In this document: piece after piece, positions 1 to 64,000 of the stretch
Layout: every line of letters begins with the position of its first letter
Position numbering within the stretch: the first letter of the stretch is position 1
DNA from: Geitlerinema sp. BBD 1991-9
GTDB lineage: Bacteria > Cyanobacteriota > Cyanobacteriia > Cyanobacteriales > Geitlerinemataceae
Assembly (NCBI GenBank): GCA_001657325.1
Contig: LWRO01000017.1
Location: 1-64,000, forward strand
Direction of reading: 5' to 3'
DNA length: 64,000 nt
The notes under the pieces: model-generated
Databases searched by the model: none
The model's input: only the letters and a program-made list of their open reading frames with translations
Told to the model about the DNA's origin: nothing
Made by a program: the position numbers and the translations under genes

Positions 1-101
1 ATCACTGCTCACTGCTCAAGTCATCACTGCTCACTGCTCAAGTCATCACTGCTCACTGCTCAAGTCATCACTGCTCACTGCTCACTGCTCACTGCTCACT
101 G
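1..101. repeat. Short tandem heptad repeat array (22-nt higher-order units)
   Basis: Three identical 22-nt units (two CACTGCT-type heptads plus CAAGTCAT) are followed by five heptads CACTGCT/CTCACTG. The array ends in CTCACTGTAAAAGCGG, a tail shared with the arrays near 12423 and 24313. It stops 18 nt before the GTG start of the Hpt gene, so it lies where a ribosome binding site or leader would be. The left edge of the window cuts the array. It resembles the STRR repeats known from cyanobacteria. Confidence 0.9.
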
Positions 102-119
102 TAAAAGCGGGGTTTAAAC

Positions 120-1043
120 GTGGCATCTGAAGAAATCGTTCGGTTTTTTATTGAAGAAGGGAAAGAACATCTCAACACCCTTGAAAACGGTTTGCTCGAC
201 TTACAAGCGACCGTTCGCGATCCGGAGCAAATCAACGAGCTGTTTCGAGCCGCGCACTCGGTCAAAGGAGGCGCTGCTATGCTCGGATTTAGCAGTATTC
301 AGAAAGTCGCCCACCGTCTCGAAGATTACTTCAAAATCCTCAAAGACAATCCGGTAGGGGTCGATCGAAAGCTGGAAAGCCTATTTTTAAAAGGGACAGA
401 CGCCCTGAAAGAATTACTCGAACTCCTCCAAGGTCCCTTCGGGTTGCGTCCCGAGGATGCTGAGCGCGTCATGGGGGATGTCGAACCCATATTTGCTCAG
501 TTGCAAAGTTATTTAAATCAACTGGCGGAAGGCGACGCACCGACAGCTGCTGCGGGAGCTGTTGCCTCGTATCTCGAACTAGATGAAGAGGGACTTCCCA
601 GTAACTTTACCGATCGAGTCCTCGAGATGTTGCGCCAGATGTTGCAGGTTTTCAAACAAGCCGAAAGTGACGCAACTCGACAAAAACTATCGAGCTTCTG
701 TCAACATTTACAAGAAATCGGTAGCAGCTCGACCAGTTGGAAAACCCTTGTTGAAACTGTCGATCGAGCGATTTGTAACACTCACAATCCCTATCGAATT
801 CTCGCACCTGTTTCGATCGTGGAGCTGCGACAAGCGAGCGAACGACTCGATGGCGATCCGGATGTAGAAATTACCCCAAGTAAGAGTTTACAATATCTCA
901 CCGAAATGGAGTCCGGCGCTTGGACAGATTATGTTCTCGTTCGTACCGATCCGAAAGCGATTGCTCAGTCGATCGGGCCAGCCATGGATAAGCCGAAGCT
1001 ATTAAAACTCGCTAAATTGCTCTATAAAGCAGCACAAGCTTGA
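120..1043 (+). CDS. Hpt (histidine phosphotransfer) domain protein
   Basis: 307 residues. The N-terminal 110 residues form an Hpt four-helix domain with the phosphoacceptor context RAAHSVKGGAA (His46) and the following helix with KVAHRLED, as in CheA/PixL-type phosphorelay proteins. The rest (residues 150-307) contains no kinase, ATPase or receiver motif, so this is a stand-alone phosphotransfer protein or the detached N-terminus of a larger CheA-like kinase. It probably shuttles phosphate between a sensor kinase and a response regulator in the cytoplasm. The start is GTG at 120, directly after the heptad array; no partner genes lie next to it. The Hpt call is firm, its pathway unknown. Confidence 0.85.
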   Translation: MASEEIVRFFIEEGKEHLNTLENGLLDLQATVRDPEQINELFRAAHSVKGGAAMLGFSSIQKVAHRLEDYFKILKDNPVGVDRKLESLFLKGTDALKELLELLQGPFGLRPEDAERVMGDVEPIFAQLQSYLNQLAEGDAPTAAAGAVASYLELDEEGLPSNFTDRVLEMLRQMLQVFKQAESDATRQKLSSFCQHLQEIGSSSTSWKTLVETVDRAICNTHNPYRILAPVSIVELRQASERLDGDPDVEITPSKSLQYLTEMESGAWTDYVLVRTDPKAIAQSIGPAMDKPKLLKLAKLLYKAAQA

Positions 1044-1208
1044 GCTTTGGTTATGCAACTTTAAGATACATTTCAACACAACTGAATTCGTTCGATCTCG
1101 ATTATATTGGGCGAGTAACAATCCGAGGTGAGTCACTGGGCTTACCTCATGCTTTGCGCGCGATTTTTTTCACGCAACGAAGAATTGAAACATCAATTTA
1201 TCGAAGTC

Positions 1209-2654
1209 ATGACTGAGCCTCTCGCCCTCACTCGCCAACCTCGTATTTCGATTCCAACCGATAATCCCGACGATCCCAACTATGTCGTTCCTGCCAACCA
1301 ATGGACGGGGGTAGTGGGATACGGGACACAAGGGGATATTAGCTGTACGGGAAGCCTGTATTTAACCGGTCGCCATATCATTACGGCAGCTCACTGTTTC
1401 GATATCAACGATACAACCCCTAATCCCAATCCCAACCCAACCGAATATACGGTCTTTTTCGATCTTCGGGAAGGTCGCGTTCCCGTCGCCGTTTCGCGAA
1501 TTTTCATTCATCCGAATTGGACGGCTGACGACGCTTCCAACAACGATATTGCCGTTCTCGAACTGGCAAGTTCCGCACCGGAAACTGCCGAACGTTACGA
1601 CGTGTACGTGGGAACGGACGAAGTCGGACAGGTTATCCAGCGGGTGGGTTACGGGACGAAAGGCACGGGCAACGGAGGGGAAGTTGCAGACGATAACCCC
1701 ACCAAACGCACGGGGCAAAATCGCTACGATGCATTGGGCGAAATCTTTAACAACGCCGGACAATTCAACACACCAGTACTTCCCGGTACGCAACTCGCTT
1801 ACGATTTTGACAGCGGTAATGCGAACAACGATGCGTTCGGACGAGAGTTTGGAATTAACGATCTCGGTCTAGGAGCAAACGAAGTTGGAGCCAGTGGCGG
1901 TGATTCGGGAGGGCCTTCATTTATTAACGGCCAAATTGCGGGAGTCGCCTCCTACGGTGTCAGTCCGACAACACCGGGAATCGACGTAACGGAAGCCAAC
2001 GACACCAGCTTTGGGGAATTTTTTGCCGATACACGGGTATCGGCATATTTGTCGTTTATCGGTGGGGCGATTGCAGAGTCGAACCGGGGCGACAACCTCA
2101 TGACAGGCTGGACGGGAACCGATACTCTGGCAGGCAACGCGGGGAACGATACGATCGAAGGTCGAGGCAGCGACGATATTTTACTGGGGGGACGCGATAA
2201 CGACGTGCTTCGGGGTGAGGTGGGTAACGACTCGATCGCAGGAAACCGAGGAAACGATGTGTTGGAGGGAAGCGACAACGACGATATCCTCTTCGGCGGC
2301 CAGGACAGCGACACGATTTCGGGCGGTGCGGGAAACGACGTGTTGGCTGGAGACTTCGGCCAGGACTTTTTAACGGGAGGCGACGGTAGCGATACGTTTA
2401 CGCTACGGCGAGGAGCCGCTGCAACGGATGCAACCCAAGTCGATGTCGTGTCGGATTTTGCCGCTGGGGTCGATCGAATTGCGCTAACGCAAGGGCTGAC
2501 AGAAGCCAATTTAACCTTGGAACTATTCGATCTCAACGGTTCGGGCGTGCTGGTGCGCGTGGCGGGAACTTCAGAGTTTTTGGGATTCGTGCGTAATGCG
2601 ACCGTCGAAAGTTTGCAAGGTAGCTTCGTTGCCGATACGCTCGGCTTGAACTAA
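1209..2654 (+). CDS. Trypsin-like serine protease with C-terminal RTX repeats (copy 1)
   Basis: 481 residues if started at ATG 1209, chosen because the tandem paralogue has the same N-terminus (PRISIP...DDPNY) at that point; an in-frame GTG at 1128 would add 27 unsupported residues. The S1 catalytic triad is visible: His62 in TAAHC, Asp113 in NNDIAVLEL, Ser233 in GGDSGGP. From about residue 300 to 405 there are glycine/aspartate-rich GGxGxDxL nonapeptides (Ca2+-binding RTX), then a conserved tail ending DTLGLN. No Sec signal peptide is seen, so export by a type I (ABC/TolC) system through the C-terminal RTX region is expected. Likely an extracellular calcium-dependent protease. Confidence 0.88.
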   Translation: MTEPLALTRQPRISIPTDNPDDPNYVVPANQWTGVVGYGTQGDISCTGSLYLTGRHIITAAHCFDINDTTPNPNPNPTEYTVFFDLREGRVPVAVSRIFIHPNWTADDASNNDIAVLELASSAPETAERYDVYVGTDEVGQVIQRVGYGTKGTGNGGEVADDNPTKRTGQNRYDALGEIFNNAGQFNTPVLPGTQLAYDFDSGNANNDAFGREFGINDLGLGANEVGASGGDSGGPSFINGQIAGVASYGVSPTTPGIDVTEANDTSFGEFFADTRVSAYLSFIGGAIAESNRGDNLMTGWTGTDTLAGNAGNDTIEGRGSDDILLGGRDNDVLRGEVGNDSIAGNRGNDVLEGSDNDDILFGGQDSDTISGGAGNDVLAGDFGQDFLTGGDGSDTFTLRRGAAATDATQVDVVSDFAAGVDRIALTQGLTEANLTLELFDLNGSGVLVRVAGTSEFLGFVRNATVESLQGSFVADTLGLN

Positions 2655-2764
2655 TACTGTGAACTGACCGGGACGAACGGAACAAAACAGTTCGTCTGCG
2701 GTTCAACTACCATTATCGAGGTGACTTCGATCGCCTTGGACTGTTTCCCCGTTCCTAAACTGCC

Positions 2765-4210
2765 ATGTTGGAAACCACCTCTACCTCGGTTCGACATCCT
2801 CGTATTTCCATTCCGACCAGCGATCCTGACGACCCGAACTATATCGTTCCATCGAACGAATGGACGGGAGTTGTTGGCTTGGGAACCCAAGGGGAAATCG
2901 ATTGTACGGGCGTGCTTTACCTAACGGGTCGTCACGTGATTACGGCAGCACATTGTTTTAACACACCAGACGACACAGCCAATCTCAATCCCAATCCCGA
3001 TCTCTACACAGTCTTTTTCGACGTACCAGAGGGGCGCGTTTCCGTTGGTGTATCGCGGATTTTCATTCACCCTGAATGGACAGCAGATCTTGCTTCGAAT
3101 AACGATATTGCCGTCATCGAACTGGCCAGTTCTGCCCCGGAAAGTGCCGAACGCTATGACGTGTATACGGGAAACGACGAAATCGGCCAGGTCATACAGC
3201 GGGTGGGTTACGGAGATAAAGGAACGGGAAACGGGGGAGAAGTCGAAGATAACAACCCCATCAAACGCGCGGGACAAAATCGCTACGATGCCTTTGGAGA
3301 AGAGTTCGACGATCCCGAGTCCAACGCGATCTCGATACCAGGGACGCAACTGGCTTACGATTTCGATAACGGCCTCGCAGAAAACGATGCGTTTGGCGTC
3401 GAGTTTGGAATTAACGATCTCGGATTAGGCGTGGACGAGGTCGGTAGCAGTCGCGGCGATTCGGGGGGGCCTTCGTTTATTGACGGCAAAATCGCGGGTA
3501 TTGTCTCCTACGGATTGAGTCCGATAACGCCAGGGGTCGATGTCACGGAAGAAAACGATACGAGTTTTGGAGAGTTTTTTGCCGATACGCGGGTTTCGGC
3601 GTATTTACCGTTTATCGGTGGGTCGATCGCGGAGTCGAACAGCGGCCCGAATTTAATTACAGGAACGGCGAACGACGACACGCTGGCGGGTAATGGAGGT
3701 AACGACACGATCGAGGGTCGTGGGGGTAACGATATTTTACTGGGGGGACGAGACGACGACGTTCTCAACGGGGAAGCTGGGAACGATGCAATGGCGGGGA
3801 ATCTGGGCGCTGACGGCTTGGAAGGGAATGAAGGAGACGATACGCTACTCGGCGGCCAAGACGACGACACCCTCGTCGGGGGATTGGGAAACGATGTCCT
3901 CGTCGGCGATTTCGGTCAGGACGTACTGACGGGAAGTGAGGGAGAAGATACGTTTACGCTGCGGAAAGCGACGGCGGTTGAAGATCCGACATTGGTCGAT
4001 ATCATTACCGATTTCGTTATCGGAACGGATCGAATTGCACTCACTCAAGAATTGACAGAAAGCAATTTGAGTTTGGAACCGTTCAATCTCAACGGCCCGG
4101 GTGTGATGGTACGTGTTGCGGGAGCTGTAGAATTTCTCGGCTTCGTGCGCGATGTGGCGGTGGACGATTTACAGGGTAGTTTTGTGGCGGATGAATTGGG
4201 TTTGAGTTAA
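2765..4210 (+). CDS. Trypsin-like serine protease with C-terminal RTX repeats (copy 2)
   Basis: 481 residues, colinear with the preceding gene over its whole length, so a tandem duplicate 110 nt downstream. The triad is retained: His63 (TAAHC), Asp114 (NNDIAVIEL), Ser233. The residues before the serine motif are SSRGDSGGP rather than ASGGDSGGP; the Gly-to-Arg change is close to the oxyanion region and might alter activity. RTX nonapeptides occupy roughly residues 300-405, followed by the same C-terminal module (DFVIGTDRIALTQ) as copy 1. No N-terminal signal; type I secretion is inferred. Many substitutions between copies are conservative, which argues that both were kept under selection. Confidence 0.88.
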   Translation: MLETTSTSVRHPRISIPTSDPDDPNYIVPSNEWTGVVGLGTQGEIDCTGVLYLTGRHVITAAHCFNTPDDTANLNPNPDLYTVFFDVPEGRVSVGVSRIFIHPEWTADLASNNDIAVIELASSAPESAERYDVYTGNDEIGQVIQRVGYGDKGTGNGGEVEDNNPIKRAGQNRYDAFGEEFDDPESNAISIPGTQLAYDFDNGLAENDAFGVEFGINDLGLGVDEVGSSRGDSGGPSFIDGKIAGIVSYGLSPITPGVDVTEENDTSFGEFFADTRVSAYLPFIGGSIAESNSGPNLITGTANDDTLAGNGGNDTIEGRGGNDILLGGRDDDVLNGEAGNDAMAGNLGADGLEGNEGDDTLLGGQDDDTLVGGLGNDVLVGDFGQDVLTGSEGEDTFTLRKATAVEDPTLVDIITDFVIGTDRIALTQELTESNLSLEPFNLNGPGVMVRVAGAVEFLGFVRDVAVDDLQGSFVADELGLS

Positions 4211-4297
4211 GTTGCGAGGAAGTTCGATCTTCGAGGTTGATGAGGGCAGATCGATCGTCCAGACTGAGAATTCTGTATAACTTTTGGGTCTTCAGTT

Positions 4298-5014
4298 ATG
4301 TTTCTCAGGCAAAAAATTTCCAGTCTTCTACACTTATTGCTGAAAGATACATCAGTCAAGGTTCTTTCAGGGCCACTTCAAGGGTGGAAGTGGTTGCCTC
4401 GATCGGGAAATCATGCTTACTGGCTTGGAACTTATGAAAGAGAGTATGTCAACACGTTTGCTCAATATGTCCGTCCTGGCTCTATTATTTTTGATATTGG
4501 AGCGCAAGCTGGATATTTCACATTAATTGCTTCCCGGCTAACGGGTCGTGATGGTCGAGTTGTGACGTTTGAGCCTCTGCCCGAGAACGTTTTTTGTATT
4601 CGGGAACATTGCCGTTTAAATAACTGCAAAAATGTAGAAATTTTAGAGGTAGCTGTTGCGAGTTCTAGCGGAAGGAGAACGTTTCAGGCTGACAATGTTT
4701 TTATGGGATATTTGTCAAAAGAAGGCTCTTTAGAGGTAGAAGTTGTCGTTTTGGATGAGTTGGCCGAACAAAATCAGATCCTACCGCCTAATGTCATGAA
4801 AATTGACGTTGAGGGAATGGAATATTGGGTTTTGCGAGGTGGGGAGAATTTAATTCGGACAAGCCGACCTGAGATCTTCATTGCAACTCATGGCCAGGAA
4901 AACCAAACAAGGGTACTGCGGTTATTGCAAGAATGGAGCTATGAAGTATCGATGATAGGTCGAGGTTCTGAAAGAAATGCTGATTATTTAGCAAAACCGC
5001 TTTCTATTGTTTGA
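4298..5014 (+). CDS. FkbM-family SAM-dependent methyltransferase
   Basis: 238 residues, a normal length for the family. Motif I of the Rossmann methyltransferase fold is at about residues 60-72 (IFDIGAQAGYFTLIA), followed by VVTFEPLPEN (acidic residue that binds the SAM ribose) and the FkbM-typical MKIDVEGMEYWVLRGG. FkbM enzymes usually O-methylate sugars or polyketides. It has no sugar-biosynthesis neighbours here. Base composition is more AT-rich than the flanking protease genes and lacks their frequent CGATCGA octamers, which suggests acquisition by transfer. ATG at 4298 gives the best start, though the first 40 residues are weakly conserved. Confidence 0.82.
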   Translation: MFLRQKISSLLHLLLKDTSVKVLSGPLQGWKWLPRSGNHAYWLGTYEREYVNTFAQYVRPGSIIFDIGAQAGYFTLIASRLTGRDGRVVTFEPLPENVFCIREHCRLNNCKNVEILEVAVASSSGRRTFQADNVFMGYLSKEGSLEVEVVVLDELAEQNQILPPNVMKIDVEGMEYWVLRGGENLIRTSRPEIFIATHGQENQTRVLRLLQEWSYEVSMIGRGSERNADYLAKPLSIV

Positions 5015-5054
5015 ATGAGTCTTGTTATAGATCGACTGAGTCTTTCCATTAAAT

Positions 5055-5197
5055 GGGTCTGTTGGAATTGCGGTGTAATTTGATTGTCTATGATACCAAG
5101 ACCCTTGTCGGGGCGGACGGCCGGCCGGTTGCGCCCGCTACGCCAACGGTTTTGGAATTTCATAAACTCTGCTTATCACCCTAATTCCAACAGACCC
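5055..5197. mobile_element. MITE copy A
   Basis: 143 bp bounded by perfect 15-bp inverted repeats (GGGTCTGTTGGAATT / AATTCCAACAGACCC) and flanked by an exact 8-bp duplication CATTAAAT (5047-5054 and 5198-5205). The GC-rich centre is a decayed version of the palindrome seen in the other copies. It has no coding capacity. It lies between the convergent FkbM and TonB-like genes. Same orientation as the copy at 60723. Confidence 0.9.
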
Positions 5198-5224
5198 CAT
5201 TAAATCGATATCTTGTCAGAAAAC

Positions 5225-6799
5225 TCAAAGTTCTTTCTTGGGCTTTGGCGCTTGCATCGATGGCGTTTGAAGCGGCGGCGTTTCGCTAAACTCAACAGTA
5301 AATAGATAGGCAGAGTTTGGGTTTATAACTTCAGGATTATCAATCAGATACGAGCTAGCTGCACGGAGTGCCAAATTATCTAGAACGTTATATCCGCTCG
5401 GTTGCAAATAGTGAATTCCATTTTCGATTTGCTGACCTTCTGAATTTAAAACGACTGACAGAATGACATCACTAGATTGCATTTCAGAGGTTTCAAAATT
5501 GGCAGGGTAAGGAATTGAGAGTTTGGGGACAACTTCAACACTCAAGGTTTCGCCTAACTCTCTTGTTGACAATTCTAGAAAATCAATCCAAAGGTTTTGC
5601 TGTTCCTCCGAAAGATCGGATTCTTTGGCAATTTCATAAACAATTGATATTGTTTTAGAATCTAGGGAAGTTCCAGCTCGATCGAACTCAGAACCATCAT
5701 CGGATTGTCCGCGAACCGCAAAAGTCACGAAGAAAGGATAAATCTTAGGTCGATCGCTTTCTTCAAACCCTTCATAAGAATTTTCAAAATATCCTTTGAG
5801 GATGGGTTGCAAAACACTATACTGAGACTGATATTCTTCTAAGGGTAAGGGTAAAGGATTTGGAAAAAATCCTCGATCTGGAATTTCTAAACGAGTCATC
5901 AAGTACCCTTCAGGACTGACAATAACTAAAACGTATATTTCTCCTAGATTTTCAAGGTTTTGGTAAATTGGCGAGACGGAAATTGTTAGAGCTTTAGAAT
6001 TTTCAAGTGGCGTATCGCTGTCCCTCAAATAACTCAGGCGCTCGTCGAGCTGGCTCAGAAGGGGAATCCATACACTGAGTTCATCAAGAATGAGATTGCC
6101 TCGTTCATAGCCTTCTCCACTTCCAAAACCATCTCCGCCGCTTCCCGTTGTTGTTGTTTCATCTGTGGTTTTTCCATCTTCCCCGTCATCTGTTTCACCA
6201 CCTTCTGTTCCTTCTGAAGGCAAACGCTTTTTCTTAGCTAAAACTTGCGGATCGGGTTGCGTTGGAGCTGTGTTTTGAGGTTGCGTTGTCGTAGTCGAGG
6301 AATTTCGATCGAGCCAGTCTTGCCATTGTTCTCGATACGCATCCCAATAGTCACTACTGTCAGAAGGACGGCTGGAATCTCTGTCAGAATCGGGTTCTGC
6401 CTCCTGAGAGCGAAAATCGTCCCAGGAACGCCAACGATCGAAAATTGAAGATCGATCGATTTCTTCAGAATCGTCAGGGGGGGGCGGCGGAAAACTCGCC
6501 CGGCCAGACAGAGAAGGTAAACCCGCCGCATCTGGATCGAAATTCTCAGATGGAAAACCAAACGGTGACGATCGATCGCTGTCTTCTGGCGCGAGTTCCA
6601 CCATCTCCACTTCGAGTACGATCTCTCGATCGACCTCTTCCCCGAAACCCCACGAAAACAACGGCAGCGATGCCCCGAGAATTCCGTGCAGTCCGATCGA
6701 GGTGAGAACTGCCACCGAGGTGGACTGACGCAACGAGCTTCCCAAGCGTTGCCAAATCGGATTGCGGCTGAGTTTCTGAAACGATGAGGTTTCCGACAT
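5225..6799 (-). CDS. TonB-like envelope protein
   Basis: 524 residues. A short cytoplasmic N-terminus precedes one membrane segment (about residues 28-50, VAVLTSIGLHGILGASLPLF), then the TonB-like stretch IVLEVEMVELAPED and a long low-complexity Pro/Ser/Asp/Thr-rich periplasmic linker to about residue 230. The C-terminal 280 residues are more ordered and include a segment with the look of a TonB C-terminal domain (VILSVVLNSEGQQIENG and a final hydrophobic strand). This layout matches cyanobacterial TonB-related proteins that connect inner and outer membrane. No ExbB/ExbD or receptor genes are adjacent, so energy transduction is inferred only from architecture. Confidence 0.55.
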   Translation of the reverse strand: MSETSSFQKLSRNPIWQRLGSSLRQSTSVAVLTSIGLHGILGASLPLFSWGFGEEVDREIVLEVEMVELAPEDSDRSSPFGFPSENFDPDAAGLPSLSGRASFPPPPPDDSEEIDRSSIFDRWRSWDDFRSQEAEPDSDRDSSRPSDSSDYWDAYREQWQDWLDRNSSTTTTQPQNTAPTQPDPQVLAKKKRLPSEGTEGGETDDGEDGKTTDETTTTGSGGDGFGSGEGYERGNLILDELSVWIPLLSQLDERLSYLRDSDTPLENSKALTISVSPIYQNLENLGEIYVLVIVSPEGYLMTRLEIPDRGFFPNPLPLPLEEYQSQYSVLQPILKGYFENSYEGFEESDRPKIYPFFVTFAVRGQSDDGSEFDRAGTSLDSKTISIVYEIAKESDLSEEQQNLWIDFLELSTRELGETLSVEVVPKLSIPYPANFETSEMQSSDVILSVVLNSEGQQIENGIHYLQPSGYNVLDNLALRAASSYLIDNPEVINPNSAYLFTVEFSETPPLQTPSMQAPKPKKEL

Positions 6800-6954
6800 A
6801 GCAATCGATCGAATGGTCTTTTACAGCGGAAGGCAGCAGGAATATTAATCCCTAACCTCTGACAGTGTAGCAATTCTGTTTATCTCGATCTCAGTTCTCT
6901 TTTCATCTGCGGTCAGGCCGACGGCAAAACACGGCATAATGCGATCGAAGAGCA

Positions 6955-8388
6955 ATGGAATCGATCGAAACAGGTGTGCCTCAGATGGGATTCGAGTACG
7001 ATTGGGTGGTGCTGGGAGATAGTGCGGCAAGTATTCGATCGGCATCCCTCGCAGCAAGATGGGGGGCAAGAGTCGCGTTAATTCTACCCTCGCACTCTCC
7101 ACGACAAAAGATCGAGACGGCTCAGATCGCCATCTCAAAATTGCAAACTCTGACGAGACAAGCCGAACGAGCGAAACAATGGGGAGCGGCAACGAGATCG
7201 ATTGTCGATCTCGATCTCGTCTGGACTTTGGCTTCGGGAATCGCCGACAATCTCGCCACCCTTCGATCGCCCGCGATGTTAGCCATGCAGGGTATCGATG
7301 TCGTCTCGGGTGACGCGCAATTCGTTAAACATCCGACGTTACAAGTTCTTGTCGGAAACCGCCCGTTTCGATCGAGAGCCTATCTCATCGCACCTTCCGT
7401 TCGACCCGCCGTTCCTACGGTTCTCGGACTTTCAGAAACCTCCTATACGACCCTCGCCACCCTTCACAAATACCGCCGCGAACTTCCCAAGCGTCTCGCT
7501 GTCATCGGCAGTGATGCCTACGGGGCGAGTCTCGCCCAGGCTTCTGCACGTTTGGGGGTTGACGTAACCCTGACTGTGGATGAAACCCATATTTTTCCAA
7601 CAGAAGATCCCGAACTCGCCCGTTTGTTGCAGACCTATCTCGAAGCCGACGGAGTGCGCGTGTTGACGCGCTCTCCAGTTACACAAGTGCGGAAAATTCA
7701 AGACAGCCTCTGGTTGCAAGCCGGCGAACTCGCTTTGGAAACCGATGCGATCTCCCTTGCATCTGGATGGGACTCCCTCTCGATCGATCTCGATACGGCG
7801 AACGTTCAAACGAGATCGGGACGTATTCCCGTCAACACTCGACTGCAAACCACCAATCCGCGCGTTTACGCCTGTGGCAGCATTCTCGGTGGTTACAACG
7901 ACGCCTCGATCGAAACCTATGAAGCCGAAATCGCCACGAAAAACGCTCTCGTTGTCCCTGTTTTTAACGCTGACTATTACACCCTTCCCCGCAGCACGCC
8001 CACCGATCCCCCTCTTGCCTCTGTGGGACTCAGCGAACCTCAAGCCAGACGGCGGCTTGGCGATCGATTGGTGGTTTTGAAACTGCCCTTCGATCGCGTC
8101 GCTTCAGCACAACAACAAGAAGATATATCCGGATTTGGTAAACTTCTCGTTAGCGATCGCGGCCAGATCCTCGGCGCACAGATTCTATCTTCCAACGCCC
8201 CGGCCTTGGTGGAACTCATTGCTTTAGCGATGCGTCGGGGCCAGTCGATCGAGGTTTTATCTCATGTTTCCGCTTCTCATGCCGATGTAATCCATCAATT
8301 TTTAGCCCTGTGGCGTGAGACCTGGTTACACCGACATCCGCGTTGGAAAAGTCTTCAACAAGCTTGGTTTGACTGGAGACGGGAATAA
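6955..8388 (+). CDS. FAD/NAD(P) oxidoreductase of the mercuric-reductase/lipoamide-dehydrogenase fold, without redox cysteines
   Basis: 477 residues (467 if started at the ATG at 6985, which precedes the dinucleotide-binding strand YDWVVLGDSAASIRSA). The order of domains is that of class I pyridine-nucleotide disulphide oxidoreductases: FAD fold, NAD(P) fold near residue 180 (RLAVIGSDAYGASLAQASARLG), FAD motif near 305 (NPRVYACGSILGG) and a C-terminal dimerisation domain (PLASVGLSEPQARRR ... SHVSASHADVIHQF). The CxxxxC disulphide expected after the first helix is absent (ILPSHSPRQKIETAQ), GxGxxG is GDSAAS, and the usual Gly-Asp FAD contact is Gly-Ser. It cannot be a normal disulphide reductase; a quinone-reducing or structural role is possible. 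Confidence 0.75.
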   Translation: MESIETGVPQMGFEYDWVVLGDSAASIRSASLAARWGARVALILPSHSPRQKIETAQIAISKLQTLTRQAERAKQWGAATRSIVDLDLVWTLASGIADNLATLRSPAMLAMQGIDVVSGDAQFVKHPTLQVLVGNRPFRSRAYLIAPSVRPAVPTVLGLSETSYTTLATLHKYRRELPKRLAVIGSDAYGASLAQASARLGVDVTLTVDETHIFPTEDPELARLLQTYLEADGVRVLTRSPVTQVRKIQDSLWLQAGELALETDAISLASGWDSLSIDLDTANVQTRSGRIPVNTRLQTTNPRVYACGSILGGYNDASIETYEAEIATKNALVVPVFNADYYTLPRSTPTDPPLASVGLSEPQARRRLGDRLVVLKLPFDRVASAQQQEDISGFGKLLVSDRGQILGAQILSSNAPALVELIALAMRRGQSIEVLSHVSASHADVIHQFLALWRETWLHRHPRWKSLQQAWFDWRRE

Positions 8389-8707
8389 AAAAACTGAGAT
8401 CGGGGCAACAGCAAAGCTTTTGGCAAACCATTCGATCGAGAGCGCTTTCATATCTGAGTGGCTGTAATATTGCGTTACAGCTTGTTTTTGAACAGAAATC
8501 GAAATAGTTCGGTTTTATTTTTGTCTATTTCTGGAACATTTTCTAGATGAGTTCGATCTAGGTACGTGAACGGCACGTATTCGATCGAGCAAGAACTGTG
8601 CTGTGTAATTTTGGGATGCGTCTAAAAGCTCGATCTTAGCGAATCGATTTCAAAAACATCACGTTACGCTACGCAAACGAAATCATTCATCACGGAGGAA
8701 CCGAGGT
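8389..8707. other. Intergenic region upstream of the repeat-rich RTX gene
   Basis: About 320 bp with no credible ORF. It contains a strong ribosome binding site CGGAGGAACCGAGGT just before the ATG at 8708. I could not assign a promoter with confidence and saw no strong hairpin. Confidence 0.5.
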
Positions 8708-10936
8708 ATGAACGACGACACTATGGGCGGCGGCATGATGGACGACACCATGGGCGGCGGTACGATGGACGATACCATGGGCGGCGGCATGATGGACGAC
8801 ACCATGGGCGGCGGTACGATGGACGATACCATGGGCGGCGGTACGATGGACGACACCATGGGCGGCGGTACGATGGACGACACCATGGGCGGCGGTACGA
8901 TGGACGACACCATGGGCGGCGGCACGATGGACGACGATATGTCTTCTGGTTCGGACACGGTCACCTTCTCCGTCACGAACTTTGTCGGAAGCAGTGCTGA
9001 AGCCACGGTTACCTTGACCGAAACCGCTGATGGCATCGAAGTCACGGTCGAAGCAACCAATCCCATGGAAGACCTGCGCGGTGTCTTCTTTAACATCGCT
9101 GACGACAGCCTCCTCGATAGCCTAGTCATTTCGGGAACCGACGTTACCGATTCAGTCGTCGGCCCAGCGGGTAGCGTCAACATGGTTAATGGCGATCCGT
9201 CGATCTCCCCACGAGCCTTCGATGTTGGCGTAGAAATCGGTACCCCCGGCCCCGCTCCAGACGAAATTCTCTCGACCACCTTCCTGATTTCTGGCCTGAC
9301 CTTAGATGATTTCGCCGACCAAGATTTCGGCGTGCGGACTCAAGACGGCAAACTCGCCGGAACTGCCCCTGACGACATCGGAGTACCCGGTGACGATACC
9401 ATGCCCGGTGGTGGCGGTGACGATACCATGCCCGGTGGTGGCGGTGATGATACCATGCCCGGTGGTGGCGGTGATGACACCATGCCCGGTGGTGGCGGTG
9501 ACGACGATGATAGTGACGACCTTGACAGCATCATCGGTACGTCCTTCGGCCAATTCTCTGAACCCGAGGATGCTAACGGTGCCGTCTTTGAAATTAGCGA
9601 CGACAACGGCGGTGTCGAAAACCGTTTTGAATGGGGTGTCCCCGTTTCCGATAGCTTCAGCAATATCGTCCAGTTCGACGGTAGCGACTTTGGCGCAGAA
9701 GTTGGCGAACAGTTTAAAATCGGTCAACTGTTCTATCGAAACGGCACCACCAACAGCAATTTCAACGGTGACTTCGGGTTTAGCCTCGAACTTGATATTG
9801 CAGGACTCGATAACGATCCCGAACCGTTCGAGTTTTCCTTCAACATCCTCAATACGCCGAATACTACGGGATCGCCCGTAGAAGACGGCGATCGATTGCG
9901 CTTCTCCACTGGAGGTTTAGCACCGCAGACGTTTGCCTTTAACGGTAAAACCTTCACGGTCGAACTCGACGGCTTTTCCACCGACGGCGGTGAAACCATC
10001 CAAGGAGGTTTCGACGCACCGGAAGAAAGCTTCCAAATTGCCAACCTCTACGGCAAGATTACCCAACTCAGCGACGATACAGCCGGATCGTTCGACCCGC
10101 TGCCCGGTGACGAGGTCGATGACATCAACGACGGCGGAGGGGTTTTTGTGGGAGGTGACGGCACTGGCGACGGTGCTGTAGCCGGTTCGGTCATCATCAC
10201 GTCTACAACCCAACTGACAGTCGTTTGGGGGATTACCACCTCTGCCGACATCGCCTTCGCAAACGGTGACTTTACCGACTTACCCGCCGAAGGTGGTGAA
10301 ACCGATCTCGACGACCTCGACGACAACGTCGTTTCAGGTAGCGATAACGACGACGACGTTTCTGGCACTGACGATAACGACGTTGTCGCTTCCAACGGTG
10401 GCAACGACGAAATCGACGGGGAAGGCGGCAACGACGTTATCGCTGCGGGTGACGGTGAAGACACCGTCATGGGTGGCGATGACAGCGATGTTATTAACGG
10501 CAACACCGATGACGACACGCTCATGGGTGGTGACGGTTCTGATGTCATTAACGGCGGTCAAGGTAACGACCAAATGATGGGTGAGGACGGCGATGACGTT
10601 CTCATCGGTGACATGGGAGCCGACCAAATGATGGGTGGTGACGGCGACGATGCCTTCATCTTCCGGGTTGAAACGTCCATGGAGACCACTTCGTCTCAAG
10701 AAGCCGACTGGATTCTCGACTTCCAAAGCGGCGACCGCATCGGTATCACCGCGTCGTTCAGTTCTAGTGTCGAGCTGATCGTCGAAGACGTAAACGCCGA
10801 CGGTGTCGATGACGTATCGATTCGCTTTGAGAGTAGCCTCTATCTCGGCGTCGTCCTAAATACAAGCGACACGAGTGCCGTTCAACAGGCAATCTTCGAC
10901 GTTCCCGACGCCGAATACTTGGTCGATATCGGTTAA
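8708..10936 (+). CDS. Repeat-rich RTX-type calcium-binding exoprotein
   Basis: 742 residues in four parts. (1) Residues 1-75: eight copies of a nonapeptide MDDTMGGG(T/M) encoded by near-identical 27-nt repeats. (2) About 78-215: a beta-rich domain (SDTVTFSVTNFVGSSAEATVTL). (3) Four GGGGDDTMP repeats at about 233-268, then a larger beta-rich domain to about 530. (4) RTX nonapeptides at about 550-650 (GGNDEIDGEGGNDVIAAGDG) and a C-terminal module similar to those of the two proteases (WILDFQSGDRIGITASF). It is highly acidic with no Sec signal, which suggests type I secretion and Ca2+-dependent folding. Start supported by GGAGG at 8694. The function is unknown; surface-layer, sheath or adhesin roles are plausible. 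Confidence 0.8.
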   Translation: MNDDTMGGGMMDDTMGGGTMDDTMGGGMMDDTMGGGTMDDTMGGGTMDDTMGGGTMDDTMGGGTMDDTMGGGTMDDDMSSGSDTVTFSVTNFVGSSAEATVTLTETADGIEVTVEATNPMEDLRGVFFNIADDSLLDSLVISGTDVTDSVVGPAGSVNMVNGDPSISPRAFDVGVEIGTPGPAPDEILSTTFLISGLTLDDFADQDFGVRTQDGKLAGTAPDDIGVPGDDTMPGGGGDDTMPGGGGDDTMPGGGGDDTMPGGGGDDDDSDDLDSIIGTSFGQFSEPEDANGAVFEISDDNGGVENRFEWGVPVSDSFSNIVQFDGSDFGAEVGEQFKIGQLFYRNGTTNSNFNGDFGFSLELDIAGLDNDPEPFEFSFNILNTPNTTGSPVEDGDRLRFSTGGLAPQTFAFNGKTFTVELDGFSTDGGETIQGGFDAPEESFQIANLYGKITQLSDDTAGSFDPLPGDEVDDINDGGGVFVGGDGTGDGAVAGSVIITSTTQLTVVWGITTSADIAFANGDFTDLPAEGGETDLDDLDDNVVSGSDNDDDVSGTDDNDVVASNGGNDEIDGEGGNDVIAAGDGEDTVMGGDDSDVINGNTDDDTLMGGDGSDVINGGQGNDQMMGEDGDDVLIGDMGADQMMGGDGDDAFIFRVETSMETTSSQEADWILDFQSGDRIGITASFSSSVELIVEDVNADGVDDVSIRFESSLYLGVVLNTSDTSAVQQAIFDVPDAEYLVDIG
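8717..8936 (+). repeat. 27-nt coding tandem repeats
   Basis: Eight near-identical 27-nt units (GACGACACCATGGGCGGCGG core) inside the 5' end of the RTX exoprotein gene. Unit-to-unit variation is mostly synonymous, which indicates recent expansion. Copy number is likely to vary between strains without changing the frame because 27 is divisible by three. Confidence 0.9.
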
Positions 10937-10985
10937 GGAATCTATCTGGCGCGGGGATTTTGACCTCGTGTCAGGCTGAATTCAG

Positions 10986-11022
10986 CAGCCCCTTTTGACA
11001 CAATAGTGAGGGGCTGTTTTTT
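10986..11022 (+). terminator. Rho-independent terminator of the RTX exoprotein gene
   Basis: Inverted repeat CAGCCCCT (10986-10993) and AGGGGCTG (11009-11016) followed by TTTTTT, about 50 nt after the stop codon at 10936. Confidence 0.85.
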
Positions 11023-11125
11023 CGTATCCACGTTCAATGGAAGAAAGACAAAAATTTTCGGTCGCTTTCCGAACAGCGATGTACGATGGCGATGATTTAT
11101 TAGCTCGATCGAGGAGGCGAAGAAA

Positions 11126-11614
11126 TTGATCGTGTCATGGCAGCGGGCGATCGCCCGGTTTGCGATCGGACTAGGATTAGGAGGAATCGGACTTTTAGGG
11201 GCCGCCCGAGCAGCTGAGGCGCACGGGGTCAGTATTGACTATCACAGCCAACTTGCCATCGAATTACAGGCGACGTTCGATTCTGGCGAACCGATGGCAA
11301 ACGCCCAAGTCACGATTTACGCTCCTGAAGACCCTGCCCGAGCTTGGAAAACTGGGACGACTGACGATTCGGGACAGTTTGTCTTTATTCCCGATGCCGA
11401 ACAGTCTGGCCAGTGGACGGTTAGCGTGCGTCAAGCCGGCCATGGGGATATCGTTCATATTGAAATAAACGAAGCGAGTAACGTCACGAGTGCTGCGAGT
11501 TCAGCAACGGCCAATGCCGATCGAGTGACTGTTACTCAGCGCGTGTTAGCTGTTGCTTCCGTCGTTTGGGGCTGTATTGGAACGGCTCTGTATTTCAGCC
11601 GTAAAACATCGTAG
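11126..11614 (+). CDS. NikL/CbiL-like auxiliary protein of an ECF nickel/cobalt transporter
   Basis: 162 residues with TTG start preceded by GAGGAGG; a GTG two codons later is an alternative. An N-terminal signal/anchor (residues 7-30, rich in Gly/Leu, ending ARAAEAHG), a carboxypeptidase-regulatory-like beta domain (about 40-115: MANAQVTIYAPEDP ... TGTTDDSGQFVFIPD) and a C-terminal membrane helix (VLAVASVVWGCIGTALYF). This layout is that of the small periplasmic component encoded with CbiM/NikM in ECF-type Ni/Co importers. The stop lies 7 nt before cbiM, so co-transcription and translational coupling are likely. The AEAHG segment supplies a histidine close to the cleavage site that might bind metal. 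Confidence 0.7.
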   Translation: MIVSWQRAIARFAIGLGLGGIGLLGAARAAEAHGVSIDYHSQLAIELQATFDSGEPMANAQVTIYAPEDPARAWKTGTTDDSGQFVFIPDAEQSGQWTVSVRQAGHGDIVHIEINEASNVTSAASSATANADRVTVTQRVLAVASVVWGCIGTALYFSRKTS

Positions 11615-11621
11615 GTCGTTT

Positions 11622-12263
11622 ATGCATATTGCCGACGGATTTCTGCCTGCTAAGGTCTGTATTGCTGGATATGCGGTGGCGGGTGCGGCAACGTGGTTCT
11701 CCCTCCGTCAGATCGATCGAAAAACTGACCCTCAAGAAAATCTCCCGAAAGCGGCGTTATTGACGGCTGCATTTTTCGTCGCGTCTTTAATTCACGTTCC
11801 CATTCCGCCTGCAAGCGTTCACCTCGTTCTCAACGGTTTACTCGGTGCAGTGTTAGGGTATTACGCTTTTCCCGCCATCTTGGTGGGCTTGTTTTTTCAA
11901 GTTGTCATGTTCCAACATGGAGGGATGAGTGTCTTGGGGGTTAATGCTGTGACGATCGGCATTCCCGCCCTCGTTGCTGCTTATGTTTTCCAATTACGCT
12001 ATATCTTCGGCCGAGACAATCGCCGAGGATTGGGGGTTTTCGGTTTTCTAGCTGGAGCGCTCGGAGTGGGTTTATCGGCATTAATCTTTTTCGCGCTCGT
12101 TGTCAGCAACGTTCCGGCCGAAGTCGATGCAGGTGCAGAACGCTCTGCGGTTTGGCTTCTGACACTTGCTCACCTCCCTCTCATGGCGATCGAAGGCCTT
12201 TTCACCTCCACTCTTGTCCTCTTCCTCCACCAAGTCAAACCCAACCTCCTCCAAGGCCGCTAA
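11622..12263 (+). CDS. cbiM: CbiM/NikM substrate-capture component of an ECF Ni2+/Co2+ transporter
   Basis: 213 residues from ATG 11622; an in-frame upstream start at 11553 is rejected because CbiM/NikM proteins begin with MHIADG, which positions the N-terminal amine and His2 as metal ligands. That sequence is present exactly (MHIADGFLP). About six to seven hydrophobic helices follow, with the conserved VPIPPASVHLVLNGLLGAVLG and FFQVVMFQHGGMSVLGVNA segments. It captures the metal ion in the membrane and works with CbiQ and an ATPase. Nickel and cobalt versions cannot be separated reliably by eye. Follows the NikL-like gene by 7 nt. Confidence 0.92.
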   Translation: MHIADGFLPAKVCIAGYAVAGAATWFSLRQIDRKTDPQENLPKAALLTAAFFVASLIHVPIPPASVHLVLNGLLGAVLGYYAFPAILVGLFFQVVMFQHGGMSVLGVNAVTIGIPALVAAYVFQLRYIFGRDNRRGLGVFGFLAGALGVGLSALIFFALVVSNVPAEVDAGAERSAVWLLTLAHLPLMAIEGLFTSTLVLFLHQVKPNLLQGR

Positions 12264-12290
12264 CCTCCCCCTAAAACCTAAAAACTGACT

Positions 12291-12422
12291 TCACTGTTCA
12301 CTGCTCACTGTCCACGACTCACTGTTCACTGCTCACTGCTCACTGCTCACTGTTGTCGACTCACTGTTCACTGCTCACTGTCCACGACTCACTGTTCACT
12401 GCTCACTGCTCACTGCTCACTG
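12291..12422. repeat. Heptad repeat array between cbiM and cbiQ
   Basis: Tandem TCACTGT/TCACTGC heptads organised as alternating 28- and 42-nt blocks separated by CCACGAC or TGTCGAC; the 70-nt pair of blocks is present twice. The last heptad ends at 12422, three bases before the ATG of cbiQ, so the array occupies the normal ribosome-binding position. Confidence 0.9.
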
Positions 12423-12425
12423 TAA

Positions 12426-13196
12426 ATGCGGTACAGCTTAGACGAGTATGCGAGATTAAACTCACCCCTGCACCGTTGGGAACCGCGATGTAAATTTGTG
12501 GGATTGATGGTGTTAATTTTTGCATTCTCTGCAATTGAGGACTTGCGACTGTTGCCCGTGATGTTGGGCCTCACTGCCGTGTTGTATAAGTTATCCCGTC
12601 TACCCAAGTCGTATTTATTCGATCGATTGCACTATCCGGGGTACTTTCTACTCGGAGTCGTGGTTCTGCTACCTTTCATGTCTGGAGAAACGGTGTTACT
12701 CCATATCGGTTGGCTGTCGCTGCGCTGGGAAGGGTTGCTCGCAACGATCGAAATCGCATTACGGTTTTTATGTATCGTGACGGTGAGTTTGGTGTTGTTC
12801 GGTACCAGTCCTATCGTCACGACGTTACGAGCGATGCAGGCTCTGGGCGTGCCGTCGTTGATTGTGGATATGATGCTGCTGTTCTACCGCTATTTATACG
12901 AAACGCTCGATCGACTGCAAATCGTGCAAAGAGCGATGTGCCTGCGGGGGTTCGACGCGCGGCGGTTCAGTTGGCGCAATCTCAAAATCTTAGCTTCTTT
13001 AGCTGGAACGCTCCTCGTGAACAGCTACGAACAGTCGGAACAAGTCTATCGGGCGATGCGTTTGCGGGGATACGGACGCTCTACGAGTCGATCGATCCAA
13101 ACACCAATTCAAAAAAACGATGCGATCGCTTTAGGGGGATTTCTCGCGTTGTCGATCGGTTTGACGATCGCTCAAATGCTACTTTCAACCCGTTGA
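12426..13196 (+). CDS. cbiQ: CbiQ/NikQ transmembrane (T) component of an ECF transporter
   Basis: 256 residues. The N-terminus (SLDEYARLNSPLHRWEPRCKF) fits the usual CbiQ start, and hydrophobic helices span about residues 25-120 and 230-252. The two cytoplasmic coupling helices that contact the ATPases carry the family motifs near residues 170-205 (RAMCLRGFDAR and YRAMRLRGYGR, both ARG-type). It transmits ATP hydrolysis to CbiM. No ATPase gene (CbiO/NikO) follows; the next gene is convergent. The energising subunit must be encoded elsewhere or shared. Translation starts immediately after a heptad array without a recognisable Shine-Dalgarno sequence. Confidence 0.9.
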   Translation: MRYSLDEYARLNSPLHRWEPRCKFVGLMVLIFAFSAIEDLRLLPVMLGLTAVLYKLSRLPKSYLFDRLHYPGYFLLGVVVLLPFMSGETVLLHIGWLSLRWEGLLATIEIALRFLCIVTVSLVLFGTSPIVTTLRAMQALGVPSLIVDMMLLFYRYLYETLDRLQIVQRAMCLRGFDARRFSWRNLKILASLAGTLLVNSYEQSEQVYRAMRLRGYGRSTSRSIQTPIQKNDAIALGGFLALSIGLTIAQMLLSTR

Positions 13197-13206
13197 ACGG
13201 GACACC

Positions 13207-13869
13207 TCAAAAATCCTCCAGTAACGGCTGCAATCGACTGAGCATTGGATCGGATCGATCGACATCCTCGTCTGCAAGCGATGTCGTTTCGCGAGTGTCG
13301 TTGCTCTCGACTTTATCCTCTACATCATCAGTAGGACTCGATCGAGTCATCTCTGCTAATTCGTTCACTCGCGTCTCAATTTCATCTAAACGCTGGGTGG
13401 TGGTTTTAAAAACGTGCTGTTTGAGTGTGTCTAGCTCCTGTTGCAGTTGCGATACGCGCTCGACGAGAGCTTCGGACACCTCGGCGGTTTCCGATCGGTC
13501 TGGGTCCGGTGGTTCGTCGGGTTCGGGGGCGAAAAACTGCTGTAGTGCTTCTTTTGCCAATTCGCTAAAGCTGTCGTAATCGCCTTGCTTTAACGTTTGT
13601 TCGACACGATCGAATAGCGCCCGATCGCCCTCTTCAGTAGCGAACGTTACGTTTGTATTGGGTTCAGTCGTGTCTGACTCAGATATATCTGGCTCAGTTG
13701 TGTCTGACTCGGGGGCGAAAAACTGCTGTAGTGATGATTTTGCTAATTCACTAAAGGTGTTGTAGTCGCTTTGTTTCAACGTTTGTTCGACACGATCGAG
13801 TAACGCCCGATCCCCTTCGTCAGAGGTGAACGTGACCGTTTTATTCGTTCGTTTTGCCTGGGCTGCCAT
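13207..13869 (-). CDS. Duplicated-domain protein linked to a ParM-like actin (possible ParR-type adaptor)
   Basis: 220 residues. Two copies of a 45-residue unit are visible at about 11-56 and 73-118, each of the form VTF(T/A)(S/T)(D/E)EGDRAL(L/F)DRVEQTLKQ.DY..FSELAK..LQQFFAPE. The unit starts with a beta strand and has two helices, the layout of ribbon-helix-helix DNA-binding subunits, although I do not recognise a named family. A heptad-like coiled coil follows (about 128-175, VERVSQLQQELDTLKQ) and then an acidic tail. It lies 51 nt downstream of a ParM/StbA-like gene, the position of ParR in plasmid partition operons. The pairing suggests a filament adaptor; function is inferred from context. 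Confidence 0.5.
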   Translation of the reverse strand: MAAQAKRTNKTVTFTSDEGDRALLDRVEQTLKQSDYNTFSELAKSSLQQFFAPESDTTEPDISESDTTEPNTNVTFATEEGDRALFDRVEQTLKQGDYDSFSELAKEALQQFFAPEPDEPPDPDRSETAEVSEALVERVSQLQQELDTLKQHVFKTTTQRLDEIETRVNELAEMTRSSPTDDVEDKVESNDTRETTSLADEDVDRSDPMLSRLQPLLEDF

Positions 13870-13920
13870 GATTGTAGAAGAACGATCGACGATAGCTTAA
13901 TTCTGTACGATTATCTTGAG

Positions 13921-14973
13921 CTAGAGCAAGCGTGCAGACCGGCGACGTTGAGTTTCGCCGTAGAGGAACTGACCGAGGGCGTTGGCTTGGCGAGACGGTA
14001 CAGTGAGATGGGCCTTCAAGCGAGCCGCTTCGAGGAGTGGTTGCAAGTCCGACCAGAAAAACGCACCACCGCCGCCAGTGACGATGGCATCCGTCGCGCG
14101 TTCCGGCAACCAAGCCATCAAGCGATCGGAGAGTTCGCGAGCGAAACTTTTCCGCAAACTGGGCAAAATTTCATCGAGATCTGTCGGGTGCTTAGCTCCG
14201 AGGGGACGGTAAAATCGATCGCCTTCCGATCGATTGACGGCTTCGATGAGAGATAAAGACTGGCTGTCAGCCCCTTGAATTTGCGCGGCAACTTGCTCGT
14301 AAAATTGGTTCATGGCAAACGGCTCGCTTTTCGAGGCACCGCGAGCGAACCGAAATCGATCGACCATGAGAAAGTCAGTTGTTTGATGGCCGATATCGAC
14401 AATCGCAACCGCTCGATCGGCAAAACGGGGGGGACTGTCCGAGCGATCTTGGACTTCACACCAAATCAAGCTGCCGTATCCCTCGGGAATGACCCAAACG
14501 CAATCGATCTCGATCGAAAGAGACGTCCCACGATAGTTCACCAAGTGAGGCGATCTCAGTAAACTCACAACGTGTTCTTTATCGCGCTCGAACGGCTCTT
14601 GAGACAAGTACGGCAAACCCAAAACCACTGCAATACGACCGGACAGGTTGAAGTGTCCGACCCCAGCCAACACTCTAACCAATGCATCTTCGACTTTCGA
14701 TCGACCGATACCCAAATCCGCTCCGAAATCTGCCGCCAACTGACCGAGAGCGTACCCCGACCCCTGATATTCGAGCCAAATATCGAACAGCGGATCGGTC
14801 GATAGCGCCTCAAACGCACCTCGACGCACCTGTTCGACACTCAAGCGAGCGACGTTAGCCGGAATCAAAACCACGTTTTCCGGGTCTCGATCGATACAGG
14901 CTTTAGTGGACGTGCGCCCCAAGTCAACACTTAAAATTAGATCGGGAACGGGAGAAGGCTGCTTGTCGCTCAT
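13921..14973 (-). CDS. ParM/StbA-like actin-family ATPase
   Basis: 350 residues. Actin-fold nucleotide motifs are present: phosphate-1 loop LILSVDLGRTSTKACI (about 12-27), phosphate-2 AVAIVDIGHQTTDFLMVD (about 188-205) and adenosine motif AIVTGGGGAFFW (about 294-306). This is the signature of plasmid-type segregation actins (ParM, Alp) found on many cyanobacterial chromosomes. It probably forms dynamic filaments that move DNA or another cargo. The adjacent downstream gene on the same strand could encode its adaptor. I saw no clear iteron/parC cluster in the 330 bp upstream. Confidence 0.8.
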   Translation of the reverse strand: MSDKQPSPVPDLILSVDLGRTSTKACIDRDPENVVLIPANVARLSVEQVRRGAFEALSTDPLFDIWLEYQGSGYALGQLAADFGADLGIGRSKVEDALVRVLAGVGHFNLSGRIAVVLGLPYLSQEPFERDKEHVVSLLRSPHLVNYRGTSLSIEIDCVWVIPEGYGSLIWCEVQDRSDSPPRFADRAVAIVDIGHQTTDFLMVDRFRFARGASKSEPFAMNQFYEQVAAQIQGADSQSLSLIEAVNRSEGDRFYRPLGAKHPTDLDEILPSLRKSFARELSDRLMAWLPERATDAIVTGGGGAFFWSDLQPLLEAARLKAHLTVPSRQANALGQFLYGETQRRRSARLL

Positions 14974-15304
14974 CTCAACTTACCTAAAGTGCTATTGATG
15001 CGAAACGTAAGGCCCATCAGTCTCTCATCGATTCCAGCGTGGGGACGAGACTGCAATCGAACCCACACAAAACGAGAAGACAATACCCATTTCTAGGGGA
15101 ATCTTAACCCGAAACGGCCGAATGGCTTCTCGATCGAGATTGAAGTAATTTTTAGATCCGCGAAACGATCGAACGACTTCCCAGCAGATCCGCTCCCCGA
15201 GGGGATGACAGCACTCGATCGAAAAATATGTTACATTTGGTTAAGATTATGAACAAACAGATCTAAATAAAAATAATCGTTGCCAAAATCGGAGCCTGCC
15301 ACAT
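14974..15304. other. Divergent intergenic region between parM-like gene and ftsH
   Basis: 331 bp that must hold promoters for both directions. AT-rich DNA at 15225-15290 (TTACATTTGGTTAAGATTATG and AAATAAAAATAATCG) is the likely ftsH promoter zone. No tandem iterons of parC type are evident. Confidence 0.4.
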
Positions 15305-17191
15305 ATGAAATTTTCTTGGAGAGTTGCGTTACTCTGGGCGTTACCTATCCTAGTCATCGGATTTTTCCTCTGGCAAGGTGCGTTCTCTTCCTCCGCGATG
15401 ACGGGCGGAAGTAACGCAGCGGCAACGCGCATGAGCTACGGTCGCTTCCTCGACTACCTCAACGCCGGCCGCGTCACCAGCGTCGATCTGTACGAAGGCG
15501 GACGCACAGCCATCGTCGAAGCCGTCGATCTCGATCTCGACAACCGCATCCAGCGCTTGCGCGTCGATTTACCCGCCAACGACCCTCAACTGATTGCCAA
15601 ACTTCGAGAATCCAACATCAACCTCGACACCCACCCCCCACGCAACGACGGGGCGATCTGGGGACTGCTGGGGAATTTGGTGTTTCCCGTCCTGCTGATC
15701 GCTGGATTGTTCTTTCTCTTCCGTCGATCGAGTAACGCACCGGGCGGTCCGGGACAGGCGATGAACTTCGGTAAATCCCGCGCTCGTTTCCAAATGGAAG
15801 CGAAAACCGGTGTTCTCTTCGACGATGTTGCCGGGGTTGACGAAGCCAAAGAAGAACTCCAAGAAGTCGTCACGTTTTTGAAAAAGCCGGAACGCTTTAC
15901 CGCCGTGGGCGCTCGCATCCCCAAAGGCGTGTTGCTTGTCGGACAACCGGGAACCGGGAAAACCCTGTTAGCCAAAGCCATCGCAGGAGAAGCAGGCGTT
16001 CCCTTTTTCAGTATCTCCGGTTCAGAATTCGTCGAAATGTTTGTCGGAGTCGGTGCGTCTCGCGTGCGCGACTTGTTTAAGAAAGCCAAAGAAAACGCCC
16101 CCTGTATCATCTTCATCGATGAAATCGACGCAGTCGGTCGTCAACGGGGTGCTGGCATCGGGGGCGGAAACGACGAACGGGAGCAAACCCTCAACCAACT
16201 CCTCACTGAAATGGACGGTTTCGAGGGGAATACGGGTATTATCATCATCGCCGCCACGAACCGCCCCGACGTTCTCGACTCGGCACTGTTACGCCCCGGT
16301 CGTTTCGATCGACAAATCACGGTAGACGCGCCCGACATCAAAGGTCGTCTCTCGATTCTAGAAGTCCACGCCCGCAACAAAAAGCTAGCCCCTGAAGTTT
16401 CGCTCGATGCAATCGCCCGTCGTACCCCTGGTTTTACAGGTGCGGATTTGGCAAACTTGCTCAACGAAGCTGCGATTCTCACAGCACGGCGGCGTAAAGA
16501 AGCGATTACGATGCCTGAAATCGACGATGCCGTCGATCGTGTCGTGGCTGGGATGGAAGGAACGCCCCTCGTCGATAGCAAGAGCAAACGCCTGATCGGA
16601 TATCACGAAGTCGGTCACGCTATTGTCGGAACACTGCTCAAAGATCACGACCCCGTTCAAAAAGTCACCTTGATTCCGCGCGGACAAGCCCGAGGTTTGA
16701 CCTGGTTCGTCCCGTCTGAAGATCAAGCTCTGATTTCCCGCGCTCAAATTCGCGCTCGGATTACCGGGGCGTTAGGTGGACGCGCGGCGGAAGAAGTGAT
16801 TTTCGGGGATGCAGAAGTGACGACCGGTGCCGGAAACGACTTGCAGCAAGTCACCGGAATGGCTCGTCAGATGGTCACGCGCTTTGGGATGTCCGATTTA
16901 GGACCGCTCTCGTTGGAAAGCCAGTCTGGTGAAGTGTTCTTGGGTCGTGATTTAATGACACGCTCAGAATACTCCGAAGAAATTGCGGCCCGTATCGATG
17001 CCCAAGTGCATACGATCGTCGAGCAATGCTACAAAGATGCGTGTCAGATGGTTCGCGATAACCGTGTAGCTGTCGATCGACTGGTCGATCTGTTAATTGA
17101 AAAAGAAACTATTGACGGTGAAGAGTTTCGCCAAATCCTCTCCGAATACACGCAAGTTCCTGAAAAAGAGCGGTATGCTTCGATGTCGTAG
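15305..17191 (+). CDS. ftsH: ATP-dependent zinc metalloprotease FtsH
   Basis: 628 residues, a normal length. N-terminal membrane helix (about 6-26), lumenal/periplasmic domain, second membrane helix (about 118-138, [15 protein letters not shown]), AAA+ domain with Walker A GQPGTGKT (about 213), Walker [14 protein letters not shown], second region of homology [20 protein letters not shown], and M41 protease domain with zinc motif HEVGH (about 434). FtsH hexamers extract and degrade damaged membrane proteins; in cyanobacteria some paralogues repair photosystem II and others are essential. I cannot say which of the four usual paralogues this is. A strong terminator follows. Confidence 0.97.
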
Positions 17192-17218
17192 CAAACGCTC
17201 GATCGAGTTTTAACCGAC

Positions 17219-17248
17219 AAGCCCGGTTTTTTTCAAACCGGGCTTTTT
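17219..17248. terminator. Bidirectional terminator between ftsH and cryptochrome gene
   Basis: AAGCCCGGTTT and AAACCGGGCTT form a near-perfect hairpin followed by TTTTT on the plus strand; A residues before it make it usable from the minus strand too. It lies between two convergent genes. Confidence 0.9.
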
Positions 17249-17268
17249 AGGGCGTAATTCGATCCGAA

Positions 17269-18738
17269 TTACTGAAAACGGCTACGTTCCAAAGCGGCGT
17301 TGTAGACTTTCTCATTTGCATTCGCGGATTTCAATAAATCCACAACGGGATTGGGATAGTCCACCCCTCGTGTAATGTCATATCGCTTCAACTCTAATGC
17401 GTCGAGTTTGAACACCTCGTGAACTTTCTTGCCCGGAACCTTTGCCAGTTCGGGAAGCCAGTGTTTCGCATATTTCCCATCACGATCGTAATCTTTTGCC
17501 TGTTTGGGAATGTTGAAATAGCGAAATCCTCGTGCGTCGTTTCCGACCCCTGCGGTGTAATTCCAATTTCCCCAGTTACTACAAACGTCGTAGTCGATCA
17601 GCAGCGACTCGAACCATTCTGCTCCCATGCGCCAGTCAATACCTAGATTTTTAGTGAGGAAACTGGCAACGTTCTGACGGCCGCGATTCGACATGAACCC
17701 TGTTAACTGCAATTCTCTCATGTTCGCATCGACGAACGGATACCCTGTGCGACCTTGCGTCCACAACTTGAAGCGTTCCCAATCCTGTTTCCACGGAATC
17801 TCCAAACCGCGCAGACCGGAACGGTAGAAGATGCGATCGCCGTGTTTGGCGCAAATAAACCGGAAGTAGTCCCGCCACAGCAACTCGAACACTAACCAAT
17901 AGGTCGAATCGTTGCGAACTCGTTCGGCTTCGTAAGCTTGGACTTCTTCGTAGATGTATCGCGGTGACAGACACCCCAACGCCAGCCAGGGAGAAAATTT
18001 CGAGGAATAATCCGCCCCTAATAGTCCGTTGCGGGTTTGTTTGTAAACGCGCAAGCGATCGCGTTCCCAGAAATATTCTTTAACTCTCGCTTTTCCTGCC
18101 GTTTCTCCTCCTGGGAATTTTAAAACCGCTCGATCGTCAATTTGGGGCGATTCGACCCCCAACATTTCGAGTGTGGGAATATCTCCTACGTTTACTTCAG
18201 GAAGTTTCGAGAGGTGGTTTGGGGTAGAAAATGTTGCGTTGACACTCGCGTTTTTCTCAACTTGTTTGCGAAACTGAGTGAAGATTTCGGGAAGACTTGA
18301 AATTGAAAACGGGAGTTGGTCGGGGTGAAAGAGCGTCGAGCCCCAATAGCGTTTTACATCCACACCCATTGCTTTGAGGATGTTCGTCACAGCCCGATCG
18401 ATCGTCGTTTCTTCAGAGGTCACTTCTTCCTGAAAGAACACGGTATCGAGATCGAGTTCCTTCACCAGTTGTGGCACGATCTCCTCAGGTTTTCCCAGAC
18501 GCACGACGAGATCGCTTCCCCGTTGGCGCAACGACTGTCGTAAGTCGGCGACACTGTCGAGGAGAAATTGAGCGCGATACGATCGAGTTTTGGGAAAACC
18601 AAAGGCAGTTTGACAGAACTGACGGAGATCGAAGCAATACAGAGGAACGATTTGCACCTTGGCGGTAACAGCATCGTGTAAGTCTTCTCGATCGTAGAGT
18701 CGCAGATCGTTACGATGCCACAGTAGAACCCGTTTCAT
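17269..18738 (-). CDS. Cryptochrome DASH (photolyase family)
   Basis: 489 residues. N-terminal photolyase alpha/beta domain (VLLWHRNDLRLYDREDL) and FAD-binding helical domain with LVFELLWRDYFRF, TGYPFVDANMREL, TGFMSNRGRQNVASFLTKNLGIDWRMGAEWFESLLIDYDV split motifs and the NWGNWNYTAGVGND segment, which together identify the CRY-DASH subgroup rather than CPD photolyase. It binds FAD and usually MTHF, repairs CPD lesions in single-stranded DNA and may act as a blue-light regulator. The start codon lies 3 nt after the stop of the upstream aminotransferase, so the two are almost certainly co-transcribed. Confidence 0.93.
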   Translation of the reverse strand: MKRVLLWHRNDLRLYDREDLHDAVTAKVQIVPLYCFDLRQFCQTAFGFPKTRSYRAQFLLDSVADLRQSLRQRGSDLVVRLGKPEEIVPQLVKELDLDTVFFQEEVTSEETTIDRAVTNILKAMGVDVKRYWGSTLFHPDQLPFSISSLPEIFTQFRKQVEKNASVNATFSTPNHLSKLPEVNVGDIPTLEMLGVESPQIDDRAVLKFPGGETAGKARVKEYFWERDRLRVYKQTRNGLLGADYSSKFSPWLALGCLSPRYIYEEVQAYEAERVRNDSTYWLVFELLWRDYFRFICAKHGDRIFYRSGLRGLEIPWKQDWERFKLWTQGRTGYPFVDANMRELQLTGFMSNRGRQNVASFLTKNLGIDWRMGAEWFESLLIDYDVCSNWGNWNYTAGVGNDARGFRYFNIPKQAKDYDRDGKYAKHWLPELAKVPGKKVHEVFKLDALELKRYDITRGVDYPNPVVDLLKSANANEKVYNAALERSRFQ

Positions 18739-18741
18739 GCG

Positions 18742-19908
18742 TTACTTTAAAAATGCTCGAATTCCTTCAATCAATCGATCGATCTCTTCAACAGTTGAGA
18801 AATAATGAACGCAGGCACGGACACAATTCGGGTCGAGAATCGTGCGAACCATAATCTCTCGTTGTTCTAAAAACTGTACGAGCGATCGATGAGACCCCGA
18901 CTTGATGGTGAACGATACCAACCCCGACTCGGGAGATCGAGTCCGCAAACAGCTCACTTGTGGAATCTCCGATAATTGCTTCCACAATCGATCGCTCAAC
19001 TGACAGATTTTTCCGTAGCGTTCTGCCGCTGTTCCCCACTGACGGTGAACCTCGATCGAAGCGGCTAACCCGGCATACAACGGATACGCCGACGTTGCAA
19101 TTTCGTAGCGTTGTGCGTTTGGCTTCCATCCTGTGGGATTTCCCGTCGCATCCACCTCGATTCCCCGCCAACCTACAAACGTCGGACGTAGAACCTCCAT
19201 CGCCTCAGGACTGACATACAAGCCCCCGACCCCTTCCGGGCCGCACAGCCATTTATGCCCGGTAAACGCATAAAAATCGACGCCCGACTGTGCCAAATTC
19301 AACGGCAGAACACCCACAGACTGGGCGGCATCTGCCAACACGCGAATCGGCTCGCCGCCTGTGGGAAACTGACGACAGGCGGCCACGATCTCAGCTAACG
19401 GTAAAACCTGTCCCGTGTTCCACAGAATATGACTCAACACCACCAAGCGCGTTTTCGGAGTCAAATGCTGGGTAACGACCGACACCGGATCGCCATCGTT
19501 GAGCGTTTCCAAAATCGGACAAATTGCAACCTCAATGCCGAAGCGATTTTGGAGTTCTCTCACCGTCGCGACCACACCGGGATGTTCGCAATCCGTCATC
19601 AGCAACCTATCCCCCGGTTGCCAATCAATTCCCCAGAGGGCGATATCGCAGCCAGCGGTTACGTCTTCGGTTAACGCGATCGAGTCTGATGCGACTCCCA
19701 ACTCTTCCGCAACGATCGATCTCGTTTTCCCGGTGAGTTCCTGTAACCAAGCATTCGCTTTCATCGAGAACGGTCCGATCTGTTGGAGGTGTTCGTAAGT
19801 TCGAACGATAGCCTCCATCGCCGCTTGGGGAAGCGGCCCCTCTCCACCGTAGTTGAGGTAGGTTTTATTGTCGAGGGCGGGGAATTGCGAGCGATACTGT
19901 TGGGACAC
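18742..19908 (-). CDS. PLP-dependent class V aminotransferase, probable L-cysteine/cystine lyase (C-DES type)
   Basis: 388 residues. Fold-type I features: TEDVTAGCDIALWG, the PLP-aspartate context VLADAAQSVGVLPLN (about 208) and Schiff-base lysine in FYAFTGHKWLCGPEGVGGLYVS (about 230-250). Relatives include cysteine desulfurases, isopenicillin-N epimerase-like proteins and the Synechocystis cystine lyase C-DES; length and the GHKW.CGPEGVGGLY context match the last best. C-DES releases a persulphide usable for Fe-S cluster assembly. The substrate is inferred. First gene of a two-gene unit with cryptochrome DASH. Confidence 0.8.
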   Translation of the reverse strand: MSQQYRSQFPALDNKTYLNYGGEGPLPQAAMEAIVRTYEHLQQIGPFSMKANAWLQELTGKTRSIVAEELGVASDSIALTEDVTAGCDIALWGIDWQPGDRLLMTDCEHPGVVATVRELQNRFGIEVAICPILETLNDGDPVSVVTQHLTPKTRLVVLSHILWNTGQVLPLAEIVAACRQFPTGGEPIRVLADAAQSVGVLPLNLAQSGVDFYAFTGHKWLCGPEGVGGLYVSPEAMEVLRPTFVGWRGIEVDATGNPTGWKPNAQRYEIATSAYPLYAGLAASIEVHRQWGTAAERYGKICQLSDRLWKQLSEIPQVSCLRTRSPESGLVSFTIKSGSHRSLVQFLEQREIMVRTILDPNCVRACVHYFSTVEEIDRLIEGIRAFLK

Positions 19909-20003
19909 CTTGATGTTTAAAAATTGCTAAAAATTGCGTTAACTCAACATTGCGCGAACTCGATCGTGCAGGCGGTTCGGTGCGCGATTGTTACCGTTGG
20001 TTT

Positions 20004-20573
20004 TTAAGGATAAAAGCGCGTGCAGTAGACGATATTGGTCACGCCTTCACCGTCTCCCCCCGGAATAAATCCCGAAAGGGGTTGGTCGATGGGATACCAG
20101 GTTTCGCCCGCTGCGTTCTCGGTCGCGTTCCCCCCGAGTAAAATTGCCGCGCCGTCGTTGAGAAAGCCGACAATTTCACTGTTGCTGTTCGGTGCGCGAT
20201 GAACGTTTAACCCGCCGGGATGTCTGAGATTGCGGGCGCTATCGACATTCGGACAGGTGGCGGGTTGCAATCCCGAAACCGGCGGAATTGGATTGGGCGT
20301 CGAGTTGTTTTCACACAAGTAATCTGCCCACACGTAACCGCGATAATTGCCAAACGCGACGGGTTGCCAGGCACCGGCTGGAGGGGCGACTCGTTCGACC
20401 ACATCACCCTCGTTGAGGGTGGTTAAAACGCGACCTTCTGGGGTTTCGCGTAAGTTGAGGCGAAAGCCGTCCGTGCAAACGGAGACCGTGTCGGGGAGAG
20501 ATTGCGCCATTGAAGCATCGGGGGCGAACAACAGCGATAGTCCGATCGAGGCAAGAGCGAGACGAAATTTCAT
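20004..20573 (-). CDS. Secreted protein with bacterial SH3 domains
   Basis: 190 residues from ATG 20573, chosen because it begins a clean signal peptide (MKFRLALASIGLSLLFAPDASMAQ); the longer ORF starting at 20645 would overlap the TnpB element hairpin. Two SH3b-like units are seen: residues about 34-80 (LNLRETPEGRVLTTLNEGDVV, WQPVAFGNYRGYVWADYLC) and about 108-175 (LNVHRAPNSNSEIVGFLNDGAAI). Such domains bind cell wall or exopolysaccharide. Four cysteines could form disulphides. No operon partner is visible. Confidence 0.8.
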   Translation of the reverse strand: MKFRLALASIGLSLLFAPDASMAQSLPDTVSVCTDGFRLNLRETPEGRVLTTLNEGDVVERVAPPAGAWQPVAFGNYRGYVWADYLCENNSTPNPIPPVSGLQPATCPNVDSARNLRHPGGLNVHRAPNSNSEIVGFLNDGAAILLGGNATENAAGETWYPIDQPLSGFIPGGDGEGVTNIVYCTRFYP

Positions 20574-20640
20574 AGTCAAAAGGCCGCTGAGATCGTCTGA
20601 GGGTGCAATTCCCTTGAATTTTACACGGAAGGGAGCAAAG

Positions 20641-21984
20641 CCCACGTCTTTTAAACGTGGGATGTAGCGTTGGAGCTTTTCAGTTCCAATTTTAAAGCTC
20701 CAATTTTAAAAACACACAGCTCAATTTTAAGCTACGATGAGTTCAGCTTTCAGTCACGGCAATGCTCAACCTCACGTACCCGTACAAGCTGAAGCTCACT
20801 CAAGAGCAACAACAGACCTACGAGGCCTGGCTCGAAACCTCTCGTCGAGTCTGGAACTACGCCTTGGCTGAGCGTAAAGACTGGTACAAATCCCGAGCGG
20901 GTTCGATCGACAGATGCTCTCTGCGAGGTGAGTACGTCATCCCGGCTGACGCACCTCGTCCCACCTTTTCAAGTCAATGCAAAGCTTTAACCCAAGCTCG
21001 AAAAGTCTATCCTGACTTGGGTGCAGCTCATTCTCAGATGTTGCAACAAGTGTTGCGACGCTTGGAGAAAGCCTTTGTCTCGATGTGGGAAAACGGACAC
21101 GGATTCCCCAGATTTAAGAAACCTGGGAGGATGCGCTCTCTGCTATTCCCCCAGTTGGGGAAAACCCCCGTTCGAGGCAACCGCGTCAAACTCCCTGGGG
21201 TGGGATGGGTGAAGATGCGTCTTTCCCGACCGATTCCCGAAGGATTCATCGTCAAACAAGCCCAGGTCGTCAAACGCGCCTCGGGATGGTACGTGATGCT
21301 AACACTTCAATGCGATGTTGCCGTTCCCGACATCACCCCCCACGGGGAAGCGTTAGGAATCGACGTCGGGTTGAGCAATTATCTGGCCACCTCGACCGGT
21401 GAGTTAGTGCCACGACCCCGATTCTTGGTAGACCTCCAGAGCAAGCTGCGATTGCTGCAACAGAGAGCGTCTCATAAGGTGAAAGGGTCGAATAACTGGC
21501 GCAAAGCCCATCATAAGGTTGCTAAGCTGTACGAACGCATCCGCAACGGTCGGCAGGATTTCTTCTACAAACTGGCTCATCGTCTCTGCGATGGTGTAGG
21601 AATGGTATTTGCCGAGAAACTCAACTTCCAAGCCTGGGCGAGAGGACTGTTCTCGAAGCATACCCTCGATGCAGCTCACGGCGAGTTTTTGAGAATTCTG
21701 AAGTGGGTGTGCTGGAAGCGAGGGGTCTTCTATGCTGAGGTGAATGCGAAGGGAACCAGCCAAATCTGTCCCAGTTGCGGAACGAATACGGGCAAAAAAG
21801 ACCTTTCAGTTCGCGTTCATCGATGTCCTGAATGTGGCTACACCACAGATCGAGATATAGCCGCTGCACAGATTGTGATGCAACGAGGACTTGCAGCCGT
21901 CGGACAGACGGTCAAGATGCTTGGCGAGGGGTTAAGCGTTGGCTCCCCCTAGACCCAAGAATCCCACGAATTCTATTCGTGGGA
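20641..21984 (+). mobile_element. Solitary IS200/IS605-type element carrying only tnpB
   Basis: The tnpB gene is bracketed by imperfect subterminal palindromes: CCCACGT/ACGTGGG at 20641-20661 on the left and TCCCACGAAT/ATTCGTGGGA at 21962-21984 on the right. These are the hairpins expected at the ends of single-strand-transposed elements. No tnpA (Y1 transposase) is present, so movement would need a TnpA in trans. Exact cleavage points are not determinable by eye. Confidence 0.75.
20762..21952 (+). CDS. tnpB: TnpB RNA-guided nuclease (IS200/IS605 accessory protein)
   Basis: 396 residues. N-terminal HTH-like region (YPYKLKLTQEQQQTYEAWLE) and split RuvC nuclease: Asp201 in LGIDVGLSNYLAT, Glu285 in MVFAEKLNF, Asp363/Asp365 in TTDRDIAAAQ. 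A Cys4 zinc finger lies between the last two (CPSCGTNTGKKDLSVRVHRC to CPECG). All catalytic residues are intact, so it could be active. TnpB uses a guide RNA from the right end of the element to cut donor sites and so promotes retention of the element. The C-terminus (GEGLSVGSP) runs up to the right-end hairpin, where the guide RNA scaffold is expected. Confidence 0.95.
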   Translation: MLNLTYPYKLKLTQEQQQTYEAWLETSRRVWNYALAERKDWYKSRAGSIDRCSLRGEYVIPADAPRPTFSSQCKALTQARKVYPDLGAAHSQMLQQVLRRLEKAFVSMWENGHGFPRFKKPGRMRSLLFPQLGKTPVRGNRVKLPGVGWVKMRLSRPIPEGFIVKQAQVVKRASGWYVMLTLQCDVAVPDITPHGEALGIDVGLSNYLATSTGELVPRPRFLVDLQSKLRLLQQRASHKVKGSNNWRKAHHKVAKLYERIRNGRQDFFYKLAHRLCDGVGMVFAEKLNFQAWARGLFSKHTLDAAHGEFLRILKWVCWKRGVFYAEVNAKGTSQICPSCGTNTGKKDLSVRVHRCPECGYTTDRDIAAAQIVMQRGLAAVGQTVKMLGEGLSVGSP

Positions 21985-22015
21985 GTGTCAAACTGAGATT
22001 TCCCCCCTGAAGGGT

Positions 22016-23053
22016 CTAGCTCAGGGACACGGGAATGCCTCCCTGAAGGCTCGAGTCCGCGAGCGCCCCGAGAACCTTGACAAACTCTGCCCCCACCCAA
22101 CCCGACGATCGATCGCACGGTTGACCCGATCGAATGCTTTCGAGGAATCGATCGAGAACGCGACGCAACGGTTCGCCCGGTGTAAAGTCGATCGATTCCC
22201 GTTCCCCTAACGTCGGTACCCAATCCCCGGAGTCCGTTCGTTCGACGCGGCCGGGATACAACGTCAACTGAGACTCCACCAGTTCGTCGAATACCAGCGT
22301 CCCCTCGCTCCCCACCACAGCTAAACGTCGTTGCTTGTCGGGATTGCACCAACACAGGTGAATCTGAACGTGAAACCCGCTCGGATAGACTAATCTCGCC
22401 CAAGCCACATCGGCCAGACCTTCGGGAAATCGATCGTGCGACGCGGGAATGGATTCGGGTTGCAGCCAAACGGTTCCTGTGGCTCGGGCCTGGACGGGCG
22501 ATTCTCCCAGCCACGCATTGAAAATAGCGATATCGTGGATTGCCAAATCCCACAAGGCATCAACATCTCGACGGACGGGGCCCAGATGAGTACGTGCGGC
22601 GTATCCGTAGCGCAATTGTCCGAGTCGATCGCTCCGGACGATTTCAGCCCCCCGTTCGACAGCTGGGTTGAACAAATACGTATGATCGACGTTGAGGATA
22701 CAGTTTTTGCGCTCCGCGAGGCGACACAGCTCGATCGACTGTTCCGGGTTTAAGGTTAGTGGTTTTTCAGCCAGAACGTGAAAGCCTCGATCGAGGGCAT
22801 CAGAGATCGAAGCGTAATGCTCCGTCGCCGGAGTCGTCACGATCGCCGCTCGCACTTGCGGCAACTGTCGAGCGCTCGCCCAACCTGTTGTTAAGACAAC
22901 CCGTGCGTCGAGTGAGTATTTTTGGGCCACCGCTGCCAATCGTTCGGGGTCGCGATCGACTACCGCTACCAATTGCGCGTCGGGGTGTTCGAGAACGTTT
23001 CGGATCAGATGATTGCCCCACCGACCCGCACCGATAACGACGATACCAATCAT
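22016..23053 (-). CDS. Gfo/Idh/MocA-family NAD(P)-dependent oxidoreductase
   Basis: 345 residues. N-terminal Rossmann domain with GAGRWGNHLIRN (about 8-19) and VAVVDRDPERL; the family motif AEKPLTLNPEQ (about 95) carries the catalytic-pair lysine, and DLAIHDIAIFNAWLG (about 168-182) supplies the family histidine. The C-terminal alpha/beta domain has FHVQIHLCWCNPDKQRRLAVVGSEGTLVFDE. Relatives act on sugars such as UDP-N-acetylglucosamine-derived compounds. No neighbouring sugar genes identify the substrate. The solitary TnpB element lies just downstream. Confidence 0.88.
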   Translation of the reverse strand: MIGIVVIGAGRWGNHLIRNVLEHPDAQLVAVVDRDPERLAAVAQKYSLDARVVLTTGWASARQLPQVRAAIVTTPATEHYASISDALDRGFHVLAEKPLTLNPEQSIELCRLAERKNCILNVDHTYLFNPAVERGAEIVRSDRLGQLRYGYAARTHLGPVRRDVDALWDLAIHDIAIFNAWLGESPVQARATGTVWLQPESIPASHDRFPEGLADVAWARLVYPSGFHVQIHLCWCNPDKQRRLAVVGSEGTLVFDELVESQLTLYPGRVERTDSGDWVPTLGERESIDFTPGEPLRRVLDRFLESIRSGQPCDRSSGWVGAEFVKVLGALADSSLQGGIPVSLS

Positions 23054-23245
23054 AGATTTGATTCAGGATCGAAAATAAATGCTATTCCATTCAATCAAAC
23101 ACGAAGAACTCAAAACCGAAAACGACGAATTAAAATTTAAGCGTTAAAACGGACACCCCGAAGCTTTTTTTGTCTAGTTTTTGCGAGTTTTGGCAGATTT
23201 CGGCTCTGCCTGGAACGAGGGCGACATTCCAGTTGTCTTTCCCGG

Positions 23246-23968
23246 TTAGCGAACTTCGGCTCGATCTTGCAAGGCTAAAAAGGCTTCCCTGGCTGCAGCT
23301 TGTTCGGCCGCTTTAATCGATCGACCCGTTCCCCGACCCAAGCGCTCGTTGTTGAACCACACCTCTGCTTGAAATCGTCGATCGCTGTTGTGTTCTCGTT
23401 TGGCTTCCTCGACGCGGTATTCCGGAAGCACGCGATAGCGACCCTGAGTCCACTCTTGTAGCGCTGCCTTATAATTTTGCCGGGCTGGATCGCGAAGTAC
23501 GCGCTCGGCCAGCGGTTTGAAGTGAGAATCGAGCCACGGACGGATGAGTTCTGTGGTGTGAGTACTCAGATACAGCGCGGCCGCGACAGCTTCCATCCCG
23601 TCTGCCAAGCGGGATCGATAGCCCGCCTTGTCACCAGCTGCACTATTGGCCACCAATAAATATCGATCGAGTCCGTAGCTTTCGGCAATGTCAGCCAGCA
23701 CGCGATCGCTGACCAACACCGATCGAATGGCAGCATAATCCCCCACGGGTACCTGTGGATAAATTTCCCAGAGTAACTCAGCCGAAGCGAGGCGGATCGC
23801 CGCATCGCCGATAAACTCCAATCGTTCGTAATTTCGTTCGGCAGATGCTGTTGGATGCGTGAGTGCAGTATCGAGCAACTCCCAATTCAGAACTGGATTT
23901 TCATCGATTCCCAACTTGAGAACGAATTGACGTAACGCTTGCAAGCGACGCGGGTGAATAGAGACCAT
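23246..23968 (-). CDS. rnc: Ribonuclease III
   Basis: 240 residues. The RNase III signature is NYERLEFIGDAAIRL (about 43-57), with further acidic metal ligands in VGDYAAIRSVLVSD and ADGMEAVAAALYL (about 122-134). The C-terminal double-stranded RNA binding domain spans about 163-235 (NYKAALQEWTQG ... GTGRSIKAAEQAAAREAFLAL). It cleaves dsRNA in rRNA precursors and other transcripts. It sits immediately downstream of rnpB on the same strand, grouping two RNA-processing activities. Cyanobacteria often have several RNase III or mini-III genes; this one has the full two-domain form. Confidence 0.93.
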   Translation of the reverse strand: MVSIHPRRLQALRQFVLKLGIDENPVLNWELLDTALTHPTASAERNYERLEFIGDAAIRLASAELLWEIYPQVPVGDYAAIRSVLVSDRVLADIAESYGLDRYLLVANSAAGDKAGYRSRLADGMEAVAAALYLSTHTTELIRPWLDSHFKPLAERVLRDPARQNYKAALQEWTQGRYRVLPEYRVEEAKREHNSDRRFQAEVWFNNERLGRGTGRSIKAAEQAAAREAFLALQDRAEVR

Positions 23969-24002
23969 TAAGTCGATCGAACAATAGCGAAAACCAGGGG
24001 CA

Positions 24003-24468
24003 ATGCGACAGAGAAAGCAGTCATAAGCCGGGTTCTGTTCCCTAAACCGCTAAACGCAGCATAGAGGGCAGTTATCTATCTACGGCGTTTGTTACCAAAC
24101 ACCTCGAGCGGTTCTCCAACATTGGAACCGGTAAAAGACCAACCGTCGTTCCTCCGACCTTGCACCCACCCGGGGTTTACCGAGCCAGCACCTCTCGATG
24201 CTGCTGGTGCGCTCTTACCGCACCTTTGCACCCTTACCTTCTACAGTCGCCAGTCACCAGTTACCAGTCACCAGTCAAAAACTGCTCACTGCTCACTGCT
24301 CACTGCTCACTGTAAAAGGCGGTATGTTTCTGTGGCACTATCCTCACGCTCGCGCGCACTGGGCGTTACCCAGCAAGTTCGGTCTTTCGGGTGCCCGGAC
24401 TTTCCTCGAACGGGCTAGCGATCGACACCGCCCGCTCGCAACTGCCTCACCTACTTTCTCTACCGCAC
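24003..24468 (-). ncRNA. rnpB: RNase P RNA (M1 RNA), with inserted heptad repeats
   Basis: On the minus strand the ends pair as helix P1 (TGCGGTAGAGAAAG at 24467-24454 with CTTTCTCTGTCGCA at 24017-24004). Universal segments are present: GAGGAAAGTCCGGGC (24407-24393), GTGCCACAGAAACATACCGCC (near 24340), GGTAAACCCCGGGTGGG and ACAGAACCCGGCTTATGA (24038-24021). The overall order matches cyanobacterial type A RNase P RNA. It is longer than usual because a repeat array sits at 24244-24313, in the position of the variable P12-type arm. Cleaves the 5' leaders of pre-tRNAs together with the RnpA protein. Confidence 0.93.
24244..24313. repeat. STRR heptad array inside rnpB
   Basis: Tandem heptads CCAGTCA/CCAGTTA followed by ACTGCTC units, ending CTCACTGTAAAAGGCGG. 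The same tail is found at the arrays near 101 and 12422. Short tandemly repeated sequences inside rnpB are known from heterocyst-forming cyanobacteria; here they replace or extend a peripheral helix without touching the conserved core. Confidence 0.88.
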
Positions 24469-24531
24469 TTTCTAGTTTGGCAGCAGAACGAGGGCGCTGA
24501 CAAGAGCGGCGATCCGACCGTCGAGTGTCGG

Positions 24532-25368
24532 TTACGGTGATGCATGCTCGACACGGAACACGTTGCTGAACAGGTTGGACACAATTTGTTTGCCTTCTTG
24601 CGTCACTTCGAGATATTTCAAACCGTCTTTGATGTAGGGGTAGACACCGTTCCAATAAAACTTCGGATAGCTGTTTCGCAAGTCGCCTGGGGTTTTGTAG
24701 CCGAGCGCTTTGTTGGTTCCCGTCTCTTCAAACTCGTAGAACAAAGCACTAATTTTCTGTAAATAGCGCGGATCGCTGAGTTGTCCGATCAAGTCAGCGG
24801 CGCGAATCAAGCCTGGTAGGTTGATGGTATCTTTGTGGTCTTCACCAGCAGGAACGGGAAAGCGCGTCAGTTCCATGCTTTTACGGATGAGTTGGGCGTC
24901 GATCAGTCGGTGCCCGCCAAAGCGTTCGTCGATAAAGAGTTTGCCCCGATCGACGTGATAGGGCGTCAGTGCCGCATCTGTGGCCCCCGGTGGCAAGTAA
25001 ACCATCGTATCGTCGATCCCTGTGGAGTACAGACGGCGTGCGGGATCGTCTTTGCGACAGACGCCCTTGACGTAGCCGATATCGTGACACAGCAGGGCAA
25101 TGGTGCAGTGTAGCCAATCTTCGCAGCTAACCCCCCCCTCGCGGATATGTCGTCCGCGTAGGACTTCTTGACCGACTAGGGTAACGAAGATGGTGTGTTC
25201 GACGTTGTGATACAGGGCGTCGCTATTCGCGATGTTTTCTAAAGCCATCGCGCCAGCCCAACCCATGATTTCAGCATAGTCGGATTTCAGACCACCGTAG
25301 GTTTGGTGGTAGTTTTCCTGAATTTTGGGTACGAAGTGGTCGATGAGCAACTGAGTGGCATTAAGCAT
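24532..25368 (-). CDS. HD-domain metal-dependent phosphohydrolase
   Basis: 278 residues. The HD superfamily metal ligands are visible: NVEHT (His in YHNVEHT, about 54-58), the HD doublet CHDIGYVKG (about 94) and further His/Asp in the YHVDRG and ADLIGQLSD segments (about 138 and 192). Proteins of this shape hydrolyse phosphate esters, often of nucleotides or cyclic nucleotides. The substrate cannot be read from the sequence. It lies upstream of rnpB on the same strand with its own start at 25368; a conserved single-copy cyanobacterial gene by appearance. Confidence 0.8.
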   Translation of the reverse strand: MLNATQLLIDHFVPKIQENYHQTYGGLKSDYAEIMGWAGAMALENIANSDALYHNVEHTIFVTLVGQEVLRGRHIREGGVSCEDWLHCTIALLCHDIGYVKGVCRKDDPARRLYSTGIDDTMVYLPPGATDAALTPYHVDRGKLFIDERFGGHRLIDAQLIRKSMELTRFPVPAGEDHKDTINLPGLIRAADLIGQLSDPRYLQKISALFYEFEETGTNKALGYKTPGDLRNSYPKFYWNGVYPYIKDGLKYLEVTQEGKQIVSNLFSNVFRVEHASP

Positions 25369-25473
25369 CGCCAGTATCCCTCCCTGGACTCTTCAAGCTC
25401 TCGTTCGCCCAGCGCATCGAACCGGCTATCGAGCGAGGCGCTTCGATCGAATCTCTTTTTTTGATAGTACAAC

Positions 25474-25800
25474 TTACGATCGAGAAGCGTCGGTTGTCCA
25501 GACGACCCAGCCTCGACGCACGGCGTGGAGGAGTCGATCGATGAGTACGTAATCGGACTCGGTCAGGTGTTCGCTCAAAAGGAACGTTTGTAGCTGGTAT
25601 CGGTCGTTTTGAGTCAGGGTTCCAGCTTGCCAAACCCGATAGAAGAGGTCGGATAGGGCGGGGAGTGAGGGTAAAAATGAGGTTGTCACGATCGAACGGC
25701 AGAATTCTACGGTTCGATCGTGACGCTTTTGTTTGTCTTTTGGGGCGATCTCGTTCAACTCGATGGGTAATCTCAGTCGGGTTTGCTTTGTGATTTGCAT
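25474..25800 (-). CDS. Small conserved-looking hypothetical protein
   Basis: 108 residues. A short charged N-terminus is followed by a region predicted helical (FLPSLPALSDLFYRVWQAGTLTQNDRYQLQTFLL and DYVLIDRLLHAVRRGWVVW). No known domain is recognised and no signal peptide is present. It lies 105 nt upstream of the HD-domain gene on the same strand, so may be co-transcribed. Codon use matches neighbouring genes, which supports it being real. The TDYV-type C-terminal segment resembles small cyanobacterial proteins of unknown function, but I cannot name a family. Confidence 0.55.
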   Translation of the reverse strand: MQITKQTRLRLPIELNEIAPKDKQKRHDRTVEFCRSIVTTSFLPSLPALSDLFYRVWQAGTLTQNDRYQLQTFLLSEHLTESDYVLIDRLLHAVRRGWVVWTTDASRS

Positions 25801-26097
25801 CTTGAGTTTTTTGCGATCGAGATCGTCAGGTGTTGTGAGGTTTAACCTGGGTGGAAAGTGACATCGATCGCAGCATTTTTTTTGAGATCGAGTACCAAAT
25901 TAGCCAGTCAACACGAACTCAAGACGATCGTTGTTTGCAGAAAACCGTTGTTTGCAGAAAACCATTGATTGTTTTAGCGTTTATTAAAGATATAGCTTTG
26001 ATATTGTTCGAGAAAAAGCACATTAAAAAACCGATTTTTAAACAAAATCGGCTCCTGTAATTTAATTGAATTGCCTTACATCAATCCAGCCAATTCT

Positions 26098-27036
26098 TCA
26101 GGAAAAGCGAAACTGTAATAACAGTCGATGGCATCGCGTTGGTGCTTTGACTTTATGAATACAAGATGGATCTTCAAAAAAGCCAAATCCTGCATCGCCG
26201 TAAACGTAAAGTTCGGAGCTTCGATCGTAATAACGATATATAGCTTCGTCGGTCTGACGCCCTGACTTGAGGAGAATTTCCATAGGTTTGCGCTTGTGAG
26301 ATCCCAAGATCGTCACGTGAGGCCCAGAACGATCGTCTAGGACTGGGGTAATGTAAAAATATGCCGTGACGAAGTTATAACCGGCGATGTCGTAATGAAA
26401 GTTTGTTGGGGGATAAAGTTTTTGAAGTCGATCGTCCGATCGATTCCAAGCTAGACTCCACGTTAAATGACAGGTGATTTGAGTCGGTAAATATCGCAAG
26501 TAATTACGAGCAATTTTCAGCAATACTGAATCTCTTGAGAGATTGGAGATCGAGGAACATTTTTCCACATCGCTCACCAGCGCACGTATGGGTTGATGTC
26601 CGTCGGGTAAATAACCCCGCTCATCGAGGTCAGAAATAAGAAAGGTTCGATCGTAACCCGGTTCAGTGCAAATTGTTTGAGTCGCGTACTGCAAACATTC
26701 GTTAACGATTGATTCGGGAAGATGTAATCCAAAAGCAATCGATCGATCTTCAACTTCTCGAACGAAAGAATCTGTGGAAAGATTTCCAAACATAGAGGGA
26801 ATCGCGAGATCGATCGCCGACTTTTGGAGCGAACCATCGAGCCGTTGCCGAAGGTTTTGTATAGTACTGTACATCTGACGAAACCACAAAAAGCGTCCGA
26901 ACCGCTGGGTGAAATCTCCTTTCAACAGCCGTTGAAAAGCATTTGGGGAAGAACTCAAACGCCCTTTCAGTCGAATCATCGTCCCTTGATGAAGATTCGA
27001 GTCTATTTCGTGTCGAGACAACTTAGGAAACATCAC
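26098..27036 (-). CDS. PhyH-like Fe(II)/2-oxoglutarate dioxygenase
   Basis: 312 residues. The iron-binding facial triad is suggested by NFHYDIAGYNF (HxD, about 217-219) and the distal CIHKVKAPTRCHRLLLQFRF (His about 291, Arg about 302 for 2-oxoglutarate). This pattern matches phytanoyl-CoA dioxygenase-like proteins, which hydroxylate small molecules or lipids. The N-terminal 100 residues are not recognised. Its composition is more AT-rich than the core genes and it lies next to a decayed methyltransferase and a MITE, so it may belong to an accessory region. Substrate unknown. Confidence 0.68.
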   Translation of the reverse strand: MMFPKLSRHEIDSNLHQGTMIRLKGRLSSSPNAFQRLLKGDFTQRFGRFLWFRQMYSTIQNLRQRLDGSLQKSAIDLAIPSMFGNLSTDSFVREVEDRSIAFGLHLPESIVNECLQYATQTICTEPGYDRTFLISDLDERGYLPDGHQPIRALVSDVEKCSSISNLSRDSVLLKIARNYLRYLPTQITCHLTWSLAWNRSDDRLQKLYPPTNFHYDIAGYNFVTAYFYITPVLDDRSGPHVTILGSHKRKPMEILLKSGRQTDEAIYRYYDRSSELYVYGDAGFGFFEDPSCIHKVKAPTRCHRLLLQFRFS

Positions 27037-27468
27037 ATCGACTCCTTTGCAACCGAGAGTTTGTGGTCAAGGTAGACGCTTCTTATCACTCGTGACCGTA
27101 ATGACTGATAGAAGTTCTACGAAGTTCCCTCAGCTACAGTTCGCATCCTCAGCATTCCGAAAATTCAGATGGGGATTTCAAGCATTTTTTGGGATTTCTC
27201 TAAAAATTCTCTGCAAAGCTTGGATTGACAGGATTTCAGACTTTTTGACAAATCGACATCTTCGATCTAATACTTTGATGTTAATATCTTTGTGAAGTTA
27301 TAAAAACATTCAGACTAAAATCTTTGAGTATAATGAGGAGAAATTATTGTATATAGGCAATGTACATATACAAGTTGCGATAAACCAGGCTTACTTTTAT
27401 TACCTTATTAAGAATAAGTAGAATGGTAATTTAAGATTGAAAATCTAAAACAAACTGGAATGTAGTGA
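27037..27468. other. AT-rich intergenic region
   Basis: About 430 bp between the divergent dioxygenase gene and the methyltransferase pseudogene. Notably AT-rich (27280-27460). I see no credible ORF, tRNA or strong hairpin. Confidence 0.4.
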
Positions 27469-28251
27469 TGTACTCTCGAACATCAAACGAGCATAAACGA
27501 ACAGAAGTGAGAACCTAAGACAAAAGATTCGGGATGATTTCGATCGACTTTCTCTATACGATCGAGGAGGATGGAACCACAATAATCACTATCACCGCTT
27601 TTTGCTCGAACAGTTACCCAATTCATGCAAAACCGTTCTCGATATCGGCTGTGGAACAGGTGAGTTTTCACGCCTTCTAGCCACGCAAGTTGAAGAAGTT
27701 TTGGCCATCGACTTATCTCCAAAGACAATTGAGATTGCCAAACAGCATTCGGTAGACTTTTTAAACATTGACTTTCAAGTTGCTGATGTTTTACATTGGG
27801 TGCTTCCTTCAGAAAAATTTAATGCAATCGTGTCAATTGCAACACTTCATTATTTGCCAGTTCAAAAGTTACTCCCCAATTGGAAAGCCGCCTTGAAATC
27901 TGGAGGTCGGTTGATTATTTTAGATTTATGTAAACACGAAGCTTTACAAGATCTATTAAGTGACTCGATCGCCGTTCCTCTGAACTACTTACTTGACTCT
28001 TTCACAAGCACGACGAGTTTATACCAGCTCGTTGAGTGGCGCAAAAGTTAAAAAACAGGGTCTTCTGATTTTGGGTCGATCGGCTGATTTTAGACCCAGT
28101 CAAAACCCTTGCTGCAGGGGCGAACGGCCGTTCGCCCCTACCCCACTCTTGTATTCAGTTCAACAAATTACACCGTAATCTCAGGAGACCCAAAAAACAT
28201 TTGTGCTGGCGTTACTCAGTGGTTTGGGAGAAGTCAGCGACGATAAAATAA
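27469..28251 (+). pseudogene. Class I SAM methyltransferase pseudogene, split by a MITE
   Basis: Pieces of one methyltransferase can be read in order: MYSRTSNEHKRTEVR in one frame, then after a 1-nt shift near 27512 NLRQKIRDDFDRLSLYDRGG and the SAM motif TVLDIGCGTGEFSRLL with FNAIVSIATLHYLP (27497-27990). A deletion with frame change near 27985 follows, then YLTLSQARRVYTSSLSGAKVKK (27990-28057). MITE copy B interrupts here, and reading resumes at the second copy of the target duplication with VKKHLCWRYSVVWEKSATIK and a stop at 28249. An internal fragment of 149 codons remains open (TTG 27602 to 28051) but lacks both ends. The gene is inactive in this form. Confidence 0.85.
28058..28191. mobile_element. 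MITE copy B (inside methyltransferase pseudogene)
   Basis: 134 bp with imperfect terminal inverted repeats (GGGTCTTCTGATT / AATCTCAGGAGACCC), the central palindrome GGGGCGAACGGCCGTTCGCC, and an exact 8-bp duplication AAAAAACA-type: AAAAAACA preceded by one more A reads 28050-28057 and recurs at 28192-28199. Removing the element and one duplication restores the 3' end of a methyltransferase reading frame. Confidence 0.92.
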
Positions 28252-28596
28252 TCACAGGAAAAACAACATCGTCCAGACTTACAGTCTGTAAAAATACGAC
28301 TCCCATCAATTTTATCCGTGCCAAAACAACCCCAGCACTTTCAATCCTCTTTTCTCAGCCTCTAGAATTTGAGAGATTCAGATGTCTGACACTGTAACTC
28401 ATGCGACAGACAAACTCTCTCCCTTCCACGCCCCTTGATTCTCCTTTCCAAACCGTTAAGCTAAAGTTAAGCTGTACCCAGGCGTTACCTGAAATGCCAC
28501 ATCCGGTCACGGCTTACTGCATATTGCTCGCTGTTCGCTATTCACTATTCACTATTCACTATTCACTGTTCACTGTTCGCTGAAAAAGGGGGGTTT
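28252..28596. other. Intergenic region with degenerate heptad repeats
   Basis: 345 bp without a gene. Its right end (about 28530-28580) is a heptad array of TTCACTA/TTCACTG units ending TTCGCTGAAAAAGGGGGG, again directly before a start codon (GTG at 28597). Nothing else recognised. Confidence 0.6.
28534..28580. repeat. Heptad repeat array
   Basis: Six to seven tandem heptads CTATTCA/CTGTTCA, related to the CTCACTG arrays elsewhere in the window. Ends 16 nt before the GTG start of the next gene. Confidence 0.85.
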
Positions 28597-29040
28597 GTGG
28601 TGAACGCTGCCGAACAAGCCAAAAATTTTCAAGTTGCCAGCAAAATTGCGGCAGTCGTGAATCTTTTTAAAGGGGAATTTCCTGACTTGCGTTCGGATCT
28701 CAAACCCTGGACGAACGATCCTGAAACGCGCCAGATGGTCGATCCCGACTCGATCGACATTAGCTTCCACTTTCCCGGCTACAGCTTCCGCTGTCACAGC
28801 CGCAGCATCTTAATTCAAATTCGCTTTCACAGCCTAGAACCTGGAGAGTCCGAACGTCGTGCCATCGGCGTTGAAGTTGCTGGATTCAGCGGACTCGGAC
28901 GACAATGGCTATTTTCCACCATCGACAACTGGCAGTTCGTCGGTGACAAAGAACCTGTCCCCGAAGTTCAAGCTAAACTCAAAAACTGCTGCCGTCAGGC
29001 GTTAGAAATTTTCAATCGATCCCATCAAAACGGCGACTAA
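28597..29040 (+). CDS. Conserved cyanobacterial hypothetical protein
   Basis: 147 residues starting at GTG 28597 (another GTG follows at 28600). It has no signal peptide or membrane helix. Features seen: a helical N-terminus (AEQAKNFQVASKIAAVVNLFKGEFPDL), then beta-rich segments (DSIDISFHFPGYSFRCHSRSILIQIRF, RRAIGVEVAGFSGLGRQWLFST) and a Cys-containing C-terminal helix (LKNCCRQALEIFNRS). I do not recognise a named family. It converges with the guanidine transporter ATPase gene, with only 11 nt between the stops. Good codon use supports a real gene. Confidence 0.7.
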   Translation: MVNAAEQAKNFQVASKIAAVVNLFKGEFPDLRSDLKPWTNDPETRQMVDPDSIDISFHFPGYSFRCHSRSILIQIRFHSLEPGESERRAIGVEVAGFSGLGRQWLFSTIDNWQFVGDKEPVPEVQAKLKNCCRQALEIFNRSHQNGD

Positions 29041-29051
29041 CGATCGATTTC

Positions 29052-29819
29052 CTACGCGGCAACCTGAGTTTGCGCCCGTAACAAATCCACAATTTCTATT
29101 TCGTAATTTCGAAATCGATCGGTGCGCTTGACGTGATAGTTTCGATCGACCGGTAAATCCACAAACACCTCTTCACGGACTTGTCCCGGACGAGCGCTGA
29201 GGACGTAAACTCGTTGGGCTAAAAACACCGCTTCCGAAACGTCGTGGGTAATCGTTAAAATCGTCGTTCCCGTGCGCTGCCACAGTTCCAACATAAACTG
29301 TTGCATCGCTTCTTTAGTCTGCACGTCTAAGGCCCCAAATGGTTCGTCCATCAATAAAATTTTCGGCTGCGAAGCCAAAGCCCGTGCAATGGCAACCCGC
29401 TGTTTCATACCACCAGATAACTCTTTAGGAAATGCTTTGGCAAACTCCGCCAATCCAACAACTTCTAAATAATAGCTCGTCAGCTGACGGCGTTCGATTT
29501 TAGAAGCTCGTTGGAGTTTCAAACCAAAGCCGACGTTTTCTGCTACCGTCATCCAGGGATAGAGAGTATAGCGTTGAAAGACCATCCCTCGATCGCTTCC
29601 CGGCCCCGTTACCGGAATACCATCGACGAGAATTTCACCTGCTGTGGGTGTTTCCAGCCCTGCAACCAATCGCAGCAGCGTCGATTTTCCCGAACCCGAG
29701 GCACCTACAACACAGACGAATTCACCCTGTTCGACATGTAGGTTAATGTCTTTGAGCGCCACTAAAGAGCCGCGCCGTGTCGTAAATTGTTTGTACAAGT
29801 GATTAACTTCTAAATGCAT
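29052..29819 (-). CDS. ABC transporter ATP-binding protein, guanidine operon
   Basis: 255 residues from ATG 29819 (MHLEVNHLYKQF), preferred over the upstream in-frame start at 29888 because it aligns with the family N-terminus and avoids overlap with the permease. Walker A GASGSGKST, Q-loop MVFQRYTLYPW, signature LSGGMKQRVAIARAL, Walker B ILLMDEPFGALD and H-loop TITHDVSEAVFLA are all present. It belongs to the nitrate/sulfonate/taurine-type importer group. Last gene of the riboswitch-controlled operon, and by position the counterpart of Synechocystis sll1082. Guanidine as substrate is inferred from the operon. Confidence 0.9.
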   Translation of the reverse strand: MHLEVNHLYKQFTTRRGSLVALKDINLHVEQGEFVCVVGASGSGKSTLLRLVAGLETPTAGEILVDGIPVTGPGSDRGMVFQRYTLYPWMTVAENVGFGLKLQRASKIERRQLTSYYLEVVGLAEFAKAFPKELSGGMKQRVAIARALASQPKILLMDEPFGALDVQTKEAMQQFMLELWQRTGTTILTITHDVSEAVFLAQRVYVLSARPGQVREEVFVDLPVDRNYHVKRTDRFRNYEIEIVDLLRAQTQVAA

Positions 29820-29872
29820 GATTTGATCCCATGATTTAATACTAAAGATCGAGTAAAAAAATAAACATCTTT

Positions 29873-30712
29873 TTAATCCGTCGCCCACTTACACGACAAA
29901 CGCAACGCTAAGCGAAACAAGAGATCGATCGTCAATCCAATCGCTCCAATGACTATCAATCCCGCAAAAATCTCATCTGTTTTTAGAAAGCGCTGTGCGA
30001 CACTAATTCGTCGCCCCAAACCTTCCGTTGCGGCCACCAATTCTGCAACAATAACGAGATTCCAAGAGGCTGCCATATTGACTCGGCAGGCATCGAGAAC
30101 GTTCGGGTAAACGTGAGGTAAAATGACGCACGTGAGTACTTGCCAGCGTCCGCCACCAAGCGTATAAGTTGTTTCGATTAACTCTTTCGGCACGAACTTG
30201 ACGGCATCCATGACCATCAACGTGTTAAAAAATAGCGTACCGATAAAAATGAGCAGAATTTTGGGAACTTCTCCCAAGCCAAAGTATAAAATCAAAAGTG
30301 GAATAAAGGCGGGGGCAGGCATATAGCGCAAAATCCCAATAATGGGTTCTGCCAAGGCGCTAATACTGGCAAAAGTCCCCATCAAAATTCCTAAAGGAAT
30401 CGAAACCAATGCTGCCAACCCGAAGCCACTCAAAACGCGAAATAAACTGTATAATATATCTTTTTGAAGGATATTTTTCGACCACAGTTGTACGATCGCA
30501 TCCCAAACGGCTATGGGTGTGGGCAAGAACATTGGTTTTACCCATCCCATACTCGAAATTCCCCACCATAACAGCAGGGGTACGAGAATGGAGGCAGCCA
30601 TTAACTGCCACATCATCGGCTTGGGAATATTTTCTCGAATTCGCCAAAAAACCGATGGGGAGACTGTTTTATGCGCTCGAATTCCGATCGATTCTGATTC
30701 GTTTAGAGTCAT
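29873..30712 (-). CDS. ABC transporter permease, guanidine operon
   Basis: 279 residues from ATG 30712 (MTLNESESIG); an upstream in-frame start at 30754 adds 14 unlikely residues. About six membrane helices with the binding-protein-dependent permease loop (EAA-like) at TLGGGRWQVLTCVILPHVYPNVLDACRVN. Family: SsuC/TauC-like permeases. It lies 53 nt upstream of the ATPase gene and 129 nt downstream of the binding-protein gene, with a hairpin in that longer gap. It would form the channel for guanidinium uptake across the plasma membrane. Confidence 0.9.
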   Translation of the reverse strand: MTLNESESIGIRAHKTVSPSVFWRIRENIPKPMMWQLMAASILVPLLLWWGISSMGWVKPMFLPTPIAVWDAIVQLWSKNILQKDILYSLFRVLSGFGLAALVSIPLGILMGTFASISALAEPIIGILRYMPAPAFIPLLILYFGLGEVPKILLIFIGTLFFNTLMVMDAVKFVPKELIETTYTLGGGRWQVLTCVILPHVYPNVLDACRVNMAASWNLVIVAELVAATEGLGRRISVAQRFLKTDEIFAGLIVIGAIGLTIDLLFRLALRLSCKWATD

Positions 30713-30796
30713 GGGTATATTGCCTATTCGATGGGCTTTGGTTTTTAAAAACATTATTGAGATTTCGCTTCATAATTTCACTGACGAGAGATTTTT

Positions 30797-30831
30797 TAAA
30801 AAAGCCGAGCTTCAACGAGAGAAGCTCGGCT
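30797..30831 (-). terminator. Intra-operon attenuator hairpin after the binding-protein gene
   Basis: On the minus strand a perfect 11-bp inverted repeat AGCCGAGCTTC / GAAGCTCGGCT is followed by TTTTT, 10 nt after the stop of the substrate-binding protein. In ABC operons such hairpins lower expression of the downstream permease and ATPase relative to the binding protein and stabilise the upstream mRNA 3' end. Confidence 0.85.
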
Positions 30832-30841
30832 GACTTTAAAG

Positions 30842-31888
30842 TTACGACGCAGAACCTTGAGATTCAGAGTACGCTTTAACGAATCGATCGTCAAACAATT
30901 GACTTAGATCGGGTTTTTCTTGAATCAATTCGTTTTCTAACAAGAAATCGCTAATCTTCTCGGCCGCATACGGCAATGCTGTCATGTCTTCTCCCGGCTG
31001 AAACGCTTTCAGATTGTCTTCCAAGCTGAAAATTGTCGTTCCCGCATCGTACTCTTTATACTCCTCGATCGAAACGCCCGCTCGCTTCGCCATCATTTCA
31101 TAGGCTTCATCTTGATTTTCTTCAATAAATTGAAGCGTGGCAAACCAACTATCGACTAATGCTTGGACTTGCTCGGGGCGTTCCTCAATGAGCTGACGCG
31201 ACACGACCAAATGATCGGGAATTGCACCGGGAAAATCGGCAGAGCTGAAGAGTTCCTTACTTCCTTCACGTTCTAAAGCTTTTGTTGTAAACGGTGCAAA
31301 CACCCCTACCGCGTCCACTTGCCCGGCAACAAACGCAGCGGCAGCGGCACCTGTTTCTAGCGGCTGAACGGTTACCTCATCAGGGGAAATCTCTGCTTTT
31401 TCCAGGCCCAGCAGCAACAAAAAGTGATCGACTGTTCCTTCTTCAACAGCAATTGTTTTGCCTTTGAGATCTTCGATCGAATTAATTTCATCGCTGACAA
31501 TAATCTTATCGTTTCCGGTCGAGTTATCGTTCACTAAAACAATAACTTGATCGGAACCAACGGCTACCGAACTAATGGTATCGTTGAGTGTCTGCGTGTT
31601 TGCGTCGAGTTGTTCGGCGACAAGGGCATTTAACGAGTCGAGATAACCATCAAACCAGCGTAAATCAACCGTCGCACCACTCGCTTCAAAAATACCAGCT
31701 TCCTGTGCGACTTGCCACGGAAACCAGCCCGGCCAAGCACTAAATCCCATCACCACGGGCTTTGCTTCATCGCCGCTCGTTGCTGTCGTCGGAGACTCAT
31801 CAAGCGGTGGACTTTGGGTACAACTGACCGTAATCAACAAGCTGGCGAAAAACAGTCCCAAGCTGACAAAGAAATTACGACGTTGCAT
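30842..31888 (-). CDS. ABC transporter substrate-binding lipoprotein, guanidine operon
   Basis: 348 residues. Lipoprotein signal peptide with lipobox LITVSC (Cys about 23), so anchored to the outer face of the plasma membrane. The mature part has the NMT1/SsuA-like periplasmic binding fold (VVMGFSAWPGWFPWQVAQEAGIFE, DSLNALVAEQLDANTQTLNDT, GKTIAVEEGTVDHFLLLLGL). Such proteins are commonly annotated as nitrate, sulfonate or taurine binders. Here its place between hypB-like and permease genes in a guanidine-I riboswitch operon indicates guanidinium as ligand. Acidic Asp/Glu residues in the pocket are expected but cannot be assigned by eye. 24 nt downstream of hypB. Confidence 0.88.
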   Translation of the reverse strand: MQRRNFFVSLGLFFASLLITVSCTQSPPLDESPTTATSGDEAKPVVMGFSAWPGWFPWQVAQEAGIFEASGATVDLRWFDGYLDSLNALVAEQLDANTQTLNDTISSVAVGSDQVIVLVNDNSTGNDKIIVSDEINSIEDLKGKTIAVEEGTVDHFLLLLGLEKAEISPDEVTVQPLETGAAAAAFVAGQVDAVGVFAPFTTKALEREGSKELFSSADFPGAIPDHLVVSRQLIEERPEQVQALVDSWFATLQFIEENQDEAYEMMAKRAGVSIEEYKEYDAGTTIFSLEDNLKAFQPGEDMTALPYAAEKISDFLLENELIQEKPDLSQLFDDRFVKAYSESQGSAS

Positions 31889-31912
31889 TTGGAAAACGAT
31901 CTCCTCAACGAT

Positions 31913-32641
31913 CTATTCAAAACACGCTCGACAAGATGGTTCGAGGGCTGCGGCTTTAGCTGCTTGTTGGCGAAGAGCTACTTGTAAGCGAACCCAATTC
32001 AACCAAGCTTCTAAACCTTCCCCGGTTTTAGCAGATATCGGAACGATCGTTACGTCGGGATTCATTTGACGCACATTATCGACAATTCGATCGAGATCGA
32101 TTTCTAAATACGGTGCTAAATCGATCTTTGTCAACAACAAACAATCAGCTTCTTGAAACATAACGGGATATTTCAGCGGCTTGTCTTCCCCTTCCGTAAC
32201 GCTGAGTAAGGCAACTTTGCGGTGTTCGCCCACTTCAAATTCTGCCGGACAAACTAAATTTCCGACGTTTTCAACGAACACTAAATCGAAATCAGCCGGT
32301 TCGTAATCGTGTTCGAGATGATGCATTCCACCCGCTACCATTTTTGCATCGAGGTGACAAGAACGCCCGGTATTAATTGCGATCACAGGTACACCGTGCT
32401 GTCTCAATCGATCGGCATCAAGTTCAGTCGTCATGTCCCCTTCAATCACCGCAATCCGAACTTGCAGTCTCAATGCAGCGAGAGTTCGTTCGAGAAGAAC
32501 GGTTTTCCCCGCACCGGGACTACTCATAACGTTCAAGCAGAGAATGCCCCAGTCATCGAATACGGCACGGTTTCGATCGGCTGTTGATTGGTTAGCGTGA
32601 AGTAAATTGATTCCTAAAGCTGCGTTAACGGTTTGATGCAT
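31913..32641 (-). CDS. hypB: HypB-family GTPase, nickel chaperone for guanidine hydrolase (GhaB type)
   Basis: 242 residues. G1 loop [18 protein letters not shown] (about 38-55), switch/metal region [27 protein letters not shown] (Cys and His of the dimeric metal site), [16 protein letters not shown], and G4 [12 protein letters not shown] with later SAKTGEGL. The N-terminal histidine-rich stretch of many hydrogenase HypB proteins is missing. In Synechocystis the homologous pair Sll1078/Sll1079 activates the nickel guanidine hydrolase Sll1077 rather than hydrogenase, and the gene order here is the same. It probably drives GTP-dependent nickel insertion into GdmH. Lies 55 nt after hypA. Confidence 0.92.
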
Positions 32642-32696
32642 ATTTTTGTATTAGGTAATCGGAACCGCAAATCGAAAATCGGAAATTAGACTCTCT

Positions 32697-33059
32697 TCAT
32701 CTCCTCACCTCCTCAGCGTACTCAATTCGATCGATCTTCAACTCTCGTCCCGATCGAATATCTTCCATGGGGGATTGGCAAGTCGGGCAAGCGTAGCGCA
32801 AACCGATTTCAGGGCGATACTCGACATGGCAGCGATGACAATAAGCAATCAAAGGTGTTTCGCGAATTTTTAACGTCACCCCGTCGAGAAACGTATTTTG
32901 GGTTTGAACGTCGAAGGCAAATTTCAAGCTGTCCGGTTCGACACAGGTAAAGCGCCCGACAATTAAGTGAACGCACTGAATTGTCGGGCGTTCGGGTTGG
33001 CTTTCCCACCAGTCCTTTACCGTCAAAATTAAAGCCTTCGTCATGTCCGTTTCGTGCAT
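32697..33059 (-). CDS. hypA: HypA-family nickel-binding protein, guanidine hydrolase activator (GhaA type)
   Basis: 120 residues, typical HypA length. It begins MHE, whose amino group, His2 and Glu3 form the nickel site in HypA. The zinc ribbon is CHRC (about 74-77) and CPTC (about 91-94). No hydrogenase structural genes are near; the neighbour 13 nt upstream is a guanidine hydrolase. It is therefore the nickel-delivery partner of that enzyme, working with the HypB-like GTPase downstream. Confidence 0.92.
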   Translation of the reverse strand: MHETDMTKALILTVKDWWESQPERPTIQCVHLIVGRFTCVEPDSLKFAFDVQTQNTFLDGVTLKIRETPLIAYCHRCHVEYRPEIGLRYACPTCQSPMEDIRSGRELKIDRIEYAEEVRR

Positions 33060-33072
33060 GAGGTTCGATCGA

Positions 33073-34269
33073 TTACTGCCAGTTCGTCACGGGATCGGGT
33101 TTTGCTTTTTCGTGGATATACTGGGGTTTCTTGCGGCGGGGGAGTTGTCCCGACACCACTAAATGCGCCATCGTGTCACAGATGACCCGCGTTGCCATTA
33201 ATGAAGTCATGTCGCTGATATCGTAGGGCGGTGAAACTTCTACCACTTCCAGCCCGCAAACAGGGGCGTTTTGGACGATTTTTCCGAGTAGGTAAAGTGC
33301 CTCTCGCGGTAACAATCCCCCCGGCTCCGGCCACCCCGTTCCTGGGACGAAACCCGCATCGATACAGTCGATATCGAAACTGATATACACGCAGTCTGTG
33401 CCGTCGAGCGCTCGTTCTAGGGCGAACTCTACGGCCGCATCTAACCCCATTTCTGTAATATCGGTAACGGTAAGAATGTTAGTACTCCGTTCGCGACAAA
33501 CTTTGACCCCTTGGCGGGGAACTTGCCAACCGCCAATCCCGAGTTGCACGAGATTTTTCGCGGGAGCGTTTTGAATATTGGTGGCGTGAAACCACGGACA
33601 GGTATGCATCCGTTCGTCGAGATCGGTTTCCTGGGTGTCTACGTGTCGATCGAAGTGAATAATCCCGACTTTGGCATCTCCTAAATGGCGGCAAATTCCG
33701 CGTACCGTCGGAAAACCGATCGAATGATCGCCGCCGAGAATAATGGGAAACGTACCCGAACTAAAAATATGGGCGATGCCTTTAGAAATTTGATCGAAAG
33801 ATTTTTCGTTGTTGGCCGGAATTGTGAAGATATCGCCCACGTCGCAAAGGGTGATTTGTTCGCGCAAATCGACCCCTAGCTCGAAGTTATAGGGTGTATA
33901 CAGAGCGCTGATGCGGCGAATTCCCTGGGGCCCGAAACGAGTGCCGGGACGATAGGTCGTCCCGGAATCATGGGGAACGCCGACGATGGCAACGTCGAAG
34001 TTTCCCACTTGGCGCACGTCTTCGAGGTAAGGGGCTTTGAGAAAGGTATTGATGCCCGCGTAGTGGGGCAATTCGCCGCGCGAAAACGTGGGAATGGTTC
34101 GATCTCGAATGCTTTCCGCCGCTTCTAAACCGTATTCGAGTCCACGAGAAACCTCCTGTTGCCACCCTGTCAGGGGCAGTTGTCTTTCTCGTTCTAACGC
34201 CCGTTCGGCTTGCGTCGGCGAACCCTGACTCGCTTCACTGGGAGGATTAAATATCGGCTCGTCTGTCAT
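33073..34269 (-). CDS. gdmH: Ni2+-dependent guanidine hydrolase (GdmH, Sll1077 type), ureohydrolase superfamily
   Basis: 398 residues, longer than agmatinases because of an N-terminal extension of about 65 residues. Arginase-fold metal ligands are in GGDHSIGFPTVRG (His about 181), HFDRHVDTQE (about 205-211) and SFDIDCIDAGFVPGTGWPEPGG (about 295-300). HFDRHVD instead of HxDAHxD, and the DAGFVPGTGWPEPGG context, match guanidine hydrolases such as Synechocystis Sll1077, which turn guanidine into urea and ammonia and need Ni2+. Upstream is a guanidine-I riboswitch and downstream are hypA- and hypB-like genes, which supports the call over agmatinase. First gene of the operon. Confidence 0.93.
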   Translation of the reverse strand: MTDEPIFNPPSEASQGSPTQAERALERERQLPLTGWQQEVSRGLEYGLEAAESIRDRTIPTFSRGELPHYAGINTFLKAPYLEDVRQVGNFDVAIVGVPHDSGTTYRPGTRFGPQGIRRISALYTPYNFELGVDLREQITLCDVGDIFTIPANNEKSFDQISKGIAHIFSSGTFPIILGGDHSIGFPTVRGICRHLGDAKVGIIHFDRHVDTQETDLDERMHTCPWFHATNIQNAPAKNLVQLGIGGWQVPRQGVKVCRERSTNILTVTDITEMGLDAAVEFALERALDGTDCVYISFDIDCIDAGFVPGTGWPEPGGLLPREALYLLGKIVQNAPVCGLEVVEVSPPYDISDMTSLMATRVICDTMAHLVVSGQLPRRKKPQYIHEKAKPDPVTNWQ

Positions 34270-34299
34270 ACTTTTTGAATTTCAAACACCTAAAAAATT

Positions 34300-34435
34300 G
34301 GTTCTATTGGAGTTAGGGGAATAAGTAGAGTTTATGACGTTGCAAAACCCTTGGTGTAGGGGCGAACGGCCGTTCGCCCCTACACCGACCTGGGTATCAC
34401 AAGCACCCCAATACCACCACAATTCCAAGAGCGCC
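34300..34435. mobile_element. MITE copy C (in the guanidine operon leader)
   Basis: 136 bp with diverged terminal repeats (GGTTCTATTGGAGTT / AATTCCAAGAGCGCC), perfect central palindrome GGGGCGAACGGCCGTTCGCC with arms extending to GTAGGGG/CCCCTAC, and an exact 8-bp duplication AAAAAATT (34292-34299, 34436-34443). It lies between the riboswitch terminator and the gdmH start codon, so it is transcribed as part of the 5' leader when the switch is on. Confidence 0.88.
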
Positions 34436-34465
34436 AAAAAATTTCAAACACCTAAACAAACGACC

Positions 34466-34526
34466 AAAAAAAAATTCCGAGAGGATTCTCTTGCCTTCAA
34501 CCTGAAGACAGAGAACGACCTCCCGG
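34466..34526 (-). terminator. Riboswitch-controlled intrinsic terminator
   Basis: Minus strand. CCGGGAGG (34526-34519) can pair with CCTCTCGG (34484-34477), extended by TTCTCT with AGAGAA, and is followed by AA and nine T residues (34474-34466). The 5' arm overlaps the GCCCGGGAG 3' end of the guanidine aptamer, so the aptamer and terminator are mutually exclusive. Guanidine binding is therefore expected to permit read-through (ON switch). Confidence 0.88.
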
Positions 34527-34650
34527 GCTTTTTCCCCGCCGTGTAGCAGATCGACAAATTCTCAAGTATGGAGAAGTGAAACGATTCTGCCTGCTTCTCT
34601 TGGACCAGACGTTTAGAGCAACAAAGGCTCAACCGGAACCCTAGAAGCAA
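34518..34650 (-). promoter_or_regulatory. Guanidine-I (ykkC) riboswitch
   Basis: Minus strand. Conserved blocks appear in the right order: CTAGGGTTCCG (34644-34634), CTGGTCCAAGAGAAG (34608-34594; consensus CUGGUCCGAGAG) and ACACGGCGGGGAAAAAGCCC followed by GGGAG (34544-34520). These are the ligand-pocket and junction sequences of the guanidine-I class. The terminator begins within its 3' end. It lies about 250 nt upstream of gdmH, with a MITE in between. Confidence 0.95.
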
Positions 34651-34785
34651 CGAATTTTCGTATAAGTCGATGATGGTAGATTTGTATCATCGATCGACAA
34701 GTGTGGCCGTAACAACAGCTACAAATTACGGTCTTTGTATCTTTCATCGATCGAATAAATCGACGCTTTGTTAATCGACGCTTTC

Positions 34786-36180
34786 TTAACTGTCGTCTGT
34801 TCGATCGTCCGAGGGTAAAACTGTGCGAATGCGTTGGAGTTGTAACAATGCCCATTTCGCCGTCTCTCGAACTTCCGCATCGGGATCGTCCGTTCCGTAA
34901 CGTAACAATTGGCTCATTTGGGCGATCGAATCGTAAATTCGCGTTAGATCGCGAATGGCATTTTTGCGAACTTCCGCACTGTCGTCTTGCAACGATAACA
35001 TCAACGCCTGTTTCATCGGTCTCAGCGTGCGCGTTCCGATTTCCGACAGCACCGACAAAATCATACTGCGTTGCTGAGAATCCGAATCGGACAACAAGTC
35101 TACCAGGGGACGAATCGCCCTCGAATCTCCTCGCTCTCCCAACTCCCAAATTGCTTTGTGTCGTCGCTGGGGATCGGGGTGGTGTAAATCGCGAATGAGT
35201 GCCTCGACAATACTCATCCGGGGTAACCGCGTTACCGCTTCGACGGGGGCTTGAGTTTCGATCGCGTTCGACGGCAACTCTCGAGGGGGAATTGCCGTTG
35301 CGGGAGGGGGTTCGATATAGCCGTTTTCAGCTTTGACGTGGCTTGCGTCTTCTTGACTTTCGCCCTCGTCGCGTTCGTCTTCAGAAGCTGCCATTTCGAG
35401 GGACTGCGAGTTCCCGAAGTCGTGAGAGGGCGGCACGTCGTCAGTCAGAGGTGCTGAGACTTCTGGCTCGCCGTCGCCCTCTTCCTCGACTTCGTATTCC
35501 ACGTCTTCTCGAAACACCTTCAAAATTAGAAAAAACAGCAGTCCGGCAACGCCCAAAAGACCCAGCAGTCCGCCCCCCCAGAACAGCCAGTTCCCCCACC
35601 CACTGTCTTCATCGGTTTTCTCCGTTTTCTCAGACTTGTTGTCAGGTTGCTCTGCTTGCGTGTTGGCGTCTGGCGATCCGTTCTCCGGGTCGGAGACGGT
35701 CGAACGGGTTGCGGCGAGGCGTTCCCACGTCTGCATACCCACGACCCCATCGACGGGCAAACCCTGTTGTTCCTGAAATGCCGCTACCGCTCGATCGGTT
35801 GCCGTATCGAAGCGACCCGTAATGTCTCCCGTGTAGAATCCCGTTTCTTTGAGCCAACGCTGTAAGAGTTCGACGGCTTCAGACGTATCGCCCACGCTCA
35901 AGGCAGGCAGTTGCGTGGGATCGGGTTCGCCGTTTTCCGAGGAAATATCTGTTTGAGCGAGAAGCCTTGGGGTTGTCGAGACACTTCGTCCGGTTGCGAC
36001 GGACGGCGACCAACCCCAGCACCCCAGACAGGTGACGAGAACAGCGATCGATCGAACTGAGTTTGCGAAAAATGCGTTCGCCGGGTGAGGACGTAAAACG
36101 GGATCGCGAAACAAATTAGGAGGAACTAACGCCATGGGAAAAGACCGCACTTTGACGAACTGGTCGAGTGGTTGACCCAA
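34786..36180 (-). CDS. Membrane protein with peptidoglycan-binding domain outside and HEAT repeats inside
   Basis: 464 residues (449 if started at the ATG at 36135). A possible signal/anchor at about 42-60, then a PG_binding_1 domain at about 94-156 (SVGDTSEAVELLQRWLKETGFYTGDITGRFD ... VDGVVGMQTWERL). After a Ser/Asp/Glu linker there is one strong membrane helix at about 195-222, an acidic linker, and PBS/HEAT-like repeats from about 325 to 450 (DLHHPDPQRRHKAIWELGERGDSRAIRPLVDLLSD). The layout suggests a protein that senses or anchors the cell wall and binds a partner through its cytoplasmic repeats. It begins 9 nt after the DMT transporter stop, so probably co-transcribed. Confidence 0.72.
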   Translation of the reverse strand: MGQPLDQFVKVRSFPMALVPPNLFRDPVLRPHPANAFFANSVRSIAVLVTCLGCWGWSPSVATGRSVSTTPRLLAQTDISSENGEPDPTQLPALSVGDTSEAVELLQRWLKETGFYTGDITGRFDTATDRAVAAFQEQQGLPVDGVVGMQTWERLAATRSTVSDPENGSPDANTQAEQPDNKSEKTEKTDEDSGWGNWLFWGGGLLGLLGVAGLLFFLILKVFREDVEYEVEEEGDGEPEVSAPLTDDVPPSHDFGNSQSLEMAASEDERDEGESQEDASHVKAENGYIEPPPATAIPPRELPSNAIETQAPVEAVTRLPRMSIVEALIRDLHHPDPQRRHKAIWELGERGDSRAIRPLVDLLSDSDSQQRSMILSVLSEIGTRTLRPMKQALMLSLQDDSAEVRKNAIRDLTRIYDSIAQMSQLLRYGTDDPDAEVRETAKWALLQLQRIRTVLPSDDRTDDS

Positions 36181-36189
36181 CGATCTCCT

Positions 36190-37314
36190 TTACGAGCGCA
36201 ACGGGTGCGATTCCGAATCTGACGACGCCATACCGGCGGGAACTTCGGTCGTCTCAGCTCGATCGAGGGTCGGGGTTCGCGAATCGGGTTTTGCTCGATC
36301 GTCTTGCGGTCGAGGCGAACGGCCGTTCGCCCCAATTGCTCGATCGAACCAACGCTTGCGGAGATCGGACGGTGAGGGCAAAGCGTCGCGACGTTCGATC
36401 GGATAGATACTCGCGAGAGTGACGATTGCACCGATCCACTGAACGGGGGTCAAAACTTCGCCGAGAAACAGATAGCCGAAAAATAGGGCGAAGACGGGGG
36501 TGAAGAACGTCAGAGAGCTGAGGCTCGTTAGATTTCCGCGAGCGGCGAAGTCAAAAAACAGTCCGTACGCAAGGGCGCTTCCGAAGACGGTCGCGTAACC
36601 GAGGGCGATCCAGTCGGAAACGACGAGGTGTTGCCAGGGTTCTGATTCATACGACGCTGACAATGCGAACAGTAGCAGTCCACCGAGAATCATATGCCAT
36701 CCCGTCGCCACCACCGGATCGGCGTGTCGCGAGACTTTCGGCATCATCACGGTTCCGACTGCCATCGATACGGAAGCGATCAGCATCAATCCTTCACCCT
36801 GGAGAAACCCCCAATCGATGTTAACCGATGCGGCCGCGAGATCGGGGACGAACTGTTGCCGGAGCCATTCGTCTGGAAGTCCGATCGCGCTAATGCCAAG
36901 GATTCCCCCGATTAACCCCAATCCTCCCCAAAAGCCGATGAATTCGCCGAACAGCAGTCGGGACAGGACGGCCACGATCAGCGGTTGCGAGTCGATCGTC
37001 ACCGATCCCAAGCCTGCACCCGTTTTCACGAGTCCTTGGGCGAGACAGCCTTGGAACAGCGCTCCATCGACGAGGGCGAACAGTCCGATCCACAGCCAAG
37101 CTCGCCAGGTCTGGGGTTGCGGTCGATGGGAGATCGAGGCAGCGAGCAAAACCAACACGCCAGCTGGAACGAGCCGAATCCCTGCCATGAAAAACGGTGT
37201 CGTGTGGGGAATCACGCCTTTCATGGCCACCATAGCCGTCCCCCAGAAAAAAAACGGTGTGAGGAGGAGAAAAGCCCCTCTGTTCCATCCGAGGCGATTG
37301 GTGTTTCGATCCAT
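36190..37314 (-). CDS. EamA/DMT-family transporter
   Basis: 374 residues with ten hydrophobic helices in two EamA repeats (first about 12-150, second about 165-300), e.g. LTPFFFWGTAMVAMKGVIPHTTPFFMAGIRLVPAGVLVLL and TFFTPVFALFFGYLFLGEVLTPVQWIGAIV. Such proteins export or import metabolites across the plasma membrane; substrate unknown. The C-terminal tail (about 318-374) is unusual: it is hydrophilic and includes GANGRSPRPQ, which is encoded by the central palindrome of the local MITE family (36314-36331). The tail may have been gained by insertion near the original stop. Confidence 0.82.
   Translation of the reverse strand: MDRNTNRLGWNRGAFLLLTPFFFWGTAMVAMKGVIPHTTPFFMAGIRLVPAGVLVLLAASISHRPQPQTWRAWLWIGLFALVDGALFQGCLAQGLVKTGAGLGSVTIDSQPLIVAVLSRLLFGEFIGFWGGLGLIGGILGISAIGLPDEWLRQQFVPDLAAASVNIDWGFLQGEGLMLIASVSMAVGTVMMPKVSRHADPVVATGWHMILGGLLLFALSASYESEPWQHLVVSDWIALGYATVFGSALAYGLFFDFAARGNLTSLSSLTFFTPVFALFFGYLFLGEVLTPVQWIGAIVTLASIYPIERRDALPSPSDLRKRWFDRAIGANGRSPRPQDDRAKPDSRTPTLDRAETTEVPAGMASSDSESHPLRS
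36314..36331. repeat. MITE-core palindrome within a coding sequence
   Basis: GGCGAACGGCCGTTCGCC, an 18-bp perfect palindrome identical to the centre of MITE copies B-E, lies in frame inside the 3' end of the DMT transporter gene and encodes ANGRS. No terminal repeats are detectable beside it, so it is a fragment or an independent small palindrome. Confidence 0.75.
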
Positions 37315-37528
37315 GGCGTTTTTTTAATTTGAGGGGCTGGTTTGATTTTTCCCATTGTAGTGAATTGTATATTTATATTAAGTGCAACGTTCCACCCCCT
37401 CAAACACTTCACGGTTAACTTCCAAGTAGACGTAATGACGGACAGGGGCGATCCCAATTCTCAGGCGTTCCTGTTAAACTCGACTAGCAACTCGTCTTGA
37501 AATTCTCAGCACATCGAGAACGCAATCT

Positions 37529-38350
37529 ATGGTTTGGTTTTTGAATAAATTTCGCTCGCAAGTGGCTCGTGTTGAAGTGAGCGGGCCGATTGCCGCACCG
37601 ACGCGCAAATGGGTTCTCGAAGCATTGAAAACCGTTGAAGCGCGCAAGTTTAAGGCGTTGGTGCTGCGGGTGGACAGTCCCGGTGGGACGGTGACGGATT
37701 CTCACGAAATCTATCAGGCTCTCAAGCGGTTGCGGGAGAAAACGGGAATTAAAACCGTGGCGAGTTTCGGAAATCTCGCGGCATCGGGTGGCGTGTATAT
37801 CGGGATGGGGGCCGAGCGGGTCGTTACGAACCCCGGTACGATTACGGGAAGCATTGGCGTGATCCTGCGAGGGAACAACCTCGAACGGTTGCTCGACAAA
37901 ATTGGCGTCTCCTTTAAAACCGTCAAGTCGGGGCCTTACAAAGATATTCTGGCGTTCGATCGAGAGCTGACGGAGCCGGAAACAAGTATTTTGCAAGAAC
38001 TCATCGACACCACCTACACGCAGTTTGTCGAAACGGTTGCCGAAGCGCGAAACTTAGCGGTCGAGACCGTACGCGAGTTTGCCGACGGTCGAATTTTCAC
38101 GGGACAACAAGCACTGTCGTTGGGGTTAGTGGATGCCCTCGGTACGGAAGACGAAGCGCGATGTCTCGCCGCCGAAATGGCCGGACTCGATCCGAAGCGA
38201 GCAGAATTTTGCCCGATCGAGCCACGCAAGCCCTTTTTATCTCGCTTTTTTCGCCCGAGTGCCAGCTTCTCGCGCCTCGCTGCTACCGGAGAATGGTTAG
38301 AATTTGAACTGTCAGCCAACGGCCTGCCCCTGTGGATGTACCATCCCTAA
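37529..38350 (+). CDS. sppA: SppA-family signal peptide peptidase / protease IV (short form)
   Basis: 273 residues, the short type. The S49 fold is recognised by VARVEVSGPIAAP, LVLRVDSPGGTVTDSHEIY, the serine nucleophile segment FGNLAASGGVYIGMG (about 85-99) and the lysine region FKTVKSGPYKDILAF (about 129-143). It cleaves membrane-embedded remnant signal peptides or thylakoid proteins; SppA1 in Synechocystis is linked to phycobilisome degradation, but this is the smaller paralogue type. There is only a weak N-terminal hydrophobic segment. Followed by aroH and recN on the same strand with 75- and 90-nt gaps. Confidence 0.9.
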   Translation: MVWFLNKFRSQVARVEVSGPIAAPTRKWVLEALKTVEARKFKALVLRVDSPGGTVTDSHEIYQALKRLREKTGIKTVASFGNLAASGGVYIGMGAERVVTNPGTITGSIGVILRGNNLERLLDKIGVSFKTVKSGPYKDILAFDRELTEPETSILQELIDTTYTQFVETVAEARNLAVETVREFADGRIFTGQQALSLGLVDALGTEDEARCLAAEMAGLDPKRAEFCPIEPRKPFLSRFFRPSASFSRLAATGEWLEFELSANGLPLWMYHP

Positions 38351-38425
38351 AGGGGAGCGGAGCGGGGGCAGCGTTACGATAAACAACAATAAACAATTTC
38401 GATAAAAAATATCGATCGCGATAAG

Positions 38426-38833
38426 ATGGAGGTTTGTGTAGTGGAAGTGGACTGGACAGTGCGGGCAATTCGAGGGGCAACGACTGCATCCGAGAATTCC
38501 CCCGAGGCAATTCGGGAAGCCGTTTGGGAGTTGCTCGACGAACTCGAGCGATACAATGCCTTCGATCCCAAACAAATTATCAGTGCGACGTTTTCGGTGA
38601 CGCGGGATCTCGATGCCCTGTTTCCGGCGTCCGTTGCCCGAAAGCGCCCCCGCTGGGAAAACGTTCCCTTGCTCGACGTCCAGCACATGCACGTTGAAAA
38701 CGACCTCGAACGCTGCATCCGCTTCCTCATTCACGTCCACTTAAGCGCTTCTGCAAGGGTTTACCATCCCTACCTGCGCCACGCCCAAAGCCTGCGACCC
38801 GATTGGAGCCTATCGGCAATCGGATCTCAATAG
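38426..38833 (+). CDS. aroH: Chorismate mutase, AroH type
   Basis: 135 residues (130 if started at the GTG at 38441). Hallmarks of the trimeric AroH class are present: VRAIRGATTASENSPEAI (Arg13 and Arg16 region), SATFSVTRDLDALFPASVAR (the FxxT..L...FPA.AR signature) and WENVPLLDVQHM. It converts chorismate to prephenate for phenylalanine and tyrosine biosynthesis. The C-terminal residues VHLSASARVYHPYLRHAQSLRPD fit the family tail. It lies between sppA and recN and may be co-transcribed with them. Confidence 0.93.
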   Translation: MEVCVVEVDWTVRAIRGATTASENSPEAIREAVWELLDELERYNAFDPKQIISATFSVTRDLDALFPASVARKRPRWENVPLLDVQHMHVENDLERCIRFLIHVHLSASARVYHPYLRHAQSLRPDWSLSAIGSQ

Positions 38834-38923
38834 TGGTTCGCCATGGCGATCGGGTCGTGGGGTCGTGCGGATCGATCGAACCCTTTTAAATGAAGCGGTG
38901 CGTTTTGCCATCGATCGAGAGTT

Positions 38924-40657
38924 ATGCTGCTGCATTTGCAGATCGAAAACTTTGCCTTGATCGATGCCCTCGACCTGGAGTTTTCGGCAGGACTGAACGT
39001 CCTGACGGGCGAAACGGGAGCGGGTAAATCGATCGTCCTCGATGCCCTCGATGCGGTTCTCGGCGGAAAAGCCAACCGTCGATCGATTCGCACGGGGGCG
39101 ACGCGAACTCGTATCGAAGCGGTCTTTCAACTGGCCGCTGACGAAATCGTCGCGTGCAGTCGAGAGCTGATCGCCAACGGTCGTAGTTGTCGCAGCAAGT
39201 ACCGCCTCAACGGTACGCCCGTCAGCCAAAAGCACGTCCGTCAGCTACGGGAACGCTTAGTGGAGATTGCCGCCCAAGGTCAAGCCGTTCAACTCGGACA
39301 GAACGCCCACCAACGGGAACTGCTCGATCTCTACGGCGGAACGATACTGCTCGAAGTCCGTCAAACTGTTGCCACAGCCTTCGATCGACTGCAACGGGCG
39401 GAAGCGATTCTGGCCGAACGACAGGCACTCAACCGACAGCGCTCGCAACAGCTCGACCTGTGGACGTTTCAACTCGAAGAACTGCAAAACGCCCATCTCG
39501 AAGACCCCGACGAACTCGACGAACTCGAACGGGAAGCGCAACGTCTCAACCATGTCGTCGAGCTACAGCAACAGAGCTATCAGTCCTACCGCGCTCTTTA
39601 CGAAAACGAAGACAACGCCGCCGCCTCTGATTTGTTGGGAGCGTCCGAGACCGTGTTGGCGAACATGGCCGAGTACGACGTGCGGGTCGAACCGATTCTA
39701 ACCCTCGTGCGGGAAGCGCTCGTCCGCATTGAAGAAGCCGGTCAGCAACTCAACACTTACGCCGACCACCTCGAAGCCGACCCCGAACGCCTGGCATACG
39801 TCAGCGAACGCATTCGCCAACTCAAGCAAGTTTGTCGCAAATACGGGCCGACTCTCGCCGAAGCCATCGATCGATATCGCGATCTCCAACAACAACTCGA
39901 CGCACTCGACGGTGAAGAAGGGTCGATCGAAGACTTAGAACGGCGCTGTCAGACTCGGCGAGCCGACTTGCAAGCGGGCTGCGATCGACTCACGCAACTG
40001 CGCCGCGATGCTGCCCGCCAACTCGAATCGCGCTTGGTCGAAGCCCTCAAACCCCTGGCGATGGAAAAAGTAAAGTTCCAGGTCGATCTGGCTTCGACCT
40101 CCCCCACGCGCACGGGGGGCGATCGCGTAACCTTTCTCCTGAGCGCCAATCCCGGCGAACCTCTCCAACCCTTAAGCGAAACCGCCTCGGGGGGCGAGAT
40201 GAGTCGGTTTCTCCTCGCGCTTAAAGCCTGTTTTAGCGACGTCGATACCGTCAGCACGTTCGTGTTCGACGAAATTGACGTCGGGGTCTCCGGGCGCGTG
40301 GCGAGTACGATCGCGGAAACCCTCTACCGCCTCAGCCAACACCACCAAGTTCTGTGTGTGACGCACCAACCCCTCGTTGCGGCGATGGCCGACTGCCATT
40401 TCCACGTGGCCAAGCAGGCGATCGAAGCGTCTAGCGACGAGCGAACGGTCGTGCGCGTCCACCGGCTCGACCCCGCCGAACGTCGAGAAGAACTCGCCCA
40501 ACTCGCCATCGGCCAGACCGATCGAGATACGGCGCCAGCCGATGCGCGAGCCGCCGCTACTGCTTTTGCTGACGTACTACTCGATCGCGCCGAACGCTTG
40601 CGACAACAACTTCAACCGAAACCGGACAAAGCGATCGTTTCACGATCGAGGCGATGA
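38924..40657 (+). CDS. recN: DNA repair protein RecN
   Basis: 577 residues. SMC-like: N-terminal ATPase half with FALIDALDLEFSAGLNVLTGETGAGKS (Walker A about 28-36), long central coiled coil (about 160-370, rich in Glu/Gln/Arg/Leu heptads), and C-terminal half with the signature SETASGGEMSRFLLALK (about 412-428) and Walker B STFVFDEIDVGVSGR, then VLCVTHQPLVAAMAD. It holds broken DNA ends during recombinational repair. ATG at 38924 (MLLHLQIENFALID) is the classic RecN start. Confidence 0.95.
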   Translation: MLLHLQIENFALIDALDLEFSAGLNVLTGETGAGKSIVLDALDAVLGGKANRRSIRTGATRTRIEAVFQLAADEIVACSRELIANGRSCRSKYRLNGTPVSQKHVRQLRERLVEIAAQGQAVQLGQNAHQRELLDLYGGTILLEVRQTVATAFDRLQRAEAILAERQALNRQRSQQLDLWTFQLEELQNAHLEDPDELDELEREAQRLNHVVELQQQSYQSYRALYENEDNAAASDLLGASETVLANMAEYDVRVEPILTLVREALVRIEEAGQQLNTYADHLEADPERLAYVSERIRQLKQVCRKYGPTLAEAIDRYRDLQQQLDALDGEEGSIEDLERRCQTRRADLQAGCDRLTQLRRDAARQLESRLVEALKPLAMEKVKFQVDLASTSPTRTGGDRVTFLLSANPGEPLQPLSETASGGEMSRFLLALKACFSDVDTVSTFVFDEIDVGVSGRVASTIAETLYRLSQHHQVLCVTHQPLVAAMADCHFHVAKQAIEASSDERTVVRVHRLDPAERREELAQLAIGQTDRDTAPADARAAATAFADVLLDRAERLRQQLQPKPDKAIVSRSRR

Positions 40658-41055
40658 AGCTCGATCGCCTCGACTCGAGTGTTTTGAAGGTTGATGTTGG
40701 TTTGGCTTCCGAGAGAGCTGGGTCGCTCGTGACGTGGCGGTCAAGGTGCGGGCGATTGGGAGATCTCGCGAGGAAGCAAACGCGGAATTGCTGGGTTCGG
40801 TATTTTCTCGTCCGCAGTTTTGCGGCCGACAGAATTCATGAAACCTGGTACATAATGAGTACCAACAAGTGTGGACCAATTGCAACGAATCCATCGAGAT
40901 TCTCAATGCCCCCTGTCCGAAATTCAATCGGGGAGTAAACTGGGAATGTATCTCTGGAAGTTGCCCATCGATCGCAACGCGATTCCTTCAATTGACGGTG
41001 CGTCCTCTGGACGGTTGTCTGTTCTTTCAAGCGAATCAGCTCCTCCCAAAGCGCT
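40658..41055. other. Intergenic region upstream of the cyclase gene
   Basis: 398 bp; small overlapping ORFs here lack coding character. TGGTACATAATGAG near 40848 could be part of a promoter. No recognisable RNA. Confidence 0.4.
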
Positions 41056-44000
41056 ATGACATCTGCATCTCCGAAAACGCCCGCCGTAGATACTGAGGTG
41101 ACGATCGACGTTCAACCTCAGTACAACGAGCCGAAAGCCGAACCGCAAAACGCGGCATCGAGTAGCGCCCTTGCCACCACGAAAGGCAGTTTCGGCGAAT
41201 TTCTCGCGCCGCTCAGCCGAGATAAGTTCGCTGATGTCGTGCGAGGTGTCGAAGACAAGCTCAGGGTCGTCAACCAAACCTTGGGAATGCTCGACAGCCT
41301 GCTCGAAAGCCAAGGCTTCGATGCGATTCTCGACGAGATGCTACGCTCGATCGCGCTGAAAACTGGGGAACTCCTCCACGCCGATCGCACGACGATTTTT
41401 CTGCTGGACGAAGAAAAAAACGAGCTGTTTACGATTGTCGCCAAGGACGAAAAAGGCAACGCTTTGGAAATTCGCTTTCCGGCAACAGCCGGGATTGCGG
41501 GCGAATCTGCCACTTTTAAACGGATCGTCAACATTCCCTACGATTTCTACGACGACCCTCGATCGGAAACGGCAAAGAAGTTCGATAAAAAGAACAACTA
41601 TCGAACCTATACCATGTTGACAATGCCGCTACTCAACGAGGAAACGGAGAACCTCGTGGCGGTCGTGCAGCTGATCAACAAACTCAGATCCGATATCGAT
41701 GCCGACGCGCCCCTCGACGAGAAGATCGATCGAGGCGGATTTACGGAAGCCGACGAACAAGTTTTTCGAGAGTTCGCACCCTCCATTCGCTTGATTCTCG
41801 AATCGTCAAAATCCTTCTACGCAGCGACTCAGAAGCAACGGGCAGCTTCGGCACTGATGAGCGCGGTCAACTCCCTGAGTAAAAGCAGCCTCGATCTCGA
41901 AGACACCCTCAAACGGGTGATGGACGAAGCGAAAGAATTGATGAACGCCGATCGATCGACCCTCTGGTTGCTCGACGATGAAAAGGGCGAATTGTGGACG
42001 AAAATTCCCGGTGTCGGCGAACTTCGCATCCCGCGCAACGCTGGGTTTGCGGGAATGGTCGCTGAATCGGGAGAACCCCTGCTGATTCCCTTCGATCTCT
42101 ACGACGATCCGCGATCGGAAACCTCGAAAAAAACCGATCGAAAAACGAGATACCGCACGTGCAGTATGCTGTGTATGCCCGTTTTCAACTCCGACAACCA
42201 CTTGATCGGGGTTACCCAGCTCATCAACAAGAAGAAACAAGGGGAATTTCCCGATTACGATCCCGACAGTTGGCCGGAACCCCCGGAGCAGTGGAAGTCC
42301 AGCTTCAACCGCACGGACATGGAGTTCATGCAGGCGTTTAACATCCAAGCCGGGGTCGCACTCCAAAATGCCAAACTGTTTGAAACGGTCAAGCAGCAGG
42401 AACAGCGCCAAAAAGACATCCTTCGCAGCTTAACCAACGGCGTGATTTCCACTGACAAGCAAGGCCGCATCATTGCGGCGAACGAAAGCGCCAAGATTCT
42501 CTTGGGATTTGGAGAAGATGAAGGACTCGAAGATATGGATCTTCGAGAAATGGTTCACTTGCAAGAAGGGCGGTTCGCCGAGTGGTTTGAAGCCGCTCTG
42601 CAACCGAAGGACGATAAAGACTGCCAGCAATACTATCCCAACCAAATTCTTCAACTGCTCGATCGATCGGAAGGGCAAAGCGTTAACCTGACGATCAATT
42701 CGATGGCCGATGCCAGCGACCCCAGCAAGGTTAACGGTGCCTTGGTCGTCCTCGAGGATATCAGCGACGAAATGGAAGTCAAAAACTTGATGTACAAGTA
42801 CATGACGCCTGAAGTCGCTGAATCGCTCCTCGCGAGTGGCGACACGGGACTCGGTGGAAAACGCAAACACGTTTCGGTTCTGTTCTCCGACATCCGCAGC
42901 TACACGACCTTGACGGAAAAACTGGAACCGGAAGAGGTCGTCACCATGCTCAACGAATACTTTGAAGAGATGGTCGATGCGGTCTTTAAGTATGGTGGCA
43001 CCCTCGATAAGTACATCGGAGACGCGCTGATGGCCGTATTCGGTTCGCCAGCTCCCCTTGAAGATCGAGAGTGGTGCGCGATTCAAGCAGCGGTGGCCAT
43101 GCGCCAGCGTTTGGAAAACTTTAACGAAAAACGCTGTGCAAAAGGCAAAATGGCGATTCAAATCGGGATGGGTATCCATTCCGATCGCGTCGTCAGTGGA
43201 AACATCGGTTCGAGCAAGCGGATGGAACTGACTTCCATCGGCGACGGTGTCAACCTCGCCTCTCGATTGGAAGGGACGAGCAAGCAGTACGGGACGGATA
43301 TCGTCATCAGCGAGCAGACTTATCAACCCAACGCCCATCGTTTAGCGGTGCGCGAGCTGGACTTCATCACGGTCAAAGGGAAAACACAACCCGTGACGAT
43401 TTATGAAGTCGTCGCCGTTACGGAAGGGGAACTGGCTCGTCCGCTGAGTGAAACGCAACAACAAATTATCGATCGCTACCACCAAGGACGGCATTGCTAC
43501 TTGCAACCAGCGCGAGAAAAGTTAGGAACGGAGGATTTTATCCCGCTCCTCGAGCAGTTGGAAGAAATGTCGGAGGAGGAATTGCAGCATCTTTCTTACA
43601 ATGATGAGAAAGTTTTGCGGGATATGCTCGCTAACCTGCCCCGAGAGCGACTGATCGCAGTGTTGGGCGTCGATACGCTGAAACGGTTGTTGATGACCGA
43701 AGATTTGGACGAGTTGGCGGACAGCGATCTCCATCGCCTGCTGCCGTTCAAACTCAAGCAGCTGACACCGCGCTTGGTGAAAAAACTGTTTGTCGAAAAA
43801 CTCCAGCAATTTAGCAGTTCTGAAGAAACCCAGAAAATGTTAGCGGAAGAAGCGTCTGAAATATCGTTAGCTAAAATGAAAAAGCTGATCGACCTGGCTA
43901 AACGCCCGCTCAAGCAGAAAACCAAACAATGGTTCCATCAAGCGCGGGAAGCGTTTCAAAAGGTTTTAGAACTCGATCCGAAAAACAAGGCGGCCAAACT

Positions 44001-44082
44001 GCACGTCGAGCGGTGTATGCTATTCGAGCAGCAACCTCCAGGTGAGGATTGGGATGGAGTTTGGAAGCTGACCGATAAATAA
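41056..44082 (+). CDS. GAF-GAF-PAS class III adenylate cyclase
   Basis: 1008 residues. Two GAF domains (about 75-265 and 275-455), a PAS domain (about 460-575) and a cyclase catalytic domain (about 600-800). The catalytic core shows metal aspartates in VLFSDIRSYTTL (about 611) and DKYIGDALMAVFG (about 655), substrate-specificity lysine in LDKYIG, and LTSIGDGVNLASRLE with the transition-state Asn/Arg, the adenylate-cyclase pattern. GAF-1 has an NKX(n)FX3DE motif (QLINKL ... FTEADE), the hallmark of cyclic-nucleotide-binding GAFs; in GAF-2 the final DE is DM. The C-terminal TPR-like module is interrupted (see findings). Soluble, probably cAMP-regulated, like CyaB1/CyaB2 of Anabaena. Confidence 0.9.
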   Translation: MTSASPKTPAVDTEVTIDVQPQYNEPKAEPQNAASSSALATTKGSFGEFLAPLSRDKFADVVRGVEDKLRVVNQTLGMLDSLLESQGFDAILDEMLRSIALKTGELLHADRTTIFLLDEEKNELFTIVAKDEKGNALEIRFPATAGIAGESATFKRIVNIPYDFYDDPRSETAKKFDKKNNYRTYTMLTMPLLNEETENLVAVVQLINKLRSDIDADAPLDEKIDRGGFTEADEQVFREFAPSIRLILESSKSFYAATQKQRAASALMSAVNSLSKSSLDLEDTLKRVMDEAKELMNADRSTLWLLDDEKGELWTKIPGVGELRIPRNAGFAGMVAESGEPLLIPFDLYDDPRSETSKKTDRKTRYRTCSMLCMPVFNSDNHLIGVTQLINKKKQGEFPDYDPDSWPEPPEQWKSSFNRTDMEFMQAFNIQAGVALQNAKLFETVKQQEQRQKDILRSLTNGVISTDKQGRIIAANESAKILLGFGEDEGLEDMDLREMVHLQEGRFAEWFEAALQPKDDKDCQQYYPNQILQLLDRSEGQSVNLTINSMADASDPSKVNGALVVLEDISDEMEVKNLMYKYMTPEVAESLLASGDTGLGGKRKHVSVLFSDIRSYTTLTEKLEPEEVVTMLNEYFEEMVDAVFKYGGTLDKYIGDALMAVFGSPAPLEDREWCAIQAAVAMRQRLENFNEKRCAKGKMAIQIGMGIHSDRVVSGNIGSSKRMELTSIGDGVNLASRLEGTSKQYGTDIVISEQTYQPNAHRLAVRELDFITVKGKTQPVTIYEVVAVTEGELARPLSETQQQIIDRYHQGRHCYLQPAREKLGTEDFIPLLEQLEEMSEEELQHLSYNDEKVLRDMLANLPRERLIAVLGVDTLKRLLMTEDLDELADSDLHRLLPFKLKQLTPRLVKKLFVEKLQQFSSSEETQKMLAEEASEISLAKMKKLIDLAKRPLKQKTKQWFHQAREAFQKVLELDPKNKAAKLHVERCMLFEQQPPGEDWDGVWKLTDK

Positions 44083-44223
44083 GGTGGAGTCCGTGAGGAA
44101 CGGCAATTTCCGGAGCAACCCGTCAACCTCGATCGCTGCTATCGTTCGAGTGGGAGGATTTAAAAATCCGAAGAACCGATCGAGCGTCACTTTCAACTGG
44201 CGAATCAACGAACCGTGCGAGAT

Positions 44224-44781
44224 ATGATCGATTTACATTGGCACTCCTCTGAGTACGAGTGGGTCGAGCGAGTCCACCAACTGTTGTTAGATTTGGCGAG
44301 GGCGTGTTTGGGTGACATTCCCAAGTTGCCGATGCACGTCGCCCAGCAAGCTCGCCCGATGGCTGAAATGGCGACGCGCCTGTTGGACGAAGCTCGGCAT
44401 CGGGGGATCGAGAAAACGCAGTGGTATCACTACCCGGAACTGGTTTGGACCGACGAGACCCGGATGCTGTTTTTGGAACTCGCACAGGTGTATCTTTCTG
44501 ATTCGCCAAAACTACCGGAAGACACGTCGGGACGCGCGCTTCAGTTAGCCGAACGCGCTCAGAGTTTAATCGAAAACGCTCCTTCAGAGATGCCAGAAAC
44601 GCCCCCAGATCTGGAGGGAGATGAGGCCGAAGATCCCTCTCCCAGCGTACTGCTCTCGATTTTGAAGGATCGACTTCAGCAGCAACAGGTTGGTAGTCCG
44701 AATGCTGATGCGCCGGAATGGCAGCAACTTTTCAATTTGCTCGATGTGGCACAGGGTCTGTACCAACGTTTGAAGAGGTAA
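44224..44781 (+). CDS. Hypothetical helical protein with internal duplication
   Basis: 185 residues from ATG 44224 (MIDLHWHSSEYEW); the GTG at 44215 would add three residues. Two similar helical units are apparent: HQLLLDLARACLGDIPKLPMHVAQQARPMAEMATRLLDEA and RMLFLELAQVYLSDSPKLPEDTSGRALQLAERAQSLIENA. The C-terminal 60 residues include SVLLSILKDRLQQQQ and WQQLFNLLDVAQGLYQRL. No family is recognised. It lies 8 nt upstream of the LRR gene, so the two are likely co-transcribed. Confidence 0.65.
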   Translation: MIDLHWHSSEYEWVERVHQLLLDLARACLGDIPKLPMHVAQQARPMAEMATRLLDEARHRGIEKTQWYHYPELVWTDETRMLFLELAQVYLSDSPKLPEDTSGRALQLAERAQSLIENAPSEMPETPPDLEGDEAEDPSPSVLLSILKDRLQQQQVGSPNADAPEWQQLFNLLDVAQGLYQRLKR

Positions 44782-44789
44782 AACGACCG

Positions 44790-45830
44790 ATGAGCAGGGT
44801 GTCGATCGCTCGTTCGATCGGGTCGTCTGTGACGACTTTTGTCGTGATGGCGGCGGTATGTTTGGGATTCTCACGTCCAGTCCAGGCGCTAGAAATCGCT
44901 CAGAGATTTGCACGGCTTTGCGTTCAACGGGACAGCCTTCCCTCAGACACTCAACACACTCTCGAGGTTTTACTCGATGTTGTGGACAACCCGAACTGTA
45001 TTGAAGCCGAGCGTCGTCTGAGCGAACTCGACGAACTCAATTTGAGCGTGCGGGAGATCGTCGATCTATCCCCGATCGAAACGTTGCCCCACCTCCAACG
45101 ACTTGACTTGAGTCTCAATCAGATTGAAGACCTTTCGCCCCTTGCATCGCTCCCGAACCTACAGGAATTGCTGTTGTCGGACAATCAGGTATTGGATGTG
45201 AGTCCGTTGGCATCTTTACCACTGACGAAACTCAATCTCGATCGAAATCTGATTTCTGACTTGTCTCCGCTCGCGACACAAGTGCAACTGAGAAGTTTGA
45301 GCGTTCGCGACAACCGAGTGTCCGACTTAACACCACTCGTGTCTCTGGTGCGTATCGAAGCGCTCTTTCTCGATGGCAATCAAATTTCCGATCTCTCTCC
45401 CCTAACGGCACTTCAGCAATTGGAGGGAATGGATTTGAGCCGAAATCAAATTGAGTCGTTGCGCCCTCTGGCGGAGATGGAACAGTTGATCTGGATTGCA
45501 ATGAGCGATAACCAAATTTCTAACCTACGGCCGTTGCGGAAGTTGTCGGAGTTGACGGAACTCGATTTGAGTGGCAATCAAATTTCTAACGTGCGACCGC
45601 TGCGGAGACTGTCGGCGATGGACGAGTTATTTCTCAACAACAATCAGATTGAGGACGTTCGCCCCTTGGCTTCGCTGACGGGACTTACGGCACTATTTCT
45701 CAGCGGCAACCAGCTCTCAGATGTTCGCTCGCTGAGTTCGTTGACGAACTTGTCGCGACTGACACTGACGGAAAACCCGCTGGAAAATCCGACCTGTCCG
45801 GTACAGCCCGAGCGCGTCTGCCAGTTTTAG
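44790..45830 (+). CDS. Secreted leucine-rich repeat protein
   Basis: 346 residues from ATG 44790, where a signal peptide begins (SSVTTFVVMAAVCLGFSRPVQA, cleavage near residue 33). From about residue 82 to 325 there are roughly eleven 21-22-residue repeats of the SDS22/internalin type: LDLSLNQIEDLSPLASLPNL, LFLDGNQISDLSPLTALQQL, LDLSGNQISNVRPLRRLSAM. It ends with a short cap containing two cysteines (NPTCPVQPERVCQF), close to the cap seen in many cyanobacterial internalin-like proteins. Likely periplasmic or extracellular, for protein binding. The partner is unknown. Confidence 0.88.
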   Translation: MSRVSIARSIGSSVTTFVVMAAVCLGFSRPVQALEIAQRFARLCVQRDSLPSDTQHTLEVLLDVVDNPNCIEAERRLSELDELNLSVREIVDLSPIETLPHLQRLDLSLNQIEDLSPLASLPNLQELLLSDNQVLDVSPLASLPLTKLNLDRNLISDLSPLATQVQLRSLSVRDNRVSDLTPLVSLVRIEALFLDGNQISDLSPLTALQQLEGMDLSRNQIESLRPLAEMEQLIWIAMSDNQISNLRPLRKLSELTELDLSGNQISNVRPLRRLSAMDELFLNNNQIEDVRPLASLTGLTALFLSGNQLSDVRSLSSLTNLSRLTLTENPLENPTCPVQPERVCQF

Positions 45831-45869
45831 GTTAGAAGTTTTCGAGTTTCAAATTTTTTGGCTCGGGTC

Positions 45870-45897
45870 TTGCCATCTTCGATTAGCGTGTTATAAT
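45870..45897 (+). promoter_or_regulatory. Sigma-70 type promoter of tRNA-His
   Basis: TTGCCA (45870-45875), 16-nt spacer and TATAAT (45892-45897), 20 nt upstream of the tRNA gene. Good consensus match to housekeeping promoters. Confidence 0.75.
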
Positions 45898-45916
45898 GGT
45901 AAAGCACTTTAAATAT

Positions 45917-45990
45917 GGCGGGCGTAGCCAAGAGGTTAAGGCAGTGGATTGTGGTTCCACCATTCGTGGGTTCGAGTCCCATCGTCCGCC
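45917..45990 (+). tRNA. tRNA-His (GTG anticodon)
   Basis: 74 nt including the extra G(-1) that pairs with C73, specific to tRNA-His. Acceptor GGCGGGCG pairs with CGTCCGCC. Anticodon loop TTGTGGT shows GTG; T loop GGGTTCGAGTCCC is standard. The 3' CCA is not encoded; CTTTTT follows and could terminate transcription. Confidence 0.96.
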
Positions 45991-46116
45991 CTTTTTCAGA
46001 GATTAGGCAGCAAGCCGGGGGTTAAACCGGGAACAGTAACGGAGCGGACAGGGCGACGCGACATCGGCGATTTTTTATAGCATCGGCAGTATCGCCGGGA
46101 ACGCTAGTATAGAAGT

Positions 46117-46236
46117 ATGAAATCGCTTCGCTTCAGCCTCGTCTTCAGTGCCGCTCTCACTTCGATTCTGTTCCTGCTGGCGATCGAGTTCGAGTCTACG
46201 CCGGAGGGAACCCGGTTCGAGTTCGACCCCGGCTAA
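46117..46236 (+). CDS. Possible 39-residue membrane microprotein
   Basis: ATG 46117 to TAA 46234 encodes 39 residues with one hydrophobic helix (SLVFSAALTSILFLLAIEF) and a charged C-terminus (ESTPEGTRFEFDPG). No clear ribosome binding site is present, and its 3' end touches the decayed transposase on the other strand. Real expression is uncertain. Confidence 0.3.
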   Translation: MKSLRFSLVFSAALTSILFLLAIEFESTPEGTRFEFDPG

Positions 46237-46734
46237 ATTCCCGCCAGCGTCACGATGGCGGTGTCGATAGTCTCTTGAATATCCGTAAGTGATTTCAATC
46301 GTTCCAGGTTTCCCTGAGTTTTGATAGTCTCCATGAACGTGAAACGAACTCGAGTCGAGGTGGCTCGATTTGAGCGTTAACTGATACTTTTTGATGGCGG
46401 CTAATCCGAGGGCAACGAAAATTTAATTTAACCCAAATTGATAAATTTTATCGAGAACTCTTCTGAGCCGATCGTCGTTGAAATACTCCGCTTTAATTCC
46501 TTCTCCTAGTAAGTGTTCTATTGACTTGCTTTCAAAGAAGTTTTTTAAGAGATAGAGAGGAGATGAAGCTAATCCCATCCCGTTTAAAATCACGGCTTTA
46601 ATCACGATGCTCGCGCTGACTTTTTCTGTCTTTTTTTAGTCAAGTAAGTCGTTTACAATTTCGACGATTCCGATGTCATTAATGATTCCGGTCACTAACC
46701 CCAAGTGGTCTAAATTTTGGATCTCTACTGACAT
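46237..46734 (-). pseudogene. IS1634-like (DUF4277) transposase remnant
   Basis: On the minus strand from ATG 46734: MSVEIQNLDHLGLVTGIIND, IVEIVNDLLD, a stop, KKTEKVSASIVIKAVILNG, LYLLKNFFESKSIEHLLGEGIKAEYFNDDRLRRVLDK. After a frameshift near 46424 it continues FVALGLAAIKKYQLTLKSSHLDSSSFHVHGDYQ and ITYGYSRDYRHRH to about 46240. This is the N-terminal third of a DUF4277/IS1634 transposase; the catalytic remainder is missing. The remnant has at least one nonsense and one frameshift change. Confidence 0.82.
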
Positions 46735-47273
46735 TTTTCTTCCTTTTACTGATGCCCACATTTTCCACATTTTGGGATGATGACATAAAATCCTCGCGAG
46801 ATTTGACTGCACACTTAAGCTTCTTTGTCAAGGTTTTTCTTTTGAATGTTATTTTCAAGTCAAGAAGTCAGTTGGCTGAGTCGAAATATCTAATCCCTTC
46901 AATCGCCCAGATATACTACCTAAATACTACACTTGAAGTGCGAAATGTGGGTTAGAAGCTGGAGAGAGCGCTTAAGTTGAGTTGTCCCCCCGGTTGTTGA
47001 GATCGATCGAGGGGATTTTTGTGGATGGATTCACAATTTGCGAGGTCAACGATTTACGAGGTCGATGGATATGGACTGGCTCACAAATTGCGAGGCCGCT
47101 CTGTCGATCGAGACCGAAGTCAGTATTTATACGTATATATTTTTATCCTTTTGTTAAATTCAATTTGGAGATTCGATCGACCATCGACATCTCAGATTTC
47201 TCGTGCATTAAAGAAAAAAGCTGTTTCTCAAGCTTAAAAAATCCTACTAGAATCTCAAAAAACGGTATAACTT
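46735..47273. other. AT-rich intergenic region with FHA-gene leader
   Basis: Left part (46735-46960) has no recognised feature and may be the end of the decayed IS. The right part from 46980 is a leader duplicated before the second FHA gene, including CGATCGAGGGGATTTTTGT and GGCCGCTCTGTCGATCGAGA segments. Confidence 0.55.
46980..47130 (+). repeat. Duplicated leader, copy 1
   Basis: Contains TGTCCCCCCGGTTGTTGAGA, ATCGATCGAGGGGATTTTTG, a GGATTCACAATTTGCGAGGTCGA-like stretch and CGAGGCCGCTCTGTCGATCG followed by AAGTCAGTATTTA. The same series precedes the second FHA gene (49790-50035), where the first part occurs twice. Confidence 0.8.
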
Positions 47274-49758
47274 ATGACCTTTAAAAACTTGCAAAGCATC
47301 TCGCGTCGATTTTTAGCCGTCGCAGTTGTCTCAAGTACTCAACTATTATTCTTTGAGCTTCTATCTTCAAAATCTGCATTTTCACAAATCATCCCAGATA
47401 ATACTCTCTCTGTTCCTTCTCAGGTCACAATTGATGGAAATCTTCACACGATTGAAGGTGGAACGGAAGCGGGAAACAATCTTTTTCACTCGTTTCAAGA
47501 CTTTTCTGTTCCTACGGGCAGCGAAGCCTTTTTCAACAACGCCGCCAGCCTCGAGAACATCCTCACCCGCGTCACGGGTGGCAATATTTCCAACATCGAT
47601 GGCTTAATTCGAGCCAACGGAACGGCAAACCTGTTTCTCCTCAATCCCAACGGTCTGATCTTCGGGCCGAACGCGCGGTTGGATATCGGCGGTTCGTTTT
47701 TCGGGAGTACCGCCAACAGTCTCGTCTTTGAAAACGGTTTAGAATTCAGCGCCACGGCTCCCGACACCCAACCGTTGCTCAGCGTGAATGTTCCCCTCGG
47801 CTTGCAATTCAACGGGCAGGCGGGAGAGATTCAGGTGCAAGGAACGGGTCACAATTTGACAATTTTCAGTTTATCCCGCACACCCATTATCAGAGAGAAT
47901 GGTGATTCGGGTCTGCGGGTCAGTTCTGGCCAGACCCTCGCTCGGGTGGGGGGGGGATGTCACCTTAAAGGGAGGTACGCTGACGGCCGAGCAAGGACGG
48001 ATCGAGCTGGGGAGTGTGGCTGAAGGTCGAGTCAGCCTATCCCCAACGGACTTGGGATGGATGTTGGACTATGAAGGCATCCAAAGCTTTCATGATTTAA
48101 GCCTCTCCGAACAGGCAGCCGTGGATGTTAGTGGTTCCGGTAGCGGTGCGATCCAGATCGTGGGTCGGCAACTCACCATGAAAGATGGTTCGGTCGTTTT
48201 GAGTGAAAATGTCGGCTCGCAACCCTCTGGGAACATTCGCATTCAGACCTCTGAATCTGTGGAATTAATCGGCATGAGTCTAGATGCAAAGAGTTCGGTC
48301 ATCTCTCCAAATTTCGGAACGGGAAGTGGTGGGGACATTGCCATTTCCACCCAACAGCTAGTTCTCCGGGATGGGGCAGAGATAGCCGCTCGAACGGCTG
48401 GTTCGGGCCAGGGGGGCGATCTGGATCTGAATGCCTCGGAATCCGTGAGATTAATTGGGATTTCGCCCGTCGATCCCTCGTTTAGCTCTGCTATTGCCTC
48501 AGCAGCGTTAGGTGCTGGAGATGCTGGAAATACCACGATATCAACTGCTCGGCTCTCGATCCGGGATGGGAGTTTCATAGCTGTTGGCACCTTCGGGGCT
48601 GGTAACGGAGGATCGCTGACCGTGAATGCGACTGAATCTGTAGAAGTGATTGGTGCCAACCAACAATTTACCAGCATTCTGATTGGTACAACTTTCGGTG
48701 TCGGAGATGCTGCCGACATCACGATCGACACCTCCCGATTAGTGTTGCGGGAGGGAGGTCAGGTCGCCTCTGAAACCTTTGGCGGTGGCGCGGCAAGTAT
48801 CACGATTAACGCCACCGAGTCCGTTGAAGCGAGCGGCTCTTTTTTAGCAGATGTCCCTGCTGGAGTGACCTCCAGCGCCCAGCTACCCTTGACGCCAGAA
48901 GGCTTCGGACTGTCTGGCGCGGTGAGTGACGCCGCTGGAGACGTGACGATTAACACACCCGTGTTGAGACTCACCGATGGAGCGCAAGTGACTGTAGACA
49001 ATCAGGGAACTGGAAATGCTGGTTCTTTGCAAGTCAACGCGGAATCGATTTTTCTTAATGATGGAGGGGGCATTACAGCAGCCACCGCCTCCGGTGAAGG
49101 GGGTAACATTGCCCTGCAAGTGCAAGACTTGTTGCAACTGCGCCGTGCCAGTCAAATTACTGCCGAAGCTGGCGGAAGTGGCAACGGTGGCAACGTGACG
49201 CTCTCGGCGGACACGATCGCTCTGTTAGAAGGAAGCTCCATCGATGCCAATGCCTTTGAAGGTCAGGGAGGCAATATTGAGATCGCCACGCAAGGTCTGT
49301 TTCTCTCCCCAGATAGTCGCATTACTGCCAGTTCTCGACTGGGGGTTGACGGTATCGTCACCATCACGCAACCGGAAATCGATACCAGTTCGGCATTGGT
49401 TTCGTTAAGTGACGATCCCATCGACCCGACGACTCAGATTGTCTCAGCTTGTTCGGTGGCATTGGAGAACACTTTTGTTGTGACGGGAAACGGGGGTTTG
49501 CCACCCGACCCCACGGAGGTTTTGAGGGGTCAAGATGTTTGGGTCGATATGCGACTGACGGAGATTCGCGAACTGACTCGACCGATCGAACAGCTATCGA
49601 ACGAGCTAGAAGAACGGGAAGATAGCTCGATCGAGCCTCAGTCGATCGTCGAAGCGACGGGTTGGCAGCGTCAGCAGGACGGAACGGTGGAGTTAGTCGC
49701 CGTACCCCAAGGACGAGTGGGAAACCGTTGGCTCGATCGACCCGTTTGTCGTGAGTGA
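47274..49758 (+). pseudogene. FHA (TPS-domain) exoprotein gene, frameshifted in a poly-G tract (copy 1)
   Basis: A 5' frame (47274 to about 47950) encodes a signal peptide (to FSQ, about residue 39), then the two-partner-secretion domain with IPDNTLSVPSQVTIDGNLHTI, NNLFHSFQDFSVPTGSEAFF and ANLFLLNPNGLIFGPNARL. The 3' frame (about 47950-49758) continues GGDVTLKGGTLTAEQGRIELGS and a long beta-helix ending NRWLDRPVCRE. The two are joined by nine consecutive G residues (47948-47956); eight would keep the frame (ARVGGDVT). Intact length would be about 827 residues. It would be exported by a TpsB outer-membrane protein as an adhesin. A sequencing error or phase-variable tract is equally possible, so it may be functional. 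Confidence 0.85.
47948..47956 (+). repeat. Nine-G homopolymer at the frameshift of FHA copy 1
   Basis: GGGGGGGGG between CTCGGGT and ATGTCACC. Removing one G restores a continuous reading frame that aligns with the paralogue (GQTLALIGGDVTLEGG). Confidence 0.9.
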
Positions 49759-49796
49759 ACGGCTTGAAATGGCGAACAGCGCTTAGGTTCAGTTGT

Positions 49797-49833
49797 TCCC
49801 TCGGTCGCTGGGATCGATCGAGGGGATTTTTGT
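49797..49833 (+). terminator. Terminator-like hairpin after FHA copy 1
   Basis: CCCTCG and CGAGGG arms with ATTTTTGT after them, 38 nt after the stop codon of FHA copy 1. A second version with perfect CCCCTCG/CGAGGGG arms lies at 49904-49935. Confidence 0.6.
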
Positions 49834-49902
49834 AGGTGGATTCAAAAATTTCGAGGTCGATTGGGGATGTTGGAGGCTGGGAAAAGCGCTTAGGTTTGAT
49901 TG

Positions 49903-49935
49903 TCCCCTCGGTTGGATCGATCGAGGGGATTTTTG
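49903..49935 (+). terminator. Second terminator-like hairpin in the FHA leader
   Basis: CCCCTCG (49904-49910), 11-nt loop and CGAGGGG (49922-49928) followed by ATTTTTG. Part of a repeated leader, so it may be an attenuator for FHA copy 2 rather than a terminator of copy 1. Confidence 0.6.
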
Positions 49936-50174
49936 TAGGTGGATTCAAAAATTTCGAGGTCGATGGGTTGGACTGGCTCGCAGCTTGCGAGGCCGCTCTG
50001 TCGATCGAGATCGAAGTCAGTATTTACACGTAATATATTTTTGTGTTTTTTTTAGATTCAATTTGGAGATTCGATCGACCATCGACATCTCAGATTTCTC
50101 GTGCCATATTGAAGAAAAAGGTTGTTGCTCAAGTTTAGAAAACTCTACTAGGAACTCGAAAAACGGCATGAATT

Positions 50175-52690
50175 ATGACCCTTAAAAACTTGCAAAGTAT
50201 CTCGAATCGATTTCTATCCGTCACAATAGTATCGAGCATCCGTATATTATTATCGTTCGATTTTCTATCTTCAAATCCTGCATTTTCACAAATCGTCCCA
50301 GACAATACCCTTGCCGTTCCTTCTCAGGTGACAATTGATGGAAGCCTTCACACAATTGAAGGCGGAACGGAAGCGGGAAGCAACCTCTTCCACTCGTTCC
50401 AAGACTTTTCCGTCCCCACCGGCAGCGAAGCCTTTTTCAACAACGAACCGTTGAAAACATCCTCACTCGCGTGACGGGAGGCAATATCTCCAATATCGAC
50501 GGACTAATTCGAGCCAACGGAACGGCAAACCTGTTTCTGCTCAATCCCAACGGCATCGTCTTCGGACCTAACGCCCAACTCAACATCGGCGGTTCGTTTT
50601 TCGGGACGACCGCCAGCAGTCTCGTGTTTGAAAACGGTTTAGAATTCAGCGCCACCTCTCCCGAAGCCCGACCGCTACTGAGCGTGAACGTCCCCATCGG
50701 CTTGCAAATGGGTCAAAATCCTGAAGACATTCGAGTGCGGGGTACGGGTCATAATCTGACGTTTCGCAGTATAGAAGGTCAATTGTTTCCTCCGTTTGAG
50801 AGAGAGAACAATCCTTTGGCGTTAACGGTTCGACCGGGGCAAACCCTGGCATTGATTGGGGGCGATGTGACCCTCGAGGGCGGTCAGCTCGTTGCTCAGA
50901 AGGGTCGAGTTGAGTTGGGGAGCGTCAGGTCGGGTCGTGTCAGCTTATCAGATACGGCTTCTGGCTGGGTGTTCGACTATGGAAATGCCACGAACTTTGG
51001 GAATATTCAGCTTTCTCAACAAGCGGCAGTCGATGCGAGCGGAGCCGGACGAGGTGGCATCTTCTTGACCGGCCGGCAGGTTAGCTTGACCGATGGTTCC
51101 GTTGCTTTAATTCAAAACGCGGAAGCCACTCCCGCCGGCACGATCGCCGTAACGGCTTTGGAGTCTTTGGAGTTAATCGGTACAACACCAGATGGCTCGG
51201 TTCGTAGCAGTTTGCATACCGAAACGGACTATACCGGAATAGGAGCCAGTGGAAATATCCATGTGTCTACCGGAAGGTTGCTGCTCGATGACGGGGCACA
51301 AATCATGAGCCGAACTTTTGGCATCGGGGAAGCCGGTAATATTACCGTCGAGGCCTCGGATTCTATCCAAATCCTCGGGACTTCGCCGCTGAATTCTTGG
51401 TTTTTTAGCAGTATTTTCGCGATCGGTTCCGGTGATTCTTTTGGAAATTCCGGGGATATCAATATCTCCACGGGACAATTGACGATTCTTGACGGGGGAA
51501 TTATCTCTGCTGGAGCTTTCGGTGATGGCTCGGCAGGAACTTTGACGGTTCGAGCTGCCGAATCCGTCGAAATCATCGGTCGCGATCCCATTTTTGAATC
51601 GCCCAGCGACCTTAGCGTTAGCTCCTTCCGCTCTGGCGATGCCGGCAACTTGCTCGTCGAGACCCAGCGATTGGTGATGCGAAATGGCGGTCGAGTTCGA
51701 GCTTCCACCATCGGTCTGGGGAATGCGGGTAGCATTATGGTGAATGCCTCTCAACTTGTGGAAGTGAGCAGTAACAGCACGATCGAATCCTCAGCTAATT
51801 TTCCGTCTGCGGTCGCCCGGGAAGTAGGAGTAGAAGGCAATCCTTCCGGACAAGCCGGGGGAATCACGATCGATACGGAACGCCTGATCGTTCGAGATGG
51901 CGGTGAAGTCACGGTTCAGAATATTGGCGAGGCCAATGGGGGCAAATTACAGGTGAATGCGAACTCGATTTTGCTCGATGGCGAAGGTACCCTTACCGCA
52001 TCGACCGCTTCGGGTGAAGGGGGGAACATCCAACTGAGTTTAGACGACAGCTTGCTATTGAGAAACGGAAGTTTCATTTCAGCGGAAGCTGGCGGTGCGG
52101 ACAACGGTGGGAACATCGCCATTGATGCCGAGACGATCGCCCTGTTAGAAGGAAGCTCGATCGATGCCAATGCCTTTGAAGGCAGCGGCGGCAACATCGA
52201 GATCGCGACTCAAGGTTTGTTTCTCTCCCCAGATAGTAGTATCACCGCCAGTTCTCAACTCGGCGTAGATGGCATCGTCACCGTTACCCAACCGGAAATC
52301 GATACCAGTTCGGCATTGGTTTCGTTAAGTGACGCTCCCATCGACCCGACAACTCAGATCGTCTCAGCTTGTTCGGTGGCGGCGGAGAATACCTTTGTCG
52401 TCAATGGAAACGGGGGTTTGCCACCTGACCCTACCGATGTTTTGAGAGGTGAAGATATTTGGGTCGATCTGCGACTTTCCGAGGATCTCGAGGTGAGTCC
52501 ACCAATCGAAGCCAGCCCCAGCGAGGCAGGAGACAGCTCGAAAGAGGAAAGCTCGATCGATCCCACAACAGACCCTGTCGTCGAAGCCACCAATTGGCAG
52601 CGTCACCAGGACGGAACGGTGGAGTTAGTCGCCGCACCCCAAGGACGAGTCGGGAATCGTTGGCTCGATCGACCCGTTTGTCGGGAGTGA
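50175..52690 (+). pseudogene. FHA (TPS-domain) exoprotein gene, frameshifted (copy 2)
   Basis: Paralogue of the preceding gene. The first frame (50175-50474) gives the signal peptide and start of the TPS domain, ending prematurely at SEAFFNNEPLKTSSLA. The second (about 50447-52690) resumes at VENILTRVTGGNISNIDGLI, carries LFLLNPNGIVFGPNAQ and the beta-helix, and ends NRWLDRPVCRE. One base appears missing near 50445: AACGAACCGTT where AACGCAACCGTT would give NATVEN. Intact length would be about 838 residues. The last 550 bp are nearly identical to copy 1, which indicates recent duplication or gene conversion. Possible adhesin; inactive as read unless the shift is a sequencing error. Confidence 0.85.
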
Positions 52691-53336
52691 AACCGAGTGA
52701 TTTGCCCCTGTTCCCCTCGAGCGCACCCGCACGGCTACCCTCGCTCGAGCGCGTGGTGAAGAGAAACGAGTCCAACCCCCTCATCGGAGTGTTTCTTATG
52801 CGGTAGAAATTCACCTAGAGCTAATGGCGAGATCGTGCCGTCGTCTCTAAAAAATGCTCGATACAATTTATTTTGAGGTGATAATTTTTATAAATTTTTT
52901 TTTCAGTTCTCGACTCGATCCCATCATAGAGATATAGCGATCGCCGATCGGGTTAGGACAGTCTAATCTGACAGTTTGTGAATTTCAGCCGTGAAAAGGC
53001 CTTACTTGCTCTGGCGATTGTTCTAAAAGGAATTAAATTGCCACGAACAGCCAGGTGTCGAAACGGTATACGTTCGTCTTCGGGTATCGAGTGTCGTTTC
53101 CTTACAAGGTCTCGTCCTTGAGTCTTAGCGCTCGCTTGAAATACCTTTAAATTACCCTAAAATATTCTCAGACACACCCGTCTAAAGTCTTATGACATCT
53201 GAGGTGAGTCAGACTTGAAAGCGCGGAATGTTGTCACGAACACCGTCGATCGAGTGTCGAGGGGATTGTGTCGGGACGTTCGATCGAGCGTCCGTTTTCC
53301 TGCGGCTCTTCGACATTCATAAATTGATATAAATTA
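52691..53336. other. Long intergenic region
   Basis: 646 bp with no credible gene on either strand. A small hairpin GGACG(TTCGATCGAG)CGTCC followed by GTTTT lies near 53276-53296 and could terminate a short RNA. The DNA just before 53337 (ATAAATTGATATAAATTA) is AT-rich and probably holds the start signals of the next gene. Confidence 0.4.
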
Positions 53337-54242
53337 ATGACGATCGAACCCCTCACCCTTCCCCCTGCGCTTCAGCCGGGAGATCGCTTACAGGTTATTG
53401 CACCGAGTGGCTGCGTGTGCGATCGAAATGCGTTCGATCGCGGTTTGGCTATTTGGAAGGCTTGGGGATATCAGATTGAGTTGTCATCAGGATGGGACGA
53501 TCGACACGGCTATCTAGCAGGAAGGGACGAACAACGTCGGAAACAATTGCGTCGAGCCTTGGTCGATCCCGAAGTGAAAGGGATTCTTTGCGCGAGAGGG
53601 GGGTATGGAGGAACGCGGTTGTTAGAAACCTGGGATTGGGAGACATCGATCGCGCCGAAATGGTTAATCGGCTTTTCCGATATCACGAGTTTGTTATGGA
53701 GTTTGGCAAAGCAAGGAATTTCAGGGGTTCACGGGCCGTTACTGACGACGTTGGCGGAAGAACCGGAATGGTCGCAACAACGACTGTTCGACTGGGTTCG
53801 ACAGAAATCGATCGATCCCCTGCAAGGTCGGGGTTGGGGTGCTGGAACGGTTACAGGACGTCTGTTTCCCGCTAATCTGACGGTGGCCACACACCTCATT
53901 GGAACCGCTCTCGAACCGGATTTGACCGGGGCAATTTTGGCATTTGAAGATATTGGAGAGGCCCCTTATCGAATCGATCGAATGCTGACCCATTGGCGGA
54001 TGTCGGGACGGTTGGAAAAGGTGGCGGGAATCGCCCTCGGACGGTTTAGCCGCAGTGAAGTCGATGGGAACGTTCCAAGTTTTACGGCGGATGAGGTTTT
54101 GCTCGATCGATTGTCAGATTTGGGCGTTCCCGTGGTGTCGGATTTACCTTTCGGCCACGAAGGTGTCAACGCCGCGCTACCGGTTGGGGTTTTGGTTGAA
54201 CTCAACAGCAATCTCGGCACGCTAACGGTAATATCTGATTAG
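53337..54242 (+). CDS. ldcA: LD-carboxypeptidase (MccF/LdcA, family S66)
   Basis: 301 residues, usual for LdcA. The N-terminal half has LQPGDRLQVIAPSG, ILCARGGYGGTRLL and the nucleophile elbow LIGFSDITSLLW (Ser about 118). The C-terminal half has the general-base glutamate and histidine: GAILAFEDIGEAPYRIDRML (about 200) and DLPFGHEGVNAALPVG (about 275). It removes the terminal D-Ala from cell-wall tetrapeptides during peptidoglycan recycling. Convergent with an RlpA-like gene that also acts on peptidoglycan, but without overlapping control. Confidence 0.92.
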   Translation: MTIEPLTLPPALQPGDRLQVIAPSGCVCDRNAFDRGLAIWKAWGYQIELSSGWDDRHGYLAGRDEQRRKQLRRALVDPEVKGILCARGGYGGTRLLETWDWETSIAPKWLIGFSDITSLLWSLAKQGISGVHGPLLTTLAEEPEWSQQRLFDWVRQKSIDPLQGRGWGAGTVTGRLFPANLTVATHLIGTALEPDLTGAILAFEDIGEAPYRIDRMLTHWRMSGRLEKVAGIALGRFSRSEVDGNVPSFTADEVLLDRLSDLGVPVVSDLPFGHEGVNAALPVGVLVELNSNLGTLTVISD

Positions 54243-54358
54243 GCAAGAGTCGCGTGTGCGTCGGGCGATCGAGAACGATGGGTTCGTAAATGCACACTTT
54301 TTAGATTCCCTAGGGGGAATGGTTGTTCCCGTCGCCCTCAACCGATGAGATCGATCGC

Positions 54359-55039
54359 TTACTTACCGAGTTCTGCTGGGGAGGCGAGAACTTCGAGGCG
54401 GACGAATGCTGTCCCGCTGGCGATCATCCCCAATTGTTCGGCCGCAGCTGCAGACAAATCGACAATTCGTCCGTGTGCGTAGGGGCCGCGGTCGTTAATT
54501 CGCACGACGATCGAGCGGCTGTTGTCGAGGTTCGTCACGCGCACTTCGGTGCCGAAGGGTAAGCTGGGATGGGCAGCCGTAATGGCCGTGCTGTTAAAAA
54601 TTTCGCCGTTCGCCGTGAGATTGCCTTCAAAGCCGGGGCCGTACCAAGAAGCCCATCCTTGCTCGCTGAAAACGATAATTTCGGAAACTGGATCGGGCTT
54701 AGACGGTCTCTGAGGCAGAATGTAAGCTTGGTGATTGTCTGATTCTTCAGATGTAACTGGATTGCTGGGTGTTCGATCGACGGCTTCGACGCTTGGGAGC
54801 GAATTGGACGGTCGATCGACATCTACCTCGCGGGGATCTCCCCAATTGACGAGCAGAGCCTCGTCGGGGTTTGGAGAATTGGCTTGTACGCTGCCGTCTG
54901 TTGTGGTTGAAAGTTGGGCGACTTCGTAGGTTGCCGATCTCGCTCCTTTGTCGTCAACAGCTTTTGCTGTAAAAGCATGGCCTCCGATTCCGGAAATCAC
55001 CATCGCGACAGTGAAGCTTCTCCAAAGTTGATGAGTCAT
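54359..55039 (-). CDS. rlpA: RlpA-like septal/wall protein (double-psi beta-barrel)
   Basis: 226 residues. Signal peptide at residues 1-27 ([18 protein letters not shown]), a variable Ser/Pro/Asp-rich linker to about 125, then the double-psi beta-barrel domain (about 128-220): [64 protein letters not shown]. This matches RlpA, a lytic transglycosylase that cleaves denuded glycans in some bacteria. No SPOR domain follows. The catalytic Asp (NDRGP) and His (AAHPS) are retained. Periplasmic wall remodelling is the likely role. Confidence 0.9.
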
Positions 55040-55537
55040 ATGTTACTTTCTCCCAATCGAACCCCCAATCTGACTGCAACAGATTGAGGTGGCGAGCTAA
55101 GTTGGCGGTTGTTTCGGACAGAGCGTCTGTTCGCTGAGTGCGAAGTGAAGACGTTTAGGGCTGATGGGCCGTTGTCGGAAATCAGAGCCAGCAACTCATA
55201 CTCATACCGTGTTCAGGTTGTGGTTTTAGAACTGCAACAGAATAACACGAAGGTTTTCGATCGAGAATCCGAAAGAACCGCCTTTGCCTCACAACTTCAC
55301 GAAAACTTCACAACCCCTTTTTAGTTCAAAACCTTATGGGACAATAGTTTTGGGTATTTTTACTCAGCTCGAAATCTTTGCAGTAAAAACATATAAAAAA
55401 ATCGCAAGATATGATAGAGAAATCGTTTGTTCGATCGCGAGTGGCAAACTCGTAGAGTGTAACGATCGATCTCCAGCAACAGATGCGGTACAATAAGCAG
55501 CTTAGTTACGGGCTGGGAAACCCCACCCCGAGGTTGT
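55040..55537. other. Divergent intergenic region upstream of purM
   Basis: 498 bp between divergent genes. TACAAT (55489-55494) 44 nt before the purM ATG could be a -10 box, but no good -35 precedes it. Small ORFs here look non-coding. Confidence 0.4.
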
Positions 55538-56566
55538 ATGGATTATCGAGACGCTGGAGTCGATATCGAGGCAGGTCGTGCTTTTGTCGATCGAATCCGT
55601 GAGGTCGTCCAAAGTACAAACCGTCCCGGTGTTTTAGGAGGATTGGGTGGTTTCGGCGGATGCTTTGAGCTACCGACAGGTTACCGTCAGCCGGTTCTCG
55701 TGTCGGGGACTGACGGTGTCGGAACCAAACTCAAACTCGCTCATCTGCTCGATCGCCACAATACAGTCGGCATCGATCTCGTGGCAATGTGTGCCAACGA
55801 CGTGCTGACGTCTGGTGCAGAACCCCTTTACTTTTTAGACTATCTCGCCACAGGAAAACTCCATCCCGAGCAACTCGCACAAGTTGTGACTGGCATTGCC
55901 AAAGGATGCCATCAGGCTGGATGCGCGCTTTTAGGGGGCGAAACAGCAGAAATGCCTGGATTTTATCAGCCGGGTGAATACGATATTGCTGGATTTTGCG
56001 TCGGAATCGTCGAAAAAAGCCAGATGCTCGATAGATCGATGACTCGAGTTGGCGATATCGCCATTGCGCTTCCCAGTTCTGGCGTTCATAGCAACGGTTA
56101 CAGTCTCGTCCGCAAAATTGTCGGCGACGGGGGTTACAGTTGGGACGACTGCCCCGAACGACTCGGAGGGCAGCGTTTGGGTGATGTTTTTCTGACGCCG
56201 ACACATATATATGTCAAACCCGTCTTAGCCTTGCGCGATCGAGGAATAGAAATTCGCGCCATGGCCCACATTACTGGAGGGGGATTGCCGGAGAACCTAC
56301 CGCGATGCTTGAGTGAAGGACAGTCGGTTCGCATCGATACCCAAGCTTGGGAGATTCCCCCCGTGTTTCAGTGGTTGGCTGAAGCGGGACGAGTTGCTGC
56401 GGCTGATATGTTCGATACCTTTAATATGGGCATCGGATTTGTCGTTATCGTTGCACCGGAATCCGTCGATCGAGTGCTGTCCGAACTCAAGCAACAGCAA
56501 GTTGAAGCTTTTGTCGTCGGCGAAGTCGTTGCGGGAAATGGTGAAGTGTTGGGACTGGTGGGTTGA
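55538..56566 (+). CDS. purM: Phosphoribosylformylglycinamidine cyclo-ligase (AIR synthetase)
   Basis: 342 residues, typical PurM length. Signatures: [82 protein letters not shown] and [13 protein letters not shown]. It catalyses ATP-dependent ring closure of FGAM to AIR, step five of purine biosynthesis, in the cytoplasm. It starts at ATG 55538 with the context CCCCGAGGTTGT just before; a stand-alone gene here. Confidence 0.96.
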
Positions 56567-56740
56567 CGATGAGCAGATGAGGAAAAACATCCGCTCGTCT
56601 CCTCATCTCCCCACCTAGAGCAGTGGTACAAAAGTGCTTGGTGCGTGACGCGGAAATCTCATTAACTGGATTTCAAACCCATTTTTCGTCCGCGTAACAC
56701 ACCCTACCATTACTTCTGTACCGACGTTCTAGTCATCTTC

Positions 56741-57373
56741 TCATCTACGCTCGAATAGGGCGCGATAGACGGGTTGGCCTTTGTTTTGGGTGGCAATTTC
56801 ACGTTCGGTCGGAACGGGAAGAGGATTTTCAGGAAGCCATTCGTCTGTGGTGCGTTGAAAGTTGGGACTTTCAGTAAATCGATCGCACATTTCGATGGCA
56901 ACTTCTTCAATATCTGACTGTAAAAAAACTTCGCTGCCAGAAACGAGATAGTCCGCGAGATCGCAGACGAGTTGCGGTTGGACGATGCGACGTTTTTGGT
57001 GGCGCTTTTTAAACCACGGATCGGGAAATTGGATCGATACGCGCTTTAATACCTTCGGGGGAAGCGAGCGTAAAATCGCTTCGATCGAAACGTTCGCATT
57101 GCCAAATAAATAGTGTAAGTTCGTCAACTCGTCTCGATCTCGCCACTGGTTCGCCTCGTCAACTAACGGTTGGCGAATTTCTAAGCCGAGGAAATTCCAG
57201 TGTGGTTCTAAAGGGGCGAGTTGATATAAAAAACGTCCCCGCGCACACCCGATATCGAGATGGAGCGGTTGAGTTGGGTTAGCATAAATTTTCGACCAAT
57301 CGGGGAGGGCGATAGCATGTTGGTATTTTTGACTGAGGGGATTGACGTGTTGGCGAACTCGTACCGGGGACAA
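56741..57373 (-). CDS. trmB: tRNA (guanine-N7-)-methyltransferase
   Basis: 210 residues. Family motifs: [15 protein letters not shown] at the N-terminus, SAM site [17 protein letters not shown] (about 38-54), [13 protein letters not shown], and the TrmB-specific [21 protein letters not shown] (about 115-135) followed by [19 protein letters not shown]. It methylates G46 in the variable loop of tRNAs. Convergent with purM with 174 nt between them. Confidence 0.95.
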
Positions 57374-57735
57374 TCGAATTTCCTCCTGTTACAATGCGAT
57401 CTCGGCAGTTTCGATCTCACTTCGATCTTATCTCGATTGTTGAAGCAAGCGTAAAACAAATTGAGGGTTTCACGAAATCACAGGCAGAAATCCCAGACGA
57501 TGCAAGGTTCGGGATGTAGAGGCTTAACACATCGCCGATTCATGTTTGAGGTGGCGTTCTCTAGCTGGTGTTGCCGGGTGCATCTAAAAAATGCTAAAAA
57601 TCGAAAAATGCTGACGTTTTTTACGTGTTTTATGAGATAATTTAAGTCAGTCATAAAACAAAATTTATTAAATAAAACATCTATTTTTTGTTGCCTCCAG
57701 AAATTTGATTGAATCCCCACACAAAATAAATTGAT

Positions 57736-57871
57736 GGGTCTGTTGGAGTTAAGGTGATAAGCAGAGTTTATGAAATTCCGAAATCGTTGTCGTCGGGGCG
57801 AACGGCCGTTCGCCTCGACAAGAGTCTTAGTATCATAGGCAATCAAATTACACCGCAATTCCAACAGACCC
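57736..57871. mobile_element. MITE copy D
   Basis: 136 bp with terminal repeats GGGTCTGTTGGAGTT / AATTCCAACAGACCC (one mismatch) and a central palindrome GGCGAACGGCCGTTCGCC. The flanks AAATTGAT (57728-57735) and AAATTTAT (57872-57879) match at seven of eight positions, so the duplication is slightly decayed. It lies 9 nt downstream of the stop of the glycosyltransferase gene. Inverted relative to copies A and E. Confidence 0.88.
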
Positions 57872-57880
57872 AAATTTATT

Positions 57881-59365
57881 TTAGTCTCGATCGTCAAGCA
57901 AAACCCATTTTCGCACTGATTTTTGACGATGTTCTTGATGCTGGTGTCGTACAGTTTCCAACCAAATCTGCCAAGCTTTTAGAGAAAAAACAGCAGGAAA
58001 TGCAACTCTCAAGAAAGTTAAAATCTTACCTTGCTTGAGTGCAGCCCAAGCCCAGCGCAAGTGAAGATAACTCCTCAAATCTTTGAGATTTGGAAGATTC
58101 GATCGATACTTTTGCTGTAGTAAATCGTAAATATCTTCGATTGTTTTTGTGTTGGCTTCGACTTGTTGTCGAATCGGAATTTTATGAATTTTCAAGCGAT
58201 GTGGAACACGGCGAACGAGCTTTTCTTGAAGTAGGCGAACGATAGCGTTCGATCCCATCTTCAAACCAGTTTTCAATTTTCCTTGGCAGATCGCAGACCA
58301 ACTCCACTGAAGTTGTAAAACATAGCGTTGATGTTCGATGTAATGTTGCAATTCAGGATCGCTGTCGAGCGCGACAGATTTTTGGGGAGATCTGGGCAGG
58401 CTAAACGTATAATCATCAAACCACTTAGTTCGGGCAAGCCAGGGGCTTTGGCGAAATAACATTGCCCGCACGAAGAGTTCCCAGGCTGAAAGGCAAAAGA
58501 TCGCAGGAAATAAAACTTTCAAGCCATCGAGAAACCGCCTTTGCTTGAATGCGACTGCCGCCCAATGAAGCTTCAGATAGGCGGTGACGTGCTGGACTTT
58601 GGGAATGTGTTCTCGGTATTTAGAACTGACGAGATTGTATATTTTTTCCTTCATTAAAATATTGGTCGTCAGTCGTTTTTGCAGCGGTAACTGACGGTTG
58701 TACGCACCTTCCCAGACAGTTCGGTAAGCTAAGCAACGATTGATAAAGATCGCATCGCCGAACTGAGCGATGCGAATCCAAGAGTCGATATCGTCACAAT
58801 TCCCATCGAACTTTGAATCCCATCCCTCGGCTTTCCAAAATGCTTCTTTTTGAAAGGCTACTTGAACGGGCGTTCCAAAGGGGACGATTTCGAGGAGCAT
58901 TCCGTAGTGAATGTCTTCTTGGGGAATGTAGAAGGCTTTACCCGGCCCCGTGCGTGGCGTGCAACTGAGTTCGACTTCATCCGGGCTGACTTGGGCGGCT
59001 TGACAAGAACAAAGTACTGATGCGGAATGTCGCTGGATAGCAAGCCACATTTCTTCGATGCAGTTTGAGGCTAGATAGTCGTCGTCGTCGAGGGGCTTAA
59101 TCCATTCACCGGAAGCCAACGAAACCCCTGCATTCATGGTGGCTGAGTGGCCGGCGTTGACCGCGTTACGGTAGTAAACCAAGCGTGTATCGCCAACGTT
59201 TTGTAAGGCGTTTTGTAAACCGAGAACGTAGTCCCGCGTTCCGTCGCAGGAACAGTCGTCTGCAACGATCACTTCACAGGGGAGCGTTTGCGCCAAAGCA
59301 GAGTCGATCGACCGTTTGAGGAGTGATAAGCGGTTGTAGGTGGTAATGACGATACTGAAATGCAT
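57881..59365 (-). CDS. Family 2 glycosyltransferase
   Basis: 494 residues. N-terminal GT-A domain (about 1-230): FSIVITTYNRLSLLKRSIDSAL, EVIVADDCSCDGT, and the metal-binding aspartates WIKPLDDDDYLASN (about 91-104). The C-terminal half is a helical region with two similar segments, each beginning near HLKLHWAAVAFKQRRFLDGLKVLFPAIF or HLRWAWAALKQGKILTFLRVAFPAVF, probably membrane-associating amphipathic helices. It transfers sugar residues for exopolysaccharide or lipopolysaccharide; specificity unknown. The composition is AT-richer than that of core genes. Confidence 0.88.
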   Translation of the reverse strand: MHFSIVITTYNRLSLLKRSIDSALAQTLPCEVIVADDCSCDGTRDYVLGLQNALQNVGDTRLVYYRNAVNAGHSATMNAGVSLASGEWIKPLDDDDYLASNCIEEMWLAIQRHSASVLCSCQAAQVSPDEVELSCTPRTGPGKAFYIPQEDIHYGMLLEIVPFGTPVQVAFQKEAFWKAEGWDSKFDGNCDDIDSWIRIAQFGDAIFINRCLAYRTVWEGAYNRQLPLQKRLTTNILMKEKIYNLVSSKYREHIPKVQHVTAYLKLHWAAVAFKQRRFLDGLKVLFPAIFCLSAWELFVRAMLFRQSPWLARTKWFDDYTFSLPRSPQKSVALDSDPELQHYIEHQRYVLQLQWSWSAICQGKLKTGLKMGSNAIVRLLQEKLVRRVPHRLKIHKIPIRQQVEANTKTIEDIYDLLQQKYRSNLPNLKDLRSYLHLRWAWAALKQGKILTFLRVAFPAVFSLKAWQIWLETVRHQHQEHRQKSVRKWVLLDDRD

Positions 59366-59820
59366 TCCGCTTAGATCAGAAGGAGGACAACGGCATCGGT
59401 GTTCGTCGTTTGAGAGTTCCTGGCGACATTGCTCTCAAGTCTGACACACTGGTTCGAGCAGGCTTTTGCTTCGATCGAATTTTGGATTGCTCATCTCCTT
59501 TATATTGTAGTGGTCGGAACTTGTGTCAGGGGTCTGACCCCTCACCTGAGAGCTGATAGGGCAACGATTGCGACGAAACTGCTTTGAGGTTAGGAGGGAA
59601 AGGTGGGAGGCACTGCTTCAGCATCTGTCAAAAACATCGCCTTGTGCGTTACCGAGGAGACAAGTTGAAGTAGCTTGTTATTGTCTACGTGAGTTTCTGG
59701 CTCGAGTCGGGTGAGTGTCGATCGAATTTGGCGAAATTGTCGTTTTTGCCGAAGATCCGCTTCTGGGAACCCGTTTCAGAAACGTTCAGTCGTTCTAATT
59801 GCTGAATTTGTCCTAAAACC
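59366..59820. other. Intergenic region upstream of the small RTX gene
   Basis: 455 bp with no convincing gene. No clear terminator or promoter is assigned. Confidence 0.4.
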
Positions 59821-60672
59821 ATGGCGCTTTCTGACCTCACACTCGGCATCGATTTCGATTTCGCGGTCGCGACCGATGGAGATGACGTTTTCAACTACGC
59901 CTTACTGTCATCAGAGATCCAGGAACAACTTGCTAACTCGCCAGGCATCGATGCGGTGGCGTTGTTGGCTGGGGACGACAACGGGATCGATGACAGCGCA
60001 GCTCGCATTTATTTTGGCAATACGGGCAACGATCGAATTTTCGGAAACGGGGGGAGCGACACGCTCGCGGCGGGACAAAACGACGATCTCCTGTCTGGCG
60101 GCGAGGGCGACGACTTTTTATTTGGCAATCGCGATAACGATATTCTCGTTGGCAACGAAGGCGGAGATTCGATTTTTGGGGGCCGGAGTGACGACTTACT
60201 TGCAGGGGAAGCGGGAAACGATTTCCTCAGTGGAGATCTCGGGAACGATACCCTCGAAGGGGGAGATGGAAACGATACGCTCGTCGGACGAGATGGTAAC
60301 GATCTTCTCTCGGGGAACGACGACGACGATCTACTGGTTGCAGGAATGGGAGTCGATGATTTACGAGGGGGTTCGGGTGACGATACTTTAGTGTTTCGTC
60401 GTTCTGAAGACGTGACGGATTTACTCGAGGCGGATGCGATTGTCGATTTCGATCTCGATGACGATATTCTCGGGTTGGATTTTTCGGATTATTTTCTCGA
60501 TGACGGGATCGATTTGTCGAATTTGTTGAGTTTTGATGGGGAGAATCGTTCGGAAGTCGATACGATCGTTCGGGCGGGCGAACAAGGCCCCATTATTGGG
60601 GTGGTGGTTGACGTGACGGCTCGGGATCTCGAGGAACGCATTCAACAGGTTTCGATCGATTTTTTAAGTTGA
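59821..60672 (+). CDS. RTX-type calcium-binding protein
   Basis: 283 residues. An acidic N-terminus (LTLGIDFDFAVATDGDDVFNYALL) precedes about twelve RTX nonapeptides from about residue 62 to 190 (GNTGNDRIFGNGGSDTLAAGQNDDLLSGGEGDDFL), then a C-terminal module (VDFDLDDDILGLDFSDYFLDDGIDLSNL ... TARDLEERIQQVSIDFLS). No enzyme domain and no Sec signal, so a small secreted Ca2+-binding protein is likely via type I export. The same repeat type appears in the two proteases and the 742-residue protein. Its role is unknown. Confidence 0.85.
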   Translation: MALSDLTLGIDFDFAVATDGDDVFNYALLSSEIQEQLANSPGIDAVALLAGDDNGIDDSAARIYFGNTGNDRIFGNGGSDTLAAGQNDDLLSGGEGDDFLFGNRDNDILVGNEGGDSIFGGRSDDLLAGEAGNDFLSGDLGNDTLEGGDGNDTLVGRDGNDLLSGNDDDDLLVAGMGVDDLRGGSGDDTLVFRRSEDVTDLLEADAIVDFDLDDDILGLDFSDYFLDDGIDLSNLLSFDGENRSEVDTIVRAGEQGPIIGVVVDVTARDLEERIQQVSIDFLS

Positions 60673-60722
60673 TTTGCGTCTAGATCGATGGTTTTTTAAC
60701 CGATTGTGACAATCACTTTTGG

Positions 60723-60858
60723 GGGTCTGTTGGAATTGTGGTGGTATTTGATTGCTTATGATACCAATATCATTGTCGGGGCGAACGGCCGTTCGCCCCG
60801 ACGCCAAGGGTTTTGGAGTCCCATAAACTCTGCTTATCACCCTAAGTCCAACAGACCC
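60723..60858. mobile_element. MITE copy E
   Basis: 136 bp with terminal repeats GGGTCTGTTGGAATT / AAGTCCAACAGACCC, central palindrome CGGGGCGAACGGCCGTTCGC, and an exact 8-bp duplication ACTTTTGG (60715-60722 and 60859-60866). Located between the RTX gene and recQ, which converge on it. Same orientation as copy A. Confidence 0.92.
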
Positions 60859-61037
60859 ACTTTTGGGAAACTTTTGGGCGTTTATCCCATTTGTTGAATA
60901 AAAATACAACAAATGGGATAAATTTCGATTATCTAAAATATCTATTAAAATTTTCCCAATTTTCGCTCGCTTTGTCCAGTTATTTTGCCGCTCGATCGTG
61001 TGAATTTTTGCGAAGGATTTGCCAGGGATTTTAAGAC

Positions 61038-63533
61038 TCATTGATGCCGCCAAACGGCTCGAACGAGTTTGAGTTCTCGATCGAGATATTCCATGCCGAG
61101 ATATTGCCGTACCGTATCGAGATCGCTGGTTTGGAGGTTTTGAAAAGCTTGATAAATCGCTTGCTGGCGATCGATAGGAACGAGTCGATCGAGATCGACC
61201 GGTTGTCCCATTTCGATCAGCTCGACCAGATGGCGAACGATGCGGGACTGACGGAGATTGCGTTGTCGGGCGATCTCTTCAATACTCAAACCTTGTTGGT
61301 GGAGTTCGAGGGTGTACAGTTGAGTCCCGTGGTTTCGATCGATATCCGTCATGGGTTGAGGAGTCGGAGCTTCGATCGAATTCTCCGCCGAGCGAGATGG
61401 CTCCATTGCCGCTTTGACCAATCGAATTTCCTCGTAACTGTACGTTCCACCGCCGAGATATTCGTAAATCGGTTTGAGAGCGTTGGCATTGAGAGACCGA
61501 ATGGCGCTGCGAATCGCTTGCTGTCGTTCGGGAGAGACGAGTCGATCGAGATCGATATTTTCGCCCGAACGAATCAACGCTTCGAGATGAGACAAAATAG
61601 TCTTCGGAGAGAGATTGCGTTCTAAAGCAATCTCTTCAACCGCCATTCCCTGCTGAAACCGTTTGAGGGTTTGATGTTGCGTGTCCGATACGCTCGGCTT
61701 GGTAGAAGACGAACGGTTTTTCTGAAGGTACTCTCGCATGACGCTGACGAATCGATCGCCGTACTGTTCGAGTTTGTATTTCCCGACCCCAGACAGTTTC
61801 CCAAACGCTTCGAGGGTTTGCGGTCGTTGTCGAGCCATCAGTTGTAACGTGGAATCCGCGAAAATCGTATAAGGGGCGATCGATCGTTCGTCGGCGATCT
61901 GTTTGCGGAGCGATCGCAATTCAAACAACAGCATTTCCGTTTCAACCGCGATGCGACTGCGCGTATCCGCCTCGATGGCGTCGGCTTTTCTCGGAACGGC
62001 AATTTCTACTTTGCGCTGTCGCCGCATAATTTCCCAACTGAATTCGTTGAGTTTCAGGACGGGATAGCCATCCGTGGTTTCGTTCACAAATCCCCGCTGT
62101 TTGAGCGAACGAGCCAATAGCTTCCAATCGTCCGCCGTGCGATCTTTTCCAATTCCGTAAGTCGAGAGTTTGTTGTGGCCGTATTTCTCGATCTTCGGCT
62201 TGCGCGAACCCCGCAACACGTCGATGATGTGGTTGGTGCCAAAGCGTTCCTGACATCGAGCCACACAAGACAGGAATTTCATCGCTTCGATCGTCCAGTC
62301 TTCAACCGGTTTGGGATGGCGACAGTTATCGCACTGCTCGCACTTGTGGGGAAGTATTTCGCCGAAATAACGCAGTTGAATGGCTTTCCGGCATTCCGTA
62401 CTGTCGGCGTAGTCGATGACTTGACGCAGTTGTTGCTTGGCGATGCGCTGTTCTTGAGGGTCGGGTTTCCGATCGATAATCCACTCGACCTTACTCACGT
62501 CGCCGTAACTGAAAAAGAGGATACAGCGAGAGGGTTCGCCGTCGCGTCCGGCGCGTCCCGTTTCTTGGTAGTAACTTTCGAGGGTTTTGGGAAGGTTGTA
62601 GTGGATGACAAAGCGAACGTCGGGTTTGTCGATTCCCATTCCAAAGGCGATCGTGGCGACGATGACCTGTACGTCGTCGCGAATGAAGCGGGTTTGATGG
62701 TTGGCCCGATCGAGATCGTCCATTCCCGCGTGGTAGGGAAGCGCTAAAATCCCGTCGTTTTGGAGTCGATCGGCCAGTTCGTCCACTTGGCGGCGACTGA
62801 GACAGTAGATAATTCCCGAACCGCCTTGTCGGACGATTTGAAGCACTTCAGCATAGGTGCTGCGGGTTTTGGGGCGAACTTCGTAATAGAGGTTGGGACG
62901 GTGGAAACTGGCGACGTGGACGTGGGGACTGCGGAGTGCGAGTTGTTGGAGGATGTCTTGACGGACGCGATCGGTGGCGGTAGCGGTTAACGCCATGACG
63001 GGAACGTCGGGATAGCGTTGGCGGAGGATGGAAAGTTGGCGGTATTCCGGACGGAAATCGTGGCCCCATTCGGAGACGCAGTGCGCTTCGTCGATGGCGA
63101 ATCCGCCGAGGCCAACGCTCGCTCGAGTGAGATCGAGGAACTGTAGAAAATTTTCGCTGACGAGGCGTTCGGGTGCGACGTAGAGCAGTTTCACGCGGCC
63201 GTCGAGAACGGCACGAGACCGCTCGCGGACTTCGTGGCCGCTCACGGTGCTGTTGAGGAAAGTCGCACCGATCCCGTTGTTTTGCAAGGCTTCCACTTGG
63301 TCTTGCATGAGAGCGATCAGGGGCGAAACGACCACCGTTACCCCAGAACGCAGAAGTGCGGGAAGTTGAAAACAGAGGGATTTTCCGCCTCCTGTGGGCA
63401 TGACGACGAGCAGATCGCGATTTTGAAGGGCGGTTTCGATAATCTGCTGCTGGCCGGGACGAAATCGATCGTAACCGAAGTATTGCTTGAGGGCGTTTTC
63501 GAGGGATGCCGGACGTGCGATCGGTGCGGACAT
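61038..63533 (-). CDS. recQ: ATP-dependent DNA helicase RecQ with duplicated C-terminal HTH domains
   Basis: 831 residues. Helicase motifs: [12 protein letters not shown] (motif 0), [19 protein letters not shown] (Walker A about 45-52), [20 protein letters not shown] (DEAH about 148), [49 protein letters not shown]. The zinc-binding region follows ([12 protein letters not shown] ... CEQCDNC, about 376-400), then the winged-helix RQC and an HRDC-like domain (about 540-620). Two helix-turn-helix units close the protein (about 630-690 and 755-815: [50 protein letters not shown]). It unwinds DNA at stalled forks and during RecF-pathway recombination. Confidence 0.95.
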
Positions 63534-63591
63534 GAAACTCTGAAACGGGCGGACACCCCTTCTATATTAAGGGAACTCGCGGTCTTTCACT

Positions 63592-63993
63592 TTAACCCAT
63601 TAAAAGAACGTTGTCGATAACGTGAACGATGCCGTTTTGTGCTTCGATATCAGCTCGAACAACGGTGGCATTTTTGACCTCAAACTCGTCGGAACAGTCG
63701 ATCGAAATGGGGGAGCCTTCTACAGAAGTCAGCGTGGAAATATTTTCGAGATCGGCACGGGTGTACTTTCCAGAAACGACGTGATATTTGAGAATTCGTG
63801 CGAGTTGTGGGGGATTTTGTAAAAGAGTCGTTGCCGTTCCGGGGGGGAGTTTCGAGAACGCTTCATCTGTGGGTGCGAATACCGTGAAGGGCCCCGGACT
63901 TTTGAGGGTTTCGACGAGGTCGGCCGCTTTCACGGCAGCAACCAGCGTTTCAAACAAACCGGCTTCTACTGCAATATCGATAATATCTGCCAT
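63592..63993 (-). CDS. Fasciclin (FAS1) domain protein
   Basis: 133 residues, one complete FAS1 domain: H1 box [17 protein letters not shown] (about 33-49), the YH motif in [19 protein letters not shown] (about 67-85) and H2 box [12 protein letters not shown] at the C-terminus. No signal peptide, as in many short cyanobacterial fasciclin proteins that are nevertheless cell-surface or stress linked. Its start codon at 63993 is inside the window, so the gene is complete. Upstream signals lie past the right edge. Confidence 0.92.
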
Positions 63994-64000
63994 GTCGATT

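Follow-up and report, generated by a model that had tools for sequence, protein, structure and literature searches.

An ISL3-type MITE inserted near the end of a decayed class I methyltransferase gene in a cyanobacterial genome

Background

When a short repeat lies inside a broken gene, it must be asked whether the repeat is a mobile element whose ends can be fixed to the base, what enzyme moved it, and whether it was the cause of the damage or arrived afterwards. Such a locus is present in G000:C105:1-64000, the 64,000-nt stretch of DNA analysed here (the window), which comes from a 5.98-Mb cyanobacterial draft genome of 113 contigs. (The parts of the interrupted gene and of the element in it are on the + strand unless stated otherwise.) Gene inactivation by MITEs in cyanobacteria is listed in a review (PMC10969869). 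In Microcystis aeruginosa PCC 7806, a 187-nt ISL3-type MITE with 9-nt ends and 8-nt direct repeats has been described; ISL3 was inferred to be its mobiliser from the matching ends, and insertions were found in sbp, livG, and a 23S rRNA gene (PMC11448079). Insertion of ISL3-type MITEs into genes, with duplication of 8 bp, is known from Microcystis already.

The methyltransferase gene and its lesions

The body of the interrupted gene, identified by profile match and orthologue alignment, occupies positions 27506-27985 and reads as a single open frame from SENLRQKIRDDF to SIAVPLN. In a profile search Methyltransf_25 covers 1-97 of its 97 positions (E 1.8e-20) and Methyltransf_11 matches with an E of 1.1e-19; the Rossmann domain and the DxGxGxG motif of class I SAM methyltransferases are both present, the latter as DIGCGTGE. 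The closest intact relative within the same family is Zarconia navalis LEGE 11467 (G004:C23), whose orthologous protein is MNENLTQKIRNDFDRL...TLSQARRIYTNSLRGANVRKHLFWRYSLVWKKSV. A codon-by-codon comparison with this gene indicates that the start codon has been lost, since AGA is found at 27503-27505 where Zarconia has ATG. Both the sequence and the list of open reading frames place an in-frame TAA just upstream (27494-27496), and from there up to the TTG at 27602 the frame contains no other ATG, GTG, or TTG. The first-pass annotation of this DNA had instead proposed a 1-nt shift at the N-terminus. The N-terminus that it proposed, MYSRTSNEHKRTEVRT, matches no orthologue, and the frame of the body is unbroken back to SENLRQKIRDDF, which corresponds to the orthologues' MNENLTQKIRNDF; the shift is therefore replaced by a lost start.

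The internal deletion that had also been proposed is borne out by the alignment to Zarconia and by the comparison of three orthologues at the junction (27986-27992, with breakpoints ambiguous by a few bases). Relative to Zarconia there is a net loss of 83 bp, which removes about 27 codons and shifts the frame. The shifted reading (ORF 27602-28051) is closed by a TAA at 28049-28051, 5' of the MITE, while the C-terminal segment in the original frame, YLTLSQARRVYTSSLSGAKVKK, can be followed by alignment and orthologue comparison from 27990 to 28057, through the first copy of the target site duplication. An orthologue at E<1e-50 is present in only 3 of 58 relatives, and the genome itself contains no second orthologue, the best other match within it being 34%. 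The methyltransferase gene is accessory, and its loss here is unremarkable. The same gene is independently broken elsewhere: in Scytonematopsis contorta (L066) it is cut after TLSQA, and in Brasilonema sp. UFV-L1 (L070) it has a frameshift near the C-terminus.

The insertion and its boundaries

The MITE itself is 134 bp long (28058-28191), as defined by the alignment of its copies and by the empty site in Zarconia, and it entered the gene within the final 17 codons. It is flanked on each side by a perfect 8-bp duplication, AAAAAACA, read directly from the sequence at 28050-28057 and 28192-28199; given the base composition, chance alone would put an exact 8-mer at both of these places with a probability of about 2e-5. 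A duplication of 9 bases is ruled out because the ninth bases differ. Sequence and copy comparison place the left terminal inverted repeat, GGGTCTTCTGA, at 28058-28068 and the right one, TCAGGAGACCC, at 28181-28191 on the - strand; read inwards, GGGTCTTCTGA and the reverse complement of the right end, GGGTCTCCTGA, match at 10 of 11 bp. At 134 bp the element is well within the size of a MITE (less than about 500 bp) and cannot hold a transposase gene, and it has the terminal inverted repeats, target site duplication, and multiple dispersed copies expected of one. Sequence searches revealed a palindromic core, GCAGGGGCGAACGGCCGTTCGCCCCTAC, at 28114-28141 (no strand assigned), which occurs also alone and in other MITEs.

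In the Zarconia alignment a single AGAAAGCA stands in place of AAAAAACA-MITE-AAAAAACA, and identity resumes on either side; the interruption had already shown up as split matches. (It should be noted that Zarconia is another genus, at a dS of about 1, so this site represents the ancestral state and no recent empty allele.) When the MITE and one copy of the duplication are excised, the sequence reads YLTLSQARRVYTSSLSGAKVKKHLCWRYSVVWEKSATIK and ends at a stop at 28249-28251, giving the protein junction SGAKVKK|HLCWRYSVVWEKSATIK*. By orthologue comparison, the stranded tail of the gene at 28200-28251, taken together with the duplication, encodes HLCWRYSVVWEKSATIK and retains the original TAA at 28249-28251. 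It had been predicted that excision would join SGAKVKK to HLCWRYSVVW and so rebuild a conserved C-terminus, a prediction that would be undermined by orthologues with a different sequence at this place. The prediction passes this test: the motif HL[FL]WRYS[VILM][VI]W is found at the rejoined position in 15 of 15 intact cyanobacterial orthologues, the uninterrupted site of Zarconia matches the join, and a Chloroflexota homologue (L079) has the motif there as well.

Additional evidence for the boundaries comes from the rest of the genome. The element has an estimated 20-30 copies elsewhere, judging from the matches listed; about 15 of these are full or near-full, mostly at 80-92% identity, and others are more distant. 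An alignment of the copies spans their whole length, with GGGTC at one end and GACCC at the other, and most of the aligned full-length copies have an 8-bp duplication of their own, exact or with one mismatch and different in sequence each time (for example CTTTTTCG, ATTTTCAA, TATTTTCC, AAAAACAT, ATGCTCCC, AAAATTTC, and GAAAAGTG). Because of this, the boundaries of the MITE do not depend on the gene in which this copy is found. Taken together, the duplication, the empty site, and the multi-copy alignment fix the ends of the MITE and agree with the earlier placement of an element inside a decayed class I methyltransferase gene. The locus is thus a clean case of MITE insertion, in which the duplication, the empty site of a relative, and a conserved protein motif agree to the base. 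It leaves the understanding of MITEs and of this methyltransferase family unchanged, being well documented but ordinary.

As RNA, the element folds far more stably than shuffled controls on both strands (z of -4.1 and -3.6), as its palindromes, terminal and internal, would lead one to expect; a search of 27400-28700 against Rfam gave no match.

Decay of the gene and the order of events

The gene body has no internal stops in its 160 codons (27506-27985), and of 57 columns that are invariant in the other orthologues 3 are changed, compared with 0 to 7 in intact genes. Pairwise dN/dS is 0.15-0.17; a pair of intact genes equally far apart (L015 and L064) gives about 0.12. The branch of the gene has accumulated about 46 amino-acid changes versus 30 for Zarconia, a 1.5-fold excess in a three-way count that is a weak measure and times no event. 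The death of the gene is recent relative to the split from the other genera. Given the low dN/dS and the completeness of the Rossmann core (Methyltransf_25 1-97/97) in the shortened frame, it could be argued that translation from the TTG at 27602 to 28051 still yields a working protein of 149 amino acids and that the locus is no pseudogene. This is highly improbable, however: the start codon is lost, a conserved N-terminal segment and the WNHNNHYH motif lie 5' of the sole remaining start, the shortened frame is without both the 27 or so deleted codons and the conserved C-terminus, and the terminal branch of the protein exceeds that of Zarconia by a factor of about 2.4 (0.37 vs 0.15). Very probably, an accessory methyltransferase gene that once encoded about 225-230 residues was inactivated by a lost start, a net 83-bp deletion, and an ISL3-type MITE.

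The first-pass annotation held that the insertion could be dated relative to the decay of the gene. Here it went too far, as there are three lesions that the sequence does not order, and MITE-first and MITE-later histories both fit. That the MITE hit an intact gene and killed it, with the start loss and the deletion following, is somewhat unlikely. A MITE insertion before the deletion would have harmed the C-terminus, replacing the conserved HLFWRYSVVW tail with foreign residues (read-through SGAKVKKQGLLILGRSADFRPSQNPCC..., ORF 27993-28178), and the tail 3' of the MITE is well kept; against this, the copy has 6 private substitutions in 134 bases while the gene body has no internal stops and private changes at only 3 of 57 invariant columns, though counts this low, with the age of the source copy as a confounder, do not suffice to establish an order of events. 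That the deletion or the start loss came first, so that the MITE entered a dead gene without further effect, is a real possibility, if short of an even one. Once the deletion had occurred, an insertion would no longer affect the protein, because the stop at 28049-28051 already precedes the MITE, directly 5' of the insertion site, and the gene is one that few relatives possess and that is broken or truncated in Brasilonema and Scytonematopsis; nevertheless, the opposite order also fits the sequence.

In all, the copy studied differs from the consensus of the other copies at 11 positions, including the 6 private ones. Dating the insertion by substitutions was rejected, since some of the differences are common to another copy (C58:322971) and divergence of the source copy is inseparable from later change. 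Several of the private substitutions are clustered within about 12 bases at 28074-28086, where TGAGGTGATAAGC has become TGGGTCGATCGGC and CGATCG has been created; this suggests a clustered change or conversion.

Relation to ISL3 and the mobilising transposase

A candidate for the type of transposase involved comes from G002, a member of another genus in the same family. This genome contains a 1254-bp ISL3-family insertion sequence, starting with GGGTCTTCGGAGTTTGAGGTGATAATAGTA, whose transposase reaches 340.9 bits with the profile NF033550 transpos_ISL3 (cut-off 180). Its left end, GGGTCTTCGGAGTTTGAGGTGATA, agrees with the left end of the MITE family over 24-25 bases and is matched exactly by the copy at C86:18935; the left end of the copy studied here differs from it at several places, and at the right end the resemblance extends over about 8 bases only. 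Copies of the insertion sequence are flanked by 8-bp duplications (ATCGTCGA, CAACTTCG, and GCGATGAT; copies L235, L240, and L241), while L237 has a 7-bp duplication and L238 and L239 have none. G002 also has 150-bp MITEs that carry both ends of the studied family. (Loci in G002 that match 30 bp of the right end exactly were considered as a possible autonomous parent and rejected, as those with a recognisable partner end are MITE-sized, about 150 bp.) The element thus shares ends with an autonomous ISL3 element as well as an 8-bp target duplication. A helper transposase in the same genome was not found: neither the Pfam profile PF01610 nor a protein search at E<=1 detected an ISL3 transposase in the 113-contig draft. 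G002 has such a transposase, and G010 has an interrupted one. A helper in the same genome is not a defining feature of MITE origin, but its absence limits any claim of present mobility.

From the ends and the length of the duplication, an ISL3 transposase is the likely mobiliser. An ISL3-family DDE transposase would act in trans on the GGGTCTTC... ends of the MITE and make an 8-bp staggered cut, at the methyltransferase site in A/T-rich DNA; repair of this cut would yield the AAAAAACA duplication. The helper would since have been lost from the genome or be missing from the assembly, and the MITE appears to be stranded there. Since no ISL3 transposase was found and yet many copies have intact duplications, the element could instead have been moved by a non-ISL3 transposase still present in this genome. 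This is improbable, given that the ends and 8-bp duplications agree with the ISL3 elements of G002, that a MITE/ISL3 pairing is also reported for the Microcystis MITE (PMC11448079), and that no longer element with the MITE ends was seen at 16 left-end and 21 right-end sites in the genome, not all of which were extended.

Comparison with other systems

The ISL3 assignment provides a second lineage for the ISL3-type MITEs reported in Microcystis. Like the element there (PMC11448079), the present one is non-autonomous, has imperfect terminal repeats starting GG(C/G)TCTTC and 8-nt repeats, lies in genes, and forms a stem-loop; the two differ in length (187 vs 134) and are likened by description rather than by sequence alignment. 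Microcystis has its ISL3 helper, and its strains differ in their insertions, whereas in the genome studied no helper was found and no movement was observed; such MITEs persist in a genome without a detected ISL3 transposase. With ISL3 insertion sequences the MITE shares its GGGTCTTC... ends and 8-bp duplications; unlike them, it has no transposase gene and is related by its ends only. Nezha (Zhou et al. 2008, as cited in PMC10969869 and PMC3733652) is also a cyanobacterial MITE.

The centre of the element invites a different comparison. Most copies of the MITE have the core GTAGGGGCGAACGGCCGTTCGCCCCTAC, a GTAG palindrome like those of the GTAG-tagged REPs of cyanobacteria (PMC3733652), and several cyanobacterial genomes have this palindrome by itself as well. 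Unlike those REPs, it lies inside an ISL3-type MITE here, and its appearance is that of a GTAG-tagged repeat for which MITEs serve as hosts.

Apparently exchangeable centres and related repeats

One MITE backbone occurs with two different palindromes in this genome and with a third centre in a sister genus. A wider picture can be drawn, tentative and rather unlikely as it stands, in which several ISL3-type MITE families have a lost transposase and exchangeable centres, free palindromic repeats nest in them and hitch-hike, and the methyltransferase insertion is one instance.

Within the window, GTAGGGGCGAACGGCCGTTCGCCCCTAC or close variants are found at 28114-28141, 34356-34383, 57795-57816, and 60778-60799. 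The palindrome is central in at least two MITE families of the genome, with ends GGGTCTTCTGAG... and GGGTCTGTTGGA..., and related MITE-like sequences that carry it are found in G010 and G013; in G019, G046, G047, G052, and G057 it apparently stands by itself. Another central palindrome, GGGGCGTCATGGCAATGCGCCCC, is found in the same backbone at C85:221570, C35:30379, C97:90143, and C70:8020 of the studied genome (G000), and in G002 (L173-L177) the backbone has a C-rich centre. The second family (GGGTCTGTTGGA...CAACAGACCC) is represented in the window by two MITEs: the one around 60778 has a perfect 8-bp duplication, ACTTTTGG, and the one around 57795 is flanked by AAATTGAT/AAATTTAT.

A near-perfect copy of the palindrome at 36312-36333 is in frame inside a gene for an EamA-family transporter (36190-37314, - strand), where it sits in the poorly conserved C-terminal tail; the orthologues from G002 and from three further genomes lack it. 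Finally, 14-base tandem repeats, TTCACTATTCACTA..., occupy 28528-28576, just 5' of the gene at 28597-29040, and similar CACTGCTCACTG arrays are found near another MITE copy (L284).
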